Assembly: GCA_029881995.1 (NCBI GenBank)
Contig: JAOULO010000017.1
Coordinates: 1 to 60,377 of the forward strand
Source: Gammaproteobacteria bacterium
GTDB lineage: Bacteria > Pseudomonadota > Gammaproteobacteria > UBA6429 > Thiohalophilaceae
DNA length: 60,377 nucleotides
Direction of reading: 5' to 3'
The position numbers were made by a program, and so were the translations under genes. Shown here piece by piece: positions 1 to 60,377 of the stretch (positions are counted from its first letter, which is position 1; each line of letters begins with the position of its first letter). The notes below the pieces were generated by a model. The model was not told the origin of the DNA and ran no database searches. It worked only from the letters and a program-made list of their open reading frames with translations.

Positions 1-525
1 GGCGGCGGAGGCGGTGGCAGCGGCTGTGACACTGGTACGGATGATCTTGGTGCCGGCGGAGGTGGTGGTGGCTCGGGAGGCCTGGGCTCCACCTCTCCAG
101 GGCTAGGTGCTTATGGTGGTGGCAGTAGCTTCGGTCTCTTTATGGTGAATTCGTCGGTAGTTATTAACAATACTGAATTCAGCCGCGGCAAAGGAGGCAA
201 TGGAGGTCATGGTGGTTATGGTGGTCTTGGTCAGTCCGGCGGTAGTGGTGGTGCTGGAGGGGTGTCGTTAGCTAGTACAGATGGTGGAGCCGGTGGCCCT
301 GGTGGTGATGGCGGAGCCGGAGGCCGAGCTGGCGGTGGCGGTGGCGGTGCAGGGGGCGGTAGCTACTCCGTTTTAAAGGATGCTGCCAGTCTATTAGTTC
401 AGGAAGGGTTAATTATAGTTAACGGTGGTTCAGTTGGAATGCCTGGTGACGGTGGTAATAATACATTACCAGCAAATGAATCAAGAGGTGCGGCAGGTTC
501 TATAAATGAGATAGTGACTCAATAA
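1..525 (+). CDS. Glycine-rich repetitive protein, C-terminal part (5' end outside window)
   Basis: The frame is open from the first base to the TAA at 523-525, so this is the C-terminal ~174 residues of a longer protein. The composition is extreme: runs of GG, GGS and GGAGG interrupted by short ordinary stretches such as GGSSFGLFMVNSSVVINN and a second one near residues 120-145. This alternation of Gly-rich loops with beta-strand-like segments resembles large secreted parallel beta-helix or PGRS-like surface proteins. I cannot assign a function. The next gene, rep, is convergent, with 17 bp between the stop codons. The internal ATG at 142 is not a believable start because the same composition continues upstream of it. 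Confidence 0.75.
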   Translation, partial: GGGGGGSGCDTGTDDLGAGGGGGGSGGLGSTSPGLGAYGGGSSFGLFMVNSSVVINNTEFSRGKGGNGGHGGYGGLGQSGGSGGAGGVSLASTDGGAGGPGGDGGAGGRAGGGGGGAGGGSYSVLKDAASLLVQEGLIIVNGGSVGMPGDGGNNTLPANESRGAAGSINEIVTQ

Positions 526-542
526 CGACTCAACAAATATAT

Positions 543-2552
543 TTATCCTTCGGATAGCAGGCCACGCAGCGCGGCAAGATGAGACTTGCCGCGCTCCTGT
601 CTTTCTTCCTCATTGACTTCAACACCCATCCCCTGCCACTGCAGATCATCTTTTGGTAGTTCTTCCAGAAAACGGCTGGGTTCACAGTCTGTGGTATCGC
701 CATAGCGTTTGCGCTGGGCGGCCATGGACAGGGTCAACGTCTGCTGTGCGCGGGTGATGCCCACATAGGCCAGGCGGCGCTCTTCTTCGATGGTCTCTTC
801 TTCGATACTGGTGCGATGGGGCAGCAGCTCTTCTTCCATGCCCACCAGAAACACATGGGGAAACTCCAGTCCCTTGGCGGCATGCAGGGTCATGAGGCTG
901 ACACAATCACCCTTCTCTTCATCATCTCTGTCCAGAATATCCAGCAGGGTTAGTTTACTGACCAGGTCTGCCAGTTTGGCTTCCGGATCATTCTTGTGCA
1001 TGCGGTCCAGCCAGGTAATGAGTTCATTAACATTATCCATCTTGCGCTGGGCGATGATTTCATCCTTGCAGGTATCCAGCAGATAGGTCTCGTAACGAAT
1101 CTCATTGATAAGGTTTTTGACTGCCTCAACCGGATGAATATTTTCCGCATGATGGGCCATGCTCACTACCCAGTTGGCGAAGTTGTTGAGGTTCTGATAG
1201 GCGCGATCACTTAAATGATGCTGCAGGCCGATTTCAAAACAGGCGGTGAACAGGCTGCTCTCCCGTTGCTGAGCATAGTTGGCCAATTTCTCCAGCGTGC
1301 CGGGGCCGATCTCACGCCGTGGGGTGTTGACGATTCGCACGAAGGCGTTGTCATCGTCCGGGTTAGACAGCAGGCGAAGGTAGGCCATGAGATCCTTGAT
1401 CTCGGTATAGGCAAAAAACGAGATGCCACCACTGAGGTAATAAGGGATTGTATTCTGTCGCAGCAAACGCTCAAACAAGCGTGACTGGTGATTACCGCGA
1501 TAAAGGATGGCGTAGTCCTTGTGCTTGGTGTTGTTGCGAAATCGATGGTGCATGAGTTCATGGACGATCTGCTCTGCTTCCTGTTCATCGTTTTTACAAC
1601 GGATAACCCGAATTGGATCACCATAGCCGAGATCACTCCACAGGCGCTTTTCAAACACATGGGGGTTATTACCGATCAGGGTGTTGGCGGCCTTGAGGAT
1701 GCGGCCACTGGAACGGTAATTCTGCTCCAGCTTGATGACCTTCAGGTTGGGAAAGTCTTTATTTAAAAGTGCCAGGTTTTCTGGATTGGCACCGCGCCAG
1801 GAATAGATGGACTGATCGTCATCTCCCACCACGGTCAGGGCACCACGAATATTCACCAGTTGTTTGACTAGCTCGTATTGGGTGGTGTTGGTGTCCTGGT
1901 ATTCATCCACCAGTAGATAACGAATGCGTGACTGCCATTTCTGCAGGACTTCTGGGTGCTCGCGAAACAGTGTGACTGGCAGCATGATCAGATCATCAAA
2001 GTCCACCGCATTATAAGTACGCAGATGATGGTTGTAATTTTCATACAGGCGGGCGGCGGCATGGTCGTGGGCATTTTCGGCCATGGCGGCCGCTTCTTGA
2101 GGCAGGACAAAGGCATTCTTCCAGCCGGAGATACGCCACTGCATTTGCTCGGCCTGATTGCCGTGGTCACCAAAGGCCTTGCGCATGAGTTCTTTTATCA
2201 GGTTCAGACTGTCGGTGCTGTCATAGATAGAAAAGCCACTTTTCAGTTCCAGCTGTTTTAGCTCTCGGCGGATGATATCCAGGCCCAGGGTATGAAAGGT
2301 GGAGACCCGCAGGCCGGACATTTTTTTCTTACCCAGTAACTGGCCGACACGCTCTTTCATCTCACGCGCTGCTTTATTGGTAAAGGTCACGGCGGCGATA
2401 TGGCGGGGTTCTATGCCACAGTCACTGACCAGATAAGCGATCTTCTGAGTAATGACGCGGGTCTTGCCGCTACCGGCCCCCGCTAAAACAAGCAGAGGTC
2501 CATCCAGATATCGGACAGCGGATTTTTGAGCGGGATTTAGCTGGTTTGACAT
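543..2552 (-). CDS. rep: ATP-dependent DNA helicase Rep (UvrD/Rep, SF1A)
   Basis: A 3'-5' DNA helicase that helps forks pass protein-bound DNA and restarts stalled replication. At 669 residues it is close to E. coli Rep (673). Visible motifs in order: Q-motif region LNPAQKSAV at the N-terminus, Walker A GAGSGKT at residues 25-31, motif Ia TFTNKAAREMKERV near 55, Walker B VDEYQDTN near 215, motif III GDDDQSIYSWRGA near 243, NYRSS near 278, LHAAKGLEF near 555 and YVGITRA near 593. The VDEYQDTN form and the sequence around STFHTLGLDIIRRE match Rep better than UvrD or PcrA. It follows the 119-residue gene on the same strand after 90 bp and may share its transcript. Confidence 0.95.
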   Translation of the reverse strand: MSNQLNPAQKSAVRYLDGPLLVLAGAGSGKTRVITQKIAYLVSDCGIEPRHIAAVTFTNKAAREMKERVGQLLGKKKMSGLRVSTFHTLGLDIIRRELKQLELKSGFSIYDSTDSLNLIKELMRKAFGDHGNQAEQMQWRISGWKNAFVLPQEAAAMAENAHDHAAARLYENYNHHLRTYNAVDFDDLIMLPVTLFREHPEVLQKWQSRIRYLLVDEYQDTNTTQYELVKQLVNIRGALTVVGDDDQSIYSWRGANPENLALLNKDFPNLKVIKLEQNYRSSGRILKAANTLIGNNPHVFEKRLWSDLGYGDPIRVIRCKNDEQEAEQIVHELMHHRFRNNTKHKDYAILYRGNHQSRLFERLLRQNTIPYYLSGGISFFAYTEIKDLMAYLRLLSNPDDDNAFVRIVNTPRREIGPGTLEKLANYAQQRESSLFTACFEIGLQHHLSDRAYQNLNNFANWVVSMAHHAENIHPVEAVKNLINEIRYETYLLDTCKDEIIAQRKMDNVNELITWLDRMHKNDPEAKLADLVSKLTLLDILDRDDEEKGDCVSLMTLHAAKGLEFPHVFLVGMEEELLPHRTSIEEETIEEERRLAYVGITRAQQTLTLSMAAQRKRYGDTTDCEPSRFLEELPKDDLQWQGMGVEVNEEERQERGKSHLAALRGLLSEG

Positions 2553-2642
2553 AGCGGCCCATTGTAGGGGCCGAAGGGATCAAGGTCGATATTGACTTTA
2601 AGCGTGGCTTGGGAAATGTGGGTTACATGAAAAAAAGCCAAC

Positions 2643-3002
2643 TCAGTCATCTTCATCTTCGTCAAGCAGAACGTCGTACTTTGAGGCCAGCCGTAGGCGG
2701 TCATCCCACTTCTCAAGGGCAAATTCCAAACAACTGGTCTCCTGGTTCATGCGGCCCATTTTTTCAATGGTGTAATTATCTATCTGGTAGATAAGCCATT
2801 TTGCCGTGATATCTTTTTCTTCTGGTACAAGGATGGACCAGGAATAATCCTTCAAGCCCTTCTGTGCCTCCAGCAACATCTGTAAAAAGACTTTGGCCAC
2901 GCTATCGTTAATATCGCCTGTCCAGCCGGATTCGCCGGCTGAGCGATAGAAGGTATCGATCAGCTCTATGAGTGCTTCTTTTTCGTCAACTGCGACAAAC
3001 AT
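2643..3002 (-). CDS. Conserved hypothetical protein, 119 aa, acidic
   Basis: A small soluble protein with no signal peptide or membrane segment; predicted mostly helical, with an acidic tail (LLDEDEDD). Several aromatic and acidic positions (SWSILVPEEKD, WLIYQIDNY) suggest a folded domain, but I do not recognise the family. The ATG at 3000-3002 is preceded by a G-rich stretch (GGGGGAT) about 9 bases upstream that could serve as ribosome-binding site. It lies directly upstream of rep on the same strand. Coding quality looks real and no better ORF overlaps it. Function unknown. Confidence 0.7.
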   Translation of the reverse strand: MFVAVDEKEALIELIDTFYRSAGESGWTGDINDSVAKVFLQMLLEAQKGLKDYSWSILVPEEKDITAKWLIYQIDNYTIEKMGRMNQETSCLEFALEKWDDRLRLASKYDVLLDEDEDD

Positions 3003-3147
3003 CTTTTAAGACTATCCCCCGTACCCAGTTCTTTCATCAGGTCACAATCCCGCCACTATATTTGCATGGCTGGAGCCGTTAAATGTCAGTCTTTTCAGGA
3101 ACTTTGTCAATATCCCCAATTCTGTCAGGTATGCCCAAAGGCTTTGC

Positions 3148-3189
3148 CTGTAGGCATTGTCCTACGTGGCTTTCGGGCTTGGCCTACAG
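3148..3189. repeat. Nested inverted repeat upstream of the first DUF6316 gene
   Basis: Outer arms CTGTAGGC (3148-3155) and GCCTACAG (3182-3189) are perfect complements, and an inner pair GTAGG (3150-3154)/CCTAC (3161-3165) competes with them. The intervening bases are rich in GGC/GCC. It lies 100 bp upstream of the ATG at 3289 in a 286-bp gap between divergent genes. It could be a structured leader, a dispersed palindromic repeat or an operator; the sequence alone does not decide. Confidence 0.5.
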
Positions 3190-3288
3190 ATGGAGGATGG
3201 GGAGATAGGTAGGATACTAATCAGGCGCTGCCAGGGAAATTTCACAAATCAAGCAAGGAGTGTGGGCCTGTAACAGGGGGAAGCTACG

Positions 3289-3492
3289 ATGAATGTCAAT
3301 CGATATGGAGAACAGGGATGGGTTCAGCAGCGTAGCGAACGCTTGTTCAAGGATGGTGGTGGCTGGTTTTTTGCCATTCGCCGGGGGGTTGACCAGGGAC
3401 CGTATGACAGTGAAATGGAAGCTCGCATGGCCCTGAGGGAGTTCATTGAAGAACAACTGCAGTTTGAGATGTGTTTAGCTGCAGAGAGTTGA
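3289..3492 (+). CDS. DUF6316 family small protein, copy 1 (67 aa)
   Basis: A small cytosolic protein of the DUF6316 type, recognised by its order: a polar N-terminus, an R-x-E/D-R-(L/I)-(F/Y) segment, an aromatic stretch (GWFFAIRRG), then DQGPYDSEMEAR and a C-terminal helix. Role unknown; I assign the family from memory of its pattern, not from a search. A purine-rich GGGGGAAG precedes the ATG at normal distance. A paralogue follows at 3765. A hairpin terminator lies 23 bp after the stop codon, so the two copies are probably separate transcripts. Confidence 0.75.
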   Translation: MNVNRYGEQGWVQQRSERLFKDGGGWFFAIRRGVDQGPYDSEMEARMALREFIEEQLQFEMCLAAES

Positions 3493-3515
3493 GTTTGATT
3501 TTATATGCGTTGCTT

Positions 3516-3538
3516 GGCACAGGGATGTGCCATTTTTT
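3516..3538 (+). terminator. Rho-independent terminator after DUF6316 copy 1
   Basis: Perfect 6-bp stem GGCACA/TGTGCC with a GGGA loop, followed by ATTTTTT. It starts 24 bases after the stop codon at 3490-3492. Confidence 0.7.
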
Positions 3539-3764
3539 ACTTCTTCAAATCTGTTATTCCCGAATTTACACAATGGATTAGCCAGTCTTTAATTAATCAA
3601 GATCAGGGTTTTTCTGCCGATAACCATGTACATAGAGTAAGACAATACCGGGATCATCAAAAACTTTTGCAGTTTGGTAGGGTGGTCATTTAGAATCGCC
3701 AGCTTGGTAGTTCCAGTGCCCATCTTGTGAGCCGTGCACTGGCTTTTAACTTAAGAACAGGTCT

Positions 3765-3977
3765 ATGAAGTCAAACAGATTTGGTGAAGATGGTCCGGTT
3801 CCGTATCGTACGGACAGGATCTACAGTGTGGGGAATGAATGGTTCTTCTCTGTCCGTAAAGGTCAGGATCAGGGGCCCTTTAAATCCGAAGATGAAGCCA
3901 AGGCGGCCATGGTTGAGTTCGTCAGTGATGCGCTTTTGATCGAAAACCTTCCTAACGCCAAATCAGACAACAAGTAG
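3765..3977 (+). CDS. DUF6316 family small protein, copy 2 (70 aa)
   Basis: Paralogue of the gene at 3289. Both share N-R-(F/Y)-G-E, the RTDRIY/RSERLF segment, an aromatic strand (EWFFSVRKG versus GWFFAIRRG) and the D-Q-G-P-(F/Y) turn, then an acidic helix. The C-terminal halves diverge (FVSDALLIENLP here, FIEEQLQFEMCL in copy 1), so the duplication is not recent. The 5' region contains AAGAACAGG as a weak ribosome-binding site. A 98-bp gap follows before mnmG. No known function. Confidence 0.75.
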   Translation: MKSNRFGEDGPVPYRTDRIYSVGNEWFFSVRKGQDQGPFKSEDEAKAAMVEFVSDALLIENLPNAKSDNK

Positions 3978-3997
3978 CTGTCAGATAGCGACTTTTT

Positions 3998-4025
3998 ATT
4001 GGCTAATTTCTGGCCAATCTATAAA
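3998..4025 (+). promoter_or_regulatory. Inverted repeat and candidate -10 box upstream of mnmG
   Basis: ATTGGC (3998-4003) and GCCAAT (4013-4018) form a 6-bp inverted repeat and are followed at once by TATAAA (4020-4025). The TTGGCT within the first arm would be a -35 box with short (15-bp) spacing. The GTG start of mnmG is 50 bp further on. A weak, purely visual promoter call. Confidence 0.35.
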
Positions 4026-4075
4026 ATACCCCCATCTTTTAGAATTTAACTGCCCATGCTGGCAGGCAGGTTGAC

Positions 4076-5971
4076 GTGTTTTTTCAGGATAGATTTGATG
4101 TCATTGTAGTAGGAGGAGGTCACGCCGGAACCGAGGCGGCCCTGGCGGCTGCGCGTATGGGCAGCAAAACCCTGCTCCTGACCCACAACATCGACACCCT
4201 GGGCCAGATGAGCTGTAACCCGGCCATTGGAGGCATCGGTAAGGGGCACCTGGTTAAAGAGGTGGATGCCCTGGGTGGCCTGATGGCGACTGCCATCGAC
4301 CATGCAGGTATCCAGTTCCGAATCCTTAATGCCAGCAAGGGGCCAGCTGTCAGGGCCACCCGCGCCCAGGCCGATCGCGCCTTATATAAACAGGCTGTGC
4401 GGGGTGTGCTTGAGAATACTCCTAATCTCACTTTATTCCAGCAGGCCGTCGATGACCTCATGGTCGAGAACCATCGGGTGGCTGGTGTGGTGACACAGAT
4501 GGGTCTGAAATTTTCTGCTCCTACGGTGGTGCTGACCGTCGGGACTTTTCTGGGTGGTCGAATCCACATTGGTCTGGAAAATTATCAGGGCGGCCGGGCC
4601 GGAGATCCACCTGCCAATGCCCTGTCACAGCGTCTGCGAGAATTACCTTTCAATGTTGATCGGCTTAAGACTGGCACACCACCTCGCATCGACAGCAAGA
4701 GCATCGACTTTAGTGTGATGGAGCCTCAGCCCGGTGATGATCCTGTACCCGTGTTTTCCTTCATTGGTTCAGCAGAACAACACCCCGAGCAGGTGGCCTG
4801 CTATATAACTTATACCAATGAGCAAACCCATGACATTATCCGCGGTGGTCTGGATCGCTCTCCCATGTACAGTGGCGTGATCGAGGGTGTTGGGCCACGT
4901 TATTGCCCATCGATCGAAGATAAGGTGCAACGTTTTTCTGAGCGTGATTCCCACCAGATATTTGTCGAGCCGGAAGGCCTGACCACTACCGAAGTTTACC
5001 CAAATGGGATTTCCACCAGCCTGCCCTTTGATGTGCAGTTGGCCCTGGTTCAGTCCATCAAGGGTTTTGAACAGGCACACATCACCCGGCCGGGTTATGC
5101 CATTGAATATGACTTCTTTGATCCCCGAGACCTGAGGCCAAGCCTGGAAACCAAACACATGCCAGGACTGTTTTTTGCGGGCCAGATTAATGGCACCACA
5201 GGCTACGAAGAGGCCGCCGCCCAGGGCCTGCTGGCCGGCTTGAACGCTGCCCGGCTGGTACAGGAGCAGGACAGCTGGTCACCCAGGCGGGATCAAGCCT
5301 ATCTGGGTGTGCTGGTGGATGACCTGATCACCTGCGGAACCCTGGAGCCCTATCGCATGTTCACCAGTCGGGCAGAGTACCGCCTGATGTTACGCGAGGA
5401 TAACGCCGATTTACGCCTCACAGAAAAAGGCCGTGAATTAGGCCTGGTGGACGATACACGCTGGCAGTTGTTCGATGAAAAGAGAGAAAGCATTGCACGA
5501 GAACAGCAACGCCTACTAGATACCTGGGTAAGGCCCAATACTGAGGCCGATGAACCTATCCAGAGAATGCTGGGTAAGCCGCTGTCTCGCGAGACCCGCG
5601 CTTCAGAACTGTTACGCCGTCCTGAGGTGGCCTACGAAGATCTGGCTAGGCTACCTGGAGTTGGTCCAGCAGTAGAAGATCCCGCTGTCGCTGAGCAGAT
5701 CGATATTCAGGCCAAGTACTCTGGCTATATCGAACGCCAGCAGGATGAGATAGCCCGACAACGTCGTAATGAAGGGACGACATTACCTGATGATTTCGAT
5801 TATGATCAGGTTTCAGGTCTGTCGGCTGAGGTTCGGGAAAAACTGATTCGTATTCGACCTGCTACAATAGGCCAGGCAGCACGGATTCCGGGTGTGACAC
5901 CGGCAGCGATATCGCTGTTACTGGTACACCTGAAAAAACAGCGACAGGGCAATAAGAGAAAAAGTGCCTGA
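4076..5971 (+). CDS. mnmG: tRNA uridine-5-carboxymethylaminomethyl synthase subunit MnmG (GidA)
   Basis: FAD-dependent enzyme that, with MnmE, installs (carboxymethyl)aminomethyl groups at U34 of certain tRNAs. The 631 residues match the family (629 in E. coli). The dinucleotide-binding GGGHAG lies at residues 13-18, followed by the hallmark [15 protein letters not shown]; the conserved RYCPSIEDK segment with its Cys is near residue 278, and a GidA-associated C-terminal domain ends the protein. The start is GTG at 4076, because translation from there ([15 protein letters not shown]) aligns with the E. coli N-terminus; no ATG fits. It begins the conserved mnmG-rsmG-parAB block. mnmE, which often lies upstream, is not in the window. 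Confidence 0.97.
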
Positions 5972-6009
5972 AAAATAAAAGACGCAAAAAAATTTAAAGG
6001 AGACGGCAA

Positions 6010-6468
6010 ATGACACGCATTCTGGTTTTATTCGTAACATTGGTTTTCGCAGCACCGAGTGTGTGGGCAGGCGAGGTCGATGGGCTTATAGTTAAAAAGA
6101 GTCCCTACTCAGCCCAAAAAACCCTCACCCGACTGGAAAAGATCCTGCGCAGCAAAGGTATCACTATTGTTAAGCGCTGGAGTCACAGCCGAGGTGGCAA
6201 AAAGGCAGGAATCCCACTGCGTCCAACCGAGTTACTGATTTTTGGCAATCCCAAAATGGGCACCCACTTTTTCACCAGCAAACAGACAGCCGGTATCGAT
6301 CTGCCTATGAAGGCCCTGGCCTGGAAGGATGAAGCTGGGCAGGTCTGGATTGCCTACAATGATCCTTCCTATATCGCTAAACGCCATGGCATTGATGATC
6401 GCGATGACATCGTGAAAAAAATGACTGGCGCCCTCGACAACATGACCAATGCGGCCATCGCTAAGTAA
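6010..6468 (+). CDS. DUF302 domain protein with signal peptide
   Basis: A 152-residue exported protein. Residues 1-20 form a signal peptide ending in SVWA before GEVDGL. The rest matches the DUF302 pattern: T-L-x-R-L-E-x-I-L-x-x-K-G-I near residue 40, RPTELLIFGNPKMGT near 75-90, D-L-P-M-K-A-L-(A/V)-W near 100, and WIAYNDPSYIA near 115. DUF302 domains are small alpha/beta folds of unknown function, often periplasmic. It has a good RBS (AAAGGAGA) and sits between mnmG and rsmG, eight bases before the rsmG start, so it is probably co-transcribed with them. That position is unusual, since these two genes are normally adjacent. Confidence 0.85.
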   Translation: MTRILVLFVTLVFAAPSVWAGEVDGLIVKKSPYSAQKTLTRLEKILRSKGITIVKRWSHSRGGKKAGIPLRPTELLIFGNPKMGTHFFTSKQTAGIDLPMKALAWKDEAGQVWIAYNDPSYIAKRHGIDDRDDIVKKMTGALDNMTNAAIAK

Positions 6469-6475
6469 GTAATGG

Positions 6476-7120
6476 GTGTCTGGTACGACCGATCTTGAAC
6501 AACAGCTGGACCAGGGCATTCGTGCCCTGGGACTGACTGTCCCCACCGAACAGCAACAGCAACTGATCCAGTTTATCCAGCTGCTAAATAAATGGAACAA
6601 GGCCTATAATCTCACCGCCATCCGCGATCCGGCGGAAATGGTCAGTAAGCATTTACTCGATAGCCTGGCCATATTGCCTTTTCTGGAAGCAGGTCAGGTC
6701 ATTGATATTGGTACCGGACCCGGTCTGCCGGGAATCCCCCTCTCAATAGTCAGGCCAAATCAGGCCTTTACCCTGCTGGATAGCAATGTAAAAAAGACCC
6801 GATTTGTGACCCAAAGCCTTCTGGAACTCGAGATCAGGAATGTGACTGTGGTACAGTCGAGGGCAGAGGCGTACAAGCCCGAACACCCCTTTGATGTCGT
6901 GCTTGCACGGGCCTTTTCGGCCATAAGTGAGTTATTGCAGTGGGTTGAGCACCTTTGTAAACCCGGTACCCGTATTGTTGCCATGAAAGGGCAGTACCCG
7001 GAGGGGGAAATGACAGGATGGCCGGCCGGATTTCAGTGTGAATCGGTAGAAAAAATCGACGTTCCTGGCCTGCAGGCCGAACGTCATGCAGTACTCATTC
7101 GTTATAAAAATGATCAATAA
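6476..7120 (+). CDS. rsmG: 16S rRNA (guanine527-N7)-methyltransferase RsmG (GidB)
   Basis: SAM-dependent methyltransferase that modifies G527 of 16S rRNA. 214 residues (207 in E. coli). Family markers: LNKWNKAYNLTAI near 38-50, HLLDSLAI near 60, the SAM-binding IDIGTGPGLPGIPL near 77-90, LLDSNVKKTRF near 100 and AFSAISELLQW near 147. The GTG at 6476 is used because the nearby ATG at 6472 is in another frame. It lies seven bases after the DUF302 stop and 32 bp before parA. Confidence 0.95.
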   Translation: MSGTTDLEQQLDQGIRALGLTVPTEQQQQLIQFIQLLNKWNKAYNLTAIRDPAEMVSKHLLDSLAILPFLEAGQVIDIGTGPGLPGIPLSIVRPNQAFTLLDSNVKKTRFVTQSLLELEIRNVTVVQSRAEAYKPEHPFDVVLARAFSAISELLQWVEHLCKPGTRIVAMKGQYPEGEMTGWPAGFQCESVEKIDVPGLQAERHAVLIRYKNDQ

Positions 7121-7152
7121 TCAGACAAAAGCATAACCTGGAGAATCCCAGC

Positions 7153-7941
7153 ATGAGCATGATTATCGCAATCGCAAACCAGAAGGGCGGCGTAGGCAAA
7201 ACTACCACCTGTATTAATCTTGCCGCGTCCCTGTCAGCGACCAAACGTCGGGTATTGCTGGTGGACATGGACCCCCAGGGCAATGCCACCATGGGCAGTG
7301 GAGTGGAAAAGAATCAGGTCAATCTGACCAGTTGTGATGTGCTGTTGGGCGAGGCCAGTATTGAAGACGCCATGCTGCGGCCAGAAAATGTCGATTACGA
7401 TGTACTGCCTGCCAATGGTGATTTGACCGCCGCCGAAGTGGCCCTGATTGAGATGCAGGAGCGAGAAAGCCGCCTGCGTACCGCCATCGCCCAGGTACAG
7501 GACCGATATGACTATATTCTGGTGGACTGCCCGCCTTCTTTAAATATGCTGACTATCAATGCCCTGGTGGCGGCCCGCTCTGTCATGATTCCCATGCAGT
7601 GTGAATACTATGCCCTGGAAGGCCTGTCGGCCCTGTTAAATACGGTCGAAAAAATCAAACAGACCGTCAATCCGGAGCTGAAAGTCGAAGGCCTGTTGCG
7701 GACCATGTTTGACCCCCGAAATAATCTGGCCAATGATGTCTCCGGCCAATTGCTGGTGCATTTTCCAGATCAGGTTTATCGTACGGTCATCCCGCGTAAT
7801 GTCCGCCTTGCCGAGGCACCCAGCCATGGTCTGCCAGTGATTAATTACGACAGGGCTTCAAGTGGGGCCGTGGCCTATCTGGCCCTGGCCGGTGAATTAT
7901 TAAGACGGCATGAGAAGACCGCTGCGGTCGCTCATGCCTGA
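7153..7941 (+). CDS. parA: Chromosome partitioning ATPase ParA (Soj type)
   Basis: Deviant-Walker ATPase that drives chromosome origin segregation together with ParB. At 262 residues it is the short chromosomal form without an N-terminal DNA-binding extension. The P-loop KGGVGKTT is at residues 11-18, switch I DMDPQGNAT near 40, and Walker B-like YILVDCPPS near 120. GGAG precedes the ATG. ParB follows after 25 bp, so the pair is a classic operon downstream of rsmG. Confidence 0.97.
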   Translation: MSMIIAIANQKGGVGKTTTCINLAASLSATKRRVLLVDMDPQGNATMGSGVEKNQVNLTSCDVLLGEASIEDAMLRPENVDYDVLPANGDLTAAEVALIEMQERESRLRTAIAQVQDRYDYILVDCPPSLNMLTINALVAARSVMIPMQCEYYALEGLSALLNTVEKIKQTVNPELKVEGLLRTMFDPRNNLANDVSGQLLVHFPDQVYRTVIPRNVRLAEAPSHGLPVINYDRASSGAVAYLALAGELLRRHEKTAAVAHA

Positions 7942-7966
7942 GTGCTGAGGTAAAAGGAAGGGTACG

Positions 7967-8857
7967 ATGTCTATGAAAAAACCGGGGTTAGGGCGTGGCC
8001 TGGATGCACTATTGGGAGGAGGTTCCAGCAGTGCAGTAGCAACAGCACCTACACAATCTGAACAGAAAGATTCACTAAAGTCATTGCCTGTCGATGTCCT
8101 GCAACGGGGACGTTTTCAGCCACGTCAGGATTTTGAGCCGACGGCTCTGCAGGAGCTGGCCGATTCCATCAAAGCCCAGGGCATTGTACAGCCTATCGTG
8201 GTTCGCCCACTGGCCGCCCAGCCCGGTCGTTATGAGATCATCGCCGGTGAACGTCGCTGGCGCGCCACCCAGCTAGCCGGCCTGCACGAAATTCCCGTGG
8301 TGGTTCGTGACGTTTCAGACCAGGCCGCCATGGCCATGGGCCTGATCGAAAATATCCAGCGTGAAGAACTCAACCCGGTAGAAGAGGCCACTGCCCTGCA
8401 ACGGCTGATCGATGAGTTTGCACTCACTCACTCCCAGGCCGCTGAAGCCGTGGGTCGTTCTCGAACGGCGGTAACCAACCTGTTACGTCTACTCTCCTTA
8501 TCCGAAGAAGCCAAAAAGCTACTGGAAAAAGGTGAGCTGGAAATGGGTCACGCCCGCGCCCTGCTGGCACTGGATCTGGCACTACAGTCAAAAGCAGCCC
8601 GGGATGTCGTTGCACGAGGTCTGTCCGTGAGAGAAACAGAGGCCCTGGTGCGTAAGATGCTTAAGCCAGCTGAGCCCAGTTTCAAGTCGGCAGGCTCACA
8701 GAGCCTGGATCCAGATACTCGTCAGTTGCAGGACGATCTGTCAGAAAAGTTAGGTGCCAAGGTACAATTCCAGCACTCCGCCAAAGGCAAGGGAAAGTTA
8801 GTCATCACCTACAACAACCTCGATGAGCTGGATGGCATCCTGGCGCATATTAAATAA
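7967..8857 (+). CDS. parB: Chromosome partitioning protein ParB (Spo0J type)
   Basis: CTP-dependent DNA clamp that loads at parS and stimulates ParA. The N-terminus (KPGLGRGLDALLG) is the typical ParA-contacting peptide. The ParB/Srx domain runs from about residue 40 to 130 with FQPR, IKAQGIVQPIVVR and the CTP-binding GERRWRA motif near 88-94. The HTH domain follows (SQAAEAVGRSRTAVTNLLRL near 155-174), then a linker and a C-terminal dimerisation domain. Length 296. Downstream is a convergent lipoprotein gene rather than atpI. A candidate parS lies in atpH at 13457. Confidence 0.97.
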   Translation: MSMKKPGLGRGLDALLGGGSSSAVATAPTQSEQKDSLKSLPVDVLQRGRFQPRQDFEPTALQELADSIKAQGIVQPIVVRPLAAQPGRYEIIAGERRWRATQLAGLHEIPVVVRDVSDQAAMAMGLIENIQREELNPVEEATALQRLIDEFALTHSQAAEAVGRSRTAVTNLLRLLSLSEEAKKLLEKGELEMGHARALLALDLALQSKAARDVVARGLSVRETEALVRKMLKPAEPSFKSAGSQSLDPDTRQLQDDLSEKLGAKVQFQHSAKGKGKLVITYNNLDELDGILAHIK

Positions 8858-8924
8858 GTCCTAAACGACATCTAAATAAAGCCGACTGAATATCCTAAGG
8901 TCAGGGCAGTGGTACAGCATTCTC

Positions 8925-10391
8925 TCAGGGTGCAGCATTCAGCACTCGGAAGACGTCATATTGTACGTTAGTGTCACTGTTCACCAGGTTGGAGGCTGTT
9001 GACTCAAAGACCACATAGCGTCCGTCGGCACTAATGGATGCATTTTCACCATCATAACTCATGGCCTGAGTATTACTGGAATTAATGTTAACTCGGGTGG
9101 TGGTACCGGTTTTGGTGTCATGGACAAAAATATCCCTTTGCCCATTGGTATCATTGGTCACCAGGTTGGTGGCATAGGACTCAAAGGCGACATAGCGCCC
9201 ATCAGCACTGATGGATGGGGAATGGCTGCGACCATTGATGGCTTGGGTACCACTGGAATCGACGCTAACGCGGGTGGTAGTGCCGGCCTGGGTGTCATGG
9301 ACGAAAACATCATCTACGTCATTGGTATCAACAGCAATCAGATTGGTGGCACTGGATTCAAATGCAACATAGCGCCCATTTGCACTAATAGATGGGGTAG
9401 TGCTGTGAAAATTAGCCTGGGAACCACTGGGGCCGACGTTAACACGGATGGTGGTGTTGGTCTGGGTATCATGCATAAAAATGTCTGCTTGCCCATTGGT
9501 ATCGTCGGCCACCAGGTTGGTCGCGCTGGAATGAAAGGCCACATAGCGCCCATCGGCACTGATGGATGGGGCATAGCTATGACCATTGACAGTCTGATTA
9601 CCGCTGGAATCGACGTTAACACGAGTGGTGGAGCCGGTCTGGGTGTCGTGTACAAAAATATCCCGCTGTCCATTGGTATCATTGGCCACCAGGTTGGTAG
9701 CGCTGGAACGAAAGGCCACATAGCGCCCATCAGAACTGATAGAGTGGGGATAGCTGTTACCATTGATGGCCTGTTTACCACTGGAATCGACACTAACACG
9801 GGTGGTAGTGCCGGTCTGGCTGTCATGCACAAAAACATCTGAATGCCCATTGGTATCGCCGGTCACCAGATTGGTGGCATCGGAGCTAAAGGCCACATAA
9901 CGACCATCAGCACTGGTGGTGGCTTCATAACTATCTCCTGCGATCTCGCTACCACTGGAGTCGACACTAACTCGCTTAATAAAATCCTCACTGGTAAAGC
10001 TCCATGTATAGACTTCTTCCAGTGTTGCACTATTACTTGCTGTGACCGAGGTGGTCAGTGTTGCCGTATATTGGGTTCCTGGTGATAGTGGTACATCGGG
10101 GATGAAACTGGCCGTGCGGCTAGCCGCGTCATAGCTGATAGATCCACTTACCGGGCTGCCACCAGCTAGACTGAAACTATTCGTATCCAGACTGGTGATA
10201 TCCATGTCGGCATCAAAACTCGCACTCACAACAGTGTTAGTGAGTACTTTACTGCTGCCATCGGTCGGCTGTGTCGATATGACGCTTACCGTACCAACAT
10301 TATTACCTCCATTACTGTCCCCGTTACTGGCAGTGTTTCCGCAGGCTATAAGTGTCAGTCCTATTAATATAATAATGATATTTTGCTTCAT
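8925..10391 (-). CDS. Lipoprotein with Big_5-like domain and six PD40/TolB-like repeats
   Basis: A 488-residue predicted lipoprotein with signal MKQNIIIILIGLTLIAC and lipobox Cys17. Residues ~35-135 look like a bacterial Ig-like (Big_5) domain: QPTDGSSKVL, SASFDADMD, and SPGTQYTATLT. Residues 140-488 are six ~59-residue repeats, each with the core SADGRYVAF, a NLV.NDTNG segment and DIFVHDTQTGTT. These are WD40-like/PD40 beta-propeller blades, so six copies can close a propeller. The DTNGxxD element looks like a calcium-binding loop. It is convergent with parB and breaks the usual par-atp adjacency. Start ATG with AAGG upstream. Substrate unknown; likely at the cell envelope. Confidence 0.85.
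   Translation of the reverse strand: MKQNIIIILIGLTLIACGNTASNGDSNGGNNVGTVSVISTQPTDGSSKVLTNTVVSASFDADMDITSLDTNSFSLAGGSPVSGSISYDAASRTASFIPDVPLSPGTQYTATLTTSVTASNSATLEEVYTWSFTSEDFIKRVSVDSSGSEIAGDSYEATTSADGRYVAFSSDATNLVTGDTNGHSDVFVHDSQTGTTTRVSVDSSGKQAINGNSYPHSISSDGRYVAFRSSATNLVANDTNGQRDIFVHDTQTGSTTRVNVDSSGNQTVNGHSYAPSISADGRYVAFHSSATNLVADDTNGQADIFMHDTQTNTTIRVNVGPSGSQANFHSTTPSISANGRYVAFESSATNLIAVDTNDVDDVFVHDTQAGTTTRVSVDSSGTQAINGRSHSPSISADGRYVAFESYATNLVTNDTNGQRDIFVHDTKTGTTTRVNINSSNTQAMSYDGENASISADGRYVVFESTASNLVNSDTNVQYDVFRVLNAAP
8928..9974 (-). repeat. Six tandem ~177-bp coding repeats
   Basis: The C-terminal two thirds of the lipoprotein gene consist of six direct repeats of about 177 bp (59 codons), imperfect at the DNA level but retaining phrases such as those encoding GRYVAF and FVHDTQ. 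They are in frame, so copy-number change would add or remove propeller blades without breaking the reading frame. Confidence 0.8.
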
Positions 10392-11076
10392 TTTTTTTCC
10401 TTATTTCAAAGACTTTACTAACTGGTTGACACCAGTAATAACAAAAAGGATTAAAAGAATTAGAAGCTATTTATGCTTTATTGTCGTGTCTGGAAAAGTA
10501 CTGGTGCGAAGTTTGTGACCATCTGTGGTAGTGGTAAAGAGAAAAACACCACTGAATTATGGAGCGCGGCTGAGCTTATCAAGACGGACGATTTGTGTGG
10601 TGGAGTGCATTCACCAGTCGCGGATGAGGCGAAAGCAACGCATTTATGGTGTGGTACCATTGTGAGAGCCCAATAGAGTAAGATACTTTCTGGAGTATCC
10701 GGGCAAACAGGTTTAGGCAATCTATAACAACTGTTCACCGGTGCCGGGTTATTATCAGTAGTCGAATCAGGACTAACATTGATGCTATCAGTTTACAAAT
10801 CCATCATTCTGGTAAGGAAAAAGTAAAATTTAGTGGTCGACCAGGACAGAGGGATCAGCTGGAATTGATAATTTAATGTATTAAAAAATAAGCAAATTCT
10901 AATATATATCAGCAAGTTGGGCATCCTGCCATGAAATTTGCTCACTTGCCAATCAAGTTCTTTATACCCCCATTTGATAATTGATCCCAACGGGCGGAGT
11001 CCTATATACTTGCGCCCGCTAGTTAGCCGTAATGCCGCGGCTTTTCGCCACAATTTAGTGACATTTTTCTGAAGAT
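10392..11076. other. 685-bp intergenic region before the atp operon; no convincing gene
   Basis: The stretch separates divergent units: the lipoprotein (minus) and atpI (plus). It holds a perfect hairpin ACTGGT-TGAC-ACCAGT at 10431-10446, 40 bp upstream of the lipoprotein start, and a candidate atp promoter at 10981-11010. A plus-strand ORF of 67 codons (10473-10676) has reasonable codon composition and three Cys/Trp-containing stretches, but no recognised family and no clear ribosome-binding site; it could be a gene fragment. An 86-codon minus ORF at 10793-11053 looks random. A small RNA cannot be excluded. Confidence 0.5.
10981..11010 (+). promoter_or_regulatory. Candidate promoter of the atp operon
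   Basis: TTGATC (10981-10986) and TATACT (11005-11010) are spaced by 18 bp and lie 66 bp upstream of the atpI start. A GGGCG/CGCCC inverted repeat (from 10992 to 11015) overlaps the -10 box and could be an operator or leader hairpin. Visual call. Confidence 0.5.
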
Positions 11077-11475
11077 ATGGCTTTTACTATCCACAGTCTG
11101 CGGCATGCCGTCTACCGATTAATCCTGGTTCAAAGCGTTCTGGTTGTAACATGTGTCACATACTTCCAGTTGAAACAGGGACACGAATTCGCACTGGCAG
11201 CGCTATATGGCGGTGCCATTACGCTCATCACCACTCTTTTGAGTGCATGGCGTATCACGGTCGCAACCCATATTAGAAATGGGGCGACCAGGCAGGATGC
11301 GATACCCGGCGTGGCCGAGTTTTATAAAACGGCCATTTTTCGTCTGATACTGACGATTGCATTACTGGCGATAGGTCTGGGAGGCCTACAGCTGGATGCA
11401 TTGACCCTGATCATGGGTTTTGTTGCCGGGACTCTGGGAAACTTCATCGTTCCCACGCATCCTCATCGGGCTTGA
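11077..11475 (+). CDS. atpI: F0F1 ATP synthase subunit I (AtpI)
   Basis: Small membrane protein that helps assemble the c-ring. 132 residues with four hydrophobic segments (about 15-32, 40-58, 85-102, 108-126), matching the family topology and size. Low sequence conservation is normal for AtpI; identification rests on topology and on its place as first gene of the atp operon. The start ATG has only a weak GAAG upstream. Confidence 0.85.
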   Translation: MAFTIHSLRHAVYRLILVQSVLVVTCVTYFQLKQGHEFALAALYGGAITLITTLLSAWRITVATHIRNGATRQDAIPGVAEFYKTAIFRLILTIALLAIGLGGLQLDALTLIMGFVAGTLGNFIVPTHPHRA

Positions 11476-11535
11476 GTGGTTTTTAACCATTCGCTCGGCG
11501 ACGACAGCTTTCTTTTTAATATTTTGGGCTTGTAA

Positions 11536-12477
<942 letters not shown>

Positions 12478-12480
12478 TTT

Positions 12481-12773
<293 letters not shown>

Positions 12774-12817
12774 TGATTAACGAGCTTCCACTTTATAAAT
12801 AACGGGAAGGTTACGTA

Positions 12818-13288
12818 ATGAATATTAACTTAACGCTAATCGGTCAATCGATTACCTTCGGGTTCTTTGTCTGGTTCTGCCTCAAATATGTGTGGCCACC
12901 CATTATGGCGGCATTGGAAGAGCGTAAAACCAAGATTGCCGATGGTCTGGCAGCAGCGGAGAAGGGTCAGCATGAAGAAGAGCTGGCCAAAAAACGCGCG
13001 ACTGACATCATCAAACAAGCCAAAGACGATGCTAGCAATATTCTGGCGGGTGCACAAAAACGTGCCAGTGAAATTATCGAAGAATCCAAAGACACTGCTA
13101 AAGCAGAAGCCGATCGCATTGTTCACTCAGCGAATGCCGAGATTGAACAGGAAACAAATCGTGCTCGTGAAGCTTTACGCGGACAAGTGGTTTCCCTGGC
13201 TATCGCCGGTGCTGGCAAAGTCTTGAAGCGCGAAGTCGATGAAAAGGCCAACGAAGATCTGCTCAAGGATCTGGTCTCACAACTTTAA
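12818..13288 (+). CDS. atpF: F0F1 ATP synthase subunit b (AtpF)
   Basis: Peripheral stalk subunit: one N-terminal transmembrane helix (residues ~5-26, ending in YVWPPI) followed by a long charged coiled coil. 156 residues, identical in length to E. coli. Dimerises and binds AtpH at its C-terminus. A single b gene is present, so the stalk is a homodimer. GGGAAGG precedes the ATG. Confidence 0.97.
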
Positions 13289-13301
13289 GAGGCGCTGACT
13301 A

Positions 13302-13838
13302 ATGGCAGAGAAAATAACCATCGCACGTCCCTACGCCCAGGCCGCATTCGACCTGGCTAAGGATGCCGGTGATCTCAAAGGCTGGTCAGCCATGCTTCAG
13401 CTTGTGGCTATGATCACGGATGACGCCACCATGGATGATTTAATCGGTAACCCCCATGTCGCACGTGAAACACTGGTCGACATAATTATCGATATCTGTG
13501 GTGACAACCTGAATGAAGCGGGCAAGAACTTTGTTCGCGTGCTTGGAGAAAACAAACGACTCAATGTGGTTTCTGAAATTGCTGAGCGCTATGAAGCGCA
13601 GCGCGCCGAAGCCGAGAAGACGGTTGATGCCGAAGTGGTATCCGCCTTTGAGTTGAGCGATGCACAGGTCGCAAGTTTATCCGCGGCACTGAAAAAACGT
13701 TTGGGCCGTGATGTGAAGCTGGTTACGAAAATCGATGAATCCATTATCGGCGGTGCCATTGTACAGGCCGGTGATCTGGTTATCGATGGTTCGATAAGCA
13801 GCCAATTACATAAATTGTCACATACGCTGATGAGCTAA
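13302..13838 (+). CDS. atpH: F0F1 ATP synthase subunit delta (AtpH)
   Basis: Links the F1 head to the b-dimer stalk. 178 residues (177 in E. coli). N-terminal helical bundle begins ARPYAQAAFDLA, and the C-terminal domain contains GRDVKLVTKIDESIIGGAIVQ, the family signature. Its coding sequence contains a 16-bp parS-like palindrome at 13457-13472. Thirteen bases separate it from atpF. Confidence 0.97.
   Translation: MAEKITIARPYAQAAFDLAKDAGDLKGWSAMLQLVAMITDDATMDDLIGNPHVARETLVDIIIDICGDNLNEAGKNFVRVLGENKRLNVVSEIAERYEAQRAEAEKTVDAEVVSAFELSDAQVASLSAALKKRLGRDVKLVTKIDESIIGGAIVQAGDLVIDGSISSQLHKLSHTLMS
13457..13472. promoter_or_regulatory. Candidate parS site inside atpH
   Basis: TGTCGCACGTGAAACA matches the classic parS TGTTTCACGTGAAACA at 14 of 16 positions (mismatches at 4 and 5). 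It lies about 4.6 kb downstream of parB. No other sequence that I found in the window approaches this match. It falls in frame in atpH codons for HVARET, so a coincidental match is possible. Confidence 0.45.
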
Positions 13839-13866
13839 CCGCCAAAGTGATTAAAGGATACTGAAA

Positions 13867-15408
13867 ATGCAACTGAATCCATCTGAAATCAGTGAACTGA
13901 TTAAACAACGGGTCGAAAGCTTTGATGCCAAAGTCGAAGCCCGTAACGAAGGCACCGTGGTCTCTGTGGCCGACGGTGTTGTACGCGTGCATGGCCTGGC
14001 CGATGTAATGGCCGGCGAAATGCTCGAATTTACTAACGATACCTATGGTATGGCCCTTAACCTGGAGCGAGACTCTGTAGGCGCGGTGGTACTGGGTGAC
14101 TATCAACACATCTCTGAAGGTGACAAGGTCAAATGTACCGGTCGAATTCTGGAAGTCCCTGTGGGTGAAGCCCTGCTGGGGCGTGTTGTGAACGCGCTGG
14201 GCGCGCCTATTGATGGCAAAGGTCCTGTCGATGCACAGGGTTCCGCACCTATCGAAAAGATTGCCCCTGGTGTTATCGCCCGTAAATCTGTAGACCAGCC
14301 GGTTCAAATCGGTCTGAAGTCTATCGATGCCATGGTACCTATCGGTCGTGGTCAGCGTGAGCTGATCATCGGTGATCGTCAGACGGGTAAGTCCGCCGTC
14401 GCTATTGATGCCATCATCAACCAGAAAGGCACCGGCGTAAAATGTATCTACGTTGCCGTGGGTCAGAAGGCCTCTTCTGTCGCTAACGTGGTACGTAAGC
14501 TGGAAGAACATGGCGCCATGGACCACACCATCGTGGTGGCGGCCAACGCCTCTGATTCAGCCGCGATGCAATACATTGCACCGTATGCTGGGTGTTCCAT
14601 GGGTGAATACTTCCGCGATAAGGGCGAAGACGCCCTAATCATCTACGATGACTTGACCAAGCAAGCATGGGCCTATCGTCAGGTTTCCCTGCTGTTGCGT
14701 CGTCCACCCGGTCGTGAAGCCTACCCTGGTGACGTTTTCTACCTGCACTCGCGCCTGCTGGAACGTGCTGCGCGTATTAACGCTGAAGAAGTTGAAAAAC
14801 TGACTGGCGGTAAAGTCAAAGGTAAAACCGGTTCACTGACAGCACTGCCTATCATTGAAACACAGGCCGGTGACGTATCGGCCTTCGTACCGACCAACGT
14901 AATCTCGATTACAGACGGTCAGATCTTCCTTGAATCGGATCTGTTTAACGCCGGTATTCGTCCTGCGATTAACGCCGGTCTGTCGGTATCGCGAGTGGGT
15001 GGTGCAGCCCAGACCAAGATCATCAGGAAGCTCGGTGGTGGTACGCGTTTGGCACTGGCCCAGTATCGTGAACTGGCGGCCTTCGCACAGTTTGCCTCTG
15101 ACCTGGATGAAGCCACGCGTAAACAGATCGACCTCGGTCAGCGTGTAACAGAACTGATGAAACAGGCTCAGTACTCGCCCATGAGTGTTGCTGAACAGGC
15201 CTTCACGCTGTTTGCAGCCAACGAAGGTTTCATCGACGATGTTGACGTTAACAAAGTCGTCGACTTCGAATCTGCCATGCAGTCTTTCATCAAGTCTAAT
15301 AACAAAGACCTGCTGGACAAGATCAACGCATCGGGTGATTACAACGACGAAATCGCAGGCGAAATGAAAGCGGCTCTCGAGAAGTTCAAATCAACCGGTA
15401 CCTGGTAA
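13867..15408 (+). CDS. atpA: F0F1 ATP synthase subunit alpha (AtpA)
   Basis: Non-catalytic nucleotide-binding subunit of F1; 513 residues, the same as E. coli. Walker [10 protein letters not shown] near residues 169-177, the Walker B LIIYDD near 258-263, and the visible signature [17 protein letters not shown] near 366. The RBS is AAAGGA. A REP-like palindrome lies in the 75-bp gap that follows, before atpG. Confidence 0.98.
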
Positions 15409-15420
15409 TGTTTTCAAATG

Positions 15421-15460
15421 AACCCTCACCCCAACCCTCTCCCAGAGGGAGAGGGAGGGA
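15421..15460. repeat. REP-like palindromic element between atpA and atpG
   Basis: Stem CCCTCTCCC (15435-15443) and GGGAGAGGG (15447-15455) with an AGA loop, preceded by ACCCTCACCCCAA. The same architecture (CACCC-rich arm next to a CCCTC..GAGGG hairpin) recurs twice at 20323-20409, so this is a dispersed family. It lies 24 bases before the atpG start and could affect mRNA stability or translation there. Confidence 0.8.
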
Positions 15461-15483
15461 AATGAGAAAAGAGGTGAATTTTT

Positions 15484-16347
15484 ATGGCAAGCGGTAAAGA
15501 GATTCGCACCAAGATCAAGAGCGTACAAAATACGCAGAAGATCACCCGAGCAATGGAAATGGTTGCCGCCAGTAAGATGCGCAAGGCGCAGGATCGTATG
15601 TCGGCATCTCGTCCCTACGCGGACAAGATGCGTAACGTCATACAGCATCTGGCCTTTGCCCATCCGGAATACAAGCATCCTTATCTGCAGGATCGTCCCG
15701 AAGTGAAGCGTGTTGGTTACATTATCATTTCATCGGACCGTGGTTTATGTGGTGGTTTAAATAACAACCTGTTCCGCGACACGATGAAGGACATGCAGGA
15801 ATGGCAGGGCAAGGGCGTTGAAGTCGATGTATGTACCATCGGTTCCAAGGCCTCCGGCTTTTTCAAACGCTTTAGTGATATTAAGGCACAAGCTAGCCAT
15901 TTGGGTGATACCCCCGGTGTTGCCGATCTGATCGGTACCGTTAAGGTGATGCTGGATGCCTATGATAATGGTGAAATTGATCGCCTGTTCCTGGTCTTCA
16001 ACGAGTTCGTGAATACCATGACCCAACAGCCACAGATTGAACAGCTGTTGCCAGTTATGCCGGGCAAAGAAGACAAGGAACTGAAGTATCACTGGGACTA
16101 TATCTATGAACCGGATGCGAAAGTCGTGCTGGACGGTTTACTCGTGCGTTATATCGAATCACTGGTCTATCAGGGAGTGGTTGAAAATACCGCCTGTGAA
16201 ATGGCTGCGCGTATGGTGGCGATGAAAGCGGCCTCTGATAACGCTGGCGACCTGATTGATGATCTGGCACTGGCCTATAACAAGGCCCGTCAGGCTTCGA
16301 TTACGCAGGAACTTTCTGAGATTGTCGCCGGTGCGGCAGCGGTTTAA
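15484..16347 (+). CDS. atpG: F0F1 ATP synthase subunit gamma (AtpG)
   Basis: Central rotor shaft of F1. 287 residues as in E. coli. The N-terminal helix motif [20 protein letters not shown] and the conserved [10 protein letters not shown] near residue 85 are present, and the C-terminal helix ends [28 protein letters not shown] lies after the REP-like hairpin. Confidence 0.97.
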
Positions 16348-17760
<1,413 letters not shown>

Positions 17761-17775
17761 GGGAGGTACTGAACT

Positions 17776-18198
17776 ATGGCAATGACAATTCATGTCGATA
17801 TCGTAAGTGCAGAGCACGCCATTTATTCCGGTGTCGCCGAGAGCGTAATTGCACCGGCGGTGATGGGTGAGGTAGGGATTCATCCCCGCCATACCCAGAT
17901 GCTGACTCCGCTCAAACCGGGCGAGGTGCGCATCACCAAACAGGGTGGTGAGGAAGAGGCCATCTATGTGTCTGGTGGCATGATGGAAGTGCAACCCCAT
18001 GTTATTACGATTCTGTCAGACACTGCCGTTCGTGCCGGCGATCTGGACGAAGCAGCCGCGATGGCTGCCAAGGAAGAAGCCGAACAGGCCCTTAAGGATC
18101 GTCAGGGTGAAATGGAGCTGGCCGAAGCCGCGTCACAACTGGCACAGGCCGTGGCTCAGCTGCAGACTATCCAGCGTATGCGCAAGAAGGGTCGCTGA
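17776..18198 (+). CDS. atpC: F0F1 ATP synthase subunit epsilon (AtpC)
   Basis: Regulatory subunit: N-terminal beta sandwich with the [19 protein letters not shown] signature near residues 32-50, then a C-terminal helical hairpin ([20 protein letters not shown]). 140 residues (139 in E. coli). GGGAGG lies just before the ATG. It closes the atp operon; a strong terminator follows 34 bp after the stop codon. Confidence 0.97.
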
Positions 18199-18232
18199 TC
18201 GGGCAACGACGATATAAGTCGTATATAATAAG

Positions 18233-18261
18233 AAAAAGGGCAGTCTAGACTGCCCTTTTTT
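18233..18261 (+). terminator. Rho-independent terminator of the atp operon
   Basis: Perfect inverted repeat GGGCAGTC/GACTGCCC (18238-18255) flanked by five A on the left and six T on the right. Because of the flanking A and T tracts it should work in both directions. Confidence 0.9.
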
Positions 18262-18301
18262 GTCGGGTTGAGAAAATATTTTTAGAGGGTGCTCCATCTA
18301 A

Positions 18302-18805
18302 ATGACAGAAGAAATCATTAAAAAACAGAAGGTTGTGAGTTTTACCTATACCATTCTGGATGATGATGGCTCCGTACAGGAGCAGTCAGACCTACCAATG
18401 AGTTACCTGCATGGTATCGACAGTAAAATGTTTCCAAAGGTCGAGCGCGAACTGGAGGGTAAAAAAGTGGGTGATACCATTGAAGTGACCCTTGAACCAG
18501 TCGATGCCTTTGGTGAGATCGACCCCAGCCGTACTTTTCAGGATTCGGTTGAAAATGTTCCCAATGAATTTCTCGAAATTGGTGCTGAGGCGACATTTCA
18601 AAGCGATGACGGTGAACAGATCACCATGTCGGTGACCAGGATCGAAAATGGTCAGGTTTATCTGGATGGAAACCATCCTTATGCCGGCAGGCGTATGACT
18701 TTCAAGGTGACGGTCACCGGAATTCGTAGTGCGACTGTTGAAGAAGTGGGCAGCGGTGAAGTTGTCGATTCAGATGTACCGCCACCGCCTGAAATGTTGC
18801 ATTAG
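18302..18805 (+). CDS. SlyD-like FKBP-type peptidyl-prolyl cis-trans isomerase
   Basis: 167-residue cytosolic FKBP of the SlyD group: the FKBP half-barrel begins VVSFTYTILDDDGSVQEQS, continues with MSYLHG and FPKVERELEGKKVGD near residues 35-60, and is interrupted by the insert-in-flap domain (EFLEIGAEATFQSDDGEQITMSVTRIENGQVYLDGNHP read in segments). DGNHPYAGRRMTFKVTV returns to the FKBP fold. The His/Cys-rich metal-binding tail of E. coli SlyD is absent; the tail here is DSDVPPPPEMLH. It is monocistronic between two terminated units. Confidence 0.88.
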   Translation: MTEEIIKKQKVVSFTYTILDDDGSVQEQSDLPMSYLHGIDSKMFPKVERELEGKKVGDTIEVTLEPVDAFGEIDPSRTFQDSVENVPNEFLEIGAEATFQSDDGEQITMSVTRIENGQVYLDGNHPYAGRRMTFKVTVTGIRSATVEEVGSGEVVDSDVPPPPEMLH

Positions 18806-18912
18806 AAACGGCCTGATTTAACACTTACACCAATTAGTAATACAATAAGCAAATACTATAAAAGAACCTGGCAGGTGGGTAGAGGCCAGCAAACCAGCAT
18901 TACAGGTCTTTC

Positions 18913-20289
18913 ATGACGACAAGCAAGTTGAATGTGATCATCCTCGCCGCCGGGCAGGGGACAAGAATGAAGTCTTCACTGCCCAAGGTATTACATCCCC
19001 TTGGTGGTACCCCATTACTCGGCCATGTTATCAAGGCAGCCAATACCCTTACACCTGCAAAATTGATCGTAGTGTATGGCCATGGTGGGCAGCAGGTGCA
19101 GGAGACCATCAATAATGACTCCATTAGCTGGGTAGAGCAGGCGGAGCAACTGGGTACTGGTCATGCCGTTAACCAGGCCATGCCTGAGGTCGATGAAGAC
19201 AGCATTGTGCTGGTGCTTTATGGTGATGTTCCACTGATCAATTCCAGTACCCTGAGCGATCTTGTTTATCAGGCGGGTGATGACAGTCTGGGTCTGTTGA
19301 CCGTCCACCTGGACGATCCCACCGGTTATGGGCGTATTGCCCGCGATGCCCATGGTAAGGTGCAATACATCGTCGAACAAAAAGACGCCAACAGCGAAGA
19401 ACTGGAAATCTCTGAATCCAATACCGGCATTCTTGCTGTTAATGGCAGTAAGTTAAAAAGCTGGTTGAGCCAGTTAAAAAACAATAATGCCCAGGGTGAA
19501 TATTATCTGACGGATATTATTGCCATGGCAGTCAGGGACAATGTTGAGGTCAAGGCGACCCATCCGGAAAGTGAAGAAGAAGTGCTGGGTGTCAACAGCC
19601 GTTCGCAACTGGCCCATCTTGAGCGCCATTACCAGCGATTACAGGCAGAAGACCTGATGGCGCAGGGTGTGACCATTATCGATCCGAGTCGTATAGATAT
19701 TCGTGGTGAGGTGACGGTTGGTAAAGACATCACCCTGGACATTAATGTCATTCTGGAAGGCAAGGTCTCGATTGCTGACAATGTTTCCATCGGCGCTAAT
19801 TGTGTGATCAAAGATAGCATTATCGAAGAAGGTGTTGAACTCAAACCCATGTGTGTCATAGAACAGGCGCGCATCGGCAAAGAGGCCATCGTCGGTCCAT
19901 ATTCACGCCTGCGTCCCGGCGCGGATCTTGCTGGAGGTAACCACATCGGTAATTTTGTTGAAATTAAGAACAGTAATATTGGTCAAGGTAGCAAAGTAAA
20001 TCATTTGACCTATATTGGTGATACCGATATGGGTTCTGGTGTGAACATCGGTGCAGGTACCATTACGGCCAATTACGATGGTGCCAATAAACATAGAACC
20101 ACGATTGAAGATAATGCCTCAACAGGTTCAAACAGTGTGCTGGTTGCGCCAATAAAGGTTGGCAAGGGTGCAACCATTGGAGCGGGAACCGTTCTAAGAA
20201 AAGAAGCACCTGAAGGTGAGTTGACCTTGTCAGTCGTAAAGCAAAAGACAATTGAAGGCTGGAAACGGCCTGTGAAAAAGAAAACCTGA
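18913..20289 (+). CDS. glmU: Bifunctional GlmU: UDP-GlcNAc pyrophosphorylase / GlcN-1-P acetyltransferase
   Basis: Catalyses the last two steps to UDP-GlcNAc, the precursor of peptidoglycan and LPS. 458 residues (456 in E. coli). The uridylyltransferase half starts with IILAAGQGTRMKSSLPKVLH at residues 9-28; the C-terminal half is a left-handed beta helix of hexapeptide repeats with the acetyltransferase active-site region near GVNIGAGTITANYDG. RBS is weak (ACAGGTC). The upstream glmU-glmS pair is typical, here separated by two REP-like palindromes. Confidence 0.97.
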   Translation: MTTSKLNVIILAAGQGTRMKSSLPKVLHPLGGTPLLGHVIKAANTLTPAKLIVVYGHGGQQVQETINNDSISWVEQAEQLGTGHAVNQAMPEVDEDSIVLVLYGDVPLINSSTLSDLVYQAGDDSLGLLTVHLDDPTGYGRIARDAHGKVQYIVEQKDANSEELEISESNTGILAVNGSKLKSWLSQLKNNNAQGEYYLTDIIAMAVRDNVEVKATHPESEEEVLGVNSRSQLAHLERHYQRLQAEDLMAQGVTIIDPSRIDIRGEVTVGKDITLDINVILEGKVSIADNVSIGANCVIKDSIIEEGVELKPMCVIEQARIGKEAIVGPYSRLRPGADLAGGNHIGNFVEIKNSNIGQGSKVNHLTYIGDTDMGSGVNIGAGTITANYDGANKHRTTIEDNASTGSNSVLVAPIKVGKGATIGAGTVLRKEAPEGELTLSVVKQKTIEGWKRPVKKKT

Positions 20290-20322
20290 AATACCTGAAG
20301 ACTTGAAACAAAGTATAAATTT

Positions 20323-20409
20323 CCCTCCCCTCGCAGGGGAGGGTTAGGGTGGGGTGGTATAAACTGATGATTGATCAGCACCCCCTTACCCCCTCCTGCA
20401 AGGAGGGGG
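20323..20409. repeat. Inverted pair of REP-like palindromes between glmU and glmS
   Basis: First hairpin CCCTCCCCT/AGGGGAGGG (20323-20343, loop CGC) followed by TTAGGGTGGGGTGG; second hairpin CCCCCTCCT/AGGAGGGGG (20389-20409, loop GCA) preceded by CACCCCCTTACC. The two copies face each other across about 30 bp, a BIME-like arrangement, and belong to the family of the element at 15421. Confidence 0.8.
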
Positions 20410-20457
20410 AAATATTCTCTTCAGTTTTTTCGTAGAGAAATAAGGAGACAAAAGAAT

Positions 20458-22293
20458 ATGTGCGGTATTGTCGGTGCAGTAGCCCAACGTGATGTGGTTC
20501 CGATTCTGGTCGAAGGCCTGAAGCGTCTGGAGTATCGTGGTTATGATTCGGCAGGTGTTGCCATTATCGACCAGAACAATGAGATCGATCGTGTTCGTAT
20601 GCCAGGTAAGGTAGTAGAACTTGAAAATGCAATTAAAGAGCACAATCTATCATCACAAATAGGGATTGCCCATACTCGTTGGGCAACCCATGGTATTCCC
20701 AGTCAATCTAATGCCCACCCTCATATCTGTCGCAAGACCGTTGCTGTTGTACATAATGGTATTATTGAAAATCACGAAGCCTTACGTGCGACACAGATCA
20801 AGGCAGGTTATGAATTTACCTCAGACACAGATACAGAGGTGATTGCTCATCAGGTCTATGAACACCATATTAATGGCAAGAAAGACTTGCTTGAGGCTGT
20901 AAAAGCAACACTAAAAGAACTTGAAGGGGCCTATGCCCTGGGTGTGGTGAGCATCAATGAACCCGGCCGGTTAGTTACAGCGCGTCGTGGCAGTCCACTT
21001 GTGATCGGTGTTGGTATTGGCGAATACTTTATTGCCTCAGATGTTGCAGCGCTATTACCAGTTACACAGCGTTTTATTTTTCTGGAAGAAGGCGATGTTG
21101 CCGATCTTAAGCGCGACAGCCTGACGATTTATGATGTCAGTGGTAAGCAGGTCGAGCGTCCTGTCAAGGAAAGTGAGCTGACTGCCGATGCTGTTGAGCG
21201 TGGTGAATTTCGTCACTACATGCTCAAAGAAATCTACGAGCAAAGCCGTGCTATTGCCGACACCCTTGAATCACGCATAAGTAATAAAAAAGTTCTTATC
21301 GAATCCTTTGGTATCAAGGCCGATGAAATCTTCCAGCAGGTAAAGAGTGTTCACATTATTGCCTGTGGCACCAGTTACCATGCCGGCCTGGTTGCCAAGC
21401 ACTGGTTTGAGACCCTGGCAGGTATTCCATGTGAAGTCGAAGTGGCCAGTGAATTTCGTTATCGCAAACCAGTTGTTCGCAAGAACGCCTTGATTGTCAC
21501 CATCTCGCAGTCGGGTGAAACTGCCGATACCCTGGCCGGTTTAAAAGAAGCCAAACGGCTTGGTTTTGGGCACTCATTAGTTGTGTGTAACGTACCTGAA
21601 AGCTCACTGGTGCGAGAATCAGAACTGGTACTGATGACGCGCGCCGGTCCAGAGATCGGGGTTGCTTCAACCAAGGCATTTACGACACAACTAGTAGCTT
21701 TGTTGTTGCTTGTTATTGCGCTAGGTCGTTATAACGAGATGGATGAAGAAACAGAGGCCAAGCTGGTTCATCAACTGGTTGCCTTACCACAAAAGGTAGA
21801 GAAGGTGCTGGAGATGGATAAGGAAATCGAACTTGTTGCAGAAGAGTTTGCAGACAAGTTCCATGCACTATTCCTTGGCCGAGGGCTGCACTATCCAGTG
21901 GCCATGGAAGGGGCATTGAAGTTAAAAGAAATATCTTATATCCATGCCGAGGCCTATCCCGCAGGTGAACTCAAACACGGCCCCCTGGCTCTGGTCGATG
22001 ACAAAATGCCAGTCATTACTGTCGCACCAAACAATGAACTTCTCGACAAACTCAAATCCAACTTACAGGAAGTCCGCGCCCGTGGCGGTGAGTTATATGT
22101 ATTTGCCGATGCCAAATCAAAATTCAAATCTGAAGAAGGTGTGAAGGTTTTGAATGTGGTGGAATGTGAAGATGAAACCTCGCCGATCATTCACACCATT
22201 CCCCTGCAACTGCTTTCCTATCATGTGGCTGTATTGAAGGGAACAGATGTGGATCAGCCACGTAATTTGGCCAAATCCGTTACCGTTGAATAG
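20458..22293 (+). CDS. glmS: Glutamine-fructose-6-phosphate aminotransferase (isomerizing) GlmS
   Basis: Makes glucosamine-6-phosphate from fructose-6-P and glutamine, the entry to amino sugars. The frame is open upstream, but the start is the ATG at 20458: it gives the N-terminal Met-Cys-Gly-Ile-Val-Gly in which Cys becomes the catalytic N-terminal nucleophile, and AAGGAGA sits upstream. 611 residues (609 in E. coli). The glutaminase domain contains HTRWATHG and the two SIS domains contain [12 protein letters not shown] and [15 protein letters not shown]. No glmS ribozyme-like leader is present; REP-like hairpins precede the RBS. Confidence 0.97.
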
Positions 22294-22302
22294 GCTAAAC
22301 AA

Positions 22303-23067
22303 TTATGGGTTGACAGTGACCGTCACAGATCGATGTTGCTTGGCAGTGATTGTCCCCCCTTCACCATAATTTGGGTCTAGTGTTCCTGCTTTCTCACGAG
22401 AAATAGTGATTTTAGTCGAACATGTTTCGCTATTTTTGAGTGTCAAGTTGCTACCAAGTAATGATGAAATTGAATAGCTAATACTACCAGTATTGGCAAT
22501 GCTCGACTTTTCTACACCAAAGGCGCTGGTTCCAGCTTCCAGTGTACATCGGAAATTGAATTCCAAAGTTACAGGGAGAGTACTGTTATTATTGTCCCAG
22601 TTAATAGTGAAATTTTCTGACTGGGTAAAAACTTGGGTATTAATAGGTGCAGTTAAATCCGGTGAATATGGAATACTCATTACAGAGTTGGGTGCGTCGG
22701 TATCATTAGGTCGTGTCAGGGCAACAGTGATCGATGTTGTTGGGGCATCACCGGGGAGAATACCACGATAGTATATTTGGCCGGTGAACCAATTCTTGTC
22801 TTTTTCAAGTACGACAGTATTACTATTAGCCGATGCACTTAGGCTGTCTCCCCCGGTCAGGTTCAGGTTTGTAGAAAATAGACTTTTACCACCGATCGTC
22901 AATCGAGTGGAGACCGCTGTATTACCATCTCCACTGGAAACTGACGATATCTCAGCATAAATTCCCGCTGTTTTGACATTGCTAGAGTTAGTATCGGACT
23001 CAACCGAGCAGCCCAGGACAAATAGAGGTGTGAGTATAACACTACACCGTGACAGAATATCCTTAAT
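22303..23067 (-). CDS. Predicted lipoprotein, 254 aa, apparent ATT start
   Basis: From the first ordinary start (TTG at 22902) the product would be 199 residues without a signal. The same frame is open further upstream and encodes a textbook lipoprotein signal: positively charged KDILSR, hydrophobic VILTPLFVL and the lipobox LGC, Cys about residue 20. The only in-frame codon that fits is ATT at 23065-23067, with GGGAGA 7 bases upstream; an in-frame TAA lies just before. The mature part is beta-rich (VTLEFNFRCTLEAG, SISYSISSLL, RSVTVTVNP) and has no recognised domain. It is convergent with glmS, nine bases apart. Either a rare ATT start or a point-mutated ATG. Confidence 0.6.
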   Translation of the reverse strand: MKDILSRCSVILTPLFVLGCSVESDTNSSNVKTAGIYAEISSVSSGDGNTAVSTRLTIGGKSLFSTNLNLTGGDSLSASANSNTVVLEKDKNWFTGQIYYRGILPGDAPTTSITVALTRPNDTDAPNSVMSIPYSPDLTAPINTQVFTQSENFTINWDNNNSTLPVTLEFNFRCTLEAGTSAFGVEKSSIANTGSISYSISSLLGSNLTLKNSETCSTKITISREKAGTLDPNYGEGGTITAKQHRSVTVTVNP

Positions 23068-23142
23068 GGCTCTATCTCCCTGTTTGTTTTATCTACTAAT
23101 AGCAGAGAGTGAAGAGTTTGTCTTGATGTGTAACGAGAGTTT

Positions 23143-25018
<1,876 letters not shown>

Positions 25019-25144
25019 TATGTGTACTGTAGCGAGGCCGAAATTTATGATTGTGACAACAAACTGCAATCAAGCATAGTATCTTTCGTACATATCAACA
25101 AGACCAAAACAGGCATTATTGAGCATGGGCTGTTATCGAAACAA

Positions 25145-26857
25145 TTACTGGATGGTTTTATAAACAAAACTATCCAGTAATAAATAGGCCGCCAGGATAA
25201 CCGATATCCACACTACCATACTGCCGGTTGGCCAACTTTCTGACAGGTGATATCGGGCAATCGACATTTGAGAAAAGCCATTACGCAGGCGATTAAATGT
25301 GTTTGTGATGCTGGATTTTATGTATGCCTTATCATCACTCAGGGTCATGATCACATTTCTCGCACTGACAGGCAGTAGCTTGCGGTAAAACCACTCAGCA
25401 TCGACATTCACTGAACGAAGTTCAGGTGGATAGATCCCAACCTTGTTGAGCCAGACAAAGGCCATGGCCGAGAAGAACAGTAACTGTAACTGGGCCAGTA
25501 CATGGGTGACATCATAGGGCCAGTATTCAACAGGCATGGGCAACATGGCATACAGGAACTGAGGCTGGCTACCAATGAATATACAGAGGAAGGCCGCCAG
25601 ACTCATGGCCAGTAGCATATTACGTGGTGCCTCCTGTGGGCGCAGGTGTGAGTCATGGGCGAAGAAAGCAAAATAGGGGATCTTGATCCCGGCGTGGTGA
25701 AAAACTCCGGCCGAGGCAAACAGCATGAGTAGCCATAAGTAGTCATAGTGCTCCTGCATCATGGCCGTCATGACCATGGACTTGCTGACAAAGCCACTGA
25801 ACAGCGGGAAGGCAGAAATAGACAGGGCACCGACGATACACAGGGCGGCGGTTTTGGGCATGGTCTTATACAGGCCACCGAGGTCAGAACCATTTACATG
25901 GCCGACCCGATGCAGGACCGCACCCATGCTCATGAACAACAGGCCTTTAAATATCACATCACTAAAGGCGTGGGCCACGGCGCCGTTTAGGGCCAGGGCG
26001 GTACCGATACCGATGCCGGTAATCATAAAACCAACCTGGTTGATCAGGCTGTAGGCCAGCACCTTGCGGAGATCATTTTCGATTACGGCATAGAAGATGG
26101 GGAAGCAGGCCATGGTAACGCCGATATAGACCAGGATCTCCTCACCGGCAAAGCCACGTGCCAGGGCATAAACAGCCACCTTGGTGGTAAAGGCAGACAG
26201 AAAGACAGTGCCTGTTACGGTGGCTTCAGGGTAACCGTCGGTAAGCCAGGTATGTAAAAAGGGAAACGCACTTTTGATACCAAAGGCGATCATGATCAGC
26301 CAGCCAGCGGTGTTGCCAAGGCCAATATGGTTGAAGCTCAGGGAGCCGGTTGTTTTAAAGTACACCAGGGCTCCGGCCAGTAAAAAGACACCGGAGGTGA
26401 TCTGGAAAATCAGATAGCGAATTCCGGCCTTAAGGGCCTTCTCGGTACCCCTGGCCCAGATAAAGAACACCGAACTGATGGCCAGCAGCTCCCAGAAGAT
26501 AAACAGGGTCAGCAGATCACCGGCAAATACCGCACCGATGGCACTACCTGCATAAAGGAGTGCCGCCAGTTGCTGTTTCAAATCATCGACATGAATGGCA
26601 TAAATCGTAGCGATCAGACTGGCGATACAGAACAGATAAGCAAACAACAGGCTGAGCTTATCAACGCGCAGGAACTGAAGTTCCAGGTTAAGCAGGGAAT
26701 AAGTGAAGGCATCACCTATCTGAATATTCATCCAGATATGCAGGCCAGTCAGGATGGGGGCGGCGAGCAAAAACAGTTTACTGAGCTGGCCACGAACCAG
26801 CAGCACCAGCAGCGCCGCAGCAAAAAAGATTAGAAAAGGAGGTAACTCACTCATCAT
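25145..26857 (-). CDS. Mrp/NADH dehydrogenase-like proton-conducting subunit (D-type, third copy)
   Basis: 570-residue polytopic membrane protein of the MrpD/NuoLMN family, the last gene of the antiporter operon. The conserved channel residues are visible: Glu in FIFWELLA near residue 120, Lys in GIKSAFPFLHTWL near 205, and a Lys in AFTTKVAVYAL near 235. A C-terminal extension of roughly 100 residues beyond the usual fold contains a soluble amphipathic stretch (DDKAYIKSSITNTFNRL) before a final membrane helix. AAAGGAAG precedes the ATG. It overlaps the 81-residue gene by 11 bases. It most resembles a divergent D subunit. Confidence 0.88.
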   Translation of the reverse strand: MMSELPPFLIFFAAALLVLLVRGQLSKLFLLAAPILTGLHIWMNIQIGDAFTYSLLNLELQFLRVDKLSLLFAYLFCIASLIATIYAIHVDDLKQQLAALLYAGSAIGAVFAGDLLTLFIFWELLAISSVFFIWARGTEKALKAGIRYLIFQITSGVFLLAGALVYFKTTGSLSFNHIGLGNTAGWLIMIAFGIKSAFPFLHTWLTDGYPEATVTGTVFLSAFTTKVAVYALARGFAGEEILVYIGVTMACFPIFYAVIENDLRKVLAYSLINQVGFMITGIGIGTALALNGAVAHAFSDVIFKGLLFMSMGAVLHRVGHVNGSDLGGLYKTMPKTAALCIVGALSISAFPLFSGFVSKSMVMTAMMQEHYDYLWLLMLFASAGVFHHAGIKIPYFAFFAHDSHLRPQEAPRNMLLAMSLAAFLCIFIGSQPQFLYAMLPMPVEYWPYDVTHVLAQLQLLFFSAMAFVWLNKVGIYPPELRSVNVDAEWFYRKLLPVSARNVIMTLSDDKAYIKSSITNTFNRLRNGFSQMSIARYHLSESWPTGSMVVWISVILAAYLLLDSFVYKTIQ

Positions 26858-27092
26858 AATAATCTTCCTTTCGCATGACGAGTTTGCGCATTAACTTGGC
26901 CAGCACCACCAGAAGCACACAGGCCACAAAGCCATACATGGCATAAAAGGCCGGGATGCGTTCCCAATCGAGGCCGATGTGGCGATGGACAATAAAATCA
27001 GCAATCACCAGCAGGCCGCAAATAACATAAAAGCCATACAGCACCCGGTTCACATTTTTTGGTTTATCAAAGAAATACTGTTTCTCAGGCAT
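26847..27092 (-). CDS. Small two-helix membrane protein of the antiporter operon (81 aa)
   Basis: The start is the ATG at 27092 (MPEKQYFFDKPKNVNRVLYG), one base after the preceding stop; the longer frame upstream is the neighbour's shadow. Two transmembrane helices (about 17-35 and 47-67) with a His pair between them (VHRHIGLDWERIP) and a charged C-terminus (RKEDYYDE). No homology recognised to MrpA-G. Its tight coupling to two D-type subunits implies an accessory or assembly role in the complex. Confidence 0.75.
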   Translation of the reverse strand: MPEKQYFFDKPKNVNRVLYGFYVICGLLVIADFIVHRHIGLDWERIPAFYAMYGFVACVLLVVLAKLMRKLVMRKEDYYDE

Positions 27093-27093
27093 G

Positions 27094-28560
27094 TCAGTGA
27101 CCTCCGGCAGCTTTCGCGGCCAGTTGATAAAACGGATCGGGATAGAAGAACAGCACAATACAGGCCAGGGAGGTGATGGTCATGGCCAGTAATATGGTCT
27201 TTGGTGCCTCTTTTATCTCAGTGTAATGTTTTCCCGAGGTGGGCTTACTGAAAAAGCCACGAATGGGTATAGGTAACAGGTAGGCAATATTGAGCAGGGA
27301 ACTGACCATCAGTGTCCCGAGCAGGATTAGCTGGCCTGTTTCGGCTGCGCCCAGACCCAGGTACCACTTACTCCACATGCCCCCAAAAGGCGGCAGGCCG
27401 ATAATACTCACGCTGCCAATCAGAAAGGCTGCGAAGGTGATCGGCATGGCCCGGCCCAGGCCATCCAGTTCACTGACCAGTTTCTTGTGGGCCGCGACGT
27501 AGATGGCACCGGCGGCGAAGAACAGGGTGATCTTGGAAAAGGCATGCATCACGATGTGCATGGCCGCGCCGATCAGGGCGGACTTACTGGCCAGCATGGC
27601 CCCAAGGGCAATATAACTGAGCTGGCTGACCGTGGAATAGGCCAGCCGGGCCTTGAGGTTGTCCTTGGTCATGGCCACCAGTGAGGCGAGCAGGATGGTG
27701 GCCGCGGCGACCCAGACCAGGATACCGGTGACATCGTTACTCAGAATATATTCGCCACCGAAGATATAGGTCGTGACCTTGAGCAGGGTGAATACCCCCG
27801 CTTTGACCACCGCCACGGCATGCAGCAGGGCGCTGACCGGGGTGGGGGCGACCATGGCCGCCGGCAGCCAGCGGTGGAAGGGCATCAGGGCCGCCTTACC
27901 GATACCAAACAGGAACAGGGCATACAGTAGCCCGGCCCAGGCTGGGTCCAGCTTGCCCTTGAGTACCCCACCAGCAGTGAAAGTAACGGTACCGGCGACG
28001 ATCCAGGTCACCAGGATGCCGAGCAGGAACAGGCCAATGGAGGTGCCCAGTAAAATACCCAGATAGGTACGACCACCACGACGGGCATCATCATTGCCGG
28101 CATGGGTGACCAGAGGGTAGGTAGACAGGGTTAGTAGTTCATAAAACAGGAACAGGGTAAACAGGTTGTCCGAAAAGGCCAGCCCAAGGGTACAGGCGAT
28201 GGCGATGGCAAACGAGGCATAAAAACGTGTCTGGTTACTTTCATTATGGCCGCGCATGTAACCGATGGAATAGATCGAAGTGACGATCCATAACAGGCCC
28301 GCGACCAGGGCAAATAACATACCCAGACTTTCAATCTTAAAGGCAATCTGAATACCGGGCAGGGGTTCGGCTACAAGTAGTGAAAATACTTCTCCGCTAA
28401 CAAAGCGGTTGGCGATCATTACAACCAATACCGCTACAGTGGAGGCGGTGATCAAGGTAACGGCTTCACGAACATTTGGCCACCGTCGGGTGATCACAAT
28501 ACCCATGGCACCTGCCAGGGGTAGCAGCATGGTCAACAGCATCAGGGATTCGGCCTTCAT
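27094..28560 (-). CDS. Mrp/NADH dehydrogenase-like proton-conducting subunit (D-type, second copy)
   Basis: 488-residue polytopic protein, NuoL/MrpD-like. Key residues: Glu in LFYELLTLSTYPLV near residue 145, Lys in GIGKAALMPFHRWL near 220, the His in HAVAVVKAGVF near 245 and a Lys in the same segment. PTPVSALLHAVAVVKAG is a strong NuoL/MrpA-like match, so this subunit may take the role of the MrpA N-terminal part, which is otherwise missing. Overlaps the previous stop by four bases (ATGA). Confidence 0.9.
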   Translation of the reverse strand: MKAESLMLLTMLLPLAGAMGIVITRRWPNVREAVTLITASTVAVLVVMIANRFVSGEVFSLLVAEPLPGIQIAFKIESLGMLFALVAGLLWIVTSIYSIGYMRGHNESNQTRFYASFAIAIACTLGLAFSDNLFTLFLFYELLTLSTYPLVTHAGNDDARRGGRTYLGILLGTSIGLFLLGILVTWIVAGTVTFTAGGVLKGKLDPAWAGLLYALFLFGIGKAALMPFHRWLPAAMVAPTPVSALLHAVAVVKAGVFTLLKVTTYIFGGEYILSNDVTGILVWVAAATILLASLVAMTKDNLKARLAYSTVSQLSYIALGAMLASKSALIGAAMHIVMHAFSKITLFFAAGAIYVAAHKKLVSELDGLGRAMPITFAAFLIGSVSIIGLPPFGGMWSKWYLGLGAAETGQLILLGTLMVSSLLNIAYLLPIPIRGFFSKPTSGKHYTEIKEAPKTILLAMTITSLACIVLFFYPDPFYQLAAKAAGGH

Positions 28561-30035
28561 TTAGCGACGACTCCCATAACTTGTGCGGCATGTTCTGCCA
28601 CACCAACGGTCAGTTCAGTGTTCAGACCAAAATAGATATTCGCCACAACCAGTACCCAGGTCGGGAGTAATAGAAACAGGGGAGCTTCTTTGACGGTAGT
28701 GTTGGTTTCACTTACAGGTTTAAAGTAAAGCGACTCAATAATTTTTCCAATGTAAACCACGGCAAGCAGTGAACCGATCAATATGGCCGCAACAGATACC
28801 CAGGCCTGTTGTTCCAGGGCGGCAGAAACCAGATACCACTTGCTGATAAAGCCGGCGGTGCCGGGTACGCCTACCAGACTCAAGCCAGCTATAGTAATGG
28901 CGGCAAAGGTCCAGGGCATTTGTTTACCCAGTCCTTGGATATTGTCCATACGACAGATGCCGAGTCGATAAATGATCGCACCGACTGCCATAAACAGGGC
29001 CCCTTTCATCAGGGCATGGTTAAACAGGTGAATCATGCTTGCCATTAGACCGGTAGCAGAGGCAAAGCCAATACCCAGTACCATATAACCGATCTGGGCG
29101 ACGCTTGAGTAGGCCAGTAGTCGCTTTATGTCAGTTTGGTAAATGGCATAGATCGAGGCAACGATAATACCGGTAATACCTAACAGGATGAATAGATCAC
29201 CGGTGGGAGTACTTGCAACAAAACCATCCGGGAAGATGGTAAACAGGATACGTAGCATGACATAGACCGCCACCTTGGTTGCAGTAGCGGCAAGGAAAAC
29301 GGTAACGACGGTTGGTGCATAGGTATAGGCGTTGGGAAGCCAGAGGTGTAAAGGGAACAGGGCGAGCTTGAGGGCGATACCAATCAAGATAAAGGCAAAG
29401 CCGGTATGCACTGTTCTGAGTTCAGTGACCTGTGGCAGTAATGCCGCCATATCAGCCATGTTCAGTGTGCCAGTTTGTGAATACAGCAGGCCTACCCCAA
29501 TCAGGTAAAAGGTCGCCCCTATGGTTCCCATGATCAGATACTGGTAGGCAGATGTAAGGGCCTGACGTTGTTTACCGAGACTGATCAAGGCATAAGAAGA
29601 AAGAGAAGATATTTCCAGAAAGACAAAGACGTTGAAAATATCACCAGTCTGAGTGATTCCCAACAGTCCCGCAAAGCAGAGTAAAAATGCACTATAGAAC
29701 AGTGGAATTTGATGCTCTGGAATTTCTTTTTCTACGCTCAAAAGTGCATAAGGAAGCGTAATCGCCGCTATGATAGAAACAAGCAGGGCAAAAAAGGCAT
29801 TCACTGCATCAATACGATACTCAATCCCCCATGGTGGTGCCCAGCCACCCAGTTCGTAACTAATGACACCGCTTTGCAGAACCATTGATAATTGCGTGCT
29901 GGCAAGAATCGCACAGGATGAGGCCACGATAAGTCCAACCACCCAGGGCAGGCGACCACGTGGTAACACTGCGACAATAGGCGCAGCGGCGAGTGGTAAC
30001 ATGACCAGTAATAGACTCAGGTGTTTCACTATCAT
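28557..30035 (-). CDS. mrpD: Na+/H+ antiporter subunit D (MrpD/MnhD)
   Basis: 492-residue membrane protein, the closest of the three to canonical MrpD: same length, FLEISSLSSYALIS with the conserved Glu near residue 135, ALKLALFPLHLWLP with the Lys near 220 and TATKVAVYVM with another Lys near 250. It follows MrpC with the usual ATGA overlap, which is the standard C-D order. Confidence 0.93.
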   Translation of the reverse strand: MIVKHLSLLLVMLPLAAAPIVAVLPRGRLPWVVGLIVASSCAILASTQLSMVLQSGVISYELGGWAPPWGIEYRIDAVNAFFALLVSIIAAITLPYALLSVEKEIPEHQIPLFYSAFLLCFAGLLGITQTGDIFNVFVFLEISSLSSYALISLGKQRQALTSAYQYLIMGTIGATFYLIGVGLLYSQTGTLNMADMAALLPQVTELRTVHTGFAFILIGIALKLALFPLHLWLPNAYTYAPTVVTVFLAATATKVAVYVMLRILFTIFPDGFVASTPTGDLFILLGITGIIVASIYAIYQTDIKRLLAYSSVAQIGYMVLGIGFASATGLMASMIHLFNHALMKGALFMAVGAIIYRLGICRMDNIQGLGKQMPWTFAAITIAGLSLVGVPGTAGFISKWYLVSAALEQQAWVSVAAILIGSLLAVVYIGKIIESLYFKPVSETNTTVKEAPLFLLLPTWVLVVANIYFGLNTELTVGVAEHAAQVMGVVAK

Positions 30036-30391
30036 AGGGAGTGATCTTGCTCGTGAATTTCATCTTCCTCAATCGTGCCATAGGCTTCCTTGATTCGGAT
30101 AACCAGGGCCAGAGCCAGTGCAGTTGTCGCGACACCGACTACGATGGCAGTGAGGATCAATACATGGGGTAGTGGATTGGAATAGAGTTTGACGCCTTCG
30201 GTAATGATGGGGGCAGCACCATCTTTAACCGTACTCATGGTGATATACAGCAAAAACACCGAGACCTGAAATATATTCAGACCGATGATTTTTTTCACCA
30301 GGTTGCCACGGCTAATGACAATATAAAAACCAACCATCATCAGGAAGATGGCGATCCAGTAGTTATAGTGGCCAATGATATAGTCCATCAT
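30032..30391 (-). CDS. mrpC: Na+/H+ antiporter subunit C (MrpC/MnhC, NuoK-like)
   Basis: Three-helix NuoK-like subunit, 119 residues. The reading from 30391 (MMDYIIGHYNYW) is used; an upstream extension to 30442 would read through the mrpB tail. The start ATGATG overlaps the TGA of mrpB. Conserved GLNIFQVSVFLLYI and NPLPHVLILTAIVVGVA with the Glu-less helix 3 pattern and LTAIVVG are diagnostic. Acidic C-terminus (EEDEIHEQDH). Confidence 0.92.
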   Translation of the reverse strand: MMDYIIGHYNYWIAIFLMMVGFYIVISRGNLVKKIIGLNIFQVSVFLLYITMSTVKDGAAPIITEGVKLYSNPLPHVLILTAIVVGVATTALALALVIRIKEAYGTIEEDEIHEQDHSL

Positions 30392-30807
30392 GGGCGACCC
30401 CTGCCGGCAAAGGCAAAAAAGATCAGCAACATGACACTGCAAACCGTGACACCTACACCCAATTCCACCAGTAAAATTCCGAGGTGTTGTCCGGCCACCT
30501 GTGTATCAGCTAACACACTGTAATCAAGATAATTGCCGCCAAGTAAAACCGTCGCAAAACCGACACCCATATATATAAGTACACCCAGACTGGCAAGGAT
30601 GCGAGCGACAGTTGGAGTAATCACCTTTTCTGCTGCATCAAGACCGAATAATAAGGAATAAAGGATTATCGCTGCACTCAGGATCACCCCGGCCTGAAAA
30701 CCACCGCCAGGCCCAAAGTCACCATGAAACTGTACATAGAGTGCAAAAATGATAATCGGCGGTATCAGAGTTTTGGCAGTGACGCGAAGAATAAGATTAT
30801 GTTTCAT
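30388..30807 (-). CDS. mrpB: Na+/H+ antiporter subunit B (MrpB/MnhB)
   Basis: 139-residue membrane protein with the MnhB signature FHGDFGPGGGFQAGVILSAA near residues 30-48 and GGNYLDYS near 95. The ATG at 30807 is preferred over a GTG at 30855, which would overlap the previous gene by 41 bases; AGCAGG precedes the ATG. It lies seven bases after the DUF4040 gene. Confidence 0.9.
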   Translation of the reverse strand: MKHNLILRVTAKTLIPPIIIFALYVQFHGDFGPGGGFQAGVILSAAIILYSLLFGLDAAEKVITPTVARILASLGVLIYMGVGFATVLLGGNYLDYSVLADTQVAGQHLGILLVELGVGVTVCSVMLLIFFAFAGRGRP

Positions 30808-30814
30808 TGCCTGC

Positions 30815-31369
30815 TCACTTATCACGTCGTTTAGTGGGTCGGGTGAGCCTGCCACCGATCAGAATTAAAACGGCAATGCCTGCTGTAAATACCACCACGA
30901 CCTCACCCAGGGTATCAAAGCCTCGGTAGCTGGCGAGAACTGAAGTTACTACATTGGGCACGCCAGTATCGGAAATAGATTTTTCAAGATAATAGGGTGC
31001 GACATGTTTTTGTGCCGGTGCATTAGGATCGCCAAAGGCGGGAATATCCAATGTGCCATACACCAGCGCAGCTCCTGTGATGAATACCACTAGTAGTGGC
31101 AGCCAGGGGCGATGACCCAGTGGTCTTTTTTCTTCCTGGTTTTTGATTAGTGCCATTGTCGCAATCATAAGGACAGTAGAGATACCGGCACCAACGGCAG
31201 CTTCAGTAAAAGCCACATCAACCGCATCCATCACCACAAATAAGACAGCCGATAAAAAACTGAAAATACCGAACAGCATAACGATGGCGAAAATATTCGT
31301 CATACGTAGAATGGCCAATGCGGTAATTGCCATCAGAGCCAACAGGATGATATTGATATAAAGATCCAT
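30815..31369 (-). CDS. MbhD/MbhE-like (DUF4040) subunit, split-off C-terminal part of MrpA
   Basis: 184 residues with two parts. Residues 1-75 form three helices with the MbhD-type motif FTEAAVGAGISTVLMIATMALI; the second part (95-184) is the MbhE-like region with GVPNVVTSVLASYRGFDTLGEVVVVFTAG, a signature found at the C-terminus of MrpA in Bacillus. Here it is an independent gene, as in Mbh-type and split Mrp operons. Starts at the base that ends mrpG's stop (1-bp overlap). Confidence 0.85.
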   Translation of the reverse strand: MDLYINIILLALMAITALAILRMTNIFAIVMLFGIFSFLSAVLFVVMDAVDVAFTEAAVGAGISTVLMIATMALIKNQEEKRPLGHRPWLPLLVVFITGAALVYGTLDIPAFGDPNAPAQKHVAPYYLEKSISDTGVPNVVTSVLASYRGFDTLGEVVVVFTAGIAVLILIGGRLTRPTKRRDK

Positions 31370-31680
31370 CAGTCTTGCTTGTCCGCCATGGGTTTAAGGC
31401 CGGCATGCATGGCAGCATTGGCTACAGCATGGGAAGCTCCCGGGCTGGTGAAATACAGGAACATGAAAATCAATAACAGCTTGAAGGCAGCCAGAGTCAG
31501 GCCAGCTTGCAGGCCAAGACCAAGCAAAATGAGAAAGGCACTCAAAACATCAGTAACACCGGCCGCATGTTGGCGGGTGTAAAAATCCGGGAAGCGATGC
31601 ATACCAATGGCCCCAATGGTTCCCAGCAGGCCACCACTGATAAGACAAAACCAGCTCAATAGATCGATAGCTAGCATCAC
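31369..31680 (-). CDS. mrpG: Na+/H+ antiporter subunit G (MrpG/MnhG)
   Basis: 103 residues, three helices. Diagnostic motif IGAIGMHRFPDFYTRQHAAGVTD near residues 22-44 (quoted across a 20-residue limit in parts: MHRFPDFYTRQHAAG) and SPGASHAVANAA near the C-terminus. Overlaps mrpF by four bases. Confidence 0.92.
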   Translation of the reverse strand: MMLAIDLLSWFCLISGGLLGTIGAIGMHRFPDFYTRQHAAGVTDVLSAFLILLGLGLQAGLTLAAFKLLLIFMFLYFTSPGASHAVANAAMHAGLKPMADKQD

Positions 31681-31958
31681 TTCACCTTGTCATCATCAGG
31701 TGAAGAATGGAATTCACCATACTTTACAAAGCGTAGAACGGCCACCATGCTGATGAAGTTAATCAATGCATAAACCAGTGCGATATCCAGTAAATCCATG
31801 CGTCCTGATAAAAAGGCAAATACGGCAATTAATAAAACGGTTTTGGTACCAAACACATTTGCTGCCGCAATACGATCATAAACCGTCGGCCCCATGAGGG
31901 CTCTTGCCAGGGCGAGTGACATGGTGACGAGAATAGCGAGACATACAGCGATGAACAT
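31677..31958 (-). CDS. mrpF: Na+/H+ antiporter subunit F (MrpF/MnhF)
   Basis: 93 residues with three helices. GPTVYDRIAAANVFGTK near residues 27-43 and DIALVYALINFISMVAVLRF near 58-77 are the MnhF hallmarks; the Asp of DIALVYAL is the conserved acidic membrane residue. One-base overlap with mrpE (TAATG-like junction). Confidence 0.92.
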   Translation of the reverse strand: MFIAVCLAILVTMSLALARALMGPTVYDRIAAANVFGTKTVLLIAVFAFLSGRMDLLDIALVYALINFISMVAVLRFVKYGEFHSSPDDDKVK

Positions 31959-32434
31959 TATGACTTAACCACCTTGTCGGGGATTTGTTTGGCCATGCTG
32001 CCATCGGCCAGAGCATCAGCTGCTTCTTTGCTCAGGGCATGCACCAGTATTTTATTCTCGGTTAGCTGGATACTAACTGTGCCAGGGGTCAGGGTAATTG
32101 AGTTGGCATAGATAACCTGGCCAAGTATAGATTTTTGTGGCAATGGTACTTCAAATAGTTTCGGACTGATGGAAGGCCGTCGAGGCGAAAGGACACGTTT
32201 TACCACGTCGATGTTTGACAGAAGAATTTCTTTGAAAAGGTAAACAATGAACTTCGGTAACTGTTTGGAAAGGTGTAGCGGATAACTTTCATGATCCACC
32301 ACTTCCATACGGTGTACCAGAAATATGGTCAGGGCAACCGAGGCAAGTCCCAGACCCAGTAACAGGGGTTCAAAATGGCCAGATAACAGCAACCAGAATA
32401 GAAACAACAAAATGCTGTAACTGAAGATCCTCAC
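31958..32434 (-). CDS. mrpE: Na+/H+ antiporter subunit E (MrpE/MnhE)
   Basis: 158 residues; two N-terminal helices and a cytoplasmic domain with ILGQVIYANSITLTPGTVS and the final VHALSKEAADAL segment, both typical of MnhE. It is the first gene of a ten-gene operon in the order E-F-G-DE-B-C-D-D-small-D, with overlaps at nearly every junction, so it must be translated from one transcript starting in the 207-bp gap upstream. Confidence 0.92.
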   Translation of the reverse strand: MRIFSYSILLFLFWLLLSGHFEPLLLGLGLASVALTIFLVHRMEVVDHESYPLHLSKQLPKFIVYLFKEILLSNIDVVKRVLSPRRPSISPKLFEVPLPQKSILGQVIYANSITLTPGTVSIQLTENKILVHALSKEAADALADGSMAKQIPDKVVKS

Positions 32435-32606
32435 TGCACAAATACCCCTGTTTTAAATAGTCGTTCACAAAATTGTTGCTAACGTTACCGGTTTTTATAG
32501 GGGGTGTAAACAGCAGTCGAGAAGGGCTTACCATCACATGGTATGAGGGTGTGCCACCGATTCTTATTTATATGTGAACCAGATAAATGTGAGAAATCCC
32601 TGAGAG

Positions 32607-32621
32607 ATTGGTCTTACCAAT
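32607..32621. repeat. Short hairpin upstream of the antiporter operon
   Basis: Perfect 6-bp arms ATTGGT and ACCAAT with a 3-base loop, 21 bp after the stop codon of the 232-residue gene on the minus strand. No T run follows, so it is not a standard terminator. The gap also contains TTTATA on the plus strand (a possible minus-strand -10, TATAAA) near 32495. Confidence 0.4.
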
Positions 32622-32641
32622 GTCCCGGGAAAACCCTGAAA

Positions 32642-33340
32642 TTATGGATTGGTTTCTTCGTTGGAAGCCAGTTGTTCCAGCAGGGCGTCCAGGTAACCGG
32701 AACGATAAGCGGTGGCTTTCGGGAACAAACGGTGAGCATATTCCAGATAGGCTGTGGCCTGTTCGCTACAGCATGAGGTTTGCAGTAGGCTCAATCCAAG
32801 CTGGTAAGCAATTTCTGCGACCATGGCATCGTGGTTATCTCTTACGACCATGCGATGGGCCAGTTCAGTCTGTCCGTTGTCATTGTAAAACACCAGATAA
32901 CGCCATGCTCGAGTCTGGCGGGCCTGGGCATGTTCAAACACGCTACAGGGGATGCTCTCATCATTGTTGTTAATGCAAATGCCAATTCCGAGGTGTTTGG
33001 CGTGCCGAGGAACCGATGTGGGAGTAGGCAGGGGGCAACGCATTTTGTGGTCACCCCAGCTGGGCGAGTAAACCAGTTTTTCCACGCCATTGGTGACTTT
33101 TAGAATAGCCTTGGGCTCCAGGCCGCTTTTGTAGATAACTCGGTAGCGTTGCTGGCCTTTCTGATAATCCTGGCAGCTATAACTGGTTTCAAGGCCGGTG
33201 TAGCTGGACTGACATAATTTGGCCTGACCCGCTGGTTTGACCCCGCTGGGCATTTTTGACAGGCATTCGTTGGCGAGGGCCAGCCCGGTCGAGGACAGGA
33301 AGAAAAACAGGCTCAAAACAACTTTTGGTAAAACAGGCAT
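32642..33340 (-). CDS. Exported cysteine-rich hypothetical protein, 232 aa
   Basis: The start ATG at 33340 (MPVLPKVVLSLFFFL) is preferred because GGAG lies eight bases before it and it begins a clear signal peptide that ends in GLALA near residue 22. The mature protein has about nine cysteines (NEC, KLC, YSC, RCPLP, GIC, IPC, TSCC), suggesting disulfides in the periplasm. I do not recognise the family. A helical C-terminal part (TSCCSEQATAYLEYAHRLFPKA) resembles a single TPR-like hairpin. Single gene upstream of the Mrp operon. Confidence 0.7.
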   Translation of the reverse strand: MPVLPKVVLSLFFFLSSTGLALANECLSKMPSGVKPAGQAKLCQSSYTGLETSYSCQDYQKGQQRYRVIYKSGLEPKAILKVTNGVEKLVYSPSWGDHKMRCPLPTPTSVPRHAKHLGIGICINNNDESIPCSVFEHAQARQTRAWRYLVFYNDNGQTELAHRMVVRDNHDAMVAEIAYQLGLSLLQTSCCSEQATAYLEYAHRLFPKATAYRSGYLDALLEQLASNEETNP

Positions 33341-33594
33341 ACAAAATCTCCGGTATAGAACTGCCATTCATTGCTCCCCTCCCTTTGCGTATCGGTTACG
33401 AGTTGTTGATGTTTAGTTTTATTTGGCAATTTTTGTGCCATGGGAAAGCTGCTTAAGCCAATGAATTTTGGGTGAAATTTGCACAATATGGGGGCGGTCA
33501 ACTGTGAGGCGCCTAGATTCAGGGCAAAAGTAACCCGGCTCGCCATATTTTTGACGTATGGGAGGGGCCAGGAGGCCACTATTCTGGTTTTAGT

Positions 33595-33891
33595 TCAATC
33601 CCAGAGTTTGTTGATGGTGAATATCAGAGAGGGGTTTTGGCACTCGGGGCAGATTAATGGGTGGTCTTCAGGCCTGTCCATCAGGCGGGACATGGTGGAT
33701 TTACATTCCGGGCAACGAATGGGTTTGAACAGGCTATCGACCTGTTGAGTTAGTTCAATACTGGTTAGTGAGTGGCAATGTTCACACTGGTAGAGTTCAT
33801 AATGAATTTCCACCTGGTTGAGCCCATAGCCCTGGATCAGGTCTATTTGCTTGAAACCGCAGGGGCAATTGGCCTGATAGATGGTACCCAT
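33595..33891 (-). CDS. Zinc-ribbon protein, 98 aa
   Basis: Small cytosolic protein with four Cys pairs: CPC at residues 9-11, CEHC near 36-39, CPEC near 60-63 and CPEC near 81-84. The pairs suggest two zinc ribbons joined by a Leu/Thr-rich linker. It resembles small metal-binding or nucleic-acid-associated proteins; no specific family recognised. The start ATG lacks a strong ribosome-binding site. It lies alone between a gene facing the same way and the 632-residue lipoprotein, which diverges. Confidence 0.7.
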   Translation of the reverse strand: MGTIYQANCPCGFKQIDLIQGYGLNQVEIHYELYQCEHCHSLTSIELTQQVDSLFKPIRCPECKSTMSRLMDRPEDHPLICPECQNPSLIFTINKLWD

Positions 33892-34080
33892 AACAAGAAT
33901 ATATTTAGGTAAAGGAAGTTCAAGTGAAAACGGGCGCTATTATGTGACCGTGCCCGGTTAGAGTCCAGTAACAGCTTAAGTATAGTTGGCTGAATATTAG
34001 CAATTGTAAATACACCAGCATTCAAGCTATAGTGCTATCTATTTGAAATAATTAATAATATTGATATAAGTAGGGATGCT

Positions 34081-35979
34081 ATGATAATCAGAAAAACAGG
34101 AAGTCTCACTCAATTTCTCATAATTCTATTACTCAGTACGATACTCGCTGCCTGTGGCGGCGGAGATGGTGATGGTAGTTCGGACACTACTAACACGACT
34201 GAAGAAACCGGTGGTGGAAACGGCGAAGGAAATGGTGGTGGAAACGGTGGTGGAAACGGTGGTGGAAACGGTGGTGGAAACGGTGGTGGAAACGGTGGTG
34301 GAAACGGTGGTGAGACTGGTTCCGGGACCGGTATTGTTTCTCTTTCTGCTCTGGGTTTTGACAATGAAGCACGTTATAAGCCCGACCGGATGTTGCCAGG
34401 GACTATCGTAGCCCTGAGTGTCACGGGCAAACTGCATGATGGTAGCAGTGTGGATGCCAGTGACATAGTGACATGGTCTTCATCCAATGAAGCCGTTGCC
34501 ATAGTAGGTTTTGACGGTGTCGTCGAAGCAAAGTCTCCTGGTACAGCAGTTATTAGTGCAAAATTCAAAAACGGTAATATCGAACTAAGCACGAGTCAGA
34601 AATTCCACATACGTACTGCAGTAGTAACAACTACTGTCAGCGAGACGGAATTTTATCCTGGTAACAGTGTTTTCATAGAAGCAGAAGTACATTGGGATGA
34701 CGGTGGTTTTCTTGCAAGTATGGATGAGGTGGAGTTCTCCAGTCTTAATATGGATATTGGTTCTTTCGATACACCATCAAATCCGAGGGAATTAACTTTT
34801 CATAAAACAGGTGATATTAAGATTCAGGCCAATTTTGCAGGCTTTATTCATGAACAGACGCTCATAGTGAATGAACCCTTTGCCATGGGAGTGACTACAG
34901 CAGGACTAAATACCAATCGTCTGGACTGGACGCCGATAGAAGGGGCAACATCCTATACAGTACAATGGTGGACAGCAGATTACTTTGGGAACTCAAGATT
35001 TACTGAGGTAGCCGGTATTTCAGATACTGGGTATCTGCATGAAAATCTTGGCATGTATAGCAAGTATGTTTATAAGGTGCTTGCTCAGATGGGGAGTTTT
35101 CCTGGTGCATCTGATCCTAAATCCAATAATGTGACGTTAACGTTACCTGAAAACAATACAGTTACATTAAATGGTGATGTCATTGGTAAGGCTGCAACTC
35201 CAGTTGAAGGGCAGCCGTTACGACGACAGCTTAAACTTGATATAGGTACTGCACTAGTTGGGTTGGATGTTGGTCAGGTGTTCTTAATTCGGGATTATAT
35301 GGGGATAGTCGAGGATGAGTTTGAAACTTCAAATATCATCATACCGGTTACAAATACGGATAAGTGGCATTCTTACTGCAGATTGTCCGCCAGTAATGAG
35401 GTTTTGCTTGATGCGGATGGTGTAAAACTTAATCCAAAGCTTTTTCTTCCATTTGTTTTTCATGGTTCAATCCGTGACTCTGGTATATCAAAACCTGATT
35501 ATAACAGTATGTGCCTTGCGCCTGGCGCAACAGCCTATCTAGTAGCAACACTAATTTTTGATACTAATCCTGGTCCTTCTGAATTTAATCTGGTTGATAC
35601 ACTCCATCTTGATTCATTCAGTGTCAGGGATATACATAGCTCACCAATTAAGGATGCTGTCATTCCACAATCATATAAACTGATTTCTGCTGATGGGGTG
35701 AATTTACTGAAAGACAGGTTGGAGGTGACAGTTAAGAATGTGGGTGAGTCAGCGGTAATCTTATATGATCCATTGCTTAAGGTTAAGACACTTAACCGAC
35801 ATGCCTATATTTTATTTGATAATGAAAACAAACCTGTTTCAACCGGTTATCTGCAACCACCAGAAACCTGGGATGGTATCCTGGATGTTAATGAATCTAT
35901 TGTGCTTGATACTTCTATTAATCTGGATGGATCAGGCCATAACTTAAGAGTGTTTGTCGACTTCAATAAAAACCCTTAA
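34081..35979 (+). CDS. Lipoprotein with Gly/Asn-repeat stalk, Big_2 and FN3-like domains
   Basis: 632 residues. Signal with lipobox LAAC (Cys25), then a flexible Asp/Thr linker and a stalk of GGGN tetrapeptides (about residues 43-80). Residues ~95-165 match a bacterial Ig-like Big_2 domain (VTWSSSNEAVAIVGFDGVV, SPGTAVISAKF). Residues ~275-360 look like a fibronectin type III domain (LDWTPIEGATSYTVQWW, YVYKVLAQMG). The C-terminal 270 residues are beta-rich with no assignment. Likely surface or outer-membrane anchored. Upstream is a zinc-ribbon gene facing away, downstream a convergent secreted protein. Confidence 0.8.
   Translation: MIIRKTGSLTQFLIILLLSTILAACGGGDGDGSSDTTNTTEETGGGNGEGNGGGNGGGNGGGNGGGNGGGNGGGNGGETGSGTGIVSLSALGFDNEARYKPDRMLPGTIVALSVTGKLHDGSSVDASDIVTWSSSNEAVAIVGFDGVVEAKSPGTAVISAKFKNGNIELSTSQKFHIRTAVVTTTVSETEFYPGNSVFIEAEVHWDDGGFLASMDEVEFSSLNMDIGSFDTPSNPRELTFHKTGDIKIQANFAGFIHEQTLIVNEPFAMGVTTAGLNTNRLDWTPIEGATSYTVQWWTADYFGNSRFTEVAGISDTGYLHENLGMYSKYVYKVLAQMGSFPGASDPKSNNVTLTLPENNTVTLNGDVIGKAATPVEGQPLRRQLKLDIGTALVGLDVGQVFLIRDYMGIVEDEFETSNIIIPVTNTDKWHSYCRLSASNEVLLDADGVKLNPKLFLPFVFHGSIRDSGISKPDYNSMCLAPGATAYLVATLIFDTNPGPSEFNLVDTLHLDSFSVRDIHSSPIKDAVIPQSYKLISADGVNLLKDRLEVTVKNVGESAVILYDPLLKVKTLNRHAYILFDNENKPVSTGYLQPPETWDGILDVNESIVLDTSINLDGSGHNLRVFVDFNKNP
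34234..34305 (+). repeat. Six perfect 12-bp repeats (GGTGGTGGAAAC)
   Basis: Six uninterrupted copies encode GGGN units of the lipoprotein stalk; one imperfect copy precedes (GGCGAAGGAAAT) and one further perfect copy lies at 34210. Slippage would change stalk length in frame. The antisense strand of this array has open frames (proline-rich) that are shadows. Confidence 0.9.
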
Positions 35980-35981
35980 GT

Positions 35982-36485
35982 TTACATACAACCACAATCC
36001 ACATCTAGGGATTTGTTTGACAGCCAGAGTATCCAGCGAACGCGAGTCTGGTTCTTATGAGGGAAGGTGCCTGTCTGAACGGTGACCTGACCCTGTTGAG
36101 CCAGTTTTAGATGGCTTTTATGAATCCTGATTTTACTGGAAGATGAAGTATCCATATTGGTCAGGCCAGAATAAACAACTAGATACCCATGTATTACGGT
36201 TTGTGTGTTTGCCTGTTTAAGTTTGATGGCCATGCCGTAGCTTTTACTGGCGAGCTGAGTCACATCTAACTTATCAATCTCATTAAGCATGGGTGGCAAG
36301 CTTTCATCGGCATAGACGGTGGGCTGAAAAGACTCACCGTGTTTAACCGTCGTCCCAATATCAAGTAGTCCTATAGAGTAGCCAGTGAGATTGACTAGTT
36401 TTGTGATCTTTAAGACAGTCTCACTATTGGCAATTTGGGGCAATAACAGGATTGCGATAAACGGTATACGAAACCAGGTTTTCAA
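35982..36485 (-). CDS. Exported hypothetical protein, 167 aa
   Basis: A signal peptide (MKTWFRIPFIAILLLPQIANS) precedes a beta-rich mature protein of ~146 residues with no recognised domain; the C-terminus has a Cys pair (DVDCGCM). It is convergent with the 632-residue lipoprotein (two bases between stop codons) and divergent from the DUF4105 gene at 36642, with a 156-bp shared promoter region. Function unknown. Confidence 0.65.
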   Translation of the reverse strand: MKTWFRIPFIAILLLPQIANSETVLKITKLVNLTGYSIGLLDIGTTVKHGESFQPTVYADESLPPMLNEIDKLDVTQLASKSYGMAIKLKQANTQTVIHGYLVVYSGLTNMDTSSSSKIRIHKSHLKLAQQGQVTVQTGTFPHKNQTRVRWILWLSNKSLDVDCGCM

Positions 36486-36563
36486 AAAATCATTTCCATA
36501 CTAAGTTTATAAAATATTGGGTAGTTATTATTTACTTGAGTATAGTAAAACGGCTATTAGCTG

Positions 36564-36585
36564 CATTTTACTTTTCTGTAAAATG
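36564..36585. promoter_or_regulatory. 8-bp inverted repeat upstream of the first DUF4105 gene
   Basis: CATTTTAC (36564-36571) and GTAAAATG (36578-36585) with a 6-base spacer, ending 57 bp before the ATG at 36642. A candidate operator or transcript hairpin in the divergent promoter region. The flanking CTGCATTTTACT differs by one base from CTGTATTTTACT upstream of the DUF3015 gene at 44964. Confidence 0.45.
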
Positions 36586-36641
36586 TGGAATATCTAGCCT
36601 ATTTGAGCCTTTCAGGCGAAGCAGACAAGGAATAGAGGCTA

Positions 36642-38645
36642 ATGAGGGAATGGGTATCTGGCAATAACAGGTATGCTTCAAGAGCTCTTTTACAGGTGCT
36701 TACCTGTTGTATGGCTTATTTGCTTCTATTTGGTGATACCAATGCCGAAGCAAGGGGACGCAATCTTGTCGAAACCACTCCCAGTGATCCTTATCTTCAC
36801 AGTTTGATTCAGCTATCTCGTCAACAAAAACTGTATACCGATCTGGTCTGGCATGCTTTGCTGCATTACAAGCCGGGCTGGTGGCACGACCATGTCAGTG
36901 AAGTTGATGGTGAGGATTTTTTTCTATCACAACAGGGTAAGACCAGTCCCCAGGCCGAACTTGAGGCGACCCTGGCGAGTTTTTTTTCAAAAGTCAGGTT
37001 AGAACCAAATAATATGGCTGCGCGTTGCCGTTTTCAGGCACGTTACTTCTGGCTCAAGCAGAAACTCAGGTTTGATGAAAAACGTATGCCACATCAGTCC
37101 TGCCCGGAATTTAATAATTTTTTCAGGGAGCTGAATGCGAATGGCATCAGTCTGATATTTCCCAGTTCTGATCCTAACAACCCATCGGCCATGCTAGGGC
37201 ATACCCTGTTACGGATGGATAAAAAGGGTCAGACACCAAAGACACGCATGCTTGCGCATAGTGTCAATTATGCTGCCGAGGTGGAGGATGCCGGTGGTTT
37301 GTCCTTCATGTGGAATGGTGTGGTGGGAGGTTTCAAGGGGCGCTTTCGCACTATCCCCTACCATCTCAAGTTACGCGAATATCACAAGATTAAAAATCGT
37401 GATGTCTGGGAATACCAGTTGTTATTAAACCAGGCGCAGGTCGATTTCATAATCCGGCATGTGTTTGAGATTGAGCCGGGATATTTTGATTATTACTTTT
37501 TTACTGAAAATTGCTCCTATCATGTCCTGTCATTGCTGGATACGATTAATCCACAATCAAGATTTACCGATCAGTTAAAACCCTGGGTGACGCCCGTGGA
37601 TACCATCAAGCTCCTAAAAGAGCGCGGTATAATTGGTCAATTAGACTGGTACCCATCACCACAAACAAAATTAAAATACAAAATTAAACGAATGTCCTCA
37701 TCGGAGCGGGATATGGTCGTCTGGCTTGCCAAAAATGGATTGCCAGCTTCTCGTGAACAAATGGTCGGCTTTAGTTCCCTGCAACAAGCTCGTATTTTTG
37801 ATCTTGGTCTCGACTACCTGAAATATCAGCGTATAGCGGATAATGAATTAGATGTATCGAATCTGACAGAGTCCGAGCGTGAAATCCTTCTGGCCAGAAG
37901 CAAGTTAAAACACCGGATCGACCAAAATATTCCAATACCCGATACCACGCCAGAAGAAGGGCATGATACTTCTCGGTTAAGTCTCGGTGTAGGTGAACGT
38001 GATGATACGGGTTTTATGCAGCTCGGCTGGCGCGGTGCCTATCACGACTTTCTGGATCCTACGCCGGGTTATGTTTTACATAACCAGATAGAGATCATGA
38101 GTCTGAACATGCGTTACACAGAACAAGAGGAGAAACTGGAATTGGATGAACTGGTAATACTGGATACAGTTTCACTGGCCCCTCGGGATGATTTTTTCAA
38201 GGACAGTTCATGGCGTCTGCATATCGGCATCAGGAATGAAGCTGGTACCTCTGGTGTCAGACAAGGGGTCTTTGAGTTAGAAACCGGTGCTGGACTTGCC
38301 TACTCGTTGGGACAGTCGGTTAACATGCTTATCTATGGTTTTGCCGATGTAGCAACTCGGCATGGCAAGCGATATGACAAGGGATATCTTAACCAGTATG
38401 GGCTCTCTGCCGGTGCCTTAACCGAGCTGGGTGGTTTGTGGAAATTGCATTTTTACATGAGCCAGTTAGTCGATATCAGTGGTAACACAGCCGATATCAG
38501 GCAAGTGGGTCTTGCACAGAGTTTTATTCTGGGACGGAATGTGAATCTACGCCTGGAAGTGAGTCGAACAGAGTTACTGGAAGGCAAATCAGTGGAGGAG
38601 AATGTTGTTGATGAGGCTTTCCTTAGCCTCAACATTTATCACTAA
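36642..38645 (+). CDS. DUF4105 (Lnb_N) periplasmic/outer-membrane protein, copy A
   Basis: 667 residues with an N-terminal hydrophobic signal (residues ~15-32). An N-terminal helical domain (WHALLHYKP near 67, PQAELEATLASFF near 100) leads into the DUF4105 (Lnb N-terminal) domain: GHTLLRMD with His187, RDVWEYQL near 255 and ENCSYHVLSLLD with Cys291. The His and Cys are candidates for a thiol catalytic pair. The C-terminal ~200 residues alternate hydrophobic strands and end in LSLNIYH, like an outer-membrane barrel. Paralogue of the gene at 45545. Its stop overlaps that of the convergent DUF3015 gene. Related DUF4105 domains include a Bacteroides lipoprotein N-acyltransferase, but this activity is not shown here. 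Confidence 0.85.
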   Translation: MREWVSGNNRYASRALLQVLTCCMAYLLLFGDTNAEARGRNLVETTPSDPYLHSLIQLSRQQKLYTDLVWHALLHYKPGWWHDHVSEVDGEDFFLSQQGKTSPQAELEATLASFFSKVRLEPNNMAARCRFQARYFWLKQKLRFDEKRMPHQSCPEFNNFFRELNANGISLIFPSSDPNNPSAMLGHTLLRMDKKGQTPKTRMLAHSVNYAAEVEDAGGLSFMWNGVVGGFKGRFRTIPYHLKLREYHKIKNRDVWEYQLLLNQAQVDFIIRHVFEIEPGYFDYYFFTENCSYHVLSLLDTINPQSRFTDQLKPWVTPVDTIKLLKERGIIGQLDWYPSPQTKLKYKIKRMSSSERDMVVWLAKNGLPASREQMVGFSSLQQARIFDLGLDYLKYQRIADNELDVSNLTESEREILLARSKLKHRIDQNIPIPDTTPEEGHDTSRLSLGVGERDDTGFMQLGWRGAYHDFLDPTPGYVLHNQIEIMSLNMRYTEQEEKLELDELVILDTVSLAPRDDFFKDSSWRLHIGIRNEAGTSGVRQGVFELETGAGLAYSLGQSVNMLIYGFADVATRHGKRYDKGYLNQYGLSAGALTELGGLWKLHFYMSQLVDISGNTADIRQVGLAQSFILGRNVNLRLEVSRTELLEGKSVEENVVDEAFLSLNIYH

Positions 38646-39157
38646 CCAATATACTGACACTGCTTGCCTGTTGTCGGGTGGTCTGCAGTCAGTTTATGGA
38701 TCCTGCTTAGTAGTACATCATCAGAGATGGGCTCAGCAGGTAGAAGCTGAGCCAGGTTGGTTTGCATAACACTGGCAAATTCTGTCTGCACCTGACTATC
38801 ACACCCCATTAACTGTGAAAAGGATACAAGGTATTCACCGTCACCTCTGGCGATATCGGTAATCAAGGCATCTCGGTTGGCATACATGAAGAGCTTCTGG
38901 TGCAGTTGTGCTCGCCCACCATCACCGCAACCTGAAGTGCTCGACATATTCGCCATGCTATAGGTCGTAGCGCCGAAGGTATACGAAGTTGAATGACTTG
39001 TAACGTTACCCCTGGATCCACTACGCGAATTTGAATTTCTGATATCGATATGCGGGCTACCACTGGGGGTAAAGTCTGAAAGTCGGCAGTCTGCATAGGC
39101 TGTCGGATAATTTAAAAGTAATAGCATTGAAATGCCAAACAACTGGAAATGTTTCAT
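38642..39157 (-). CDS. DUF3015 family exported protein, copy A
   Basis: The start is ATG at 39157, which has AAAGGAGA upstream and begins a signal peptide (MKHFQLFGISMLLLLNY, ending in AYA); the 33 residues upstream in the frame are spurious. 171 residues. The mature part holds SGCGDGGRAQLHQKLFMYANRDALITDIARGDGEYL, which matches the DUF3015 gene at 44964 segment by segment (SxCxxxGxxQ... then D-I-A-R-G-D-G-E versus M-S-V-G-K-G-E), and a final helix. Convergent with DUF4105 copy A, with a 4-bp overlap of the stop codons. The Ser-rich region after the signal is unusual. Confidence 0.78.
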   Translation of the reverse strand: MKHFQLFGISMLLLLNYPTAYADCRLSDFTPSGSPHIDIRNSNSRSGSRGNVTSHSTSYTFGATTYSMANMSSTSGCGDGGRAQLHQKLFMYANRDALITDIARGDGEYLVSFSQLMGCDSQVQTEFASVMQTNLAQLLPAEPISDDVLLSRIHKLTADHPTTGKQCQYIG

Positions 39158-39218
39158 AACACATCGTCTCCTTTGTAACTCCCTCTTCGCATAAAAGAAG
39201 AGGATCCGTTTATTTAAT

Positions 39219-39806
39219 TCAGTGTTTGTTTTTATTGTTTGATTCCGTGGATACAATCAAGTGCTCTTGCTGACTGGTTTTTCTTTTCAGTTGACTGAGG
39301 GCGTGCTGGCTTCCGGTGTCCTGCCAGAGCTCGAAGGCCATAATGGGCGCAAGCTGCAGTTGTTCCCCACTAATTCCTCGCATGGCCTGCAGGGTGTCCA
39401 TGATGATCACAAACTGACTGGCAAGACTTGCAAATAACTGACTAATGGTTTTTTGAGTGGCATCTGCAGCGGTGTGGTAGGCACTGGTACCCAGATCAAC
39501 GTAATAACTGATCCGGACACGGCGTCTTTCAGCACGCTCTGGAAACAGGCCGCTATATAAGAGGCATTGATCCCCCACATCCCGCATTCGATCATGTCTG
39601 AGCTGACCCAGGCTATTGGAACCATTCAGGTAGTCCAGGGCCAGTACACTGGAGGCCATTTCAGGTTTATCGGTATATCGCATGAGCATGAAGACAAGGT
39701 AGCTCTCCAGCTCTTCTTCCAGTCGAATACCGGCTGATTGCTGGGCTTCACTTACCAGGCTGTGCCATTCATGGGTGGAATGGCTGCTCAGGATACGCTG
39801 TGTCAT
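39219..39806 (-). CDS. Conserved hypothetical protein, 195 aa, upstream of DUF3015 copy A
   Basis: A soluble protein without signal or membrane helices. The N-terminal part is helical (EWHSLVSEAQQSAGIRLEEE, ESYLVFMLMRYTDKPEMA); the middle carries a typical bacterial pattern GDQCLLYSGLFPERAERRRVR with Y-Y-V-D-L-G-x-S-A-Y. No family recalled with certainty. It lies 62 bp upstream of and co-directional with the DUF3015 gene, so the two probably form an operon. The role may be cytoplasmic or regulatory for the exported pair. Confidence 0.7.
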   Translation of the reverse strand: MTQRILSSHSTHEWHSLVSEAQQSAGIRLEEELESYLVFMLMRYTDKPEMASSVLALDYLNGSNSLGQLRHDRMRDVGDQCLLYSGLFPERAERRRVRISYYVDLGTSAYHTAADATQKTISQLFASLASQFVIIMDTLQAMRGISGEQLQLAPIMAFELWQDTGSQHALSQLKRKTSQQEHLIVSTESNNKNKH

Positions 39807-40145
39807 GACATCTCCCGTGTCTTATGGTTGCTAAATAGAACATCGACCCGGATTTCACACAACTTTAGGTGTAAACACGGTACAAAGTCCACACACAAAA
39901 AAAGAATTAAAGGAGAGCATCCGTCTCTCTTTCTAAGCATAGGCGAGAATTTGTTCTCGTGATTAAGCTGAAATAAGTGACCCTACCGATGGGGTAACTA
40001 TCAGGTTTTTTTCAAAAGAGCAGGCCTGCTTGGGTAGAGTCCAGGCAAGCTATGGTACAAACCTGCAAGAACCCCTGACGCCGTCCGGTCAGACGTTTAT
40101 AATGGGCGACTTTTTGAACCAATTTGTTGTGTAGAGGGTAAAAAC
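39807..40145. other. 339-bp intergenic region with the glyQS promoter
   Basis: No gene here. Contents: hairpin GGAGAG/CTCTCT followed by TTTCT (39911-39933), hairpin CGAGAA-TTTG-TTCTCG (39944-39959), palindrome AGCAGGCCTGCT (40018-40029), and the candidate glyQ promoter at 40075-40103. The palindromic 12-mer could be a protein-binding site. No T-box-like element is evident. Confidence 0.6.
40075..40103 (+). promoter_or_regulatory. Candidate sigma70 promoter of glyQS
   Basis: CTGACG (40075-40080) and a consensus TATAAT (40098-40103) with ideal 17-bp spacing, 43 bp upstream of the glyQ start codon. Confidence 0.65.
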
Positions 40146-41075
40146 TTGTCTGACCATAGCGCGACCCGCCCGGGGGATACCTTTCAGGGGCTTATTATGG
40201 CCCTGCAGCAGTACTGGGCTGAGCAGGGCTGTGTCGTATTACAGCCTTATGACATGGAAATGGGGGCAGGCACCTTCCACCCAGCCACCTTCCTGCGAGC
40301 CATTGGCCCCGAGCCATGGAGCGCCGCCTATGTGCAGCCCTCGCGCCGTCCAACCGATGGCCGTTATGGTGAGAATCCCAACCGGCTGCAGCACTATTAC
40401 CAGTTCCAGGTGGCCATCAAACCATCTCCCCTGAATATACAGGAGCTTTACCTTGGCTCCATGAAAATGCTCGGTATCGACCCGCTGGTGCACGATATCC
40501 GCTTTGTGGAAGATAATTGGGAATCCCCCACCCTGGGTGCTTGGGGCCTGGGCTGGGAGGTTTGGTTAAATGGGATGGAAGTGACCCAGTTTACCTACTT
40601 CCAGCAGGTGGGTGGCCTGGATTGTAAGCCGGTGACCGGCGAAATTACCTACGGCCTGGAGCGTATCGCCATGTACCTGCAGGGGGTGGAGAGCCTGTTC
40701 GATATCGTCTGGGCGGATGGGCCTCTTGGCAAGATCACCTATCGTGATGTATTCCACCAGAACGAGGTGGAGCAGTCGGCCTATAATTTTGAGCACGCCA
40801 ACGTGGAAGAGTTGTTCAAGCAGTTTGACCTGTGTGAGTCAGAAAGCCAGAAACTTATCGAAGCGGGTCTGCCCCTGCCCGCCTATGAGCAGATGCTACA
40901 GGCCTCTCATACCTTCAACCTGTTGGATGCCCGCCATGCTATTTCGGTGACCGAACGCCAGCGCTATATCCTGCGGGTGCGTGCCCTGTCACGGGCTATT
41001 GCAGAGGCCTATTACGCGGCTCGAGAAAAACTCGGCTTCCCAATGTGTAAAAGTGTTAAGGGAGGTGCCCAATGA
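40146..41075 (+). CDS. glyQ: Glycyl-tRNA synthetase alpha subunit (GlyQ)
   Basis: Class II aminoacyl-tRNA synthetase subunit, 309 residues (303 in E. coli). [18 protein letters not shown] near residue 12 and [20 protein letters not shown] near 36-55 are diagnostic. TTG at 40146 is the likely start (GAGGG upstream); it gives an N-terminus slightly longer than in E. coli. It overlaps glyS by four bases (ATGA). The alpha2beta2 type is typical of most Proteobacteria. Confidence 0.96.
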
Positions 41076-43132
41076 GCCAGCGTGATTTACTCATCGAGAT
41101 CGGCACTGAAGAGCTGCCACCCAAGGCACTGAAAAAACTGGCCACTGCCTTCTGTAATGAAACAAAGGATGGGTTGAGCAAAGCCGATCTCAAGTTTAAA
41201 GAGATCAAAACCTATGCTGCACCTCGTCGTCTGGCCTTATTGATTACATCACTTGATGAAGCCCAAAAAGATAAAACTGTGGAACGTCATGGCCCTGCCG
41301 TAAAGGCCGCCTTTGATGGTGATGGTAACCCCACCAAGGCCGCCGAAGGCTTTGCCCGTTCCGTTGGTGTCGGGGTCAGTGAACTGGACAATAAGGACGG
41401 TAAACTCTTTTACGCCAAACAGGAAAAGGGTCAGCCGACCACTGCTCTGATCCCCGAGATCGTCCAGACTGCGCTGGACAAACTGCCTATCCCCAAGCGT
41501 ATGCGCTGGGGGGATCTGGATGCCCAGTTCGTGCGCCCGGTGCAGTGGGTGGTGCTGCTGTTTGGTGATGAGGTGATTGAGGCAGAGATCCTTTCCGTAC
41601 AGAGCGGTCGTGAAAGCCGTGGTCATCGTTTCCATCATCCGGAGCTGATATATATACCCAAACCTTCTGAGTACGAGGTGCTACTGGAGAGTGAAGGCCG
41701 GGTCATCGCCGACTTTGACCGCCGTCGTGAGACGGTGCGTGCTCGCATCGAAGAGGTGGCGGCCAAATCCGGTGGTATTGCCGTCATTGATGAGGCACTG
41801 TTGGATGAGGTGAACTCCATGGTGGAGTGGCCGGTGCCAGTGCTGGGTAAATTCGAAGAACGTTTTCTTGATGTTCCCCAGGAAGCGCTCATCTCCACCA
41901 TGAAGGCCAATCAGAAATACTTCCATCTGGTGGATAAGCAGGGCAAGCTGCTGCCTTACTTCATAACTATCAGTAACGTGGACAGCACCGATATTGATAA
42001 GGTGCGTGAAGGTAATGAGCGCGTCATACGTCCACGCTTTGCCGATGCCGAGTTTTTCTGGAACCAGGATCGTAAACAAAAGCTGGAAGACCGCATCGAA
42101 TCATTAAAGAGTGTCGTCTTCCAGAAAGAGTTGGGTACTCTCTACGAAAAATCTCAACGTGTCAGTCAACTGGCAGGTGAGATTGCTAGCCAACTTGGCA
42201 GCGATAAACAACAGGCACAACGTGCGGCACTGTTATCACGTTGCGATCTCATGAGTGAAATGGTCTATGAATTCCCGGAACTACAGGGCATCATGGGACG
42301 ATACTATGCCAGCCATGACAAGGAACCGGGTGATATCGCCCAGGCCCTGGATGAGTTTTACATGCCTCGCTTTGCCGGTGATGAGCTGCCACAGACCCAG
42401 ACCGGTCAGGCCCTGGCCCTGGCCGAACGTATCGATACCCTGGTGGGCATCTTTGGCATTGGTCAGCCGCCGACAGGCTCAAAAGACCCCTTTGCGCTGC
42501 GTCGTGCTGCACTAGGCGTGCTGCGCATCCTTATTGAGAAGCGCCTTGATCTGGATCTGCAGGCCCTGATTCAGCAGGCAGTTGATCTCTTAAAGGCTAA
42601 GCTCAGCACAAAGGATGCCGGTAGTCAGGTGTTTGATTTTCTGATGGAAAGACTACGGGCCTACTATCAGGATCAGGGTGTGGCCCATGACAGCTATGAG
42701 GCCGTACTGGAAGTACACCCCGCCAGCCCCATGGACTTTGATGATCGCATCAAGGCCGTGACGGCCTTCCGTGCCATGGCCGAGGCCGAAAGCCTGGCCG
42801 CGGCCAATAAGCGAATCTCCAATATCATCAAAAAGGCCGAAGTTAAGATACCAGCCAGCTACAAAGACAATCTGTTACAGGACAAGGAAGAAAAGGAGTT
42901 GGCAAAACAGCTAGCTGCCGTGAGTAAAAAGGTCGAACCTTTATTGGCTAAGCACGACTATGAAAATGCCATGAAGGCCATGGCTGGTTTAAGAGACGTG
43001 GTCGATGCCTTCTTCGACAAGGTCATGGTGATGGCAGAAGATAATAAACTGCGTGACAACCGCCTGGCATTGTTAAACCAGCTGCGTAACCTGTTCCTGG
43101 GTGTGGCGGATATTTCAGTTCTGCAACAGTAA
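41072..43132 (+). CDS. glyS: Glycyl-tRNA synthetase beta subunit (GlyS)
   Basis: 686 residues (689 in E. coli). The N-terminal pattern [15 protein letters not shown] and [10 protein letters not shown] are diagnostic; the C-terminus contains the HD/anticodon-binding domains (DALRV-like [16 protein letters not shown] near 470). GAGCCAG-like RBS overlaps the glyQ stop. It forms the alpha2beta2 enzyme with GlyQ. Confidence 0.96.
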
Positions 43133-43141
43133 AGTCTCGTT

Positions 43142-43474
43142 ATGAATAAAGATTCTTATGATGAAATGCTCGCCGCTGTACAGTCATTTCATGACAAACA
43201 TGATTTTAAAAACACCGGCGGTGAAGAGCTGACTTATCGCATTGCATTGATGACAGAAGAACTGGGTGAGATTGCTGAAGCCGTGACCAAGGGTCGGGAT
43301 AAAGCTGTACTGGCCGAAGAGGTGGCCGACCTGTTTATTCTACTTATAGGCACAGGCATCGCTGCAGACTTTGATCTCAAACAGGCCTTCTGGGATAAAA
43401 TGGATAAAATCATGCAACGCGAATCGAAAATGGTGAATGGTCGGATACGCGTATCCGAATTTCGTGAAAAATAA
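43142..43474 (+). CDS. MazG-like nucleotide pyrophosphohydrolase, 110 aa
   Basis: Single MazG-fold domain with the Mg2+-binding acidic signature: EELGEIAEAV at residues ~40-49 and EEVADLFILL near 60-69 (EExxE...ExxD). Such short all-alpha NTP pyrophosphatases remove non-canonical or excess NTPs. Lies nine bases after glyS and probably belongs to its operon. Substrate not predictable. Confidence 0.85.
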   Translation: MNKDSYDEMLAAVQSFHDKHDFKNTGGEELTYRIALMTEELGEIAEAVTKGRDKAVLAEEVADLFILLIGTGIAADFDLKQAFWDKMDKIMQRESKMVNGRIRVSEFREK

Positions 43475-43550
43475 ATATTTATCTTGAAGTCACGTAGAAT
43501 TGCAGTTTATTTTTTCGAGTCTTCGTCACTTCATGGCTAAAATACATAAT

Positions 43551-44090
43551 ATGAAACTTATCATACTCGACAGAGACGGCGTCATTAATGAAGATTCGGA
43601 TGAGTATATTAAATCACCCGAGGAATTCATTCCCATTCCAGGCAGTATTGAAGCAATGGCCAGATTGCATCGAGCCGGTTATACCATTGCCGTGGCCACC
43701 AATCAGTCCGGTATTGCACGCGGATATTATGATATCGACACCCTGAACCGCATGCATGAAAAGCTGGCGCAATTACTTGCTGCCCATGGTGGCGAGGTTG
43801 ATGGTATTTTTTATTGTCCTCATGGCCCGGACAGTCAGTGTGAATGTCGTAAACCCAAGCCAGGTTTATTGCTGGATATCAAATCCCGTTTTAATACTGT
43901 CATGCAGGATGTTCCTGTTGTTGGGGATTCTCTACGGGATCTCCAGGCAGCCCGATCTGTGGGTGCAAAACCCATTTTAGTCAGAACGGGTAAAGGCGAA
44001 CGAACGCTGTCTAAAAATGAAGAGCTCGATGGGGTCGAGGTGTACGACAATCTGGCAAGCTTTGCCGATTCGCTTTTACAAAATAAGTAA
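43551..44090 (+). CDS. gmhB: D-glycero-beta-D-manno-heptose 1,7-bisphosphate 7-phosphatase (GmhB)
   Basis: HAD phosphatase of the LPS heptose pathway. From ATG 43551: MKLIILDRDGVINEDS with the nucleophile Asp of DRDG at residues 8-11, ATNQSGIARG near 50, a zinc loop C-P-H-x(7)-C-x-C (CPHGPDSQCEC) near 92-103 and VVGDSLRDLQAA near 125. 179 residues. Alternative starts at 43533 (ATG) or 43500 (TTG) would add residues lacking homology; none has a good RBS. Confidence 0.9.
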   Translation: MKLIILDRDGVINEDSDEYIKSPEEFIPIPGSIEAMARLHRAGYTIAVATNQSGIARGYYDIDTLNRMHEKLAQLLAAHGGEVDGIFYCPHGPDSQCECRKPKPGLLLDIKSRFNTVMQDVPVVGDSLRDLQAARSVGAKPILVRTGKGERTLSKNEELDGVEVYDNLASFADSLLQNK

Positions 44091-44104
44091 CTTCTGAGGT
44101 CAGC

Positions 44105-44815
44105 ATGGCTTTTTTACGTTCTCTTTTATTCAGTATTGTTATGATTGTCGTTACTGTGTTGATATCAACGCTTGGAATATTATTTTTACCTACGCCATTT
44201 AAGTTTCGTTGGCATATTATTCGTCTTTGGTCAGTCATTAATTTACAGGCTATTAAATACATTTGTGGCATTAACTATGAAATTACCGGGAAAGAGAATA
44301 TTCCTGATGAAACAGCCATCATTTTTTCAAAACATCAGTCCACCTGGGAAACTTTTGCTCTGCAGCAAATATTTCCTCCCCAGGTTTATGTAATTAAACG
44401 GGAGTTGCTCTGGATTCCATTTTTCGGTTGGGGGATTGCAGTGCTTAACCCTATTGCCATTAATCGTAGTTCTGGCCACTCTGCTATTCGCCAGGTAGTA
44501 GAAAAGGGAACTGCCAGGTTAAAAAATGGTGAGTGGATTGTCATTTTTCCTGAGGGAACCCGTGTCCGTCCCGGCGAGAAAAAGCGTTACAAAATGGGGG
44601 GGGCTATTCTCGCAGCTGAGAGTGGCTACCCTATTGTTCCAGTAGCGCATAATGCGGGATATTACTGGCAAAAAGGACAATTTATTAAAAAACCCGGTAC
44701 GATTAAAGTGGTTATCGGGCCAGTAATTAATACAAAAGGACGTAAACCTGACGAGATCATTAAAGATGTTGAAGAATGGATAGAATCCACTATGGAGCGC
44801 ATAACAATACTATAA
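44105..44815 (+). CDS. plsC: 1-acyl-sn-glycerol-3-phosphate acyltransferase (PlsC)
   Basis: Membrane phospholipid acyltransferase. An N-terminal hydrophobic helix (residues ~4-28), the acyltransferase block KHQSTWETF near 75 (H-x4-E form of the H-x4-D motif), and IVIFPEGTRVRPGEKKRYKMGG near 145-165 are visible. 236 residues. It follows gmhB by 14 bases, so the glyQS-mazG-gmhB-plsC group could be one operon. Confidence 0.92.
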   Translation: MAFLRSLLFSIVMIVVTVLISTLGILFLPTPFKFRWHIIRLWSVINLQAIKYICGINYEITGKENIPDETAIIFSKHQSTWETFALQQIFPPQVYVIKRELLWIPFFGWGIAVLNPIAINRSSGHSAIRQVVEKGTARLKNGEWIVIFPEGTRVRPGEKKRYKMGGAILAAESGYPIVPVAHNAGYYWQKGQFIKKPGTIKVVIGPVINTKGRKPDEIIKDVEEWIESTMERITIL

Positions 44816-44890
44816 GAATGTCTTTAAAAATGTGACATATTTCCCCCTGCTGTTTCCTAGACAGATACGATATTGGCTGCTAAAACATAT

Positions 44891-44907
44891 CAGACAACAG
44901 TTGTCTG
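44891..44907. promoter_or_regulatory. Near-perfect 17-bp palindrome upstream of DUF3015 copy B
   Basis: CAGACAAC-A-GTTGTCTG. Both arms are perfect, 8 bp each. The ATG at 44964 is 56 bp downstream. Such a compact dyad suggests a dimeric repressor/activator operator. It overlaps the region where a -35 element would be expected, with CTGTATTTTACT following. Confidence 0.5.
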
Positions 44908-44963
44908 TATTTTACTGTTTGAAATTTTGACGCTAGAAAAAATAAACAGGAGCTAAAACCGTT

Positions 44964-45446
44964 ATGAAGAAAATTATACTTTCCGCTTTGGTTGGTGTTA
45001 TGTATGCCGGGTCTGCTGTAGCTGCACCTAACAATGTTGGTTGTGGCTGGGGTTCCCAGATTTTTGAAGGTAAAAAAGGCATGTTTAATGAAATCATGGC
45101 TATTACCACTAACCACACTTCTGGTAGCCAGAGCTTTGGTATCACTACCGGTACTGCCGGCTGTGCTAAAGACGGTGTTATCCAGCAGTATGCTGCTGCT
45201 GATGCTTTCATCACTGCTAACATGGACAAGGTCGCTTATGACATGTCAGTTGGTAAGGGTGAAGCTCTGGACACATTGGCTACTGCCATGGGCATCAAAG
45301 AAGCTGACAAGTCTCGTTTCTTTGCTGTATCTAAAGCTAACTTCGATATGATCTATCCTTCTGACAGCGTTTCTGCTGCTGAAGTTATGGACAATCTTGG
45401 TGTAGTTCTGGCTACTGACGAGAAACTGTCTAAGTACGCTGCATAA
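44964..45446 (+). CDS. DUF3015 family exported protein, copy B
   Basis: 160 residues with a typical signal peptide (MKKIILSALVGVMYAGSAVA) then the DUF3015 fold: NVGCGWGSQIF, SQSFGITTGTAGC, then ADAFITANMDKVAYDMSVGKGEALDTLA and an acidic helical tail. CAGGAGC precedes the ATG. The protein's codon use is strongly biased (gct, tct, aac), suggesting high expression. It is followed by a strong terminator and then by DUF4105 copy B. Role unknown; probably periplasmic partner of the adjacent DUF4105 protein. Confidence 0.88.
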   Translation: MKKIILSALVGVMYAGSAVAAPNNVGCGWGSQIFEGKKGMFNEIMAITTNHTSGSQSFGITTGTAGCAKDGVIQQYAAADAFITANMDKVAYDMSVGKGEALDTLATAMGIKEADKSRFFAVSKANFDMIYPSDSVSAAEVMDNLGVVLATDEKLSKYAA

Positions 45447-45472
45447 GCTTGATAAGCTAATTTGTAGTTAAG

Positions 45473-45507
45473 AACACCCGGTGGTTTCCACCGGGTGTTT
45501 TTTTATT
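45473..45507 (+). terminator. Rho-independent terminator after DUF3015 copy B
   Basis: Perfect 12-bp stem AACACCCGGTGG/CCACCGGGTGTT with a TTT loop (45473-45499), followed by a run of T. It lies 26 bp after the stop codon. It would leave only read-through for the DUF4105 gene unless that gene has its own promoter. Confidence 0.9.
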
Positions 45508-45544
45508 ATAATTATAAAAAATAAATTAAAATATTTGTGTATTG

Positions 45545-47458
45545 ATGGTGTGTAAAATAAATCGATTGCTGCTGGCTGTGTGTCTCTTAGTGATGCCTTT
45601 AACAGGTATGGCCGATCAGCAATACATCCAGGAATTAATTGACAGGGCCAGGGCTGATAAACTGGCTGAACGGGCAGCCTGGCATAAGCTTCTGCATTAT
45701 AAACCAAATACCTTTTCTGGCTATACCAGCCAACTGGTATCGCGTAACTTCTTTAATGATCCTAATGGTCGTTATGATCCCCAGGCGGAGCTTGATGCGA
45801 CGATCAAAAGTTTTTTCTCTGATGTGCGAGAAACTGACAAAGTACAGAATCCTCAGTGTCTGTTTATTGCGCGATATGCCTGGTTAAAGAAAGAACTGAA
45901 GTTTGATCCAAAACGCCTCAAGCCAAGGACATGTAAACGGTTTCAGGAATGGTATAAAACCATCAATCCTAAATATATCACCATGATCTTTCCGGCAGGC
46001 ACCGATAATAGTCCTGCCTCTATGTTTGGTCATACGCTACTTAGGCTTGATCGTGAAGAGTTTAATGAGAAGAACCGCCTAACATCTTATGGGATTAACT
46101 TTGCGGCAGAAAATAATGGTGAGGGTGGGCTGGCTTATACCTTCAAAGGTTTGTTTGGTGGTTACCCAGGGAAGTTTTCCATCGTCCCGTATTATGAAAA
46201 GGTCAACCAGTATAACCAGATGGAAAACCGTGATATCTGGGAGTACCAGCTGGATTTTACTCAGCAGGAAATTAAAACCATTTTGATGCATACCTGGGAA
46301 CTTGGACCAAACCATTTTCAGTATTTCTTTTTCTCCCAGAACTGCTCTTATCATTTGCTAAGCCTGTTTGAAGTGGCCAGACCCAGACTTAATCTGACCG
46401 ATAACTTTAACTGGTTTGCCATTCCCAGTGATACCGTTAAGGTGACCCTGGAAGAAGAAGGCATTCTGAAAAAGGTCGTTTATCGTCCTTCAGCGCGGAC
46501 AAAGCTCCAGCACCGCCTCACATACCTTTCATCTGATGAAAAAGACATGGTGATCGATATCGTCGATGGTGAGATAACCCCTCAAGCTCAAGACGTGCAG
46601 GCGCTTCCCGAAACTCGGCGAGCACTGGTACTGGAGACAGCCCATGATTTTCTTTTGTACCGCCGTGTGGATGAAGGGGTCGAGGGAGGTGAGCTGCGTA
46701 AACGCTCCTTTGGCATCCTGCGGGCACGCAGCAAACTGAATGCCAAGTCGGATATTAAGCCAGTACCGGTACCCAAGGTACGGATCGATCAGGGGCATAG
46801 TACATCACGTATTTCCATGGGAGTGGCTGAGTATGATGAAGCCAAAATTTATGAAATACAGATGAAGCCCTCCTATCATGATCTGATAGATTTGCCTGAG
46901 GGATATACCGAGGGTGCCCAGATCAACTTTTTTAATATCAATATGCGCTATAACGAAGAGACCGATGTAGCTTATCTGCAGGAATTGTCTTTTATTGATA
47001 TTTTTTCTCTAACCTCACGCAATGAATTTTTTAAACCGACCTCCTGGAAGGCACGTACTGGCCTGGAAAAGATTCAGCTGGAAAAAGGCAAAAAGGCAAG
47101 AACGGTTTTTCATGTGGACACAGCCTTTGGCATGATGTTTGGTAGCTCAAGTTCCTTTGGCGTGTTTGCCATGCTGAACTACCGGTTTATTTATCATGAC
47201 AGTATCGAGAATGATTACACCATGGCCTATGGTCCACAAGCCGGGTTTTTATGGCATGTCACCAGTGGTTGGAGTATGTGGTTGTCTCTGAATGAGCAAC
47301 ATATGTTTGATAACTTACATGAGACCCTGGTCAATCATGAGTTTACCCAGAATATTGCCATGAGTCGTGATACGGCATTACGTCTATCGGTACGTGAGTA
47401 CGGAATCAGGGACTATACTGAACAGGAAACCAAACTTTCCTTTCTATGGTATCTGTAA
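45545..47458 (+). CDS. DUF4105 (Lnb_N) periplasmic/outer-membrane protein, copy B
   Basis: 637 residues counted from the ATG at 45545 (a TTG three bases earlier is also possible). Signal MVCKINRLLLAVCLLVMPL, cleaved after MA. The N-terminal helical part (WHKLLHYKP, PQAELDATIKSFF) and the DUF4105 core match copy A: GHTLLRLD with His163, NRDIWEYQL near 228 and QNCSYHLLSLFE with Cys267. The His-Cys spacing (104) is identical in both copies. The C-terminal part resembles an outer-membrane barrel and ends in FLWYL. Stop and the next start are adjacent (TAAATG). Confidence 0.86.
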   Translation: MVCKINRLLLAVCLLVMPLTGMADQQYIQELIDRARADKLAERAAWHKLLHYKPNTFSGYTSQLVSRNFFNDPNGRYDPQAELDATIKSFFSDVRETDKVQNPQCLFIARYAWLKKELKFDPKRLKPRTCKRFQEWYKTINPKYITMIFPAGTDNSPASMFGHTLLRLDREEFNEKNRLTSYGINFAAENNGEGGLAYTFKGLFGGYPGKFSIVPYYEKVNQYNQMENRDIWEYQLDFTQQEIKTILMHTWELGPNHFQYFFFSQNCSYHLLSLFEVARPRLNLTDNFNWFAIPSDTVKVTLEEEGILKKVVYRPSARTKLQHRLTYLSSDEKDMVIDIVDGEITPQAQDVQALPETRRALVLETAHDFLLYRRVDEGVEGGELRKRSFGILRARSKLNAKSDIKPVPVPKVRIDQGHSTSRISMGVAEYDEAKIYEIQMKPSYHDLIDLPEGYTEGAQINFFNINMRYNEETDVAYLQELSFIDIFSLTSRNEFFKPTSWKARTGLEKIQLEKGKKARTVFHVDTAFGMMFGSSSSFGVFAMLNYRFIYHDSIENDYTMAYGPQAGFLWHVTSGWSMWLSLNEQHMFDNLHETLVNHEFTQNIAMSRDTALRLSVREYGIRDYTEQETKLSFLWYL

Positions 47459-48301
47459 ATGTACTTAAGACTTGTCTTTGGTCTGCTTGTTCCCCTGCTA
47501 TTGGCTTCCTGTGCCAACTTCCTTTTTTACCCCGTTAAGGAACCCATCCTCAAAAAGACAGAGCTTGAACGAGAGCTCAACATTAAAATCCGAGATATGA
47601 ACTTCACCAGCAAGGATGGTACCAAACTGCATGGCTGGTTTTTGCCAAATCAAAAAGGGCGCAGCAAGGCCACGGTTTTGTTCTGTCATGGTAATGCGGA
47701 AAACATCACCAGCCATATCGAAAAGGTCTGGTGGCTAGTTCACTATGGTTACAATGTCTTTATGCCCGAGTATCGTGGTTATGGTGCTTCAGAGGGTGAT
47801 CCAGATCTGGAAGGCATTCATGAAGACATCCATGCCGCCATTGAGCTGATGGTAAGTGACAAGGCCATGTCTCATCGAAATTATCTTATGTATGGTCACA
47901 GCCTGGGTGGTGCCATTGCCACTGCTACCCTTGCTAATTCACCCCATCGTCTGAAATTCAACGGGCTGATCGTAGAGGGCTCGTTTACCAGCTACAGGGA
48001 CGCAGCACGCGATGCACTTGGGAATTTCTGGCTGACTTGGTTGTTCCAGTATCCCCTTGCCTGGACCATACCGGACGATATTCGCCCGGTGGATGAGATA
48101 AAAAAAATCAGTCCGGTGCCGGTACTCATTGTCCACGGCAATGAAGACCGTGTGATTAGTGCCGGCCATGGAAAGGCCCTGTTCGACGCCGCCAAAAAGC
48201 CCAAACAGTACTGGATTGTCAGTGGCGGGGGGCATTCTACGTTCCGCTCTGAGGCCAACCGAACCAAACTGCTGGAATACCTGGATAGCCTGCTGAAATA
48301 A
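47459..48301 (+). CDS. Lipoprotein alpha/beta hydrolase, 280 aa
   Basis: Signal MYLRLVFGLLVPLLLASC with lipobox Cys18, so a predicted outer- or inner-membrane lipoprotein. The alpha/beta hydrolase core includes FCHGNAENITSHIE near 77, the nucleophile elbow GHSLGG with Ser148, an acidic NEDRVI near 230 and GGGHSTF with the catalytic His near 257. It begins directly after the DUF4105 copy B stop, so the two are translationally linked. Substrate unknown: perhaps an acyl ester or lipid made accessible by DUF4105. Confidence 0.85.
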   Translation: MYLRLVFGLLVPLLLASCANFLFYPVKEPILKKTELERELNIKIRDMNFTSKDGTKLHGWFLPNQKGRSKATVLFCHGNAENITSHIEKVWWLVHYGYNVFMPEYRGYGASEGDPDLEGIHEDIHAAIELMVSDKAMSHRNYLMYGHSLGGAIATATLANSPHRLKFNGLIVEGSFTSYRDAARDALGNFWLTWLFQYPLAWTIPDDIRPVDEIKKISPVPVLIVHGNEDRVISAGHGKALFDAAKKPKQYWIVSGGGHSTFRSEANRTKLLEYLDSLLK

Positions 48302-48381
48302 GCCCCTGCTCTTCCCCAATCCATAGTTAGCAATAATCTCTCTCAGTCCTGTATGTTTCATGTTAATTCGGTAAATTATGA

Positions 48382-48455
48382 TATACTTATATGCATTGTG
48401 GCCGTAACCTACCTGCTATTAACTTCGTGTAGGTGAGCCAAATTACTTTGTAATT
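48382..48455 (+). promoter_or_regulatory. Extended -10 promoter and structured leader of fbp
   Basis: TGATATACT provides an extended -10 (TATACT at 48382-48387). Downstream, ACCTAC (48407-48412)/GTAGGT (48429-48434) and AATTAC-TTT-GTAATT (48441-48455) can form two hairpins before the ATG at 48475. The gene's RBS is AGAGGTAG. A visual call. Confidence 0.45.
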
Positions 48456-48474
48456 CATATAGTTAGAGGTAGTT

Positions 48475-49509
48475 ATGCAAGACGGTAGAACGACCATTAC
48501 CCAGTTCATTATCGAGGAACAGCGCCACATTGCTGAGGCCACCGGGGATTTTACCTCCCTGCTGAACGACATTGTGACGGCCTGTAAGGTCATCTCCAAC
48601 ATGGTGAACCATGGTGCATTGGTGGGCGTACTGGGTGCGGCAGGTAGTGAAAACGTGCAGGGCGAAGACCAGAAGAAGCTGGACGTAATTTCCAATGACG
48701 TTTTTCTGAAGTCCAATGAGTGGGCCGGCCACCTGGCGGCTATGGCTTCCGAAGAAATGGAAGACATCTACCATATCCCTGACCTGAATCCTCGCGGTAA
48801 ATACCTGCTGACATTCGACCCTCTTGACGGTTCTTCTAACATCGATGTGAATGTTTCTGTGGGCACGATTTTCTCCATCCTGCGTTGCAAGGGTGATTGC
48901 GAAAATCCTACTAAGGAAGACTTCCTTCAGGCAGGTACCGAACAGGTTTGTGCCGGTTATGCCCTGTATGGTCCATCGACCATGATGGTGATCACCACCG
49001 GTAAAGGCGTGAATGGTTTTACCCTGGATCAGAACATTGGTGAATTTATCCTGACTCATCCTGATATGACTATCCCGGAAGAGACCCAGGAGTTTGCTAT
49101 CAATGCCTCTAATGGTCGTTTCTGGGAAGCACCCGTCAAGCGCTATGTGGACGAGTGTCTTCAGGGTAGCGAAGGACCCCGTGGCAAGGACTTCAATATG
49201 CGCTGGATTGCCTCCATGGTAGCCGAAGTACATCGCATCCTGACCCGTGGTGGTATTTTTATGTATCCCATTGATGACAAAATGAAGGCCAAAGGCCTGC
49301 AAGGAAAACTTCGTCTGATGTATGAAGCCAATCCAATGTCATTCATTATCGAACAGGCTGGGGGTATGAGTACCACTGGTCGTGAACGAATTATGGAACT
49401 GCAACCCTCTGACCTGCATCAGCGAGTCCCGGTGATACTGGGTTCAAAGACAGAAGTGGAGCGTGTAACGGCGTATCACAATGAGAACAAAGAGGCCGAT
49501 GCCGCATAA
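48475..49509 (+). CDS. fbp: Class I fructose-1,6-bisphosphatase (Fbp)
   Basis: Gluconeogenic/Calvin-cycle phosphatase, 344 residues (332 in E. coli). The metal and substrate site is visible as [21 protein letters not shown] near residues 117-137; [14 protein letters not shown] is the N-terminal signature. Also [14 protein letters not shown] near 285. A bidirectional terminator follows. It could serve gluconeogenesis or CO2 fixation; the window does not show which. Confidence 0.95.
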
Positions 49510-49532
49510 AGCACTTTAGTTATCTTCAACTC

Positions 49533-49562
49533 AAAAAAGCCCGGTTTAACCGGGCTTTTTTA
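49533..49562. terminator. Bidirectional terminator between fbp and the receiver gene
   Basis: Perfect stem AAGCCCGGTT/AACCGGGCTT flanked by A and T tracts. It serves fbp on the plus strand and the receiver gene on the minus strand, whose stop codon it overlaps. Confidence 0.9.
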
Positions 49563-49988
49563 TGCACTCTGAGAAATGTTCTGGTGCCCATGTTCCAGCA
49601 GGCGTTTAATTTTTTTGATTAAGGGGGCATGCCGGAAGGGTTTGGCCAGGAAATCGCTGACGCCGGAATTGAGCGCATCTCGGACATTTTCTTCAGAGAC
49701 ATCTGAGGTCAGCATCAAAAAAGGGATATGACGGAGTTTTTCATCTGCCCTGACGGCCTTGAGGAGTTCAATACCCTCCATTTCTGGCATATGCCAGTCA
49801 CTCAGGATCAGGTCCATGGGTTGTTTTTGTAACTCTTCGAGGGCCGATTTGCCATTATCAGCTTCCGTAACATGGGTGATCCCCATGGTCCTCAGGGCAA
49901 TAATGACAAAGTTGCGTACAAAAATGGCGTCTTCAACTACCAGTACCGAAGGCGATTTGTTATTCCCATCCATACACTCACCATACAA
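49560..49988 (-). CDS. Stand-alone response regulator receiver (CheY-like), first
   Basis: Single REC domain: VLVVEDAIFVRNF with the acidic pocket near residues 16-18, phospho-Asp in LILSDWHMP near 62, Thr in LMLTSD near 92 and Lys in LAKPFRHAP near 115. No output domain. ATG at 49988 or at 49973 (MDGNNKSP, preceded by GGTGAG) could start it. It lies 123 bp from a similar receiver, with no kinase or chemotaxis gene beside it, and the DW pattern resembles CheY. Confidence 0.88.
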   Translation of the reverse strand: MYGECMDGNNKSPSVLVVEDAIFVRNFVIIALRTMGITHVTEADNGKSALEELQKQPMDLILSDWHMPEMEGIELLKAVRADEKLRHIPFLMLTSDVSEENVRDALNSGVSDFLAKPFRHAPLIKKIKRLLEHGHQNISQSA

Positions 49989-50111
49989 CTAAACTATATA
50001 AATCTTATATTAATTATAGTTAGCGGAAGCTGTATTAAATGTTAAAGATTGAAAAAGCTTAACATTGAAAACATTTGTTACATGATGGTGGAGGTGCTTG
50101 TATATGAGGAA

Positions 50112-50504
50112 TTACTTTTTTGAAAGGACTTCAGTAACTTTATCTATCAGGGGATCACCACGAAATGGCTTGGTGATATAGCCATTAACATCCAGTCCGG
50201 CAGCAGCTTTGATATTTTCTGCATCCATGTCTGAGGTAAGCATGATAAATGGCAACTGAAACATGCGTTCATCAGCACGAATTTCTCGTAGCAGTTCGAT
50301 ACCGTCCATTTCAGGCATATTCAAATCACTAATAACGAGATCATATTTACCAGTCTGTAGGGCAGCCAGGGCCTGACGACCGTCAACCGCTTCTTTAATA
50401 CCGGTAATACCAATTACTTCCAGCGATTTTTTTACCAGGTTGCGAATAAATGCAGCATCATCGACAACCAGTACTTTTTTACCTTTAAAATTGGCGATAC
50501 CCAT
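50112..50504 (-). CDS. Stand-alone response regulator receiver (CheY-like), second
   Basis: 130 residues: VLVVDDAAFIRNL near residues 11-23, phospho-Asp in LVISDLNMPEMDG near 59, Thr in LMLTSD near 89 and Lys in YITKPFRGDP near 110. It is a paralogue of the first receiver, with the same LMLTSD and KPFR features. No promoter or kinase is obvious. Target may be a flagellar or signalling protein elsewhere in the genome, or the hybrid kinase at 53414. Confidence 0.9.
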   Translation of the reverse strand: MGIANFKGKKVLVVDDAAFIRNLVKKSLEVIGITGIKEAVDGRQALAALQTGKYDLVISDLNMPEMDGIELLREIRADERMFQLPFIMLTSDMDAENIKAAAGLDVNGYITKPFRGDPLIDKVTEVLSKK

Positions 50505-50628
50505 TTGAATCTCATATTATCGTTAGCCTGCCTTCTTATCGGCAATCGGTGGGAGTTGTTTAAAAAGGATTTACCAGACGACGATTCACCATGAACGGGA
50601 ATAAATAATAATTACAAGGGATTTCAAT

Positions 50629-52929
50629 ATGTTATCTAACTATACTAATTGGGTTATTAAAAACCACAAGCTTGTCCTGCTTTTTGTGCTCCTGGCTGTG
50701 GTTTTTCTGGCAAGTGGAGCCAGGAACCTGAGTTTTACTAATGAGTTTCGGGTTTACTTCAGTAAGGAAAACCCACAGTTGGAAGCCCTTGAACGTATGG
50801 AGGTCACGTATGGTAAGCAGGATGCTATATATTTTTTTATTACTCCGAAATCGGGCGATCTATTCAAGAAAGAACACCTGTCACTGATCCATGACATCAC
50901 AGAAGCCGGCTGGTTATTACCGCATGCAGAGCGGGTGAACTCCATTACCAATTTTCAGCATACTGAAGTCAAGGGTGATGAGCTGACCACCGGCTATATT
51001 CTTCGCCATAAAACGGATCTCACACCACAGAAAATTGCCTGGATCAAACAGGCCATAATGGATGAGCCAACCCTTATTAATAATGCCATTGCAAAAGACG
51101 GCTCAGCAACGGGAGTGGTTGTTCGTCTGCGTTTACCGCCCAATAACAAAATGGCACCCGATGAGGCCGTTGGAGAGGCCCGTAAGCTGCAGGCCAAAAT
51201 GCGTGAGACTTATCCTGATGCCAATATCAGCCTGGGTGGGGGTACAACCGCCGGGGTTGTACTGGGTGAGGCCGTGGGTGCCGATATGCAGAATCTGGTA
51301 GGTCTGAGTTATGCCATCCTTATAGTTGGCTTGCTGGTTTTGTTGCGTAGCCTGAGGGGGATGCTGGTCACCGTGCTATTGGTGACCTTTTCTATTGCAG
51401 CCACCATGGGTACCTATGGCTGGTTTGGGGTGATCCTCACACCGGTTGCCGGGTGGGTGCCGAGTGTGGTGATGACCATTGCGGTAGCAGATTGTGTTCA
51501 TATCCTGATTTCTTATTACCACTCCCTGCAACAGGGCGTGGATCGTAAGGATGCCGTGCGAGAGGCAATACGAATTAACGTGAACCCGGTTTTTGTCACC
51601 AGTCTGACCACGATCATCGGGGTATTATGTCTTAACTTCAGCGATTCACCCCCCTACCGTGATCTTGGCAATATGGTCGCCCTGGGGGTTCTCTTTGCCT
51701 GGATATTCAGTATGACCATGCTGCCTGCAGTCCTGGCCTGGCTTGATATCGGGAAGCGGCAACGGAAAGATTTTAAATTCAGCTTAATTGATAGTCTGGC
51801 GAGTTTTGTCATAACACGGCGCAAGGCCTTGCTTATTGTCATGGGTTTATGTGCCGTGATCCTGGCGAGCTTTATTCCACGCAATGAACTTACCGAACGT
51901 TGGCATGAGTATTTTGATGAAAGTTTTGAGCAACGTCGTACCATTGAACAGATCGACCAACGTCTTACCGGGGTGCATTCCATTCGCTATCTGCTGGATA
52001 CTGGTGAAGATAACGGTATCCATAAGCCTGAATATTTACAGACCGTTGAAGCCTTTGCCAACTGGTACCGGCAACAACCAGGTGTGGCCTATGTAGGTAG
52101 TATCGTGGATGTGCAAAAACGGCTGAATAAAAATATGCACAGTGGTGACAAGGAATGGTACCGCCTGCCTGAAAGCCGTGAGCTGGCGGCGCAGTACTTT
52201 TTGTTGTATGAAATTGGCCTGCCACGAGAACTCAATATGGATGATATGGTGAACTACAACCGTTCAGGCAGCCTGTTTCGTGTGCTGATCCATAAGACCC
52301 ACTCAGAGGCCATTCTGAACCTGGATAATCGTGCCCGTGAGTGGCTTCAGCAGAATGCCGGGAATATTCAGTTCAGTGAAGGGACGGGAATGGATATTAT
52401 CTTCGGTTATATTAACCACAGAAATATTCGCCAGTTGTTGCTTGGGACTTTATTGGCCCTGGTGCTGATTTCAATTGTACTGATATTTGCGCTTCGTTCA
52501 GTTCGTCTGGGATTATTGAGTCTGGTACCTAACCTGGTCCCTGCGACCCTGGCATATGGCACCTGGGGATTGACCGTCGGTAAGGTTGACCTCTCTGCCT
52601 CGGTGGTTATCTGTATGAGTCTTGGGATTGTGGTCGATGACACGGTACATTTTCTGAGTAAGTATCTACGCGCCCGTCGCGAACAGAATTTACAAATAGA
52701 AGAAGGCATACGTTATGCGTTTCAGACGGTTGGTGTCGCGCTAAGCATTACCACTATTGTATTGGTAGCAGGTTTTCTTGTGCTGGTCGCATCAAGTTTT
52801 TCGCCAACCTGGGTAAGCGGCTTATTGCTTGCTATGACTCTAAGTTATGCATTACTGGCAGATTTTCTTTTTCTGCCCCCTCTTTTGATGGTGCTGGATA
52901 GAAGAGGGTATACACGGCAGGCAGTTTAG
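50629..52929 (+). CDS. RND/MMPL superfamily transporter, 766 aa
   Basis: Two-half RND topology: helix 1 (residues ~13-30), a periplasmic domain, a helix bundle at ~225-385 (GLSYAILIVGLLVLL, VTVLLVTFSIAATMG, IAVADCVHILISYYHSL), a second periplasmic domain and a second bundle at ~605-755 (LVLISIVLIFALRSVRLGLL, VVICMSLGIVVDDTVHFLSK). The D-x(n)-H motifs in ADCVHIL and VDDTVHFL are the proton-relay carboxylates of MMPL-type exporters. No periplasmic adaptor or outer-membrane channel is adjacent, so a lipid or hopanoid exporter is as plausible as a drug pump. Confidence 0.88.
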   Translation: MLSNYTNWVIKNHKLVLLFVLLAVVFLASGARNLSFTNEFRVYFSKENPQLEALERMEVTYGKQDAIYFFITPKSGDLFKKEHLSLIHDITEAGWLLPHAERVNSITNFQHTEVKGDELTTGYILRHKTDLTPQKIAWIKQAIMDEPTLINNAIAKDGSATGVVVRLRLPPNNKMAPDEAVGEARKLQAKMRETYPDANISLGGGTTAGVVLGEAVGADMQNLVGLSYAILIVGLLVLLRSLRGMLVTVLLVTFSIAATMGTYGWFGVILTPVAGWVPSVVMTIAVADCVHILISYYHSLQQGVDRKDAVREAIRINVNPVFVTSLTTIIGVLCLNFSDSPPYRDLGNMVALGVLFAWIFSMTMLPAVLAWLDIGKRQRKDFKFSLIDSLASFVITRRKALLIVMGLCAVILASFIPRNELTERWHEYFDESFEQRRTIEQIDQRLTGVHSIRYLLDTGEDNGIHKPEYLQTVEAFANWYRQQPGVAYVGSIVDVQKRLNKNMHSGDKEWYRLPESRELAAQYFLLYEIGLPRELNMDDMVNYNRSGSLFRVLIHKTHSEAILNLDNRAREWLQQNAGNIQFSEGTGMDIIFGYINHRNIRQLLLGTLLALVLISIVLIFALRSVRLGLLSLVPNLVPATLAYGTWGLTVGKVDLSASVVICMSLGIVVDDTVHFLSKYLRARREQNLQIEEGIRYAFQTVGVALSITTIVLVAGFLVLVASSFSPTWVSGLLLAMTLSYALLADFLFLPPLLMVLDRRGYTRQAV

Positions 52930-52981
52930 TTATAAATACTGCGTCAGGTTATTATTAAAAATAATTTTACAGGAGGTTAAG

Positions 52982-53350
52982 GTGGCGATTGATCAGAAAA
53001 TTGATTATCTGGAATTACCGGCAAAGGATCTTGATGCCGTGCAGGGCTTTTATGAAAAGGCATTTGGCTGGTCATTTACCGACTATGGGCCAGAGTATCG
53101 AGCCTTTAATGATGGTCAGCAGGATGGTGGGTTTTATTTGTCAGATAAGCAATCTTCCACAGAAAATGGTGCGGCCTTAATTGTTTTTTACGCCAATGAC
53201 CTGGAGAAAACCTTTGAAAAGGTGAAGGCATGTGGTGGTTCCATAGTGCAGGAGATATTTTCTTTTCCAGGTGGTCGACGTTTTCATTTTTCAGACCCTA
53301 ATGGTAATGAGCTGGCGGTGTGGTCTGATCAGGGAGTCGTGAACTATTGA
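52982..53350 (+). CDS. VOC family (glyoxalase-like) protein, 122 aa
   Basis: GTG start with AGGAGG seven bases upstream. One vicinal-oxygen-chelate domain: KIDYLELPAKDLDAVQGFYEKAFGW at the N-terminus (read as ELPAKDLDAVQGFYEKAF), then ALIVFYANDLEKTFEKVKACGG and FHFSDPNGNELAVWS. The metal-binding His/Glu pattern of glyoxalase I is only partly retained. It follows the transporter after 52 bp. Substrate unknown. Confidence 0.88.
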   Translation: MAIDQKIDYLELPAKDLDAVQGFYEKAFGWSFTDYGPEYRAFNDGQQDGGFYLSDKQSSTENGAALIVFYANDLEKTFEKVKACGGSIVQEIFSFPGGRRFHFSDPNGNELAVWSDQGVVNY

Positions 53351-53413
53351 CCATAAGTTGTGTAAATTTAGAAGATTTAAAATTATTTATAGATTGAACA
53401 CTCCCATGGTTTA

Positions 53414-55741
53414 TCACCCAGAGTAGCTACTGATATTTTCCTTATGCAAGGATGTGTTCTGGTTGAGTGCAAAATACATGGCTTCTTCCAGTTGCTTGAG
53501 ATTAACGGGTTTTGTTAAATAGCGGTAGAAACCGGCGTTCAGACCAGCAGCAATATCATGCTCATGGGCAACAGCACTCAGGGCGATGACGGGAATATCC
53601 GCTGTCTCAGGTATTGTTTTAAGTCGGGCCAATGCCTCAAAGCCACTCATGTCCGGTAACTTGATATCCATTAGAATCAAATCCGGTTGGTGTTTTTTTG
53701 CCAGAGACAGGCCGCTACATGCTGTATTGGCAGCAAGCAGATTGATATTGTCTTTTTTCTCAATAAATCCTTCAATCAGGCGCAGGTTTGCTGGATTGTC
53801 TTCAACATAAAGAACATTGATATTGCCTTGTGTCATTAGAATATTCTCATTATTGTAATTTTGAGTTTGTTCAGAAATTTGGTGATCGGCAGGGGCAAGG
53901 GCAAATTCAACCCAGAAGGTACTGCCTACACCCTCAGTGCTTTCAACACCAATATCGCCACCCATGGTTTCGGTGAGTCGCTTGACCAGGGTCAGTCCAA
54001 TACCTGTTCCGGATTCTTCAATACCTTCCTTACCCAGTCGATCAAAAGGTGTAAACAGTCTATGCATTAAGGCTTCCGGGATTCCCTGACCGGTGTCTTT
54101 GATGTGAACGCGTAATTGATCATGGTGTGTGGTGCACGACACCTCAATAGAACCGTTGGGACGATTATATTTAATAGCATTTGAAAGCAGGTTAATGATG
54201 ATCTGTTTCAGTCGACGTGGATCGGCCTGGATATAATGCGCGCATTCATCAAAAGAGGCAGTAAAGCTCAGTCTGCGTTCACTCAATAATGGATTGATCA
54301 TTGAGTGGCATTCTCTTATTAATTCACACAGGTTGACGGTTTCAAGTTGTAAATCAATCGCACCTGTTTCGATGCGCGATAGATCAAGTAGATCGTCCAC
54401 CAGATCCAGCAGGTGCCAACCGGATTTAATAATTTCTCTGACAAAATTGTCAGGAGCTTCAGGCAAGTTTTCCATTTCCATTAGCTGTGCAAAGCCAAGA
54501 ATGCCGTTTAATGGAGTGCGGAGTTCATGGCTCATGTGAGAAAGAAATGTAGATTTGGCAAAGTTAGCAGATTCTGCCTGGGCAATTTTATCGGCCAGTT
54601 GTTGTTCCAGCTGTTTACGTTGAGTGATGTCCTGTACCGTTCCCGTCATTTTGATTGCTTTACCACTATTATCCAGAACGGCAACGGCCTCTTCATGAAC
54701 CCAGGCCTCACTACCGTCTGGGTGAATAATGCGGTGGTCGATACTGTGGGCCTTGCCATTGGCAAAGGCCTCTTTCTCTGATTGCTTGATACGTTCTACA
54801 TCATCCGGGTGCAGGGTGGCGATGAATTTTTCATAGGTAGGTTCAAACTCACCGGGGTTGTGACCAAAGATACGATAGATTTCATCAGACCAGAACAGTT
54901 TGCCAGTGGCCACATCCCAGCTCCAGTGTCCCACATGGGCAATGGCCTGGGCCACATTGAGTTGTTTGGCGCTTTCTTTGAGGGCTTCATTGGCAAGATG
55001 ATGCTCAGTCACATCACGTGCCACACCGATCATATTGAGCGGTGTGCCATCATCGGCTCGAATGACATCCCCCGTTTCTCGAAGCCAGCGCACGGTACCA
55101 TCTGGATAAACAGAGCGATGGACAATATCATATTCTGAACCATCCTCTACGGCGGCACGCACGGCTTCTCCGACAAATTCACGATCATCGGGATGGATTG
55201 AGTTAACAAAGTCCTCATAATTGGCTTCGTTTTCACCATCACCCAGGCCAATGAGTGGGCCGATCTGATCTGACCAGTACAAGTCATTGGTCTGGATATT
55301 CCAGTCCCAGACGCCGTAGTTGGCATGGCGCTGGCTTAGATTAAATCGTTCTTCGATTTGTTTGAGACGCTGTTCTTTTTTCAGGCGTTCGTCGATATTG
55401 TTATACTGGCAAATGATTAATTGACCATGAGTTTTATCTTTTATGGCGCGACGAGACTCTGTTAGCCAGAGGGTATCACCATTGCTACAGATAAAGGGGT
55501 AGTCATGAACCTGGCTTGCCAAGGACTCTTCCTGCAGCAGCAATTTCATTTTTGTCCGATTGGCCTCGTACCAGTCTGGTGCAATGAGCTGGGAGATCGA
55601 TATGTCCTGGCTTTCAGGTTCGGATAGTTTCAGCAACTCTCGAAACGCCGGGTTTGCGAACAGGAGTTTGCCATCTGTATCGACCAGACACATAGCGGTA
55701 GGCGCCGCTTCTACAAGCAGCTGGTAATCAAGTGTCGCCAT
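53414..55741 (-). CDS. Hybrid sensor histidine kinase: PAS-PAS-PAS-HisKA-HATPase-REC
   Basis: 775 residues, no membrane segments or signal, so probably cytosolic. PAS 1 (~1-115, VEAAPTAMCLVDTDGKLLFAN), PAS 2 (~130-250, YWSDQIGPLIGL, HPDDREFV), PAS 3 (~258-380, FWSDEIYRIFGHNPGEF, HPDDVERI), HisKA with phospho-His in SHMSHELRTPLNGILGF (~402-418), HATPase_c (N box NLLSNAIKYN, G boxes DTGQGIP and GTGIGL, ~505-630) and a C-terminal REC with D in LILMDIKLPDMSG. No output gene is adjacent; the two stand-alone receivers at 49.6-50.5 kb could be its partners. Divergent from lytS with a 247-bp gap. Confidence 0.93.
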   Translation of the reverse strand: MATLDYQLLVEAAPTAMCLVDTDGKLLFANPAFRELLKLSEPESQDISISQLIAPDWYEANRTKMKLLLQEESLASQVHDYPFICSNGDTLWLTESRRAIKDKTHGQLIICQYNNIDERLKKEQRLKQIEERFNLSQRHANYGVWDWNIQTNDLYWSDQIGPLIGLGDGENEANYEDFVNSIHPDDREFVGEAVRAAVEDGSEYDIVHRSVYPDGTVRWLRETGDVIRADDGTPLNMIGVARDVTEHHLANEALKESAKQLNVAQAIAHVGHWSWDVATGKLFWSDEIYRIFGHNPGEFEPTYEKFIATLHPDDVERIKQSEKEAFANGKAHSIDHRIIHPDGSEAWVHEEAVAVLDNSGKAIKMTGTVQDITQRKQLEQQLADKIAQAESANFAKSTFLSHMSHELRTPLNGILGFAQLMEMENLPEAPDNFVREIIKSGWHLLDLVDDLLDLSRIETGAIDLQLETVNLCELIRECHSMINPLLSERRLSFTASFDECAHYIQADPRRLKQIIINLLSNAIKYNRPNGSIEVSCTTHHDQLRVHIKDTGQGIPEALMHRLFTPFDRLGKEGIEESGTGIGLTLVKRLTETMGGDIGVESTEGVGSTFWVEFALAPADHQISEQTQNYNNENILMTQGNINVLYVEDNPANLRLIEGFIEKKDNINLLAANTACSGLSLAKKHQPDLILMDIKLPDMSGFEALARLKTIPETADIPVIALSAVAHEHDIAAGLNAGFYRYLTKPVNLKQLEEAMYFALNQNTSLHKENISSYSG

Positions 55742-55911
55742 GGGAATCCCCCCGAAGCAGGCTGTAACATTTAATGATACCTAAAATAGCCTAAGACCCA
55801 CTAAAATAGTAGGTAATTTTGTTAAATTTTGTGACTATCTTCTGGTTCACTCTAATACCAATAGTGGATTTGCAAGCCGGCTTTATGCAATCTGGTCGTG
55901 GTAATCGGTCT

Positions 55912-55932
55912 TTTATCACATTGGGATGAAAT
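55912..55932 (+). promoter_or_regulatory. Shared 21-bp element, copy 1 (upstream of lytS)
   Basis: TTTATCACATTG followed after nGnn by GAAAT. 18 of 21 bases equal those at 57839-57859, upstream of the barrel gene. It ends 57 bp before the TTG at 55989. Proposed binding site of the LytTR regulator. Confidence 0.6.
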
Positions 55933-55938
55933 TCACCG

Positions 55939-55961
55939 GTTAAGAAGTTTATATTCTTAAC
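55939..55961. promoter_or_regulatory. 8-bp inverted repeat upstream of lytS
   Basis: GTTAAGAA/TTCTTAAC around a 7-base GTTTATA spacer that contains a plausible -10 (TATATT at 55950-55955). It lies between element copy 1 and the lytS start. Confidence 0.45.
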
Positions 55962-55988
55962 AGGATAATTGATTACCCTATTACAATA

Positions 55989-57059
55989 TTGTGCATACAG
56001 GTTAGAGAATTGTTCCAGCAGCGTTATCACCTTTTATCTAGACATGTGGCCACCGAGTTGGTCTACGCCGTACTGTTTAATACAGCAATCGCTGTCTTAC
56101 TCAGCCTGTTGATCGAAGGTTCTCAGTTTCTGCATACCCTGATGGTTTCCCAATGTATTGGTCTGACCATGTTCAGTGCCTTCTGGTTGTTGAGTTTTGT
56201 CATCAGGCAAACAGTTTGGTGGATTGTCATTTCTTTACTGGTGGGAGCTATTGCAGGTGTTACGAACGCCATGCTGGTGTCATTGCTGTGGAATGATACA
56301 TCGCTTGTGTCGATGGAGCTTCTGCGTATAAACGGATATCGCTGGATTTTTGTTAATCTCTTTCTGGCCTTGTTCTTTGGTTCCATTGTGCTGTATTTTT
56401 TCATGAGTCGTGAGCGTCACCATCAGGCTGCCAGGACCATTCGTGAAGTACAGATTAAAAACCTTGATCACGAAAAACAGATCGCTGAGACCCAGTTGCA
56501 GTTGTTACAAGCTCAGATCGAACCCCATTTTCTGTTTAACTCACTATCAAACGTGATTAGCCTGATAGAATCCGAACCAGACAAGGCCAGATTGATGCTG
56601 GAGAGTTTGACTCGGTATTTACGCAGCAGTTTGTCACGTAGTCAGGACAGGCAGGGTTGTTTGCAGGATGAGCTGGACCTGATAGAAAACTATTTTAAAA
56701 TTTTACAAATTCGCATGGGTGAACGTCTGCAGTACAGTATCAATGTCGACAAGACATTATTAAGCTGTCCTTTTCCCATTATGTTATTGCAACCGCTGGT
56801 TGAGAATGCCATTAAACATGGTTTGGAGCCCCTGGCCGAGGGTGGCAGGGTTGAGCTTTCGATAACACGGGCTGAAGATCAATTAAAAATAACCGTGAGT
56901 GATAATGGGGTTGGTTTAAAAGAGGGTGACCTGAAGGGCTTTGGCTTGATGAATGTACGCAAGCGTTTGCAGTCACTGTATGGTGATGCAGCCCAACTTG
57001 AAATTCAGGATAACTCACCGCGTGGTGTGATAATCAGGATCGAAATGCCTTATGAATAA
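55989..57059 (+). CDS. LytS/AlgZ-type sensor histidine kinase (His_kinase family)
   Basis: 356 residues. Four N-terminal membrane helices (about 20-43, 50-70, 75-98, 115-137), a coiled linker, then a His_kinase domain with phospho-His in IEPHFLFNSLSNVISLI near 178 and an ATP-binding part with PLVENAIKHG near 268 and DNGVGL near 305. The 5' start is uncertain: TTG at 55989 gives full length; TTG at 56010 and GTG at 56046 are alternatives. It overlaps the response regulator by 8 bp. The 4-helix input has no periplasmic domain, so the stimulus may be membrane-linked. Confidence 0.9.
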   Translation: MCIQVRELFQQRYHLLSRHVATELVYAVLFNTAIAVLLSLLIEGSQFLHTLMVSQCIGLTMFSAFWLLSFVIRQTVWWIVISLLVGAIAGVTNAMLVSLLWNDTSLVSMELLRINGYRWIFVNLFLALFFGSIVLYFFMSRERHHQAARTIREVQIKNLDHEKQIAETQLQLLQAQIEPHFLFNSLSNVISLIESEPDKARLMLESLTRYLRSSLSRSQDRQGCLQDELDLIENYFKILQIRMGERLQYSINVDKTLLSCPFPIMLLQPLVENAIKHGLEPLAEGGRVELSITRAEDQLKITVSDNGVGLKEGDLKGFGLMNVRKRLQSLYGDAAQLEIQDNSPRGVIIRIEMPYE

Positions 57060-57813
57060 GCCACGCGTCATACTCGCTGACGATGAACCAAATTTGCTGC
57101 GTTTTCTCAGTGATATGTTACACAGGCTCTGGCCTGAACTGGAGATTGTTGATACGGCCGGTAACGGTATGCAGGCCCTGGGCTTGATTCGGGATGTGGA
57201 ACCGGATATTGCCTTCCTGGATATAAAGATGCCTGTTCTGACTGGTCTGCAGGTGGCACAACGAATCGCGGGGGAATGCCATGTTGTATTTATTACTGCC
57301 TATGACGAGTTTGCTGTACAGGCCTTTGAGGCATCGGCTGTTGATTACCTGCTTAAGCCAGTGGACGAACAACGCCTGCAACAGACGATTGACCGATTAA
57401 AAAAACTCAATCAATCAGAACCTGAAACGAATAACTTATCTTTACTCTTATCTCAATTGGCGGGTCATGCCAGTAAGCAGACTCCACAGTATCTGAACTG
57501 GATACGGGCGGGTGATAGTGAAAACACCTACATGGTACCCATCGATGAGGTGATCTATTTCAAGGCAGAAGATAAATACACCACTGTCGTCACACAAGAC
57601 AAGGAACACCTGATTCGCAAACCCATCCGTGAGCTGGTGGCCGAGCTGGATCCAATTCAGTTCTGGCAAATACATCGTGGAATAATTGTGCAGACCAGCC
57701 AGATTGCCAGTCTTAAAAAGGCCATCAATGGTACGTATCATGTTTCTCTCAGGGGCAGTAAAGACCAACTGACTGTCAGTCGCCGCTATGCACATTTATT
57801 CAAACAGATGTAG
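57052..57813 (+). CDS. LytTR family response regulator, 253 aa
   Basis: N-terminal REC (residues ~5-120) with VILADDEPN, phospho-Asp in DIAFLDIKMP near 57 and Lys in YLLKPVDE near 106; C-terminal LytTR DNA-binding domain (~148-250) with VIYFKAEDKYTTVVT, FWQIHRGIIV and the final VSRRYAHLF. The size fits AlgR/LytR. Partner is the kinase just upstream with which it overlaps. The two identical-type elements at 55912 and 57839 are the obvious candidate sites. Confidence 0.94.
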   Translation: MNKPRVILADDEPNLLRFLSDMLHRLWPELEIVDTAGNGMQALGLIRDVEPDIAFLDIKMPVLTGLQVAQRIAGECHVVFITAYDEFAVQAFEASAVDYLLKPVDEQRLQQTIDRLKKLNQSEPETNNLSLLLSQLAGHASKQTPQYLNWIRAGDSENTYMVPIDEVIYFKAEDKYTTVVTQDKEHLIRKPIRELVAELDPIQFWQIHRGIIVQTSQIASLKKAINGTYHVSLRGSKDQLTVSRRYAHLFKQM

Positions 57814-57838
57814 GGCATTTCACACCGATAGGTGACCG

Positions 57839-57859
57839 TTTATCACATTGTGCGGAAAT
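57839..57859 (+). promoter_or_regulatory. Shared 21-bp element, copy 2 (upstream of the barrel gene)
   Basis: TTTATCACATTG followed after nGnn by GAAAT, 18/21 identical to copy 1. It ends 53 bp before the barrel ATG at 57912; TATAAG at 57874-57879 could be the -10. GGCATTTCAC at 57814-57823 is an additional LytTR-like motif (compare E. coli YpdB). Confidence 0.6.
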
Positions 57860-57911
57860 CATACTTTGTAGCGTATAAGTTTGTAATACGTACAAAATAA
57901 GGGAAAGATCA

Positions 57912-59192
57912 ATGTGGGCAAATCGGTGGTTAATCTTTTTAATGTTGTGTCTGGTCGGCCAGGAGTGGGGCCTTGCCAGCAGCCTGCCGGACCGGCGCCG
58001 GGATCAATACCCACCTAACTTTGGCTACTTTGTTTATCCCATCTATATCCAGATTCCCGGCCTTGGTACTGCCAAGGGGGGTGGTGGCACTTTCGTTAAT
58101 GTGGCTGATTCAGATACCGACCTGACGGCCTTTTATATCGATGGTGATTTTTATGCCTCAGGCCTGACGGCACTCAATATGCATCTGATACCACAGCGCT
58201 TGATCCTGGATGCGGCCTGGTATGAGTATGATGTGGCCTTTAAGTTTTATGAGCGTGGAGTTGACTCAAACAGGAATAAATTTATTTACCCCAACGTAGC
58301 AGGAGATGGGGTAACCAGCCAACTCACTATGACCTTTTTTGACAAGCGACTGGATTTTTATTCACGCCTTGGAGAACAGAATAATAAAATAAAAAGTGTT
58401 TTTGATAGTACCGGTGATAACCGCTTTCAGACTGCGGATGCGCGAGAGGAAACCAGGCAAAGCATGACTCTGGGAATGAATATTGACCTGACCGATGACC
58501 GCCAGGACCCCAGGCGTGGTTTTCGCTTTGAGATGAACCGTAAGGAAAGGCTGGATGATGTCGATCCAGTTTTCAGCACATTCACAGTCTATGATCTGAA
58601 CCTGAGTGCCTATATTCCGATAGGCCATAAAAATACCTGGGTCTGGAATTTGTTTCGTTCTACCACCAAAATCGAACGACAGGGATCAACTAATTTTACT
58701 GAACTACAGGGACGCTTTGGTTTTAACTGCGGTTCAATATCCGATCCTGTTGCATCAAGCTCCTGTGAGAATTCTGAAGCTCAGTACATCAATTCCATTA
58801 TTGCCAACAATCGCTATGGAACAGCTAACCCCCTTGGCGGTACTCAACGGCTGAGATCCTATCCAGGGAATCGCTATTTTGCTGGTGAAACATTATTTAT
58901 TGGTACCGAGTATCGTTGGAATCTCACCGAAGAATACACACCCATGGATATCTATATCCTGCGTGGTCATCGAACCAATATGCAATTGGCCTTTTTTGCA
59001 GAAGCGGGCAGTGTGGCCGAGACCAGTTCCGGCCTGACGGATAAGCTGAAATATTCCTATGGGCTTGGTTTCAGGATGCTGTTTGAAGGGACTACGTTAC
59101 GGGCAGATATTGCCCACGGTGATGAGGGCACGGAGATGATCCTGTTTATTGACTATCCCTTTTCATTATATTCAGTGGATAGCCCAGGATAG
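57912..59192 (+). CDS. Omp85-like (bacterial surface antigen) outer-membrane beta-barrel without POTRA
   Basis: 426 residues with a signal peptide (MWANRWLIFLMLCLVGQEWG, cleaved near LASS). The mature part goes straight into amphipathic strands; no POTRA domain is seen. Surface-antigen (BamA-type barrel) hallmarks occur late: LTDDRQDPRRGFRFEMN near 195 (a typical R-G-x-R/F barrel strand), GTEYRWNLT near 335, and AFFAEAGSVA plus LKYSYGLGFRMLFEGTTLRADIA near 385 (read as GLGFRMLFEGTTLRADIA). The C-terminus ends on aromatic strands. A POTRA-less barrel could translocate or insert something, or act as a surface channel. Follows the LytTR gene, 98 bp apart. Confidence 0.8.
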   Translation: MWANRWLIFLMLCLVGQEWGLASSLPDRRRDQYPPNFGYFVYPIYIQIPGLGTAKGGGGTFVNVADSDTDLTAFYIDGDFYASGLTALNMHLIPQRLILDAAWYEYDVAFKFYERGVDSNRNKFIYPNVAGDGVTSQLTMTFFDKRLDFYSRLGEQNNKIKSVFDSTGDNRFQTADAREETRQSMTLGMNIDLTDDRQDPRRGFRFEMNRKERLDDVDPVFSTFTVYDLNLSAYIPIGHKNTWVWNLFRSTTKIERQGSTNFTELQGRFGFNCGSISDPVASSSCENSEAQYINSIIANNRYGTANPLGGTQRLRSYPGNRYFAGETLFIGTEYRWNLTEEYTPMDIYILRGHRTNMQLAFFAEAGSVAETSSGLTDKLKYSYGLGFRMLFEGTTLRADIAHGDEGTEMILFIDYPFSLYSVDSPG

Positions 59193-59266
59193 AGTAAAAC
59201 TCCTGCCTTCAAAAGACGAGCTTGAGCAGGTAGAAACTATCCGGGCCTTAGATATGGTGTTCCGTG

Positions 59267-59434
59267 TTAGAAACCACCACGACCATCCCAGACACTTTTG
59301 CCACCAGAGCGGCGGTCTTTCCCGGAGCGGCGAGGGGATTTATCTGGTTCAAATCGGATCGCAGCCCGGCGATCACTGTTTTTACGGCGTTGTTCGACGC
59401 GGCGCTCAGGGCCAATATAATGGTCTGCTGCCAT
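59267..59434 (-). CDS. Small arginine-rich protein, 55 aa
   Basis: The start is the ATG at 59434, for which GGAGG and AGGGAG lie immediately upstream; a longer reading is possible. The protein has repeated basic clusters: GPERRVEQRRKNSDRR near residues 7-22, then IRFEPDK and RRSGKDRRSGG. The R-x-x-R/K-R-x-x pattern suggests nucleic acid or phosphate-rich ligand binding. No family assigned. It is divergent from the fructosamine kinase gene and convergent with the barrel gene. Confidence 0.65.
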   Translation of the reverse strand: MAADHYIGPERRVEQRRKNSDRRAAIRFEPDKSPRRSGKDRRSGGKSVWDGRGGF

Positions 59435-59528
59435 GCTCCCTACCTCCATATAACTGTACAAATAGTAATCATACACAGTATCGGAATAAAAGCTATCAAA
59501 GTTAAGTCATTTGGTGGCTAAATTTTGT

Positions 59529-60377
59529 ATGATCTCATCCATGGACTGGCAAAATATCGCAGCAAACATCTCGGATACTCTTGGAATTTCCTTTGAAATA
59601 GAACAACATAGCAATGTTGGGGGTGGGTGTATTAATTCCGCCTTTCGAGTATCAGGGGGTGGGCAGAGCTATTTCGTGAAGCTCAACCGGGCGGATTTGC
59701 TGGATATGTTTGTTGCTGAGGCAGAGGGCCTGGCTGAACTGAACAAACCGGCTGCGATCCGGGTTCCAAAGCCTGTCTGTTATGGTACGAGTGCTGGTCA
59801 GGCCTATATCGTCATGGAAAATCTGCCATTTGGTGGTGGCCAGCGTGATGCCATGCGGCTGTTTGGCCGGCAACTGGCCGAGATGCATCGCTACACCGCT
59901 GACCAGTTTGGCTGGCGCCTGGACAATACGATTGGAGCGACCCACCAGCCAAATGATAAATGTGATGACTGGGTAAGTTTCTGGCAGGAGCAACGCCTGG
60001 GTTATCAGCTTAAGCTGGCCAGTCGGCAGGGAGCCAGTCACCGTATGCTGGATAAGGGTGACAGATTACTGGCCCATGTGGCGGATTTTTTCACCGACTA
60101 CCAACCGGTGGCCTCTTTATTACATGGTGATCTGTGGTCGGGGAATTATTCTGTTTTGTCCTCGGGGGAGCCGGTCATTTTCGATCCGGCGGTCTATTAT
60201 GGTGACCGAGAGACAGACCTGGCCATGACCGAGTTGTTTGGTGGTTTTGGAGCTGATTTTTATGCGGCCTATAATGAGTCCTGGCCACTGGATCACGGTT
60301 ATCAAATCCGTAAGACCTTTTATAATCTTTACCACATCATCAACCATTTTGTATTGTTTGGTGGTGGCTATGGTTCT
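59529..60377 (+). CDS. Fructosamine kinase family protein (3' end outside window)
   Basis: The frame is open from ATG 59529 to the window end: 283 codons without a stop. The fold resembles aminoglycoside/choline kinases. HGDLWSGN with catalytic Asp lies near residue 200, then IFDPAVYYGDRETDLAMTELFGGF, the family signature (quoted as DPAVYYGDRETDLAMTELF). The N-terminus carries SNVGGGCINSAFRV, a glycine-rich phosphate loop. These enzymes phosphorylate ketosamines to remove glycation. An alternative start at 59541 (MDWQNIAANIS) fits homologues equally well. Upstream is a 55-residue gene in divergence. Confidence 0.92.
   Translation, partial: MISSMDWQNIAANISDTLGISFEIEQHSNVGGGCINSAFRVSGGGQSYFVKLNRADLLDMFVAEAEGLAELNKPAAIRVPKPVCYGTSAGQAYIVMENLPFGGGQRDAMRLFGRQLAEMHRYTADQFGWRLDNTIGATHQPNDKCDDWVSFWQEQRLGYQLKLASRQGASHRMLDKGDRLLAHVADFFTDYQPVASLLHGDLWSGNYSVLSSGEPVIFDPAVYYGDRETDLAMTELFGGFGADFYAAYNESWPLDHGYQIRKTFYNLYHIINHFVLFGGGYGS

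Follow-up and report, generated by a model that had tools for sequence, protein, structure and literature searches.

Along a 60,377-nt stretch of DNA from an uncultured bacterium, analysed here as a whole (the window), a LytS-type sensor kinase gene, a LytTR regulator gene and an outer-membrane barrel gene follow one another, with two similar 21-bp elements upstream of the first and the third. This arrangement raises the question of whether the regulator acts through these elements on the barrel, on its own operon, or on both. We regard it as probable that LytTR serves as a near-dedicated switch for outer-membrane barrels, that the element is a LytTR half-site, and that autoregulation, which the data point to, forms part of the circuit.

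The locus comprises the following features.

55889..55917, + strand: candidate degenerate LytTR tandem site before lytS (distal half-site AATCTGGTC at 55889-55897, spacer of 11, proximal half-site TCTTTTATC at 55909-55917)
55912..55932, + strand: element 1, read from the sequence as the proximal half-site core plus 3' flank
55947..55955, + strand: possible lytS -10 region (GTTTAT / TATATT), putatively assigned by promoter alignment and off the fixed spacing
56010..57059, + strand: lytS, LytS-type sensor kinase (His_kinase PF06580 and HATPase_c; start from alignment with relatives)
57052..57813, + strand: lytTR, response regulator with Response_reg and LytTR DNA-binding domains (domain search)
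57816..57852, + strand: LytTR-type tandem site before the barrel (distal half-site CATTTCACA at 57816-57824, spacer of 11, proximal half-site CCGTTTATC at 57836-57844, then ACAT)
57839..57859, + strand: element 2 (from the sequence)
57874..57879, + strand: -10 hexamer TATAAG, 38 bases from the proximal half-site start
57912..59192, + strand: outer-membrane barrel, predicted Omp85 superfamily fold without POTRA domains (PF01103, AlphaFold2 model, BamA structural match)

Sensor, regulator and barrel

LytS has the domains of a kinase (PF06580 His_kinase, E 7.2e-24; HATPase_c, E 5.2e-11), and H180 and N273, which we take to be its catalytic residues, are invariant in an alignment of six sequences including that of the window. 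The regulator combines a receiver (PF00072, 1.5e-20) with a LytTR domain (PF04397, 1.1e-25) and retains the phosphorylatable aspartate, D10, D11, D57, T82 and K102 being invariant in 6/6 aligned sequences. Its best NCBIfam match, BtsR (PRK11697), reaches 138.6 bits against a cut-off of 246, and the regulator is therefore not a BtsR equivalog.

The barrel matches PF01103 (E=5.2e-7, 29.9 bits, cut-off 24). Its AlphaFold2 model (pLDDT 87.7; 17 strand segments, one of them of 5 residues) superposes on F. nucleatum BamA with Z 23.4, rmsd 3.4 and 294 aligned residues, and has TamA as its top Foldseek match (E 2.1e-11, TM by query 0.45), so that a BamA/TamA-type Omp85 superfamily fold is predicted. 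No POTRA domain was found by Pfam at E<=0.1 and the first barrel strand begins at residue 38, in agreement with the earlier description of a POTRA-less Omp85-like barrel. The match to the NCBIfam family Omp85_fam (NF047779) remains at 49.4 bits, below the cut-off of 200; a profile search of PDB sequences at E<=0.01 detected no relative, and a first scan of the genome contigs with the single protein likewise gave none.

The shared element

The 12-mer TTTATCACATTG occurs exactly at 55912-55923 and 57839-57850, with no further exact copy on either strand of the 60-kb window. The surrounding 21-mers, TTTATCACATTGGGATGAAAT in element 1 and TTTATCACATTGTGCGGAAAT in element 2, agree at 18/21 positions, the gaps that bear them measure 247 and 98 bp, and 14 bases separate element 2 from TATAAG (57874-57879), all as the initial annotation had it. 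Its estimate that such a match would arise with an expectation well below 0.01 is right for that single pair of gaps, since only 6/1500 dinucleotide shuffles of the two yielded a same-strand shared 12-mer or longer. If every pair of gaps in 60 kb is considered, a common 12-mer is by our estimate unremarkable, and other evidence was therefore required.

In the whole 3.53-Mb genome, TTTATCACATTG is present five times (twice for the reversed control), and the three remaining copies fall within reading frames, as judged from their coordinates. With one mismatch, TTTATCRCATWG was counted 96 times against 48 for its control in the window genome (G000), about twofold, and 120 against 91 times in that of a sister species (G002). 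The pattern TTTATCRCATWGNNNNGAAA, which was derived from the sites themselves, matched without mismatch only elements 1 and 2 and a position before the orthologous barrel of G002; with up to two mismatches, it gave 15 matches against 3 for the control in G000 and 26 against 21 in G002, and ten of the 13 other G000 matches lie in frames and one within 300 bp before a frame. Far from being common throughout the genome, a case that had been named as speaking against a regulatory role, the exact element is real and locus-specific.

A tandem site of the LytTR type

Direct repeats of the form CCRTTYRTC-N11-CCRTTYRTC precede the first gene in eight LytS/LytTR operons of other families (G025, G114, G116, G072, G711, G569, G459 and G770), where 0 to 11 of 300 permuted patterns were equally good; the search pattern for these outside sites drew in part on element 2 and was later adjusted on G114/G116. 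Their repeats and 11-bp spacer agree with the LytTR layout given in the relevant part of PMC4847170. By this comparison, the element would be one half of a longer site, the 21 bp corresponding to the promoter-proximal half plus 3' flank. Four sites of the genus fit the AlgR half-site core CCGTTCGTC, as given in the AlgR portion of PMC4064291, at 25/36 positions (4/2000 permuted patterns fit equally well), AlgR itself lying outside the comparison.

With a weight matrix built from the eight outside-genus sites, element 2 and its upstream half (57816-57852) took rank 1 of 120,682 window positions. Two repeats of 9-11 nt with a spacer of 11-13 nt, the arrangement of a LytTR target, can be read there, the distal repeat being imperfect; at element 1 the same arrangement is faintly recognisable in the sequence. 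An earlier matrix of four outside sites had placed element 2 10th and element 1 10,449th of 120,688 positions and, in G002, the lytS site 16th and the barrel site 56th of 23,936. In a cmsearch of the window with filters off, the element 2 site came second among the 13 matches listed (E=0.06). The best match, at 36450-36468, falls within the beginning of a reading frame and was discarded. Element 2 was unreported at E<=10 in a profile search of the genome, in which 150 of the 701 first-look candidates were scored, and in a multi-locus profile search with filters; when half-site pairs were sought blindly in three promoters of the genus, 6/60 shuffled sets did as well, a result not above chance. 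The second half-site became visible solely from operons outside the genus. Upstream of lytS, a clear site was lacking in G021, G050 and G051; the OMP genes of G021 and G050 were also without one (the G051 counterpart runs off the available stretch), as were G405, G625 and G749.

In an alignment of 13 promoters, ten keep the TA of the -10 at one fixed offset, 38 bases downstream of where the proximal half-site starts, a result reached by 0/5000 shuffles; the element 1 promoter departs from this spacing, and inspection of the alignment by eye shows no good -35 hexamer. Provided that the -10 is right, the repeats occupy about -70 to -42 of the barrel promoter. The barrel gap of G002 agrees with the G000 consensus at 14/18 positions (3/3000 shuffles), with 75 bp from element to barrel start as compared to 73 bp in the window. 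The full G002 barrel site ranks only 42nd of 23,930 by the matrix; in a filters-off covariance search of G002, the barrel half-site (E 0.78) came second to an in-frame match (E 0.019), and the lytS site was absent from the matches listed. Predicted control of the barrel by LytTR has good support, because the tandem site recurs in other families, its spacing to the -10 is fixed, and the element is conserved in the sister species.

Barrel relatives and paralogues

The pairing of barrel and kinase is local: among 80 barrel-family loci in named genomes, LytS and LytTR together adjoin the barrel in one (L095, the sister species), while L166 has only a LytTR-domain match (1e-7) and weak kinase matches occur at L134, L165 and L162. 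No conserved neighbour of the family stood out across the 80 loci, many of which have short flanks. The co-conservation of barrel and kinase pair that the initial reading called for thus holds in 2/2 genomes with a close barrel orthologue but fails across the family, where the sister species' locus is the only one. G001, a genome of the same genus that is 75% complete, has neither the barrel nor a close LytTR.

A second Omp85-like barrel, on another contig of the window genome, also carries the half-site. CCRTTYRTCRCAW was found nine times in the genome against once for its control. Two of these copies are not in a reading frame, and both are followed, 76 and 71 bp downstream, by barrel genes of a single family; for the complete site of the second barrel the background fraction is 0.003, this paralogue finding being post hoc. 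Among the promoters of six further barrel paralogues of G000 and G002 (the G002 C113 fragment was left out), five lack a site, C16a being the exception. Where the genome has no close LytTR (none at E<=1e-45), three of four barrel genes likewise lack a site, and that of G008 has a weak match at -119, one start being assumed.

The candidate site before lytS

The lytS start first proposed, TTG at 55989, is probably wrong: TTG at 56010, with AGG 8 bases upstream, better fits the N-termini of relatives and sets element 1 at 98 rather than 77 bp upstream of lytS. With the outside-genus matrix, the proximal 17-mer of element 1 ranks 342 of 120,722 and its full site 8084 of 120,682. In a start-anchored comparison with G002, the best-conserved 21-mer is the element-1 window, with 13/21 identities at zero shift, and the G002 lytS site, 98 bp from its start as in the window, ranks 5 of 23,930. 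Autoregulation may be called moderately supported, because G002 has a resembling site at 98 bp though element 1 scores poorly. As for the proposal that LytTR activates both its own operon and the barrel, control of the barrel is thus upheld by tandem site, -10 spacing and sister-species conservation, and the own-operon part stands at moderate strength.

It is conceivable, though rather unlikely, that LytTR controls barrel genes only and that the lytS copy is decayed or a chance resemblance. The low rank of the full element 1 site, its departure from the fixed -10 spacing and the G002 lytS match to the G000 consensus, which was reached by 114/3000 shuffles when distance was left unconstrained, would all fit such a view; against it stand the 18/21 identity of the two elements, a shared 12-mer seldom matched by shuffling, and the zero-shift conservation and high rank of the site in G002.

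Proposed mechanism and further alternatives

In the reading we prefer, LytS would sense a signal as a membrane kinase and phosphorylate the LytTR regulator, which would bind the two direct 9-bp CCRTTYRTC repeats, 11 bp apart, whose conservation is described above. With the downstream repeat starting 38 bp before the -10, LytTR would activate transcription there, its best candidate targets in the window genome being the adjacent POTRA-less Omp85-like barrel and the one paralogous barrel on another contig; the weaker site before lytS and its sister-species counterpart at the same place would provide for autoregulation.

That LytTR represses the barrel instead is quite unlikely: direction of regulation cannot be told from sequence, but repeats at about -70 to -42 with no good -35 by eye occupy the usual place of an activator. 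We give still less credence to an operator of another regulator, such as a helix-turn-helix dimer or a global activator like CRP, controlling both genes. TCACA in the element resembles what we take to be half a CRP site; a TGTGA partner at the right spacing was not seen by eye in the locus sequence. LytS/LytTR operons of other families have this repeat pair together with the -10 spacing, and the exact element is not spread across the genome. Chance resemblance of two AT-rich gaps is scarcely credible, for although some gap pair in 60 kb sharing a 12-mer is not unusual and one-mismatch matches run at about twice the control in the window genome, sister-species conservation, matrix rank 1 and the -10 spacing all speak against it.

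The LytS clade beyond this genus

At E<=1e-85 and with the window genome included, the LytS clade is present in 8/369 genomes of the class and 13/398 of the phylum. Outer-membrane or envelope-export genes of several kinds adjoin 18/23 of its neighbourhoods, a raw count without null rate; the G638 LytS match was left out of this set, and the LytTR loci of G036 (L055, L056), outside the clade at the threshold used, were uncounted. Relatives of the LytS pair beside such differing genes suggest a sensor family devoted to the outer membrane, so that the signal-controlled outer-membrane system envisaged initially appears plausible and wider than then thought. Several Lol-like operons (G114, G116, G072, G711, G569, G459 and others) share this LytS clade with the window, and the six named have the tandem site, five of them also the -10 spacing (G072 excepted). 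There, lytS(-lytTR) ends an operon of ABC, FtsX, LolA_like and 413-aa protein genes, whereas the window pair stands with the Omp85-like barrel instead. We consider it evenly balanced whether the clade constitutes a portable outer-membrane control module, in which much of the clade retains its operator and -10 spacing, the client is swapped (Omp85-like barrel, small OMP_b-brl barrel, TonB receptor with ExbB, Lol-like export operon), and the regulon reaches unlinked barrel genes in this genus.

Relation to known systems and significance

As in AlgZ/FimS-AlgR of Pseudomonas aeruginosa (AlgR side, PMC4064291), a kinase here adjoins a REC-LytTR regulator, and the AlgR half-site core resembles CCRTTYRTC of the window-type sites. 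According to the same portion of that source, AlgR works at several promoters, and its sites need not be direct repeats 12 bp apart; the window system has an 11-bp spacing and a small number of candidate targets. BtsS/BtsR and YpdA/YpdB of E. coli are LytS/LytTR pairs as well; BtsR and YpdB have one target gene each, as stated in part of PMC5552118, and YpdB binds a direct repeat, as stated in part of PMC4847170. The window regulator would be comparable to both in scale, their half-site letters differ from those of the window, and their targets are the transport proteins YjiY and YhjX as opposed to predicted outer-membrane barrels. YjiY and YhjX reside in the inner membrane. The noNterm Omp85 subfamily (PMC4104836) resembles the window barrel as an Omp85-type barrel without N-terminal extension and, within section 10 of that paper, is linked to no regulator. 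Full-text open-licence literature, a scope that leaves most subscription papers aside, yielded no paper joining LytTR with Omp85 or with lipoprotein sorting.

To our knowledge, a dedicated regulator and operator are seldom found with outer-membrane barrels whose cargo is unknown. The site may thus offer a handle on both the signal and the cargo of POTRA-less Omp85-like barrels, as one motif could be followed across genomes, and the 413-aa protein encoded in the Lol-like operons, as yet uncharacterised, could be approached in the same way.

Shared Element Upstream of lytS and the Barrel Gene

The initial annotation had described an element shared by the gaps before lytS and before the adjacent barrel gene, and both copies proved to have the sequence and positions assigned to them:

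55912-55932, element 1, before lytS
56010-57059 (+), lytS, LytS-type kinase
57052-57813 (+), lytTR, REC-LytTR regulator
57839-57859, element 2, before the barrel gene
57912-59192 (+), POTRA-less barrel with a modest Omp85 match

When the two gaps were shuffled 1500 times with dinucleotides preserved, a common stretch of at least 12 bases arose in 6 of the shuffles. The 3.53-Mb genome (G000) contains 5 copies of the 12-mer versus 2 of a reversed control, the remaining three all lying inside reading frames. With up to two mismatches the count in the window is unremarkable (11 vs 7.7 expected), and degenerate TTTATCRCATWG with one mismatch reaches about twice its control in G000 (96 vs 48). It is therefore its exact copies, together with comparison, that carry the case for the element. 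TTTATCRCATWGNNNNGAAA has three perfect matches in G000 and the sister species (G002) combined, all at the lytS-lytTR-barrel locus and all being the sites from which the pattern was derived.

The same three genes are present in G002, where the LytTR-barrel gap carries TTTATCGCATAGGATAGAAAG 75 bp before the barrel (window counterpart: 73 bp), matching the G000 consensus at 14/18 positions, which 3 of 3000 shuffles equalled. Upstream of lytS, an ungapped comparison anchored at the start codons (TTG 56010 and ATG 4522) yielded the element-1 window as the best 21-base match to G002 (13/21, shift 0), each copy 98 bp before its lytS start; with distance unconstrained over 300 bp, the best match was reached by 114 of 3000 shuffles. 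As the lytS start, TTG 56010 is a better fit than TTG 55989, which gives an N-terminus longer than in most relatives. The divergent gene adjoining lytS (53414-55741) encodes a 775-aa PAS hybrid histidine kinase, and other genes occupy this place in G002.

LytTR-Type Tandem Site

According to two published reports, LytTR sites comprise two repeats of 9-11 nt each, 11-13 nt apart (PMC4847170), and the AlgR core is CCGTTCGTC (PMC4064291). Four in-register sites from the window's genus resemble this core (25/36; 4 of 2000 permuted patterns as good), elements 1 and 2 containing the core of the half-site that we term proximal. Two AlgR-core-like repeats with an 11-bp spacer also precede LytS-clade operons of other families in G025, G114, G116, and G072 and in the later-added neighbourhoods of G711, G569, G459, and G770; for these eight sites, 0 to 11 of 300 permuted patterns were equally good. 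With the starts used, six of the eight operons have their downstream repeat 78-92 bp ahead of the first gene, and G072 has it at 160 bp; for G116, counting on the sequence gives 79 bp. Pattern searches before operons returned no evident site in G749, G405, G625, and the genus of G021 and weak sites in G136 and G601; a G551 site was detected by profile (E 0.0005).

Scored with a weight matrix built from the eight outside-genus sites, element 2 and its distal half together came top among 120,682 window positions; the full site at element 1 ranked 8084th, its proximal half 342nd of 120,722, and in G002 the lytS and barrel sites ranked 5th and 42nd of 23,930. Filtered searches with a sequence profile from the same eight sites did not report element 2, and in them one of the profile's own training sites, G025, scored only E 0.78. 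With filters off, element 2 reached E=0.06; the matches listed for G002 included the barrel half-site (E 0.78) and lacked the lytS site.

In 10 of 13 promoters the −10 TA sits at offset 40, measured from where the proximal repeat begins, and no other offset between 25 and 57 has it in more than 2; a TA common to ten promoters at one offset was reached by 0 of 5000 shuffles. The barrel promoter of the window and both the barrel and lytS promoters of G002 keep this TA, which is absent from G072, G551, element 1, and the site of a barrel paralogue on contig C16. An inverted repeat, GTTAAGAA-7-TTCTTAAC (55939-55961), spans the presumed lytS −10 and is a possible second operator.

Candidate Regulon

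In post hoc counts, CCRTTYRTCRCAW matched 9 times in G000, against 1 for its control, and in G002 6 times against 3, the downstream genes being likewise assigned post hoc. Two of the G000 matches fall outside frames of at least 90 aa, both before barrel genes: one 76 bp before the window barrel, the other before a 35% identical paralogue.

L061 7695-8954 (G000 C16), second Omp85-like barrel paralogue, site 71 bp upstream

The paralogue's site has a LytTR-type proximal repeat, a weak distal repeat, and a spacer resembling that of G116. Of the six G002 matches, three are not within frames: the first is 101 bp upstream of a gene for a TIGR04219 outer-membrane barrel (L268 1602-2351; 197.6 bits, cut-off 105), another, the half-site CCATTTATCACAT (L272), 42 bp before a 231-aa frame that presumably resembles CysC, and the third with no called gene downstream. 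A G002 barrel paralogue (L062 4884-6153, C266) is split into two overlapping frames and apparently broken.

Genes of the Locus and Their Neighbours

Alignments of six sequences show no variation at H180 and N273 in the kinase, nor at D10, D11, D57, T82, and K102 in the regulator. The AlphaFold2 model of the window barrel (pLDDT 87.7, built from 50 sequences) has a barrel fold with TamA and BamA as best solved-structure matches; a POTRA domain was sought in this protein and none was seen.

By raw count, 18 of 23 LytS-clade neighbourhoods (lytS of L184, L240, and L242 placed by separate genome searches) have a gene of the outer membrane or of envelope export next to lytS or the pair. None adjoins in L054, L184, L240 (a 3.8-kb contig), L249, and L250.

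Envelope genes adjoining lytS or the lytS-lytTR pair
Omp85-like barrel: 2 (window, L052)
Small OMP_b-brl barrel: 3 (L053, L185, L069)
TonB receptor: 3 (L244, L245 with an ExbB-type gene also matched, L246)
Lol-like ABC/FtsX/LolA_like/413-aa operon, whole or part: 10 (L181, L182, L183, L241, L242, L243, L247, L248, L252, and L251, the last with the 413-aa relative alone)

An operon of ABC ATPase, FtsX permease, LolA_like, and a secreted protein of ~413 aa is kept in L181, L182, L183, L247, L248, L252, and also L241. The Lol-like operon ends in lytS-lytTR, in L241 in lytS alone, with the LytTR gene at the opposite operon end on the other strand; no LytTR gene is labelled in L242. None of five scanned copies of the 413-aa protein matched Pfam. 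The C-terminal residue is aromatic in 7 of 8 aligned copies, so the protein may reside at the outer membrane.

Members of the POTRA-less Omp85-like barrel family (L095-L174) are found in MAGs that carry the labels Nitrospinota, SAR324, Gallionella, and others, and no neighbour gene stands out at the family's loci. Co-conservation of barrel and kinase pair, as the initial annotation's reading entailed, did not hold across this family: the pair is absent from 79 of 80 loci, and the pairing of the barrel with LytS/LytTR is thus recent or local.
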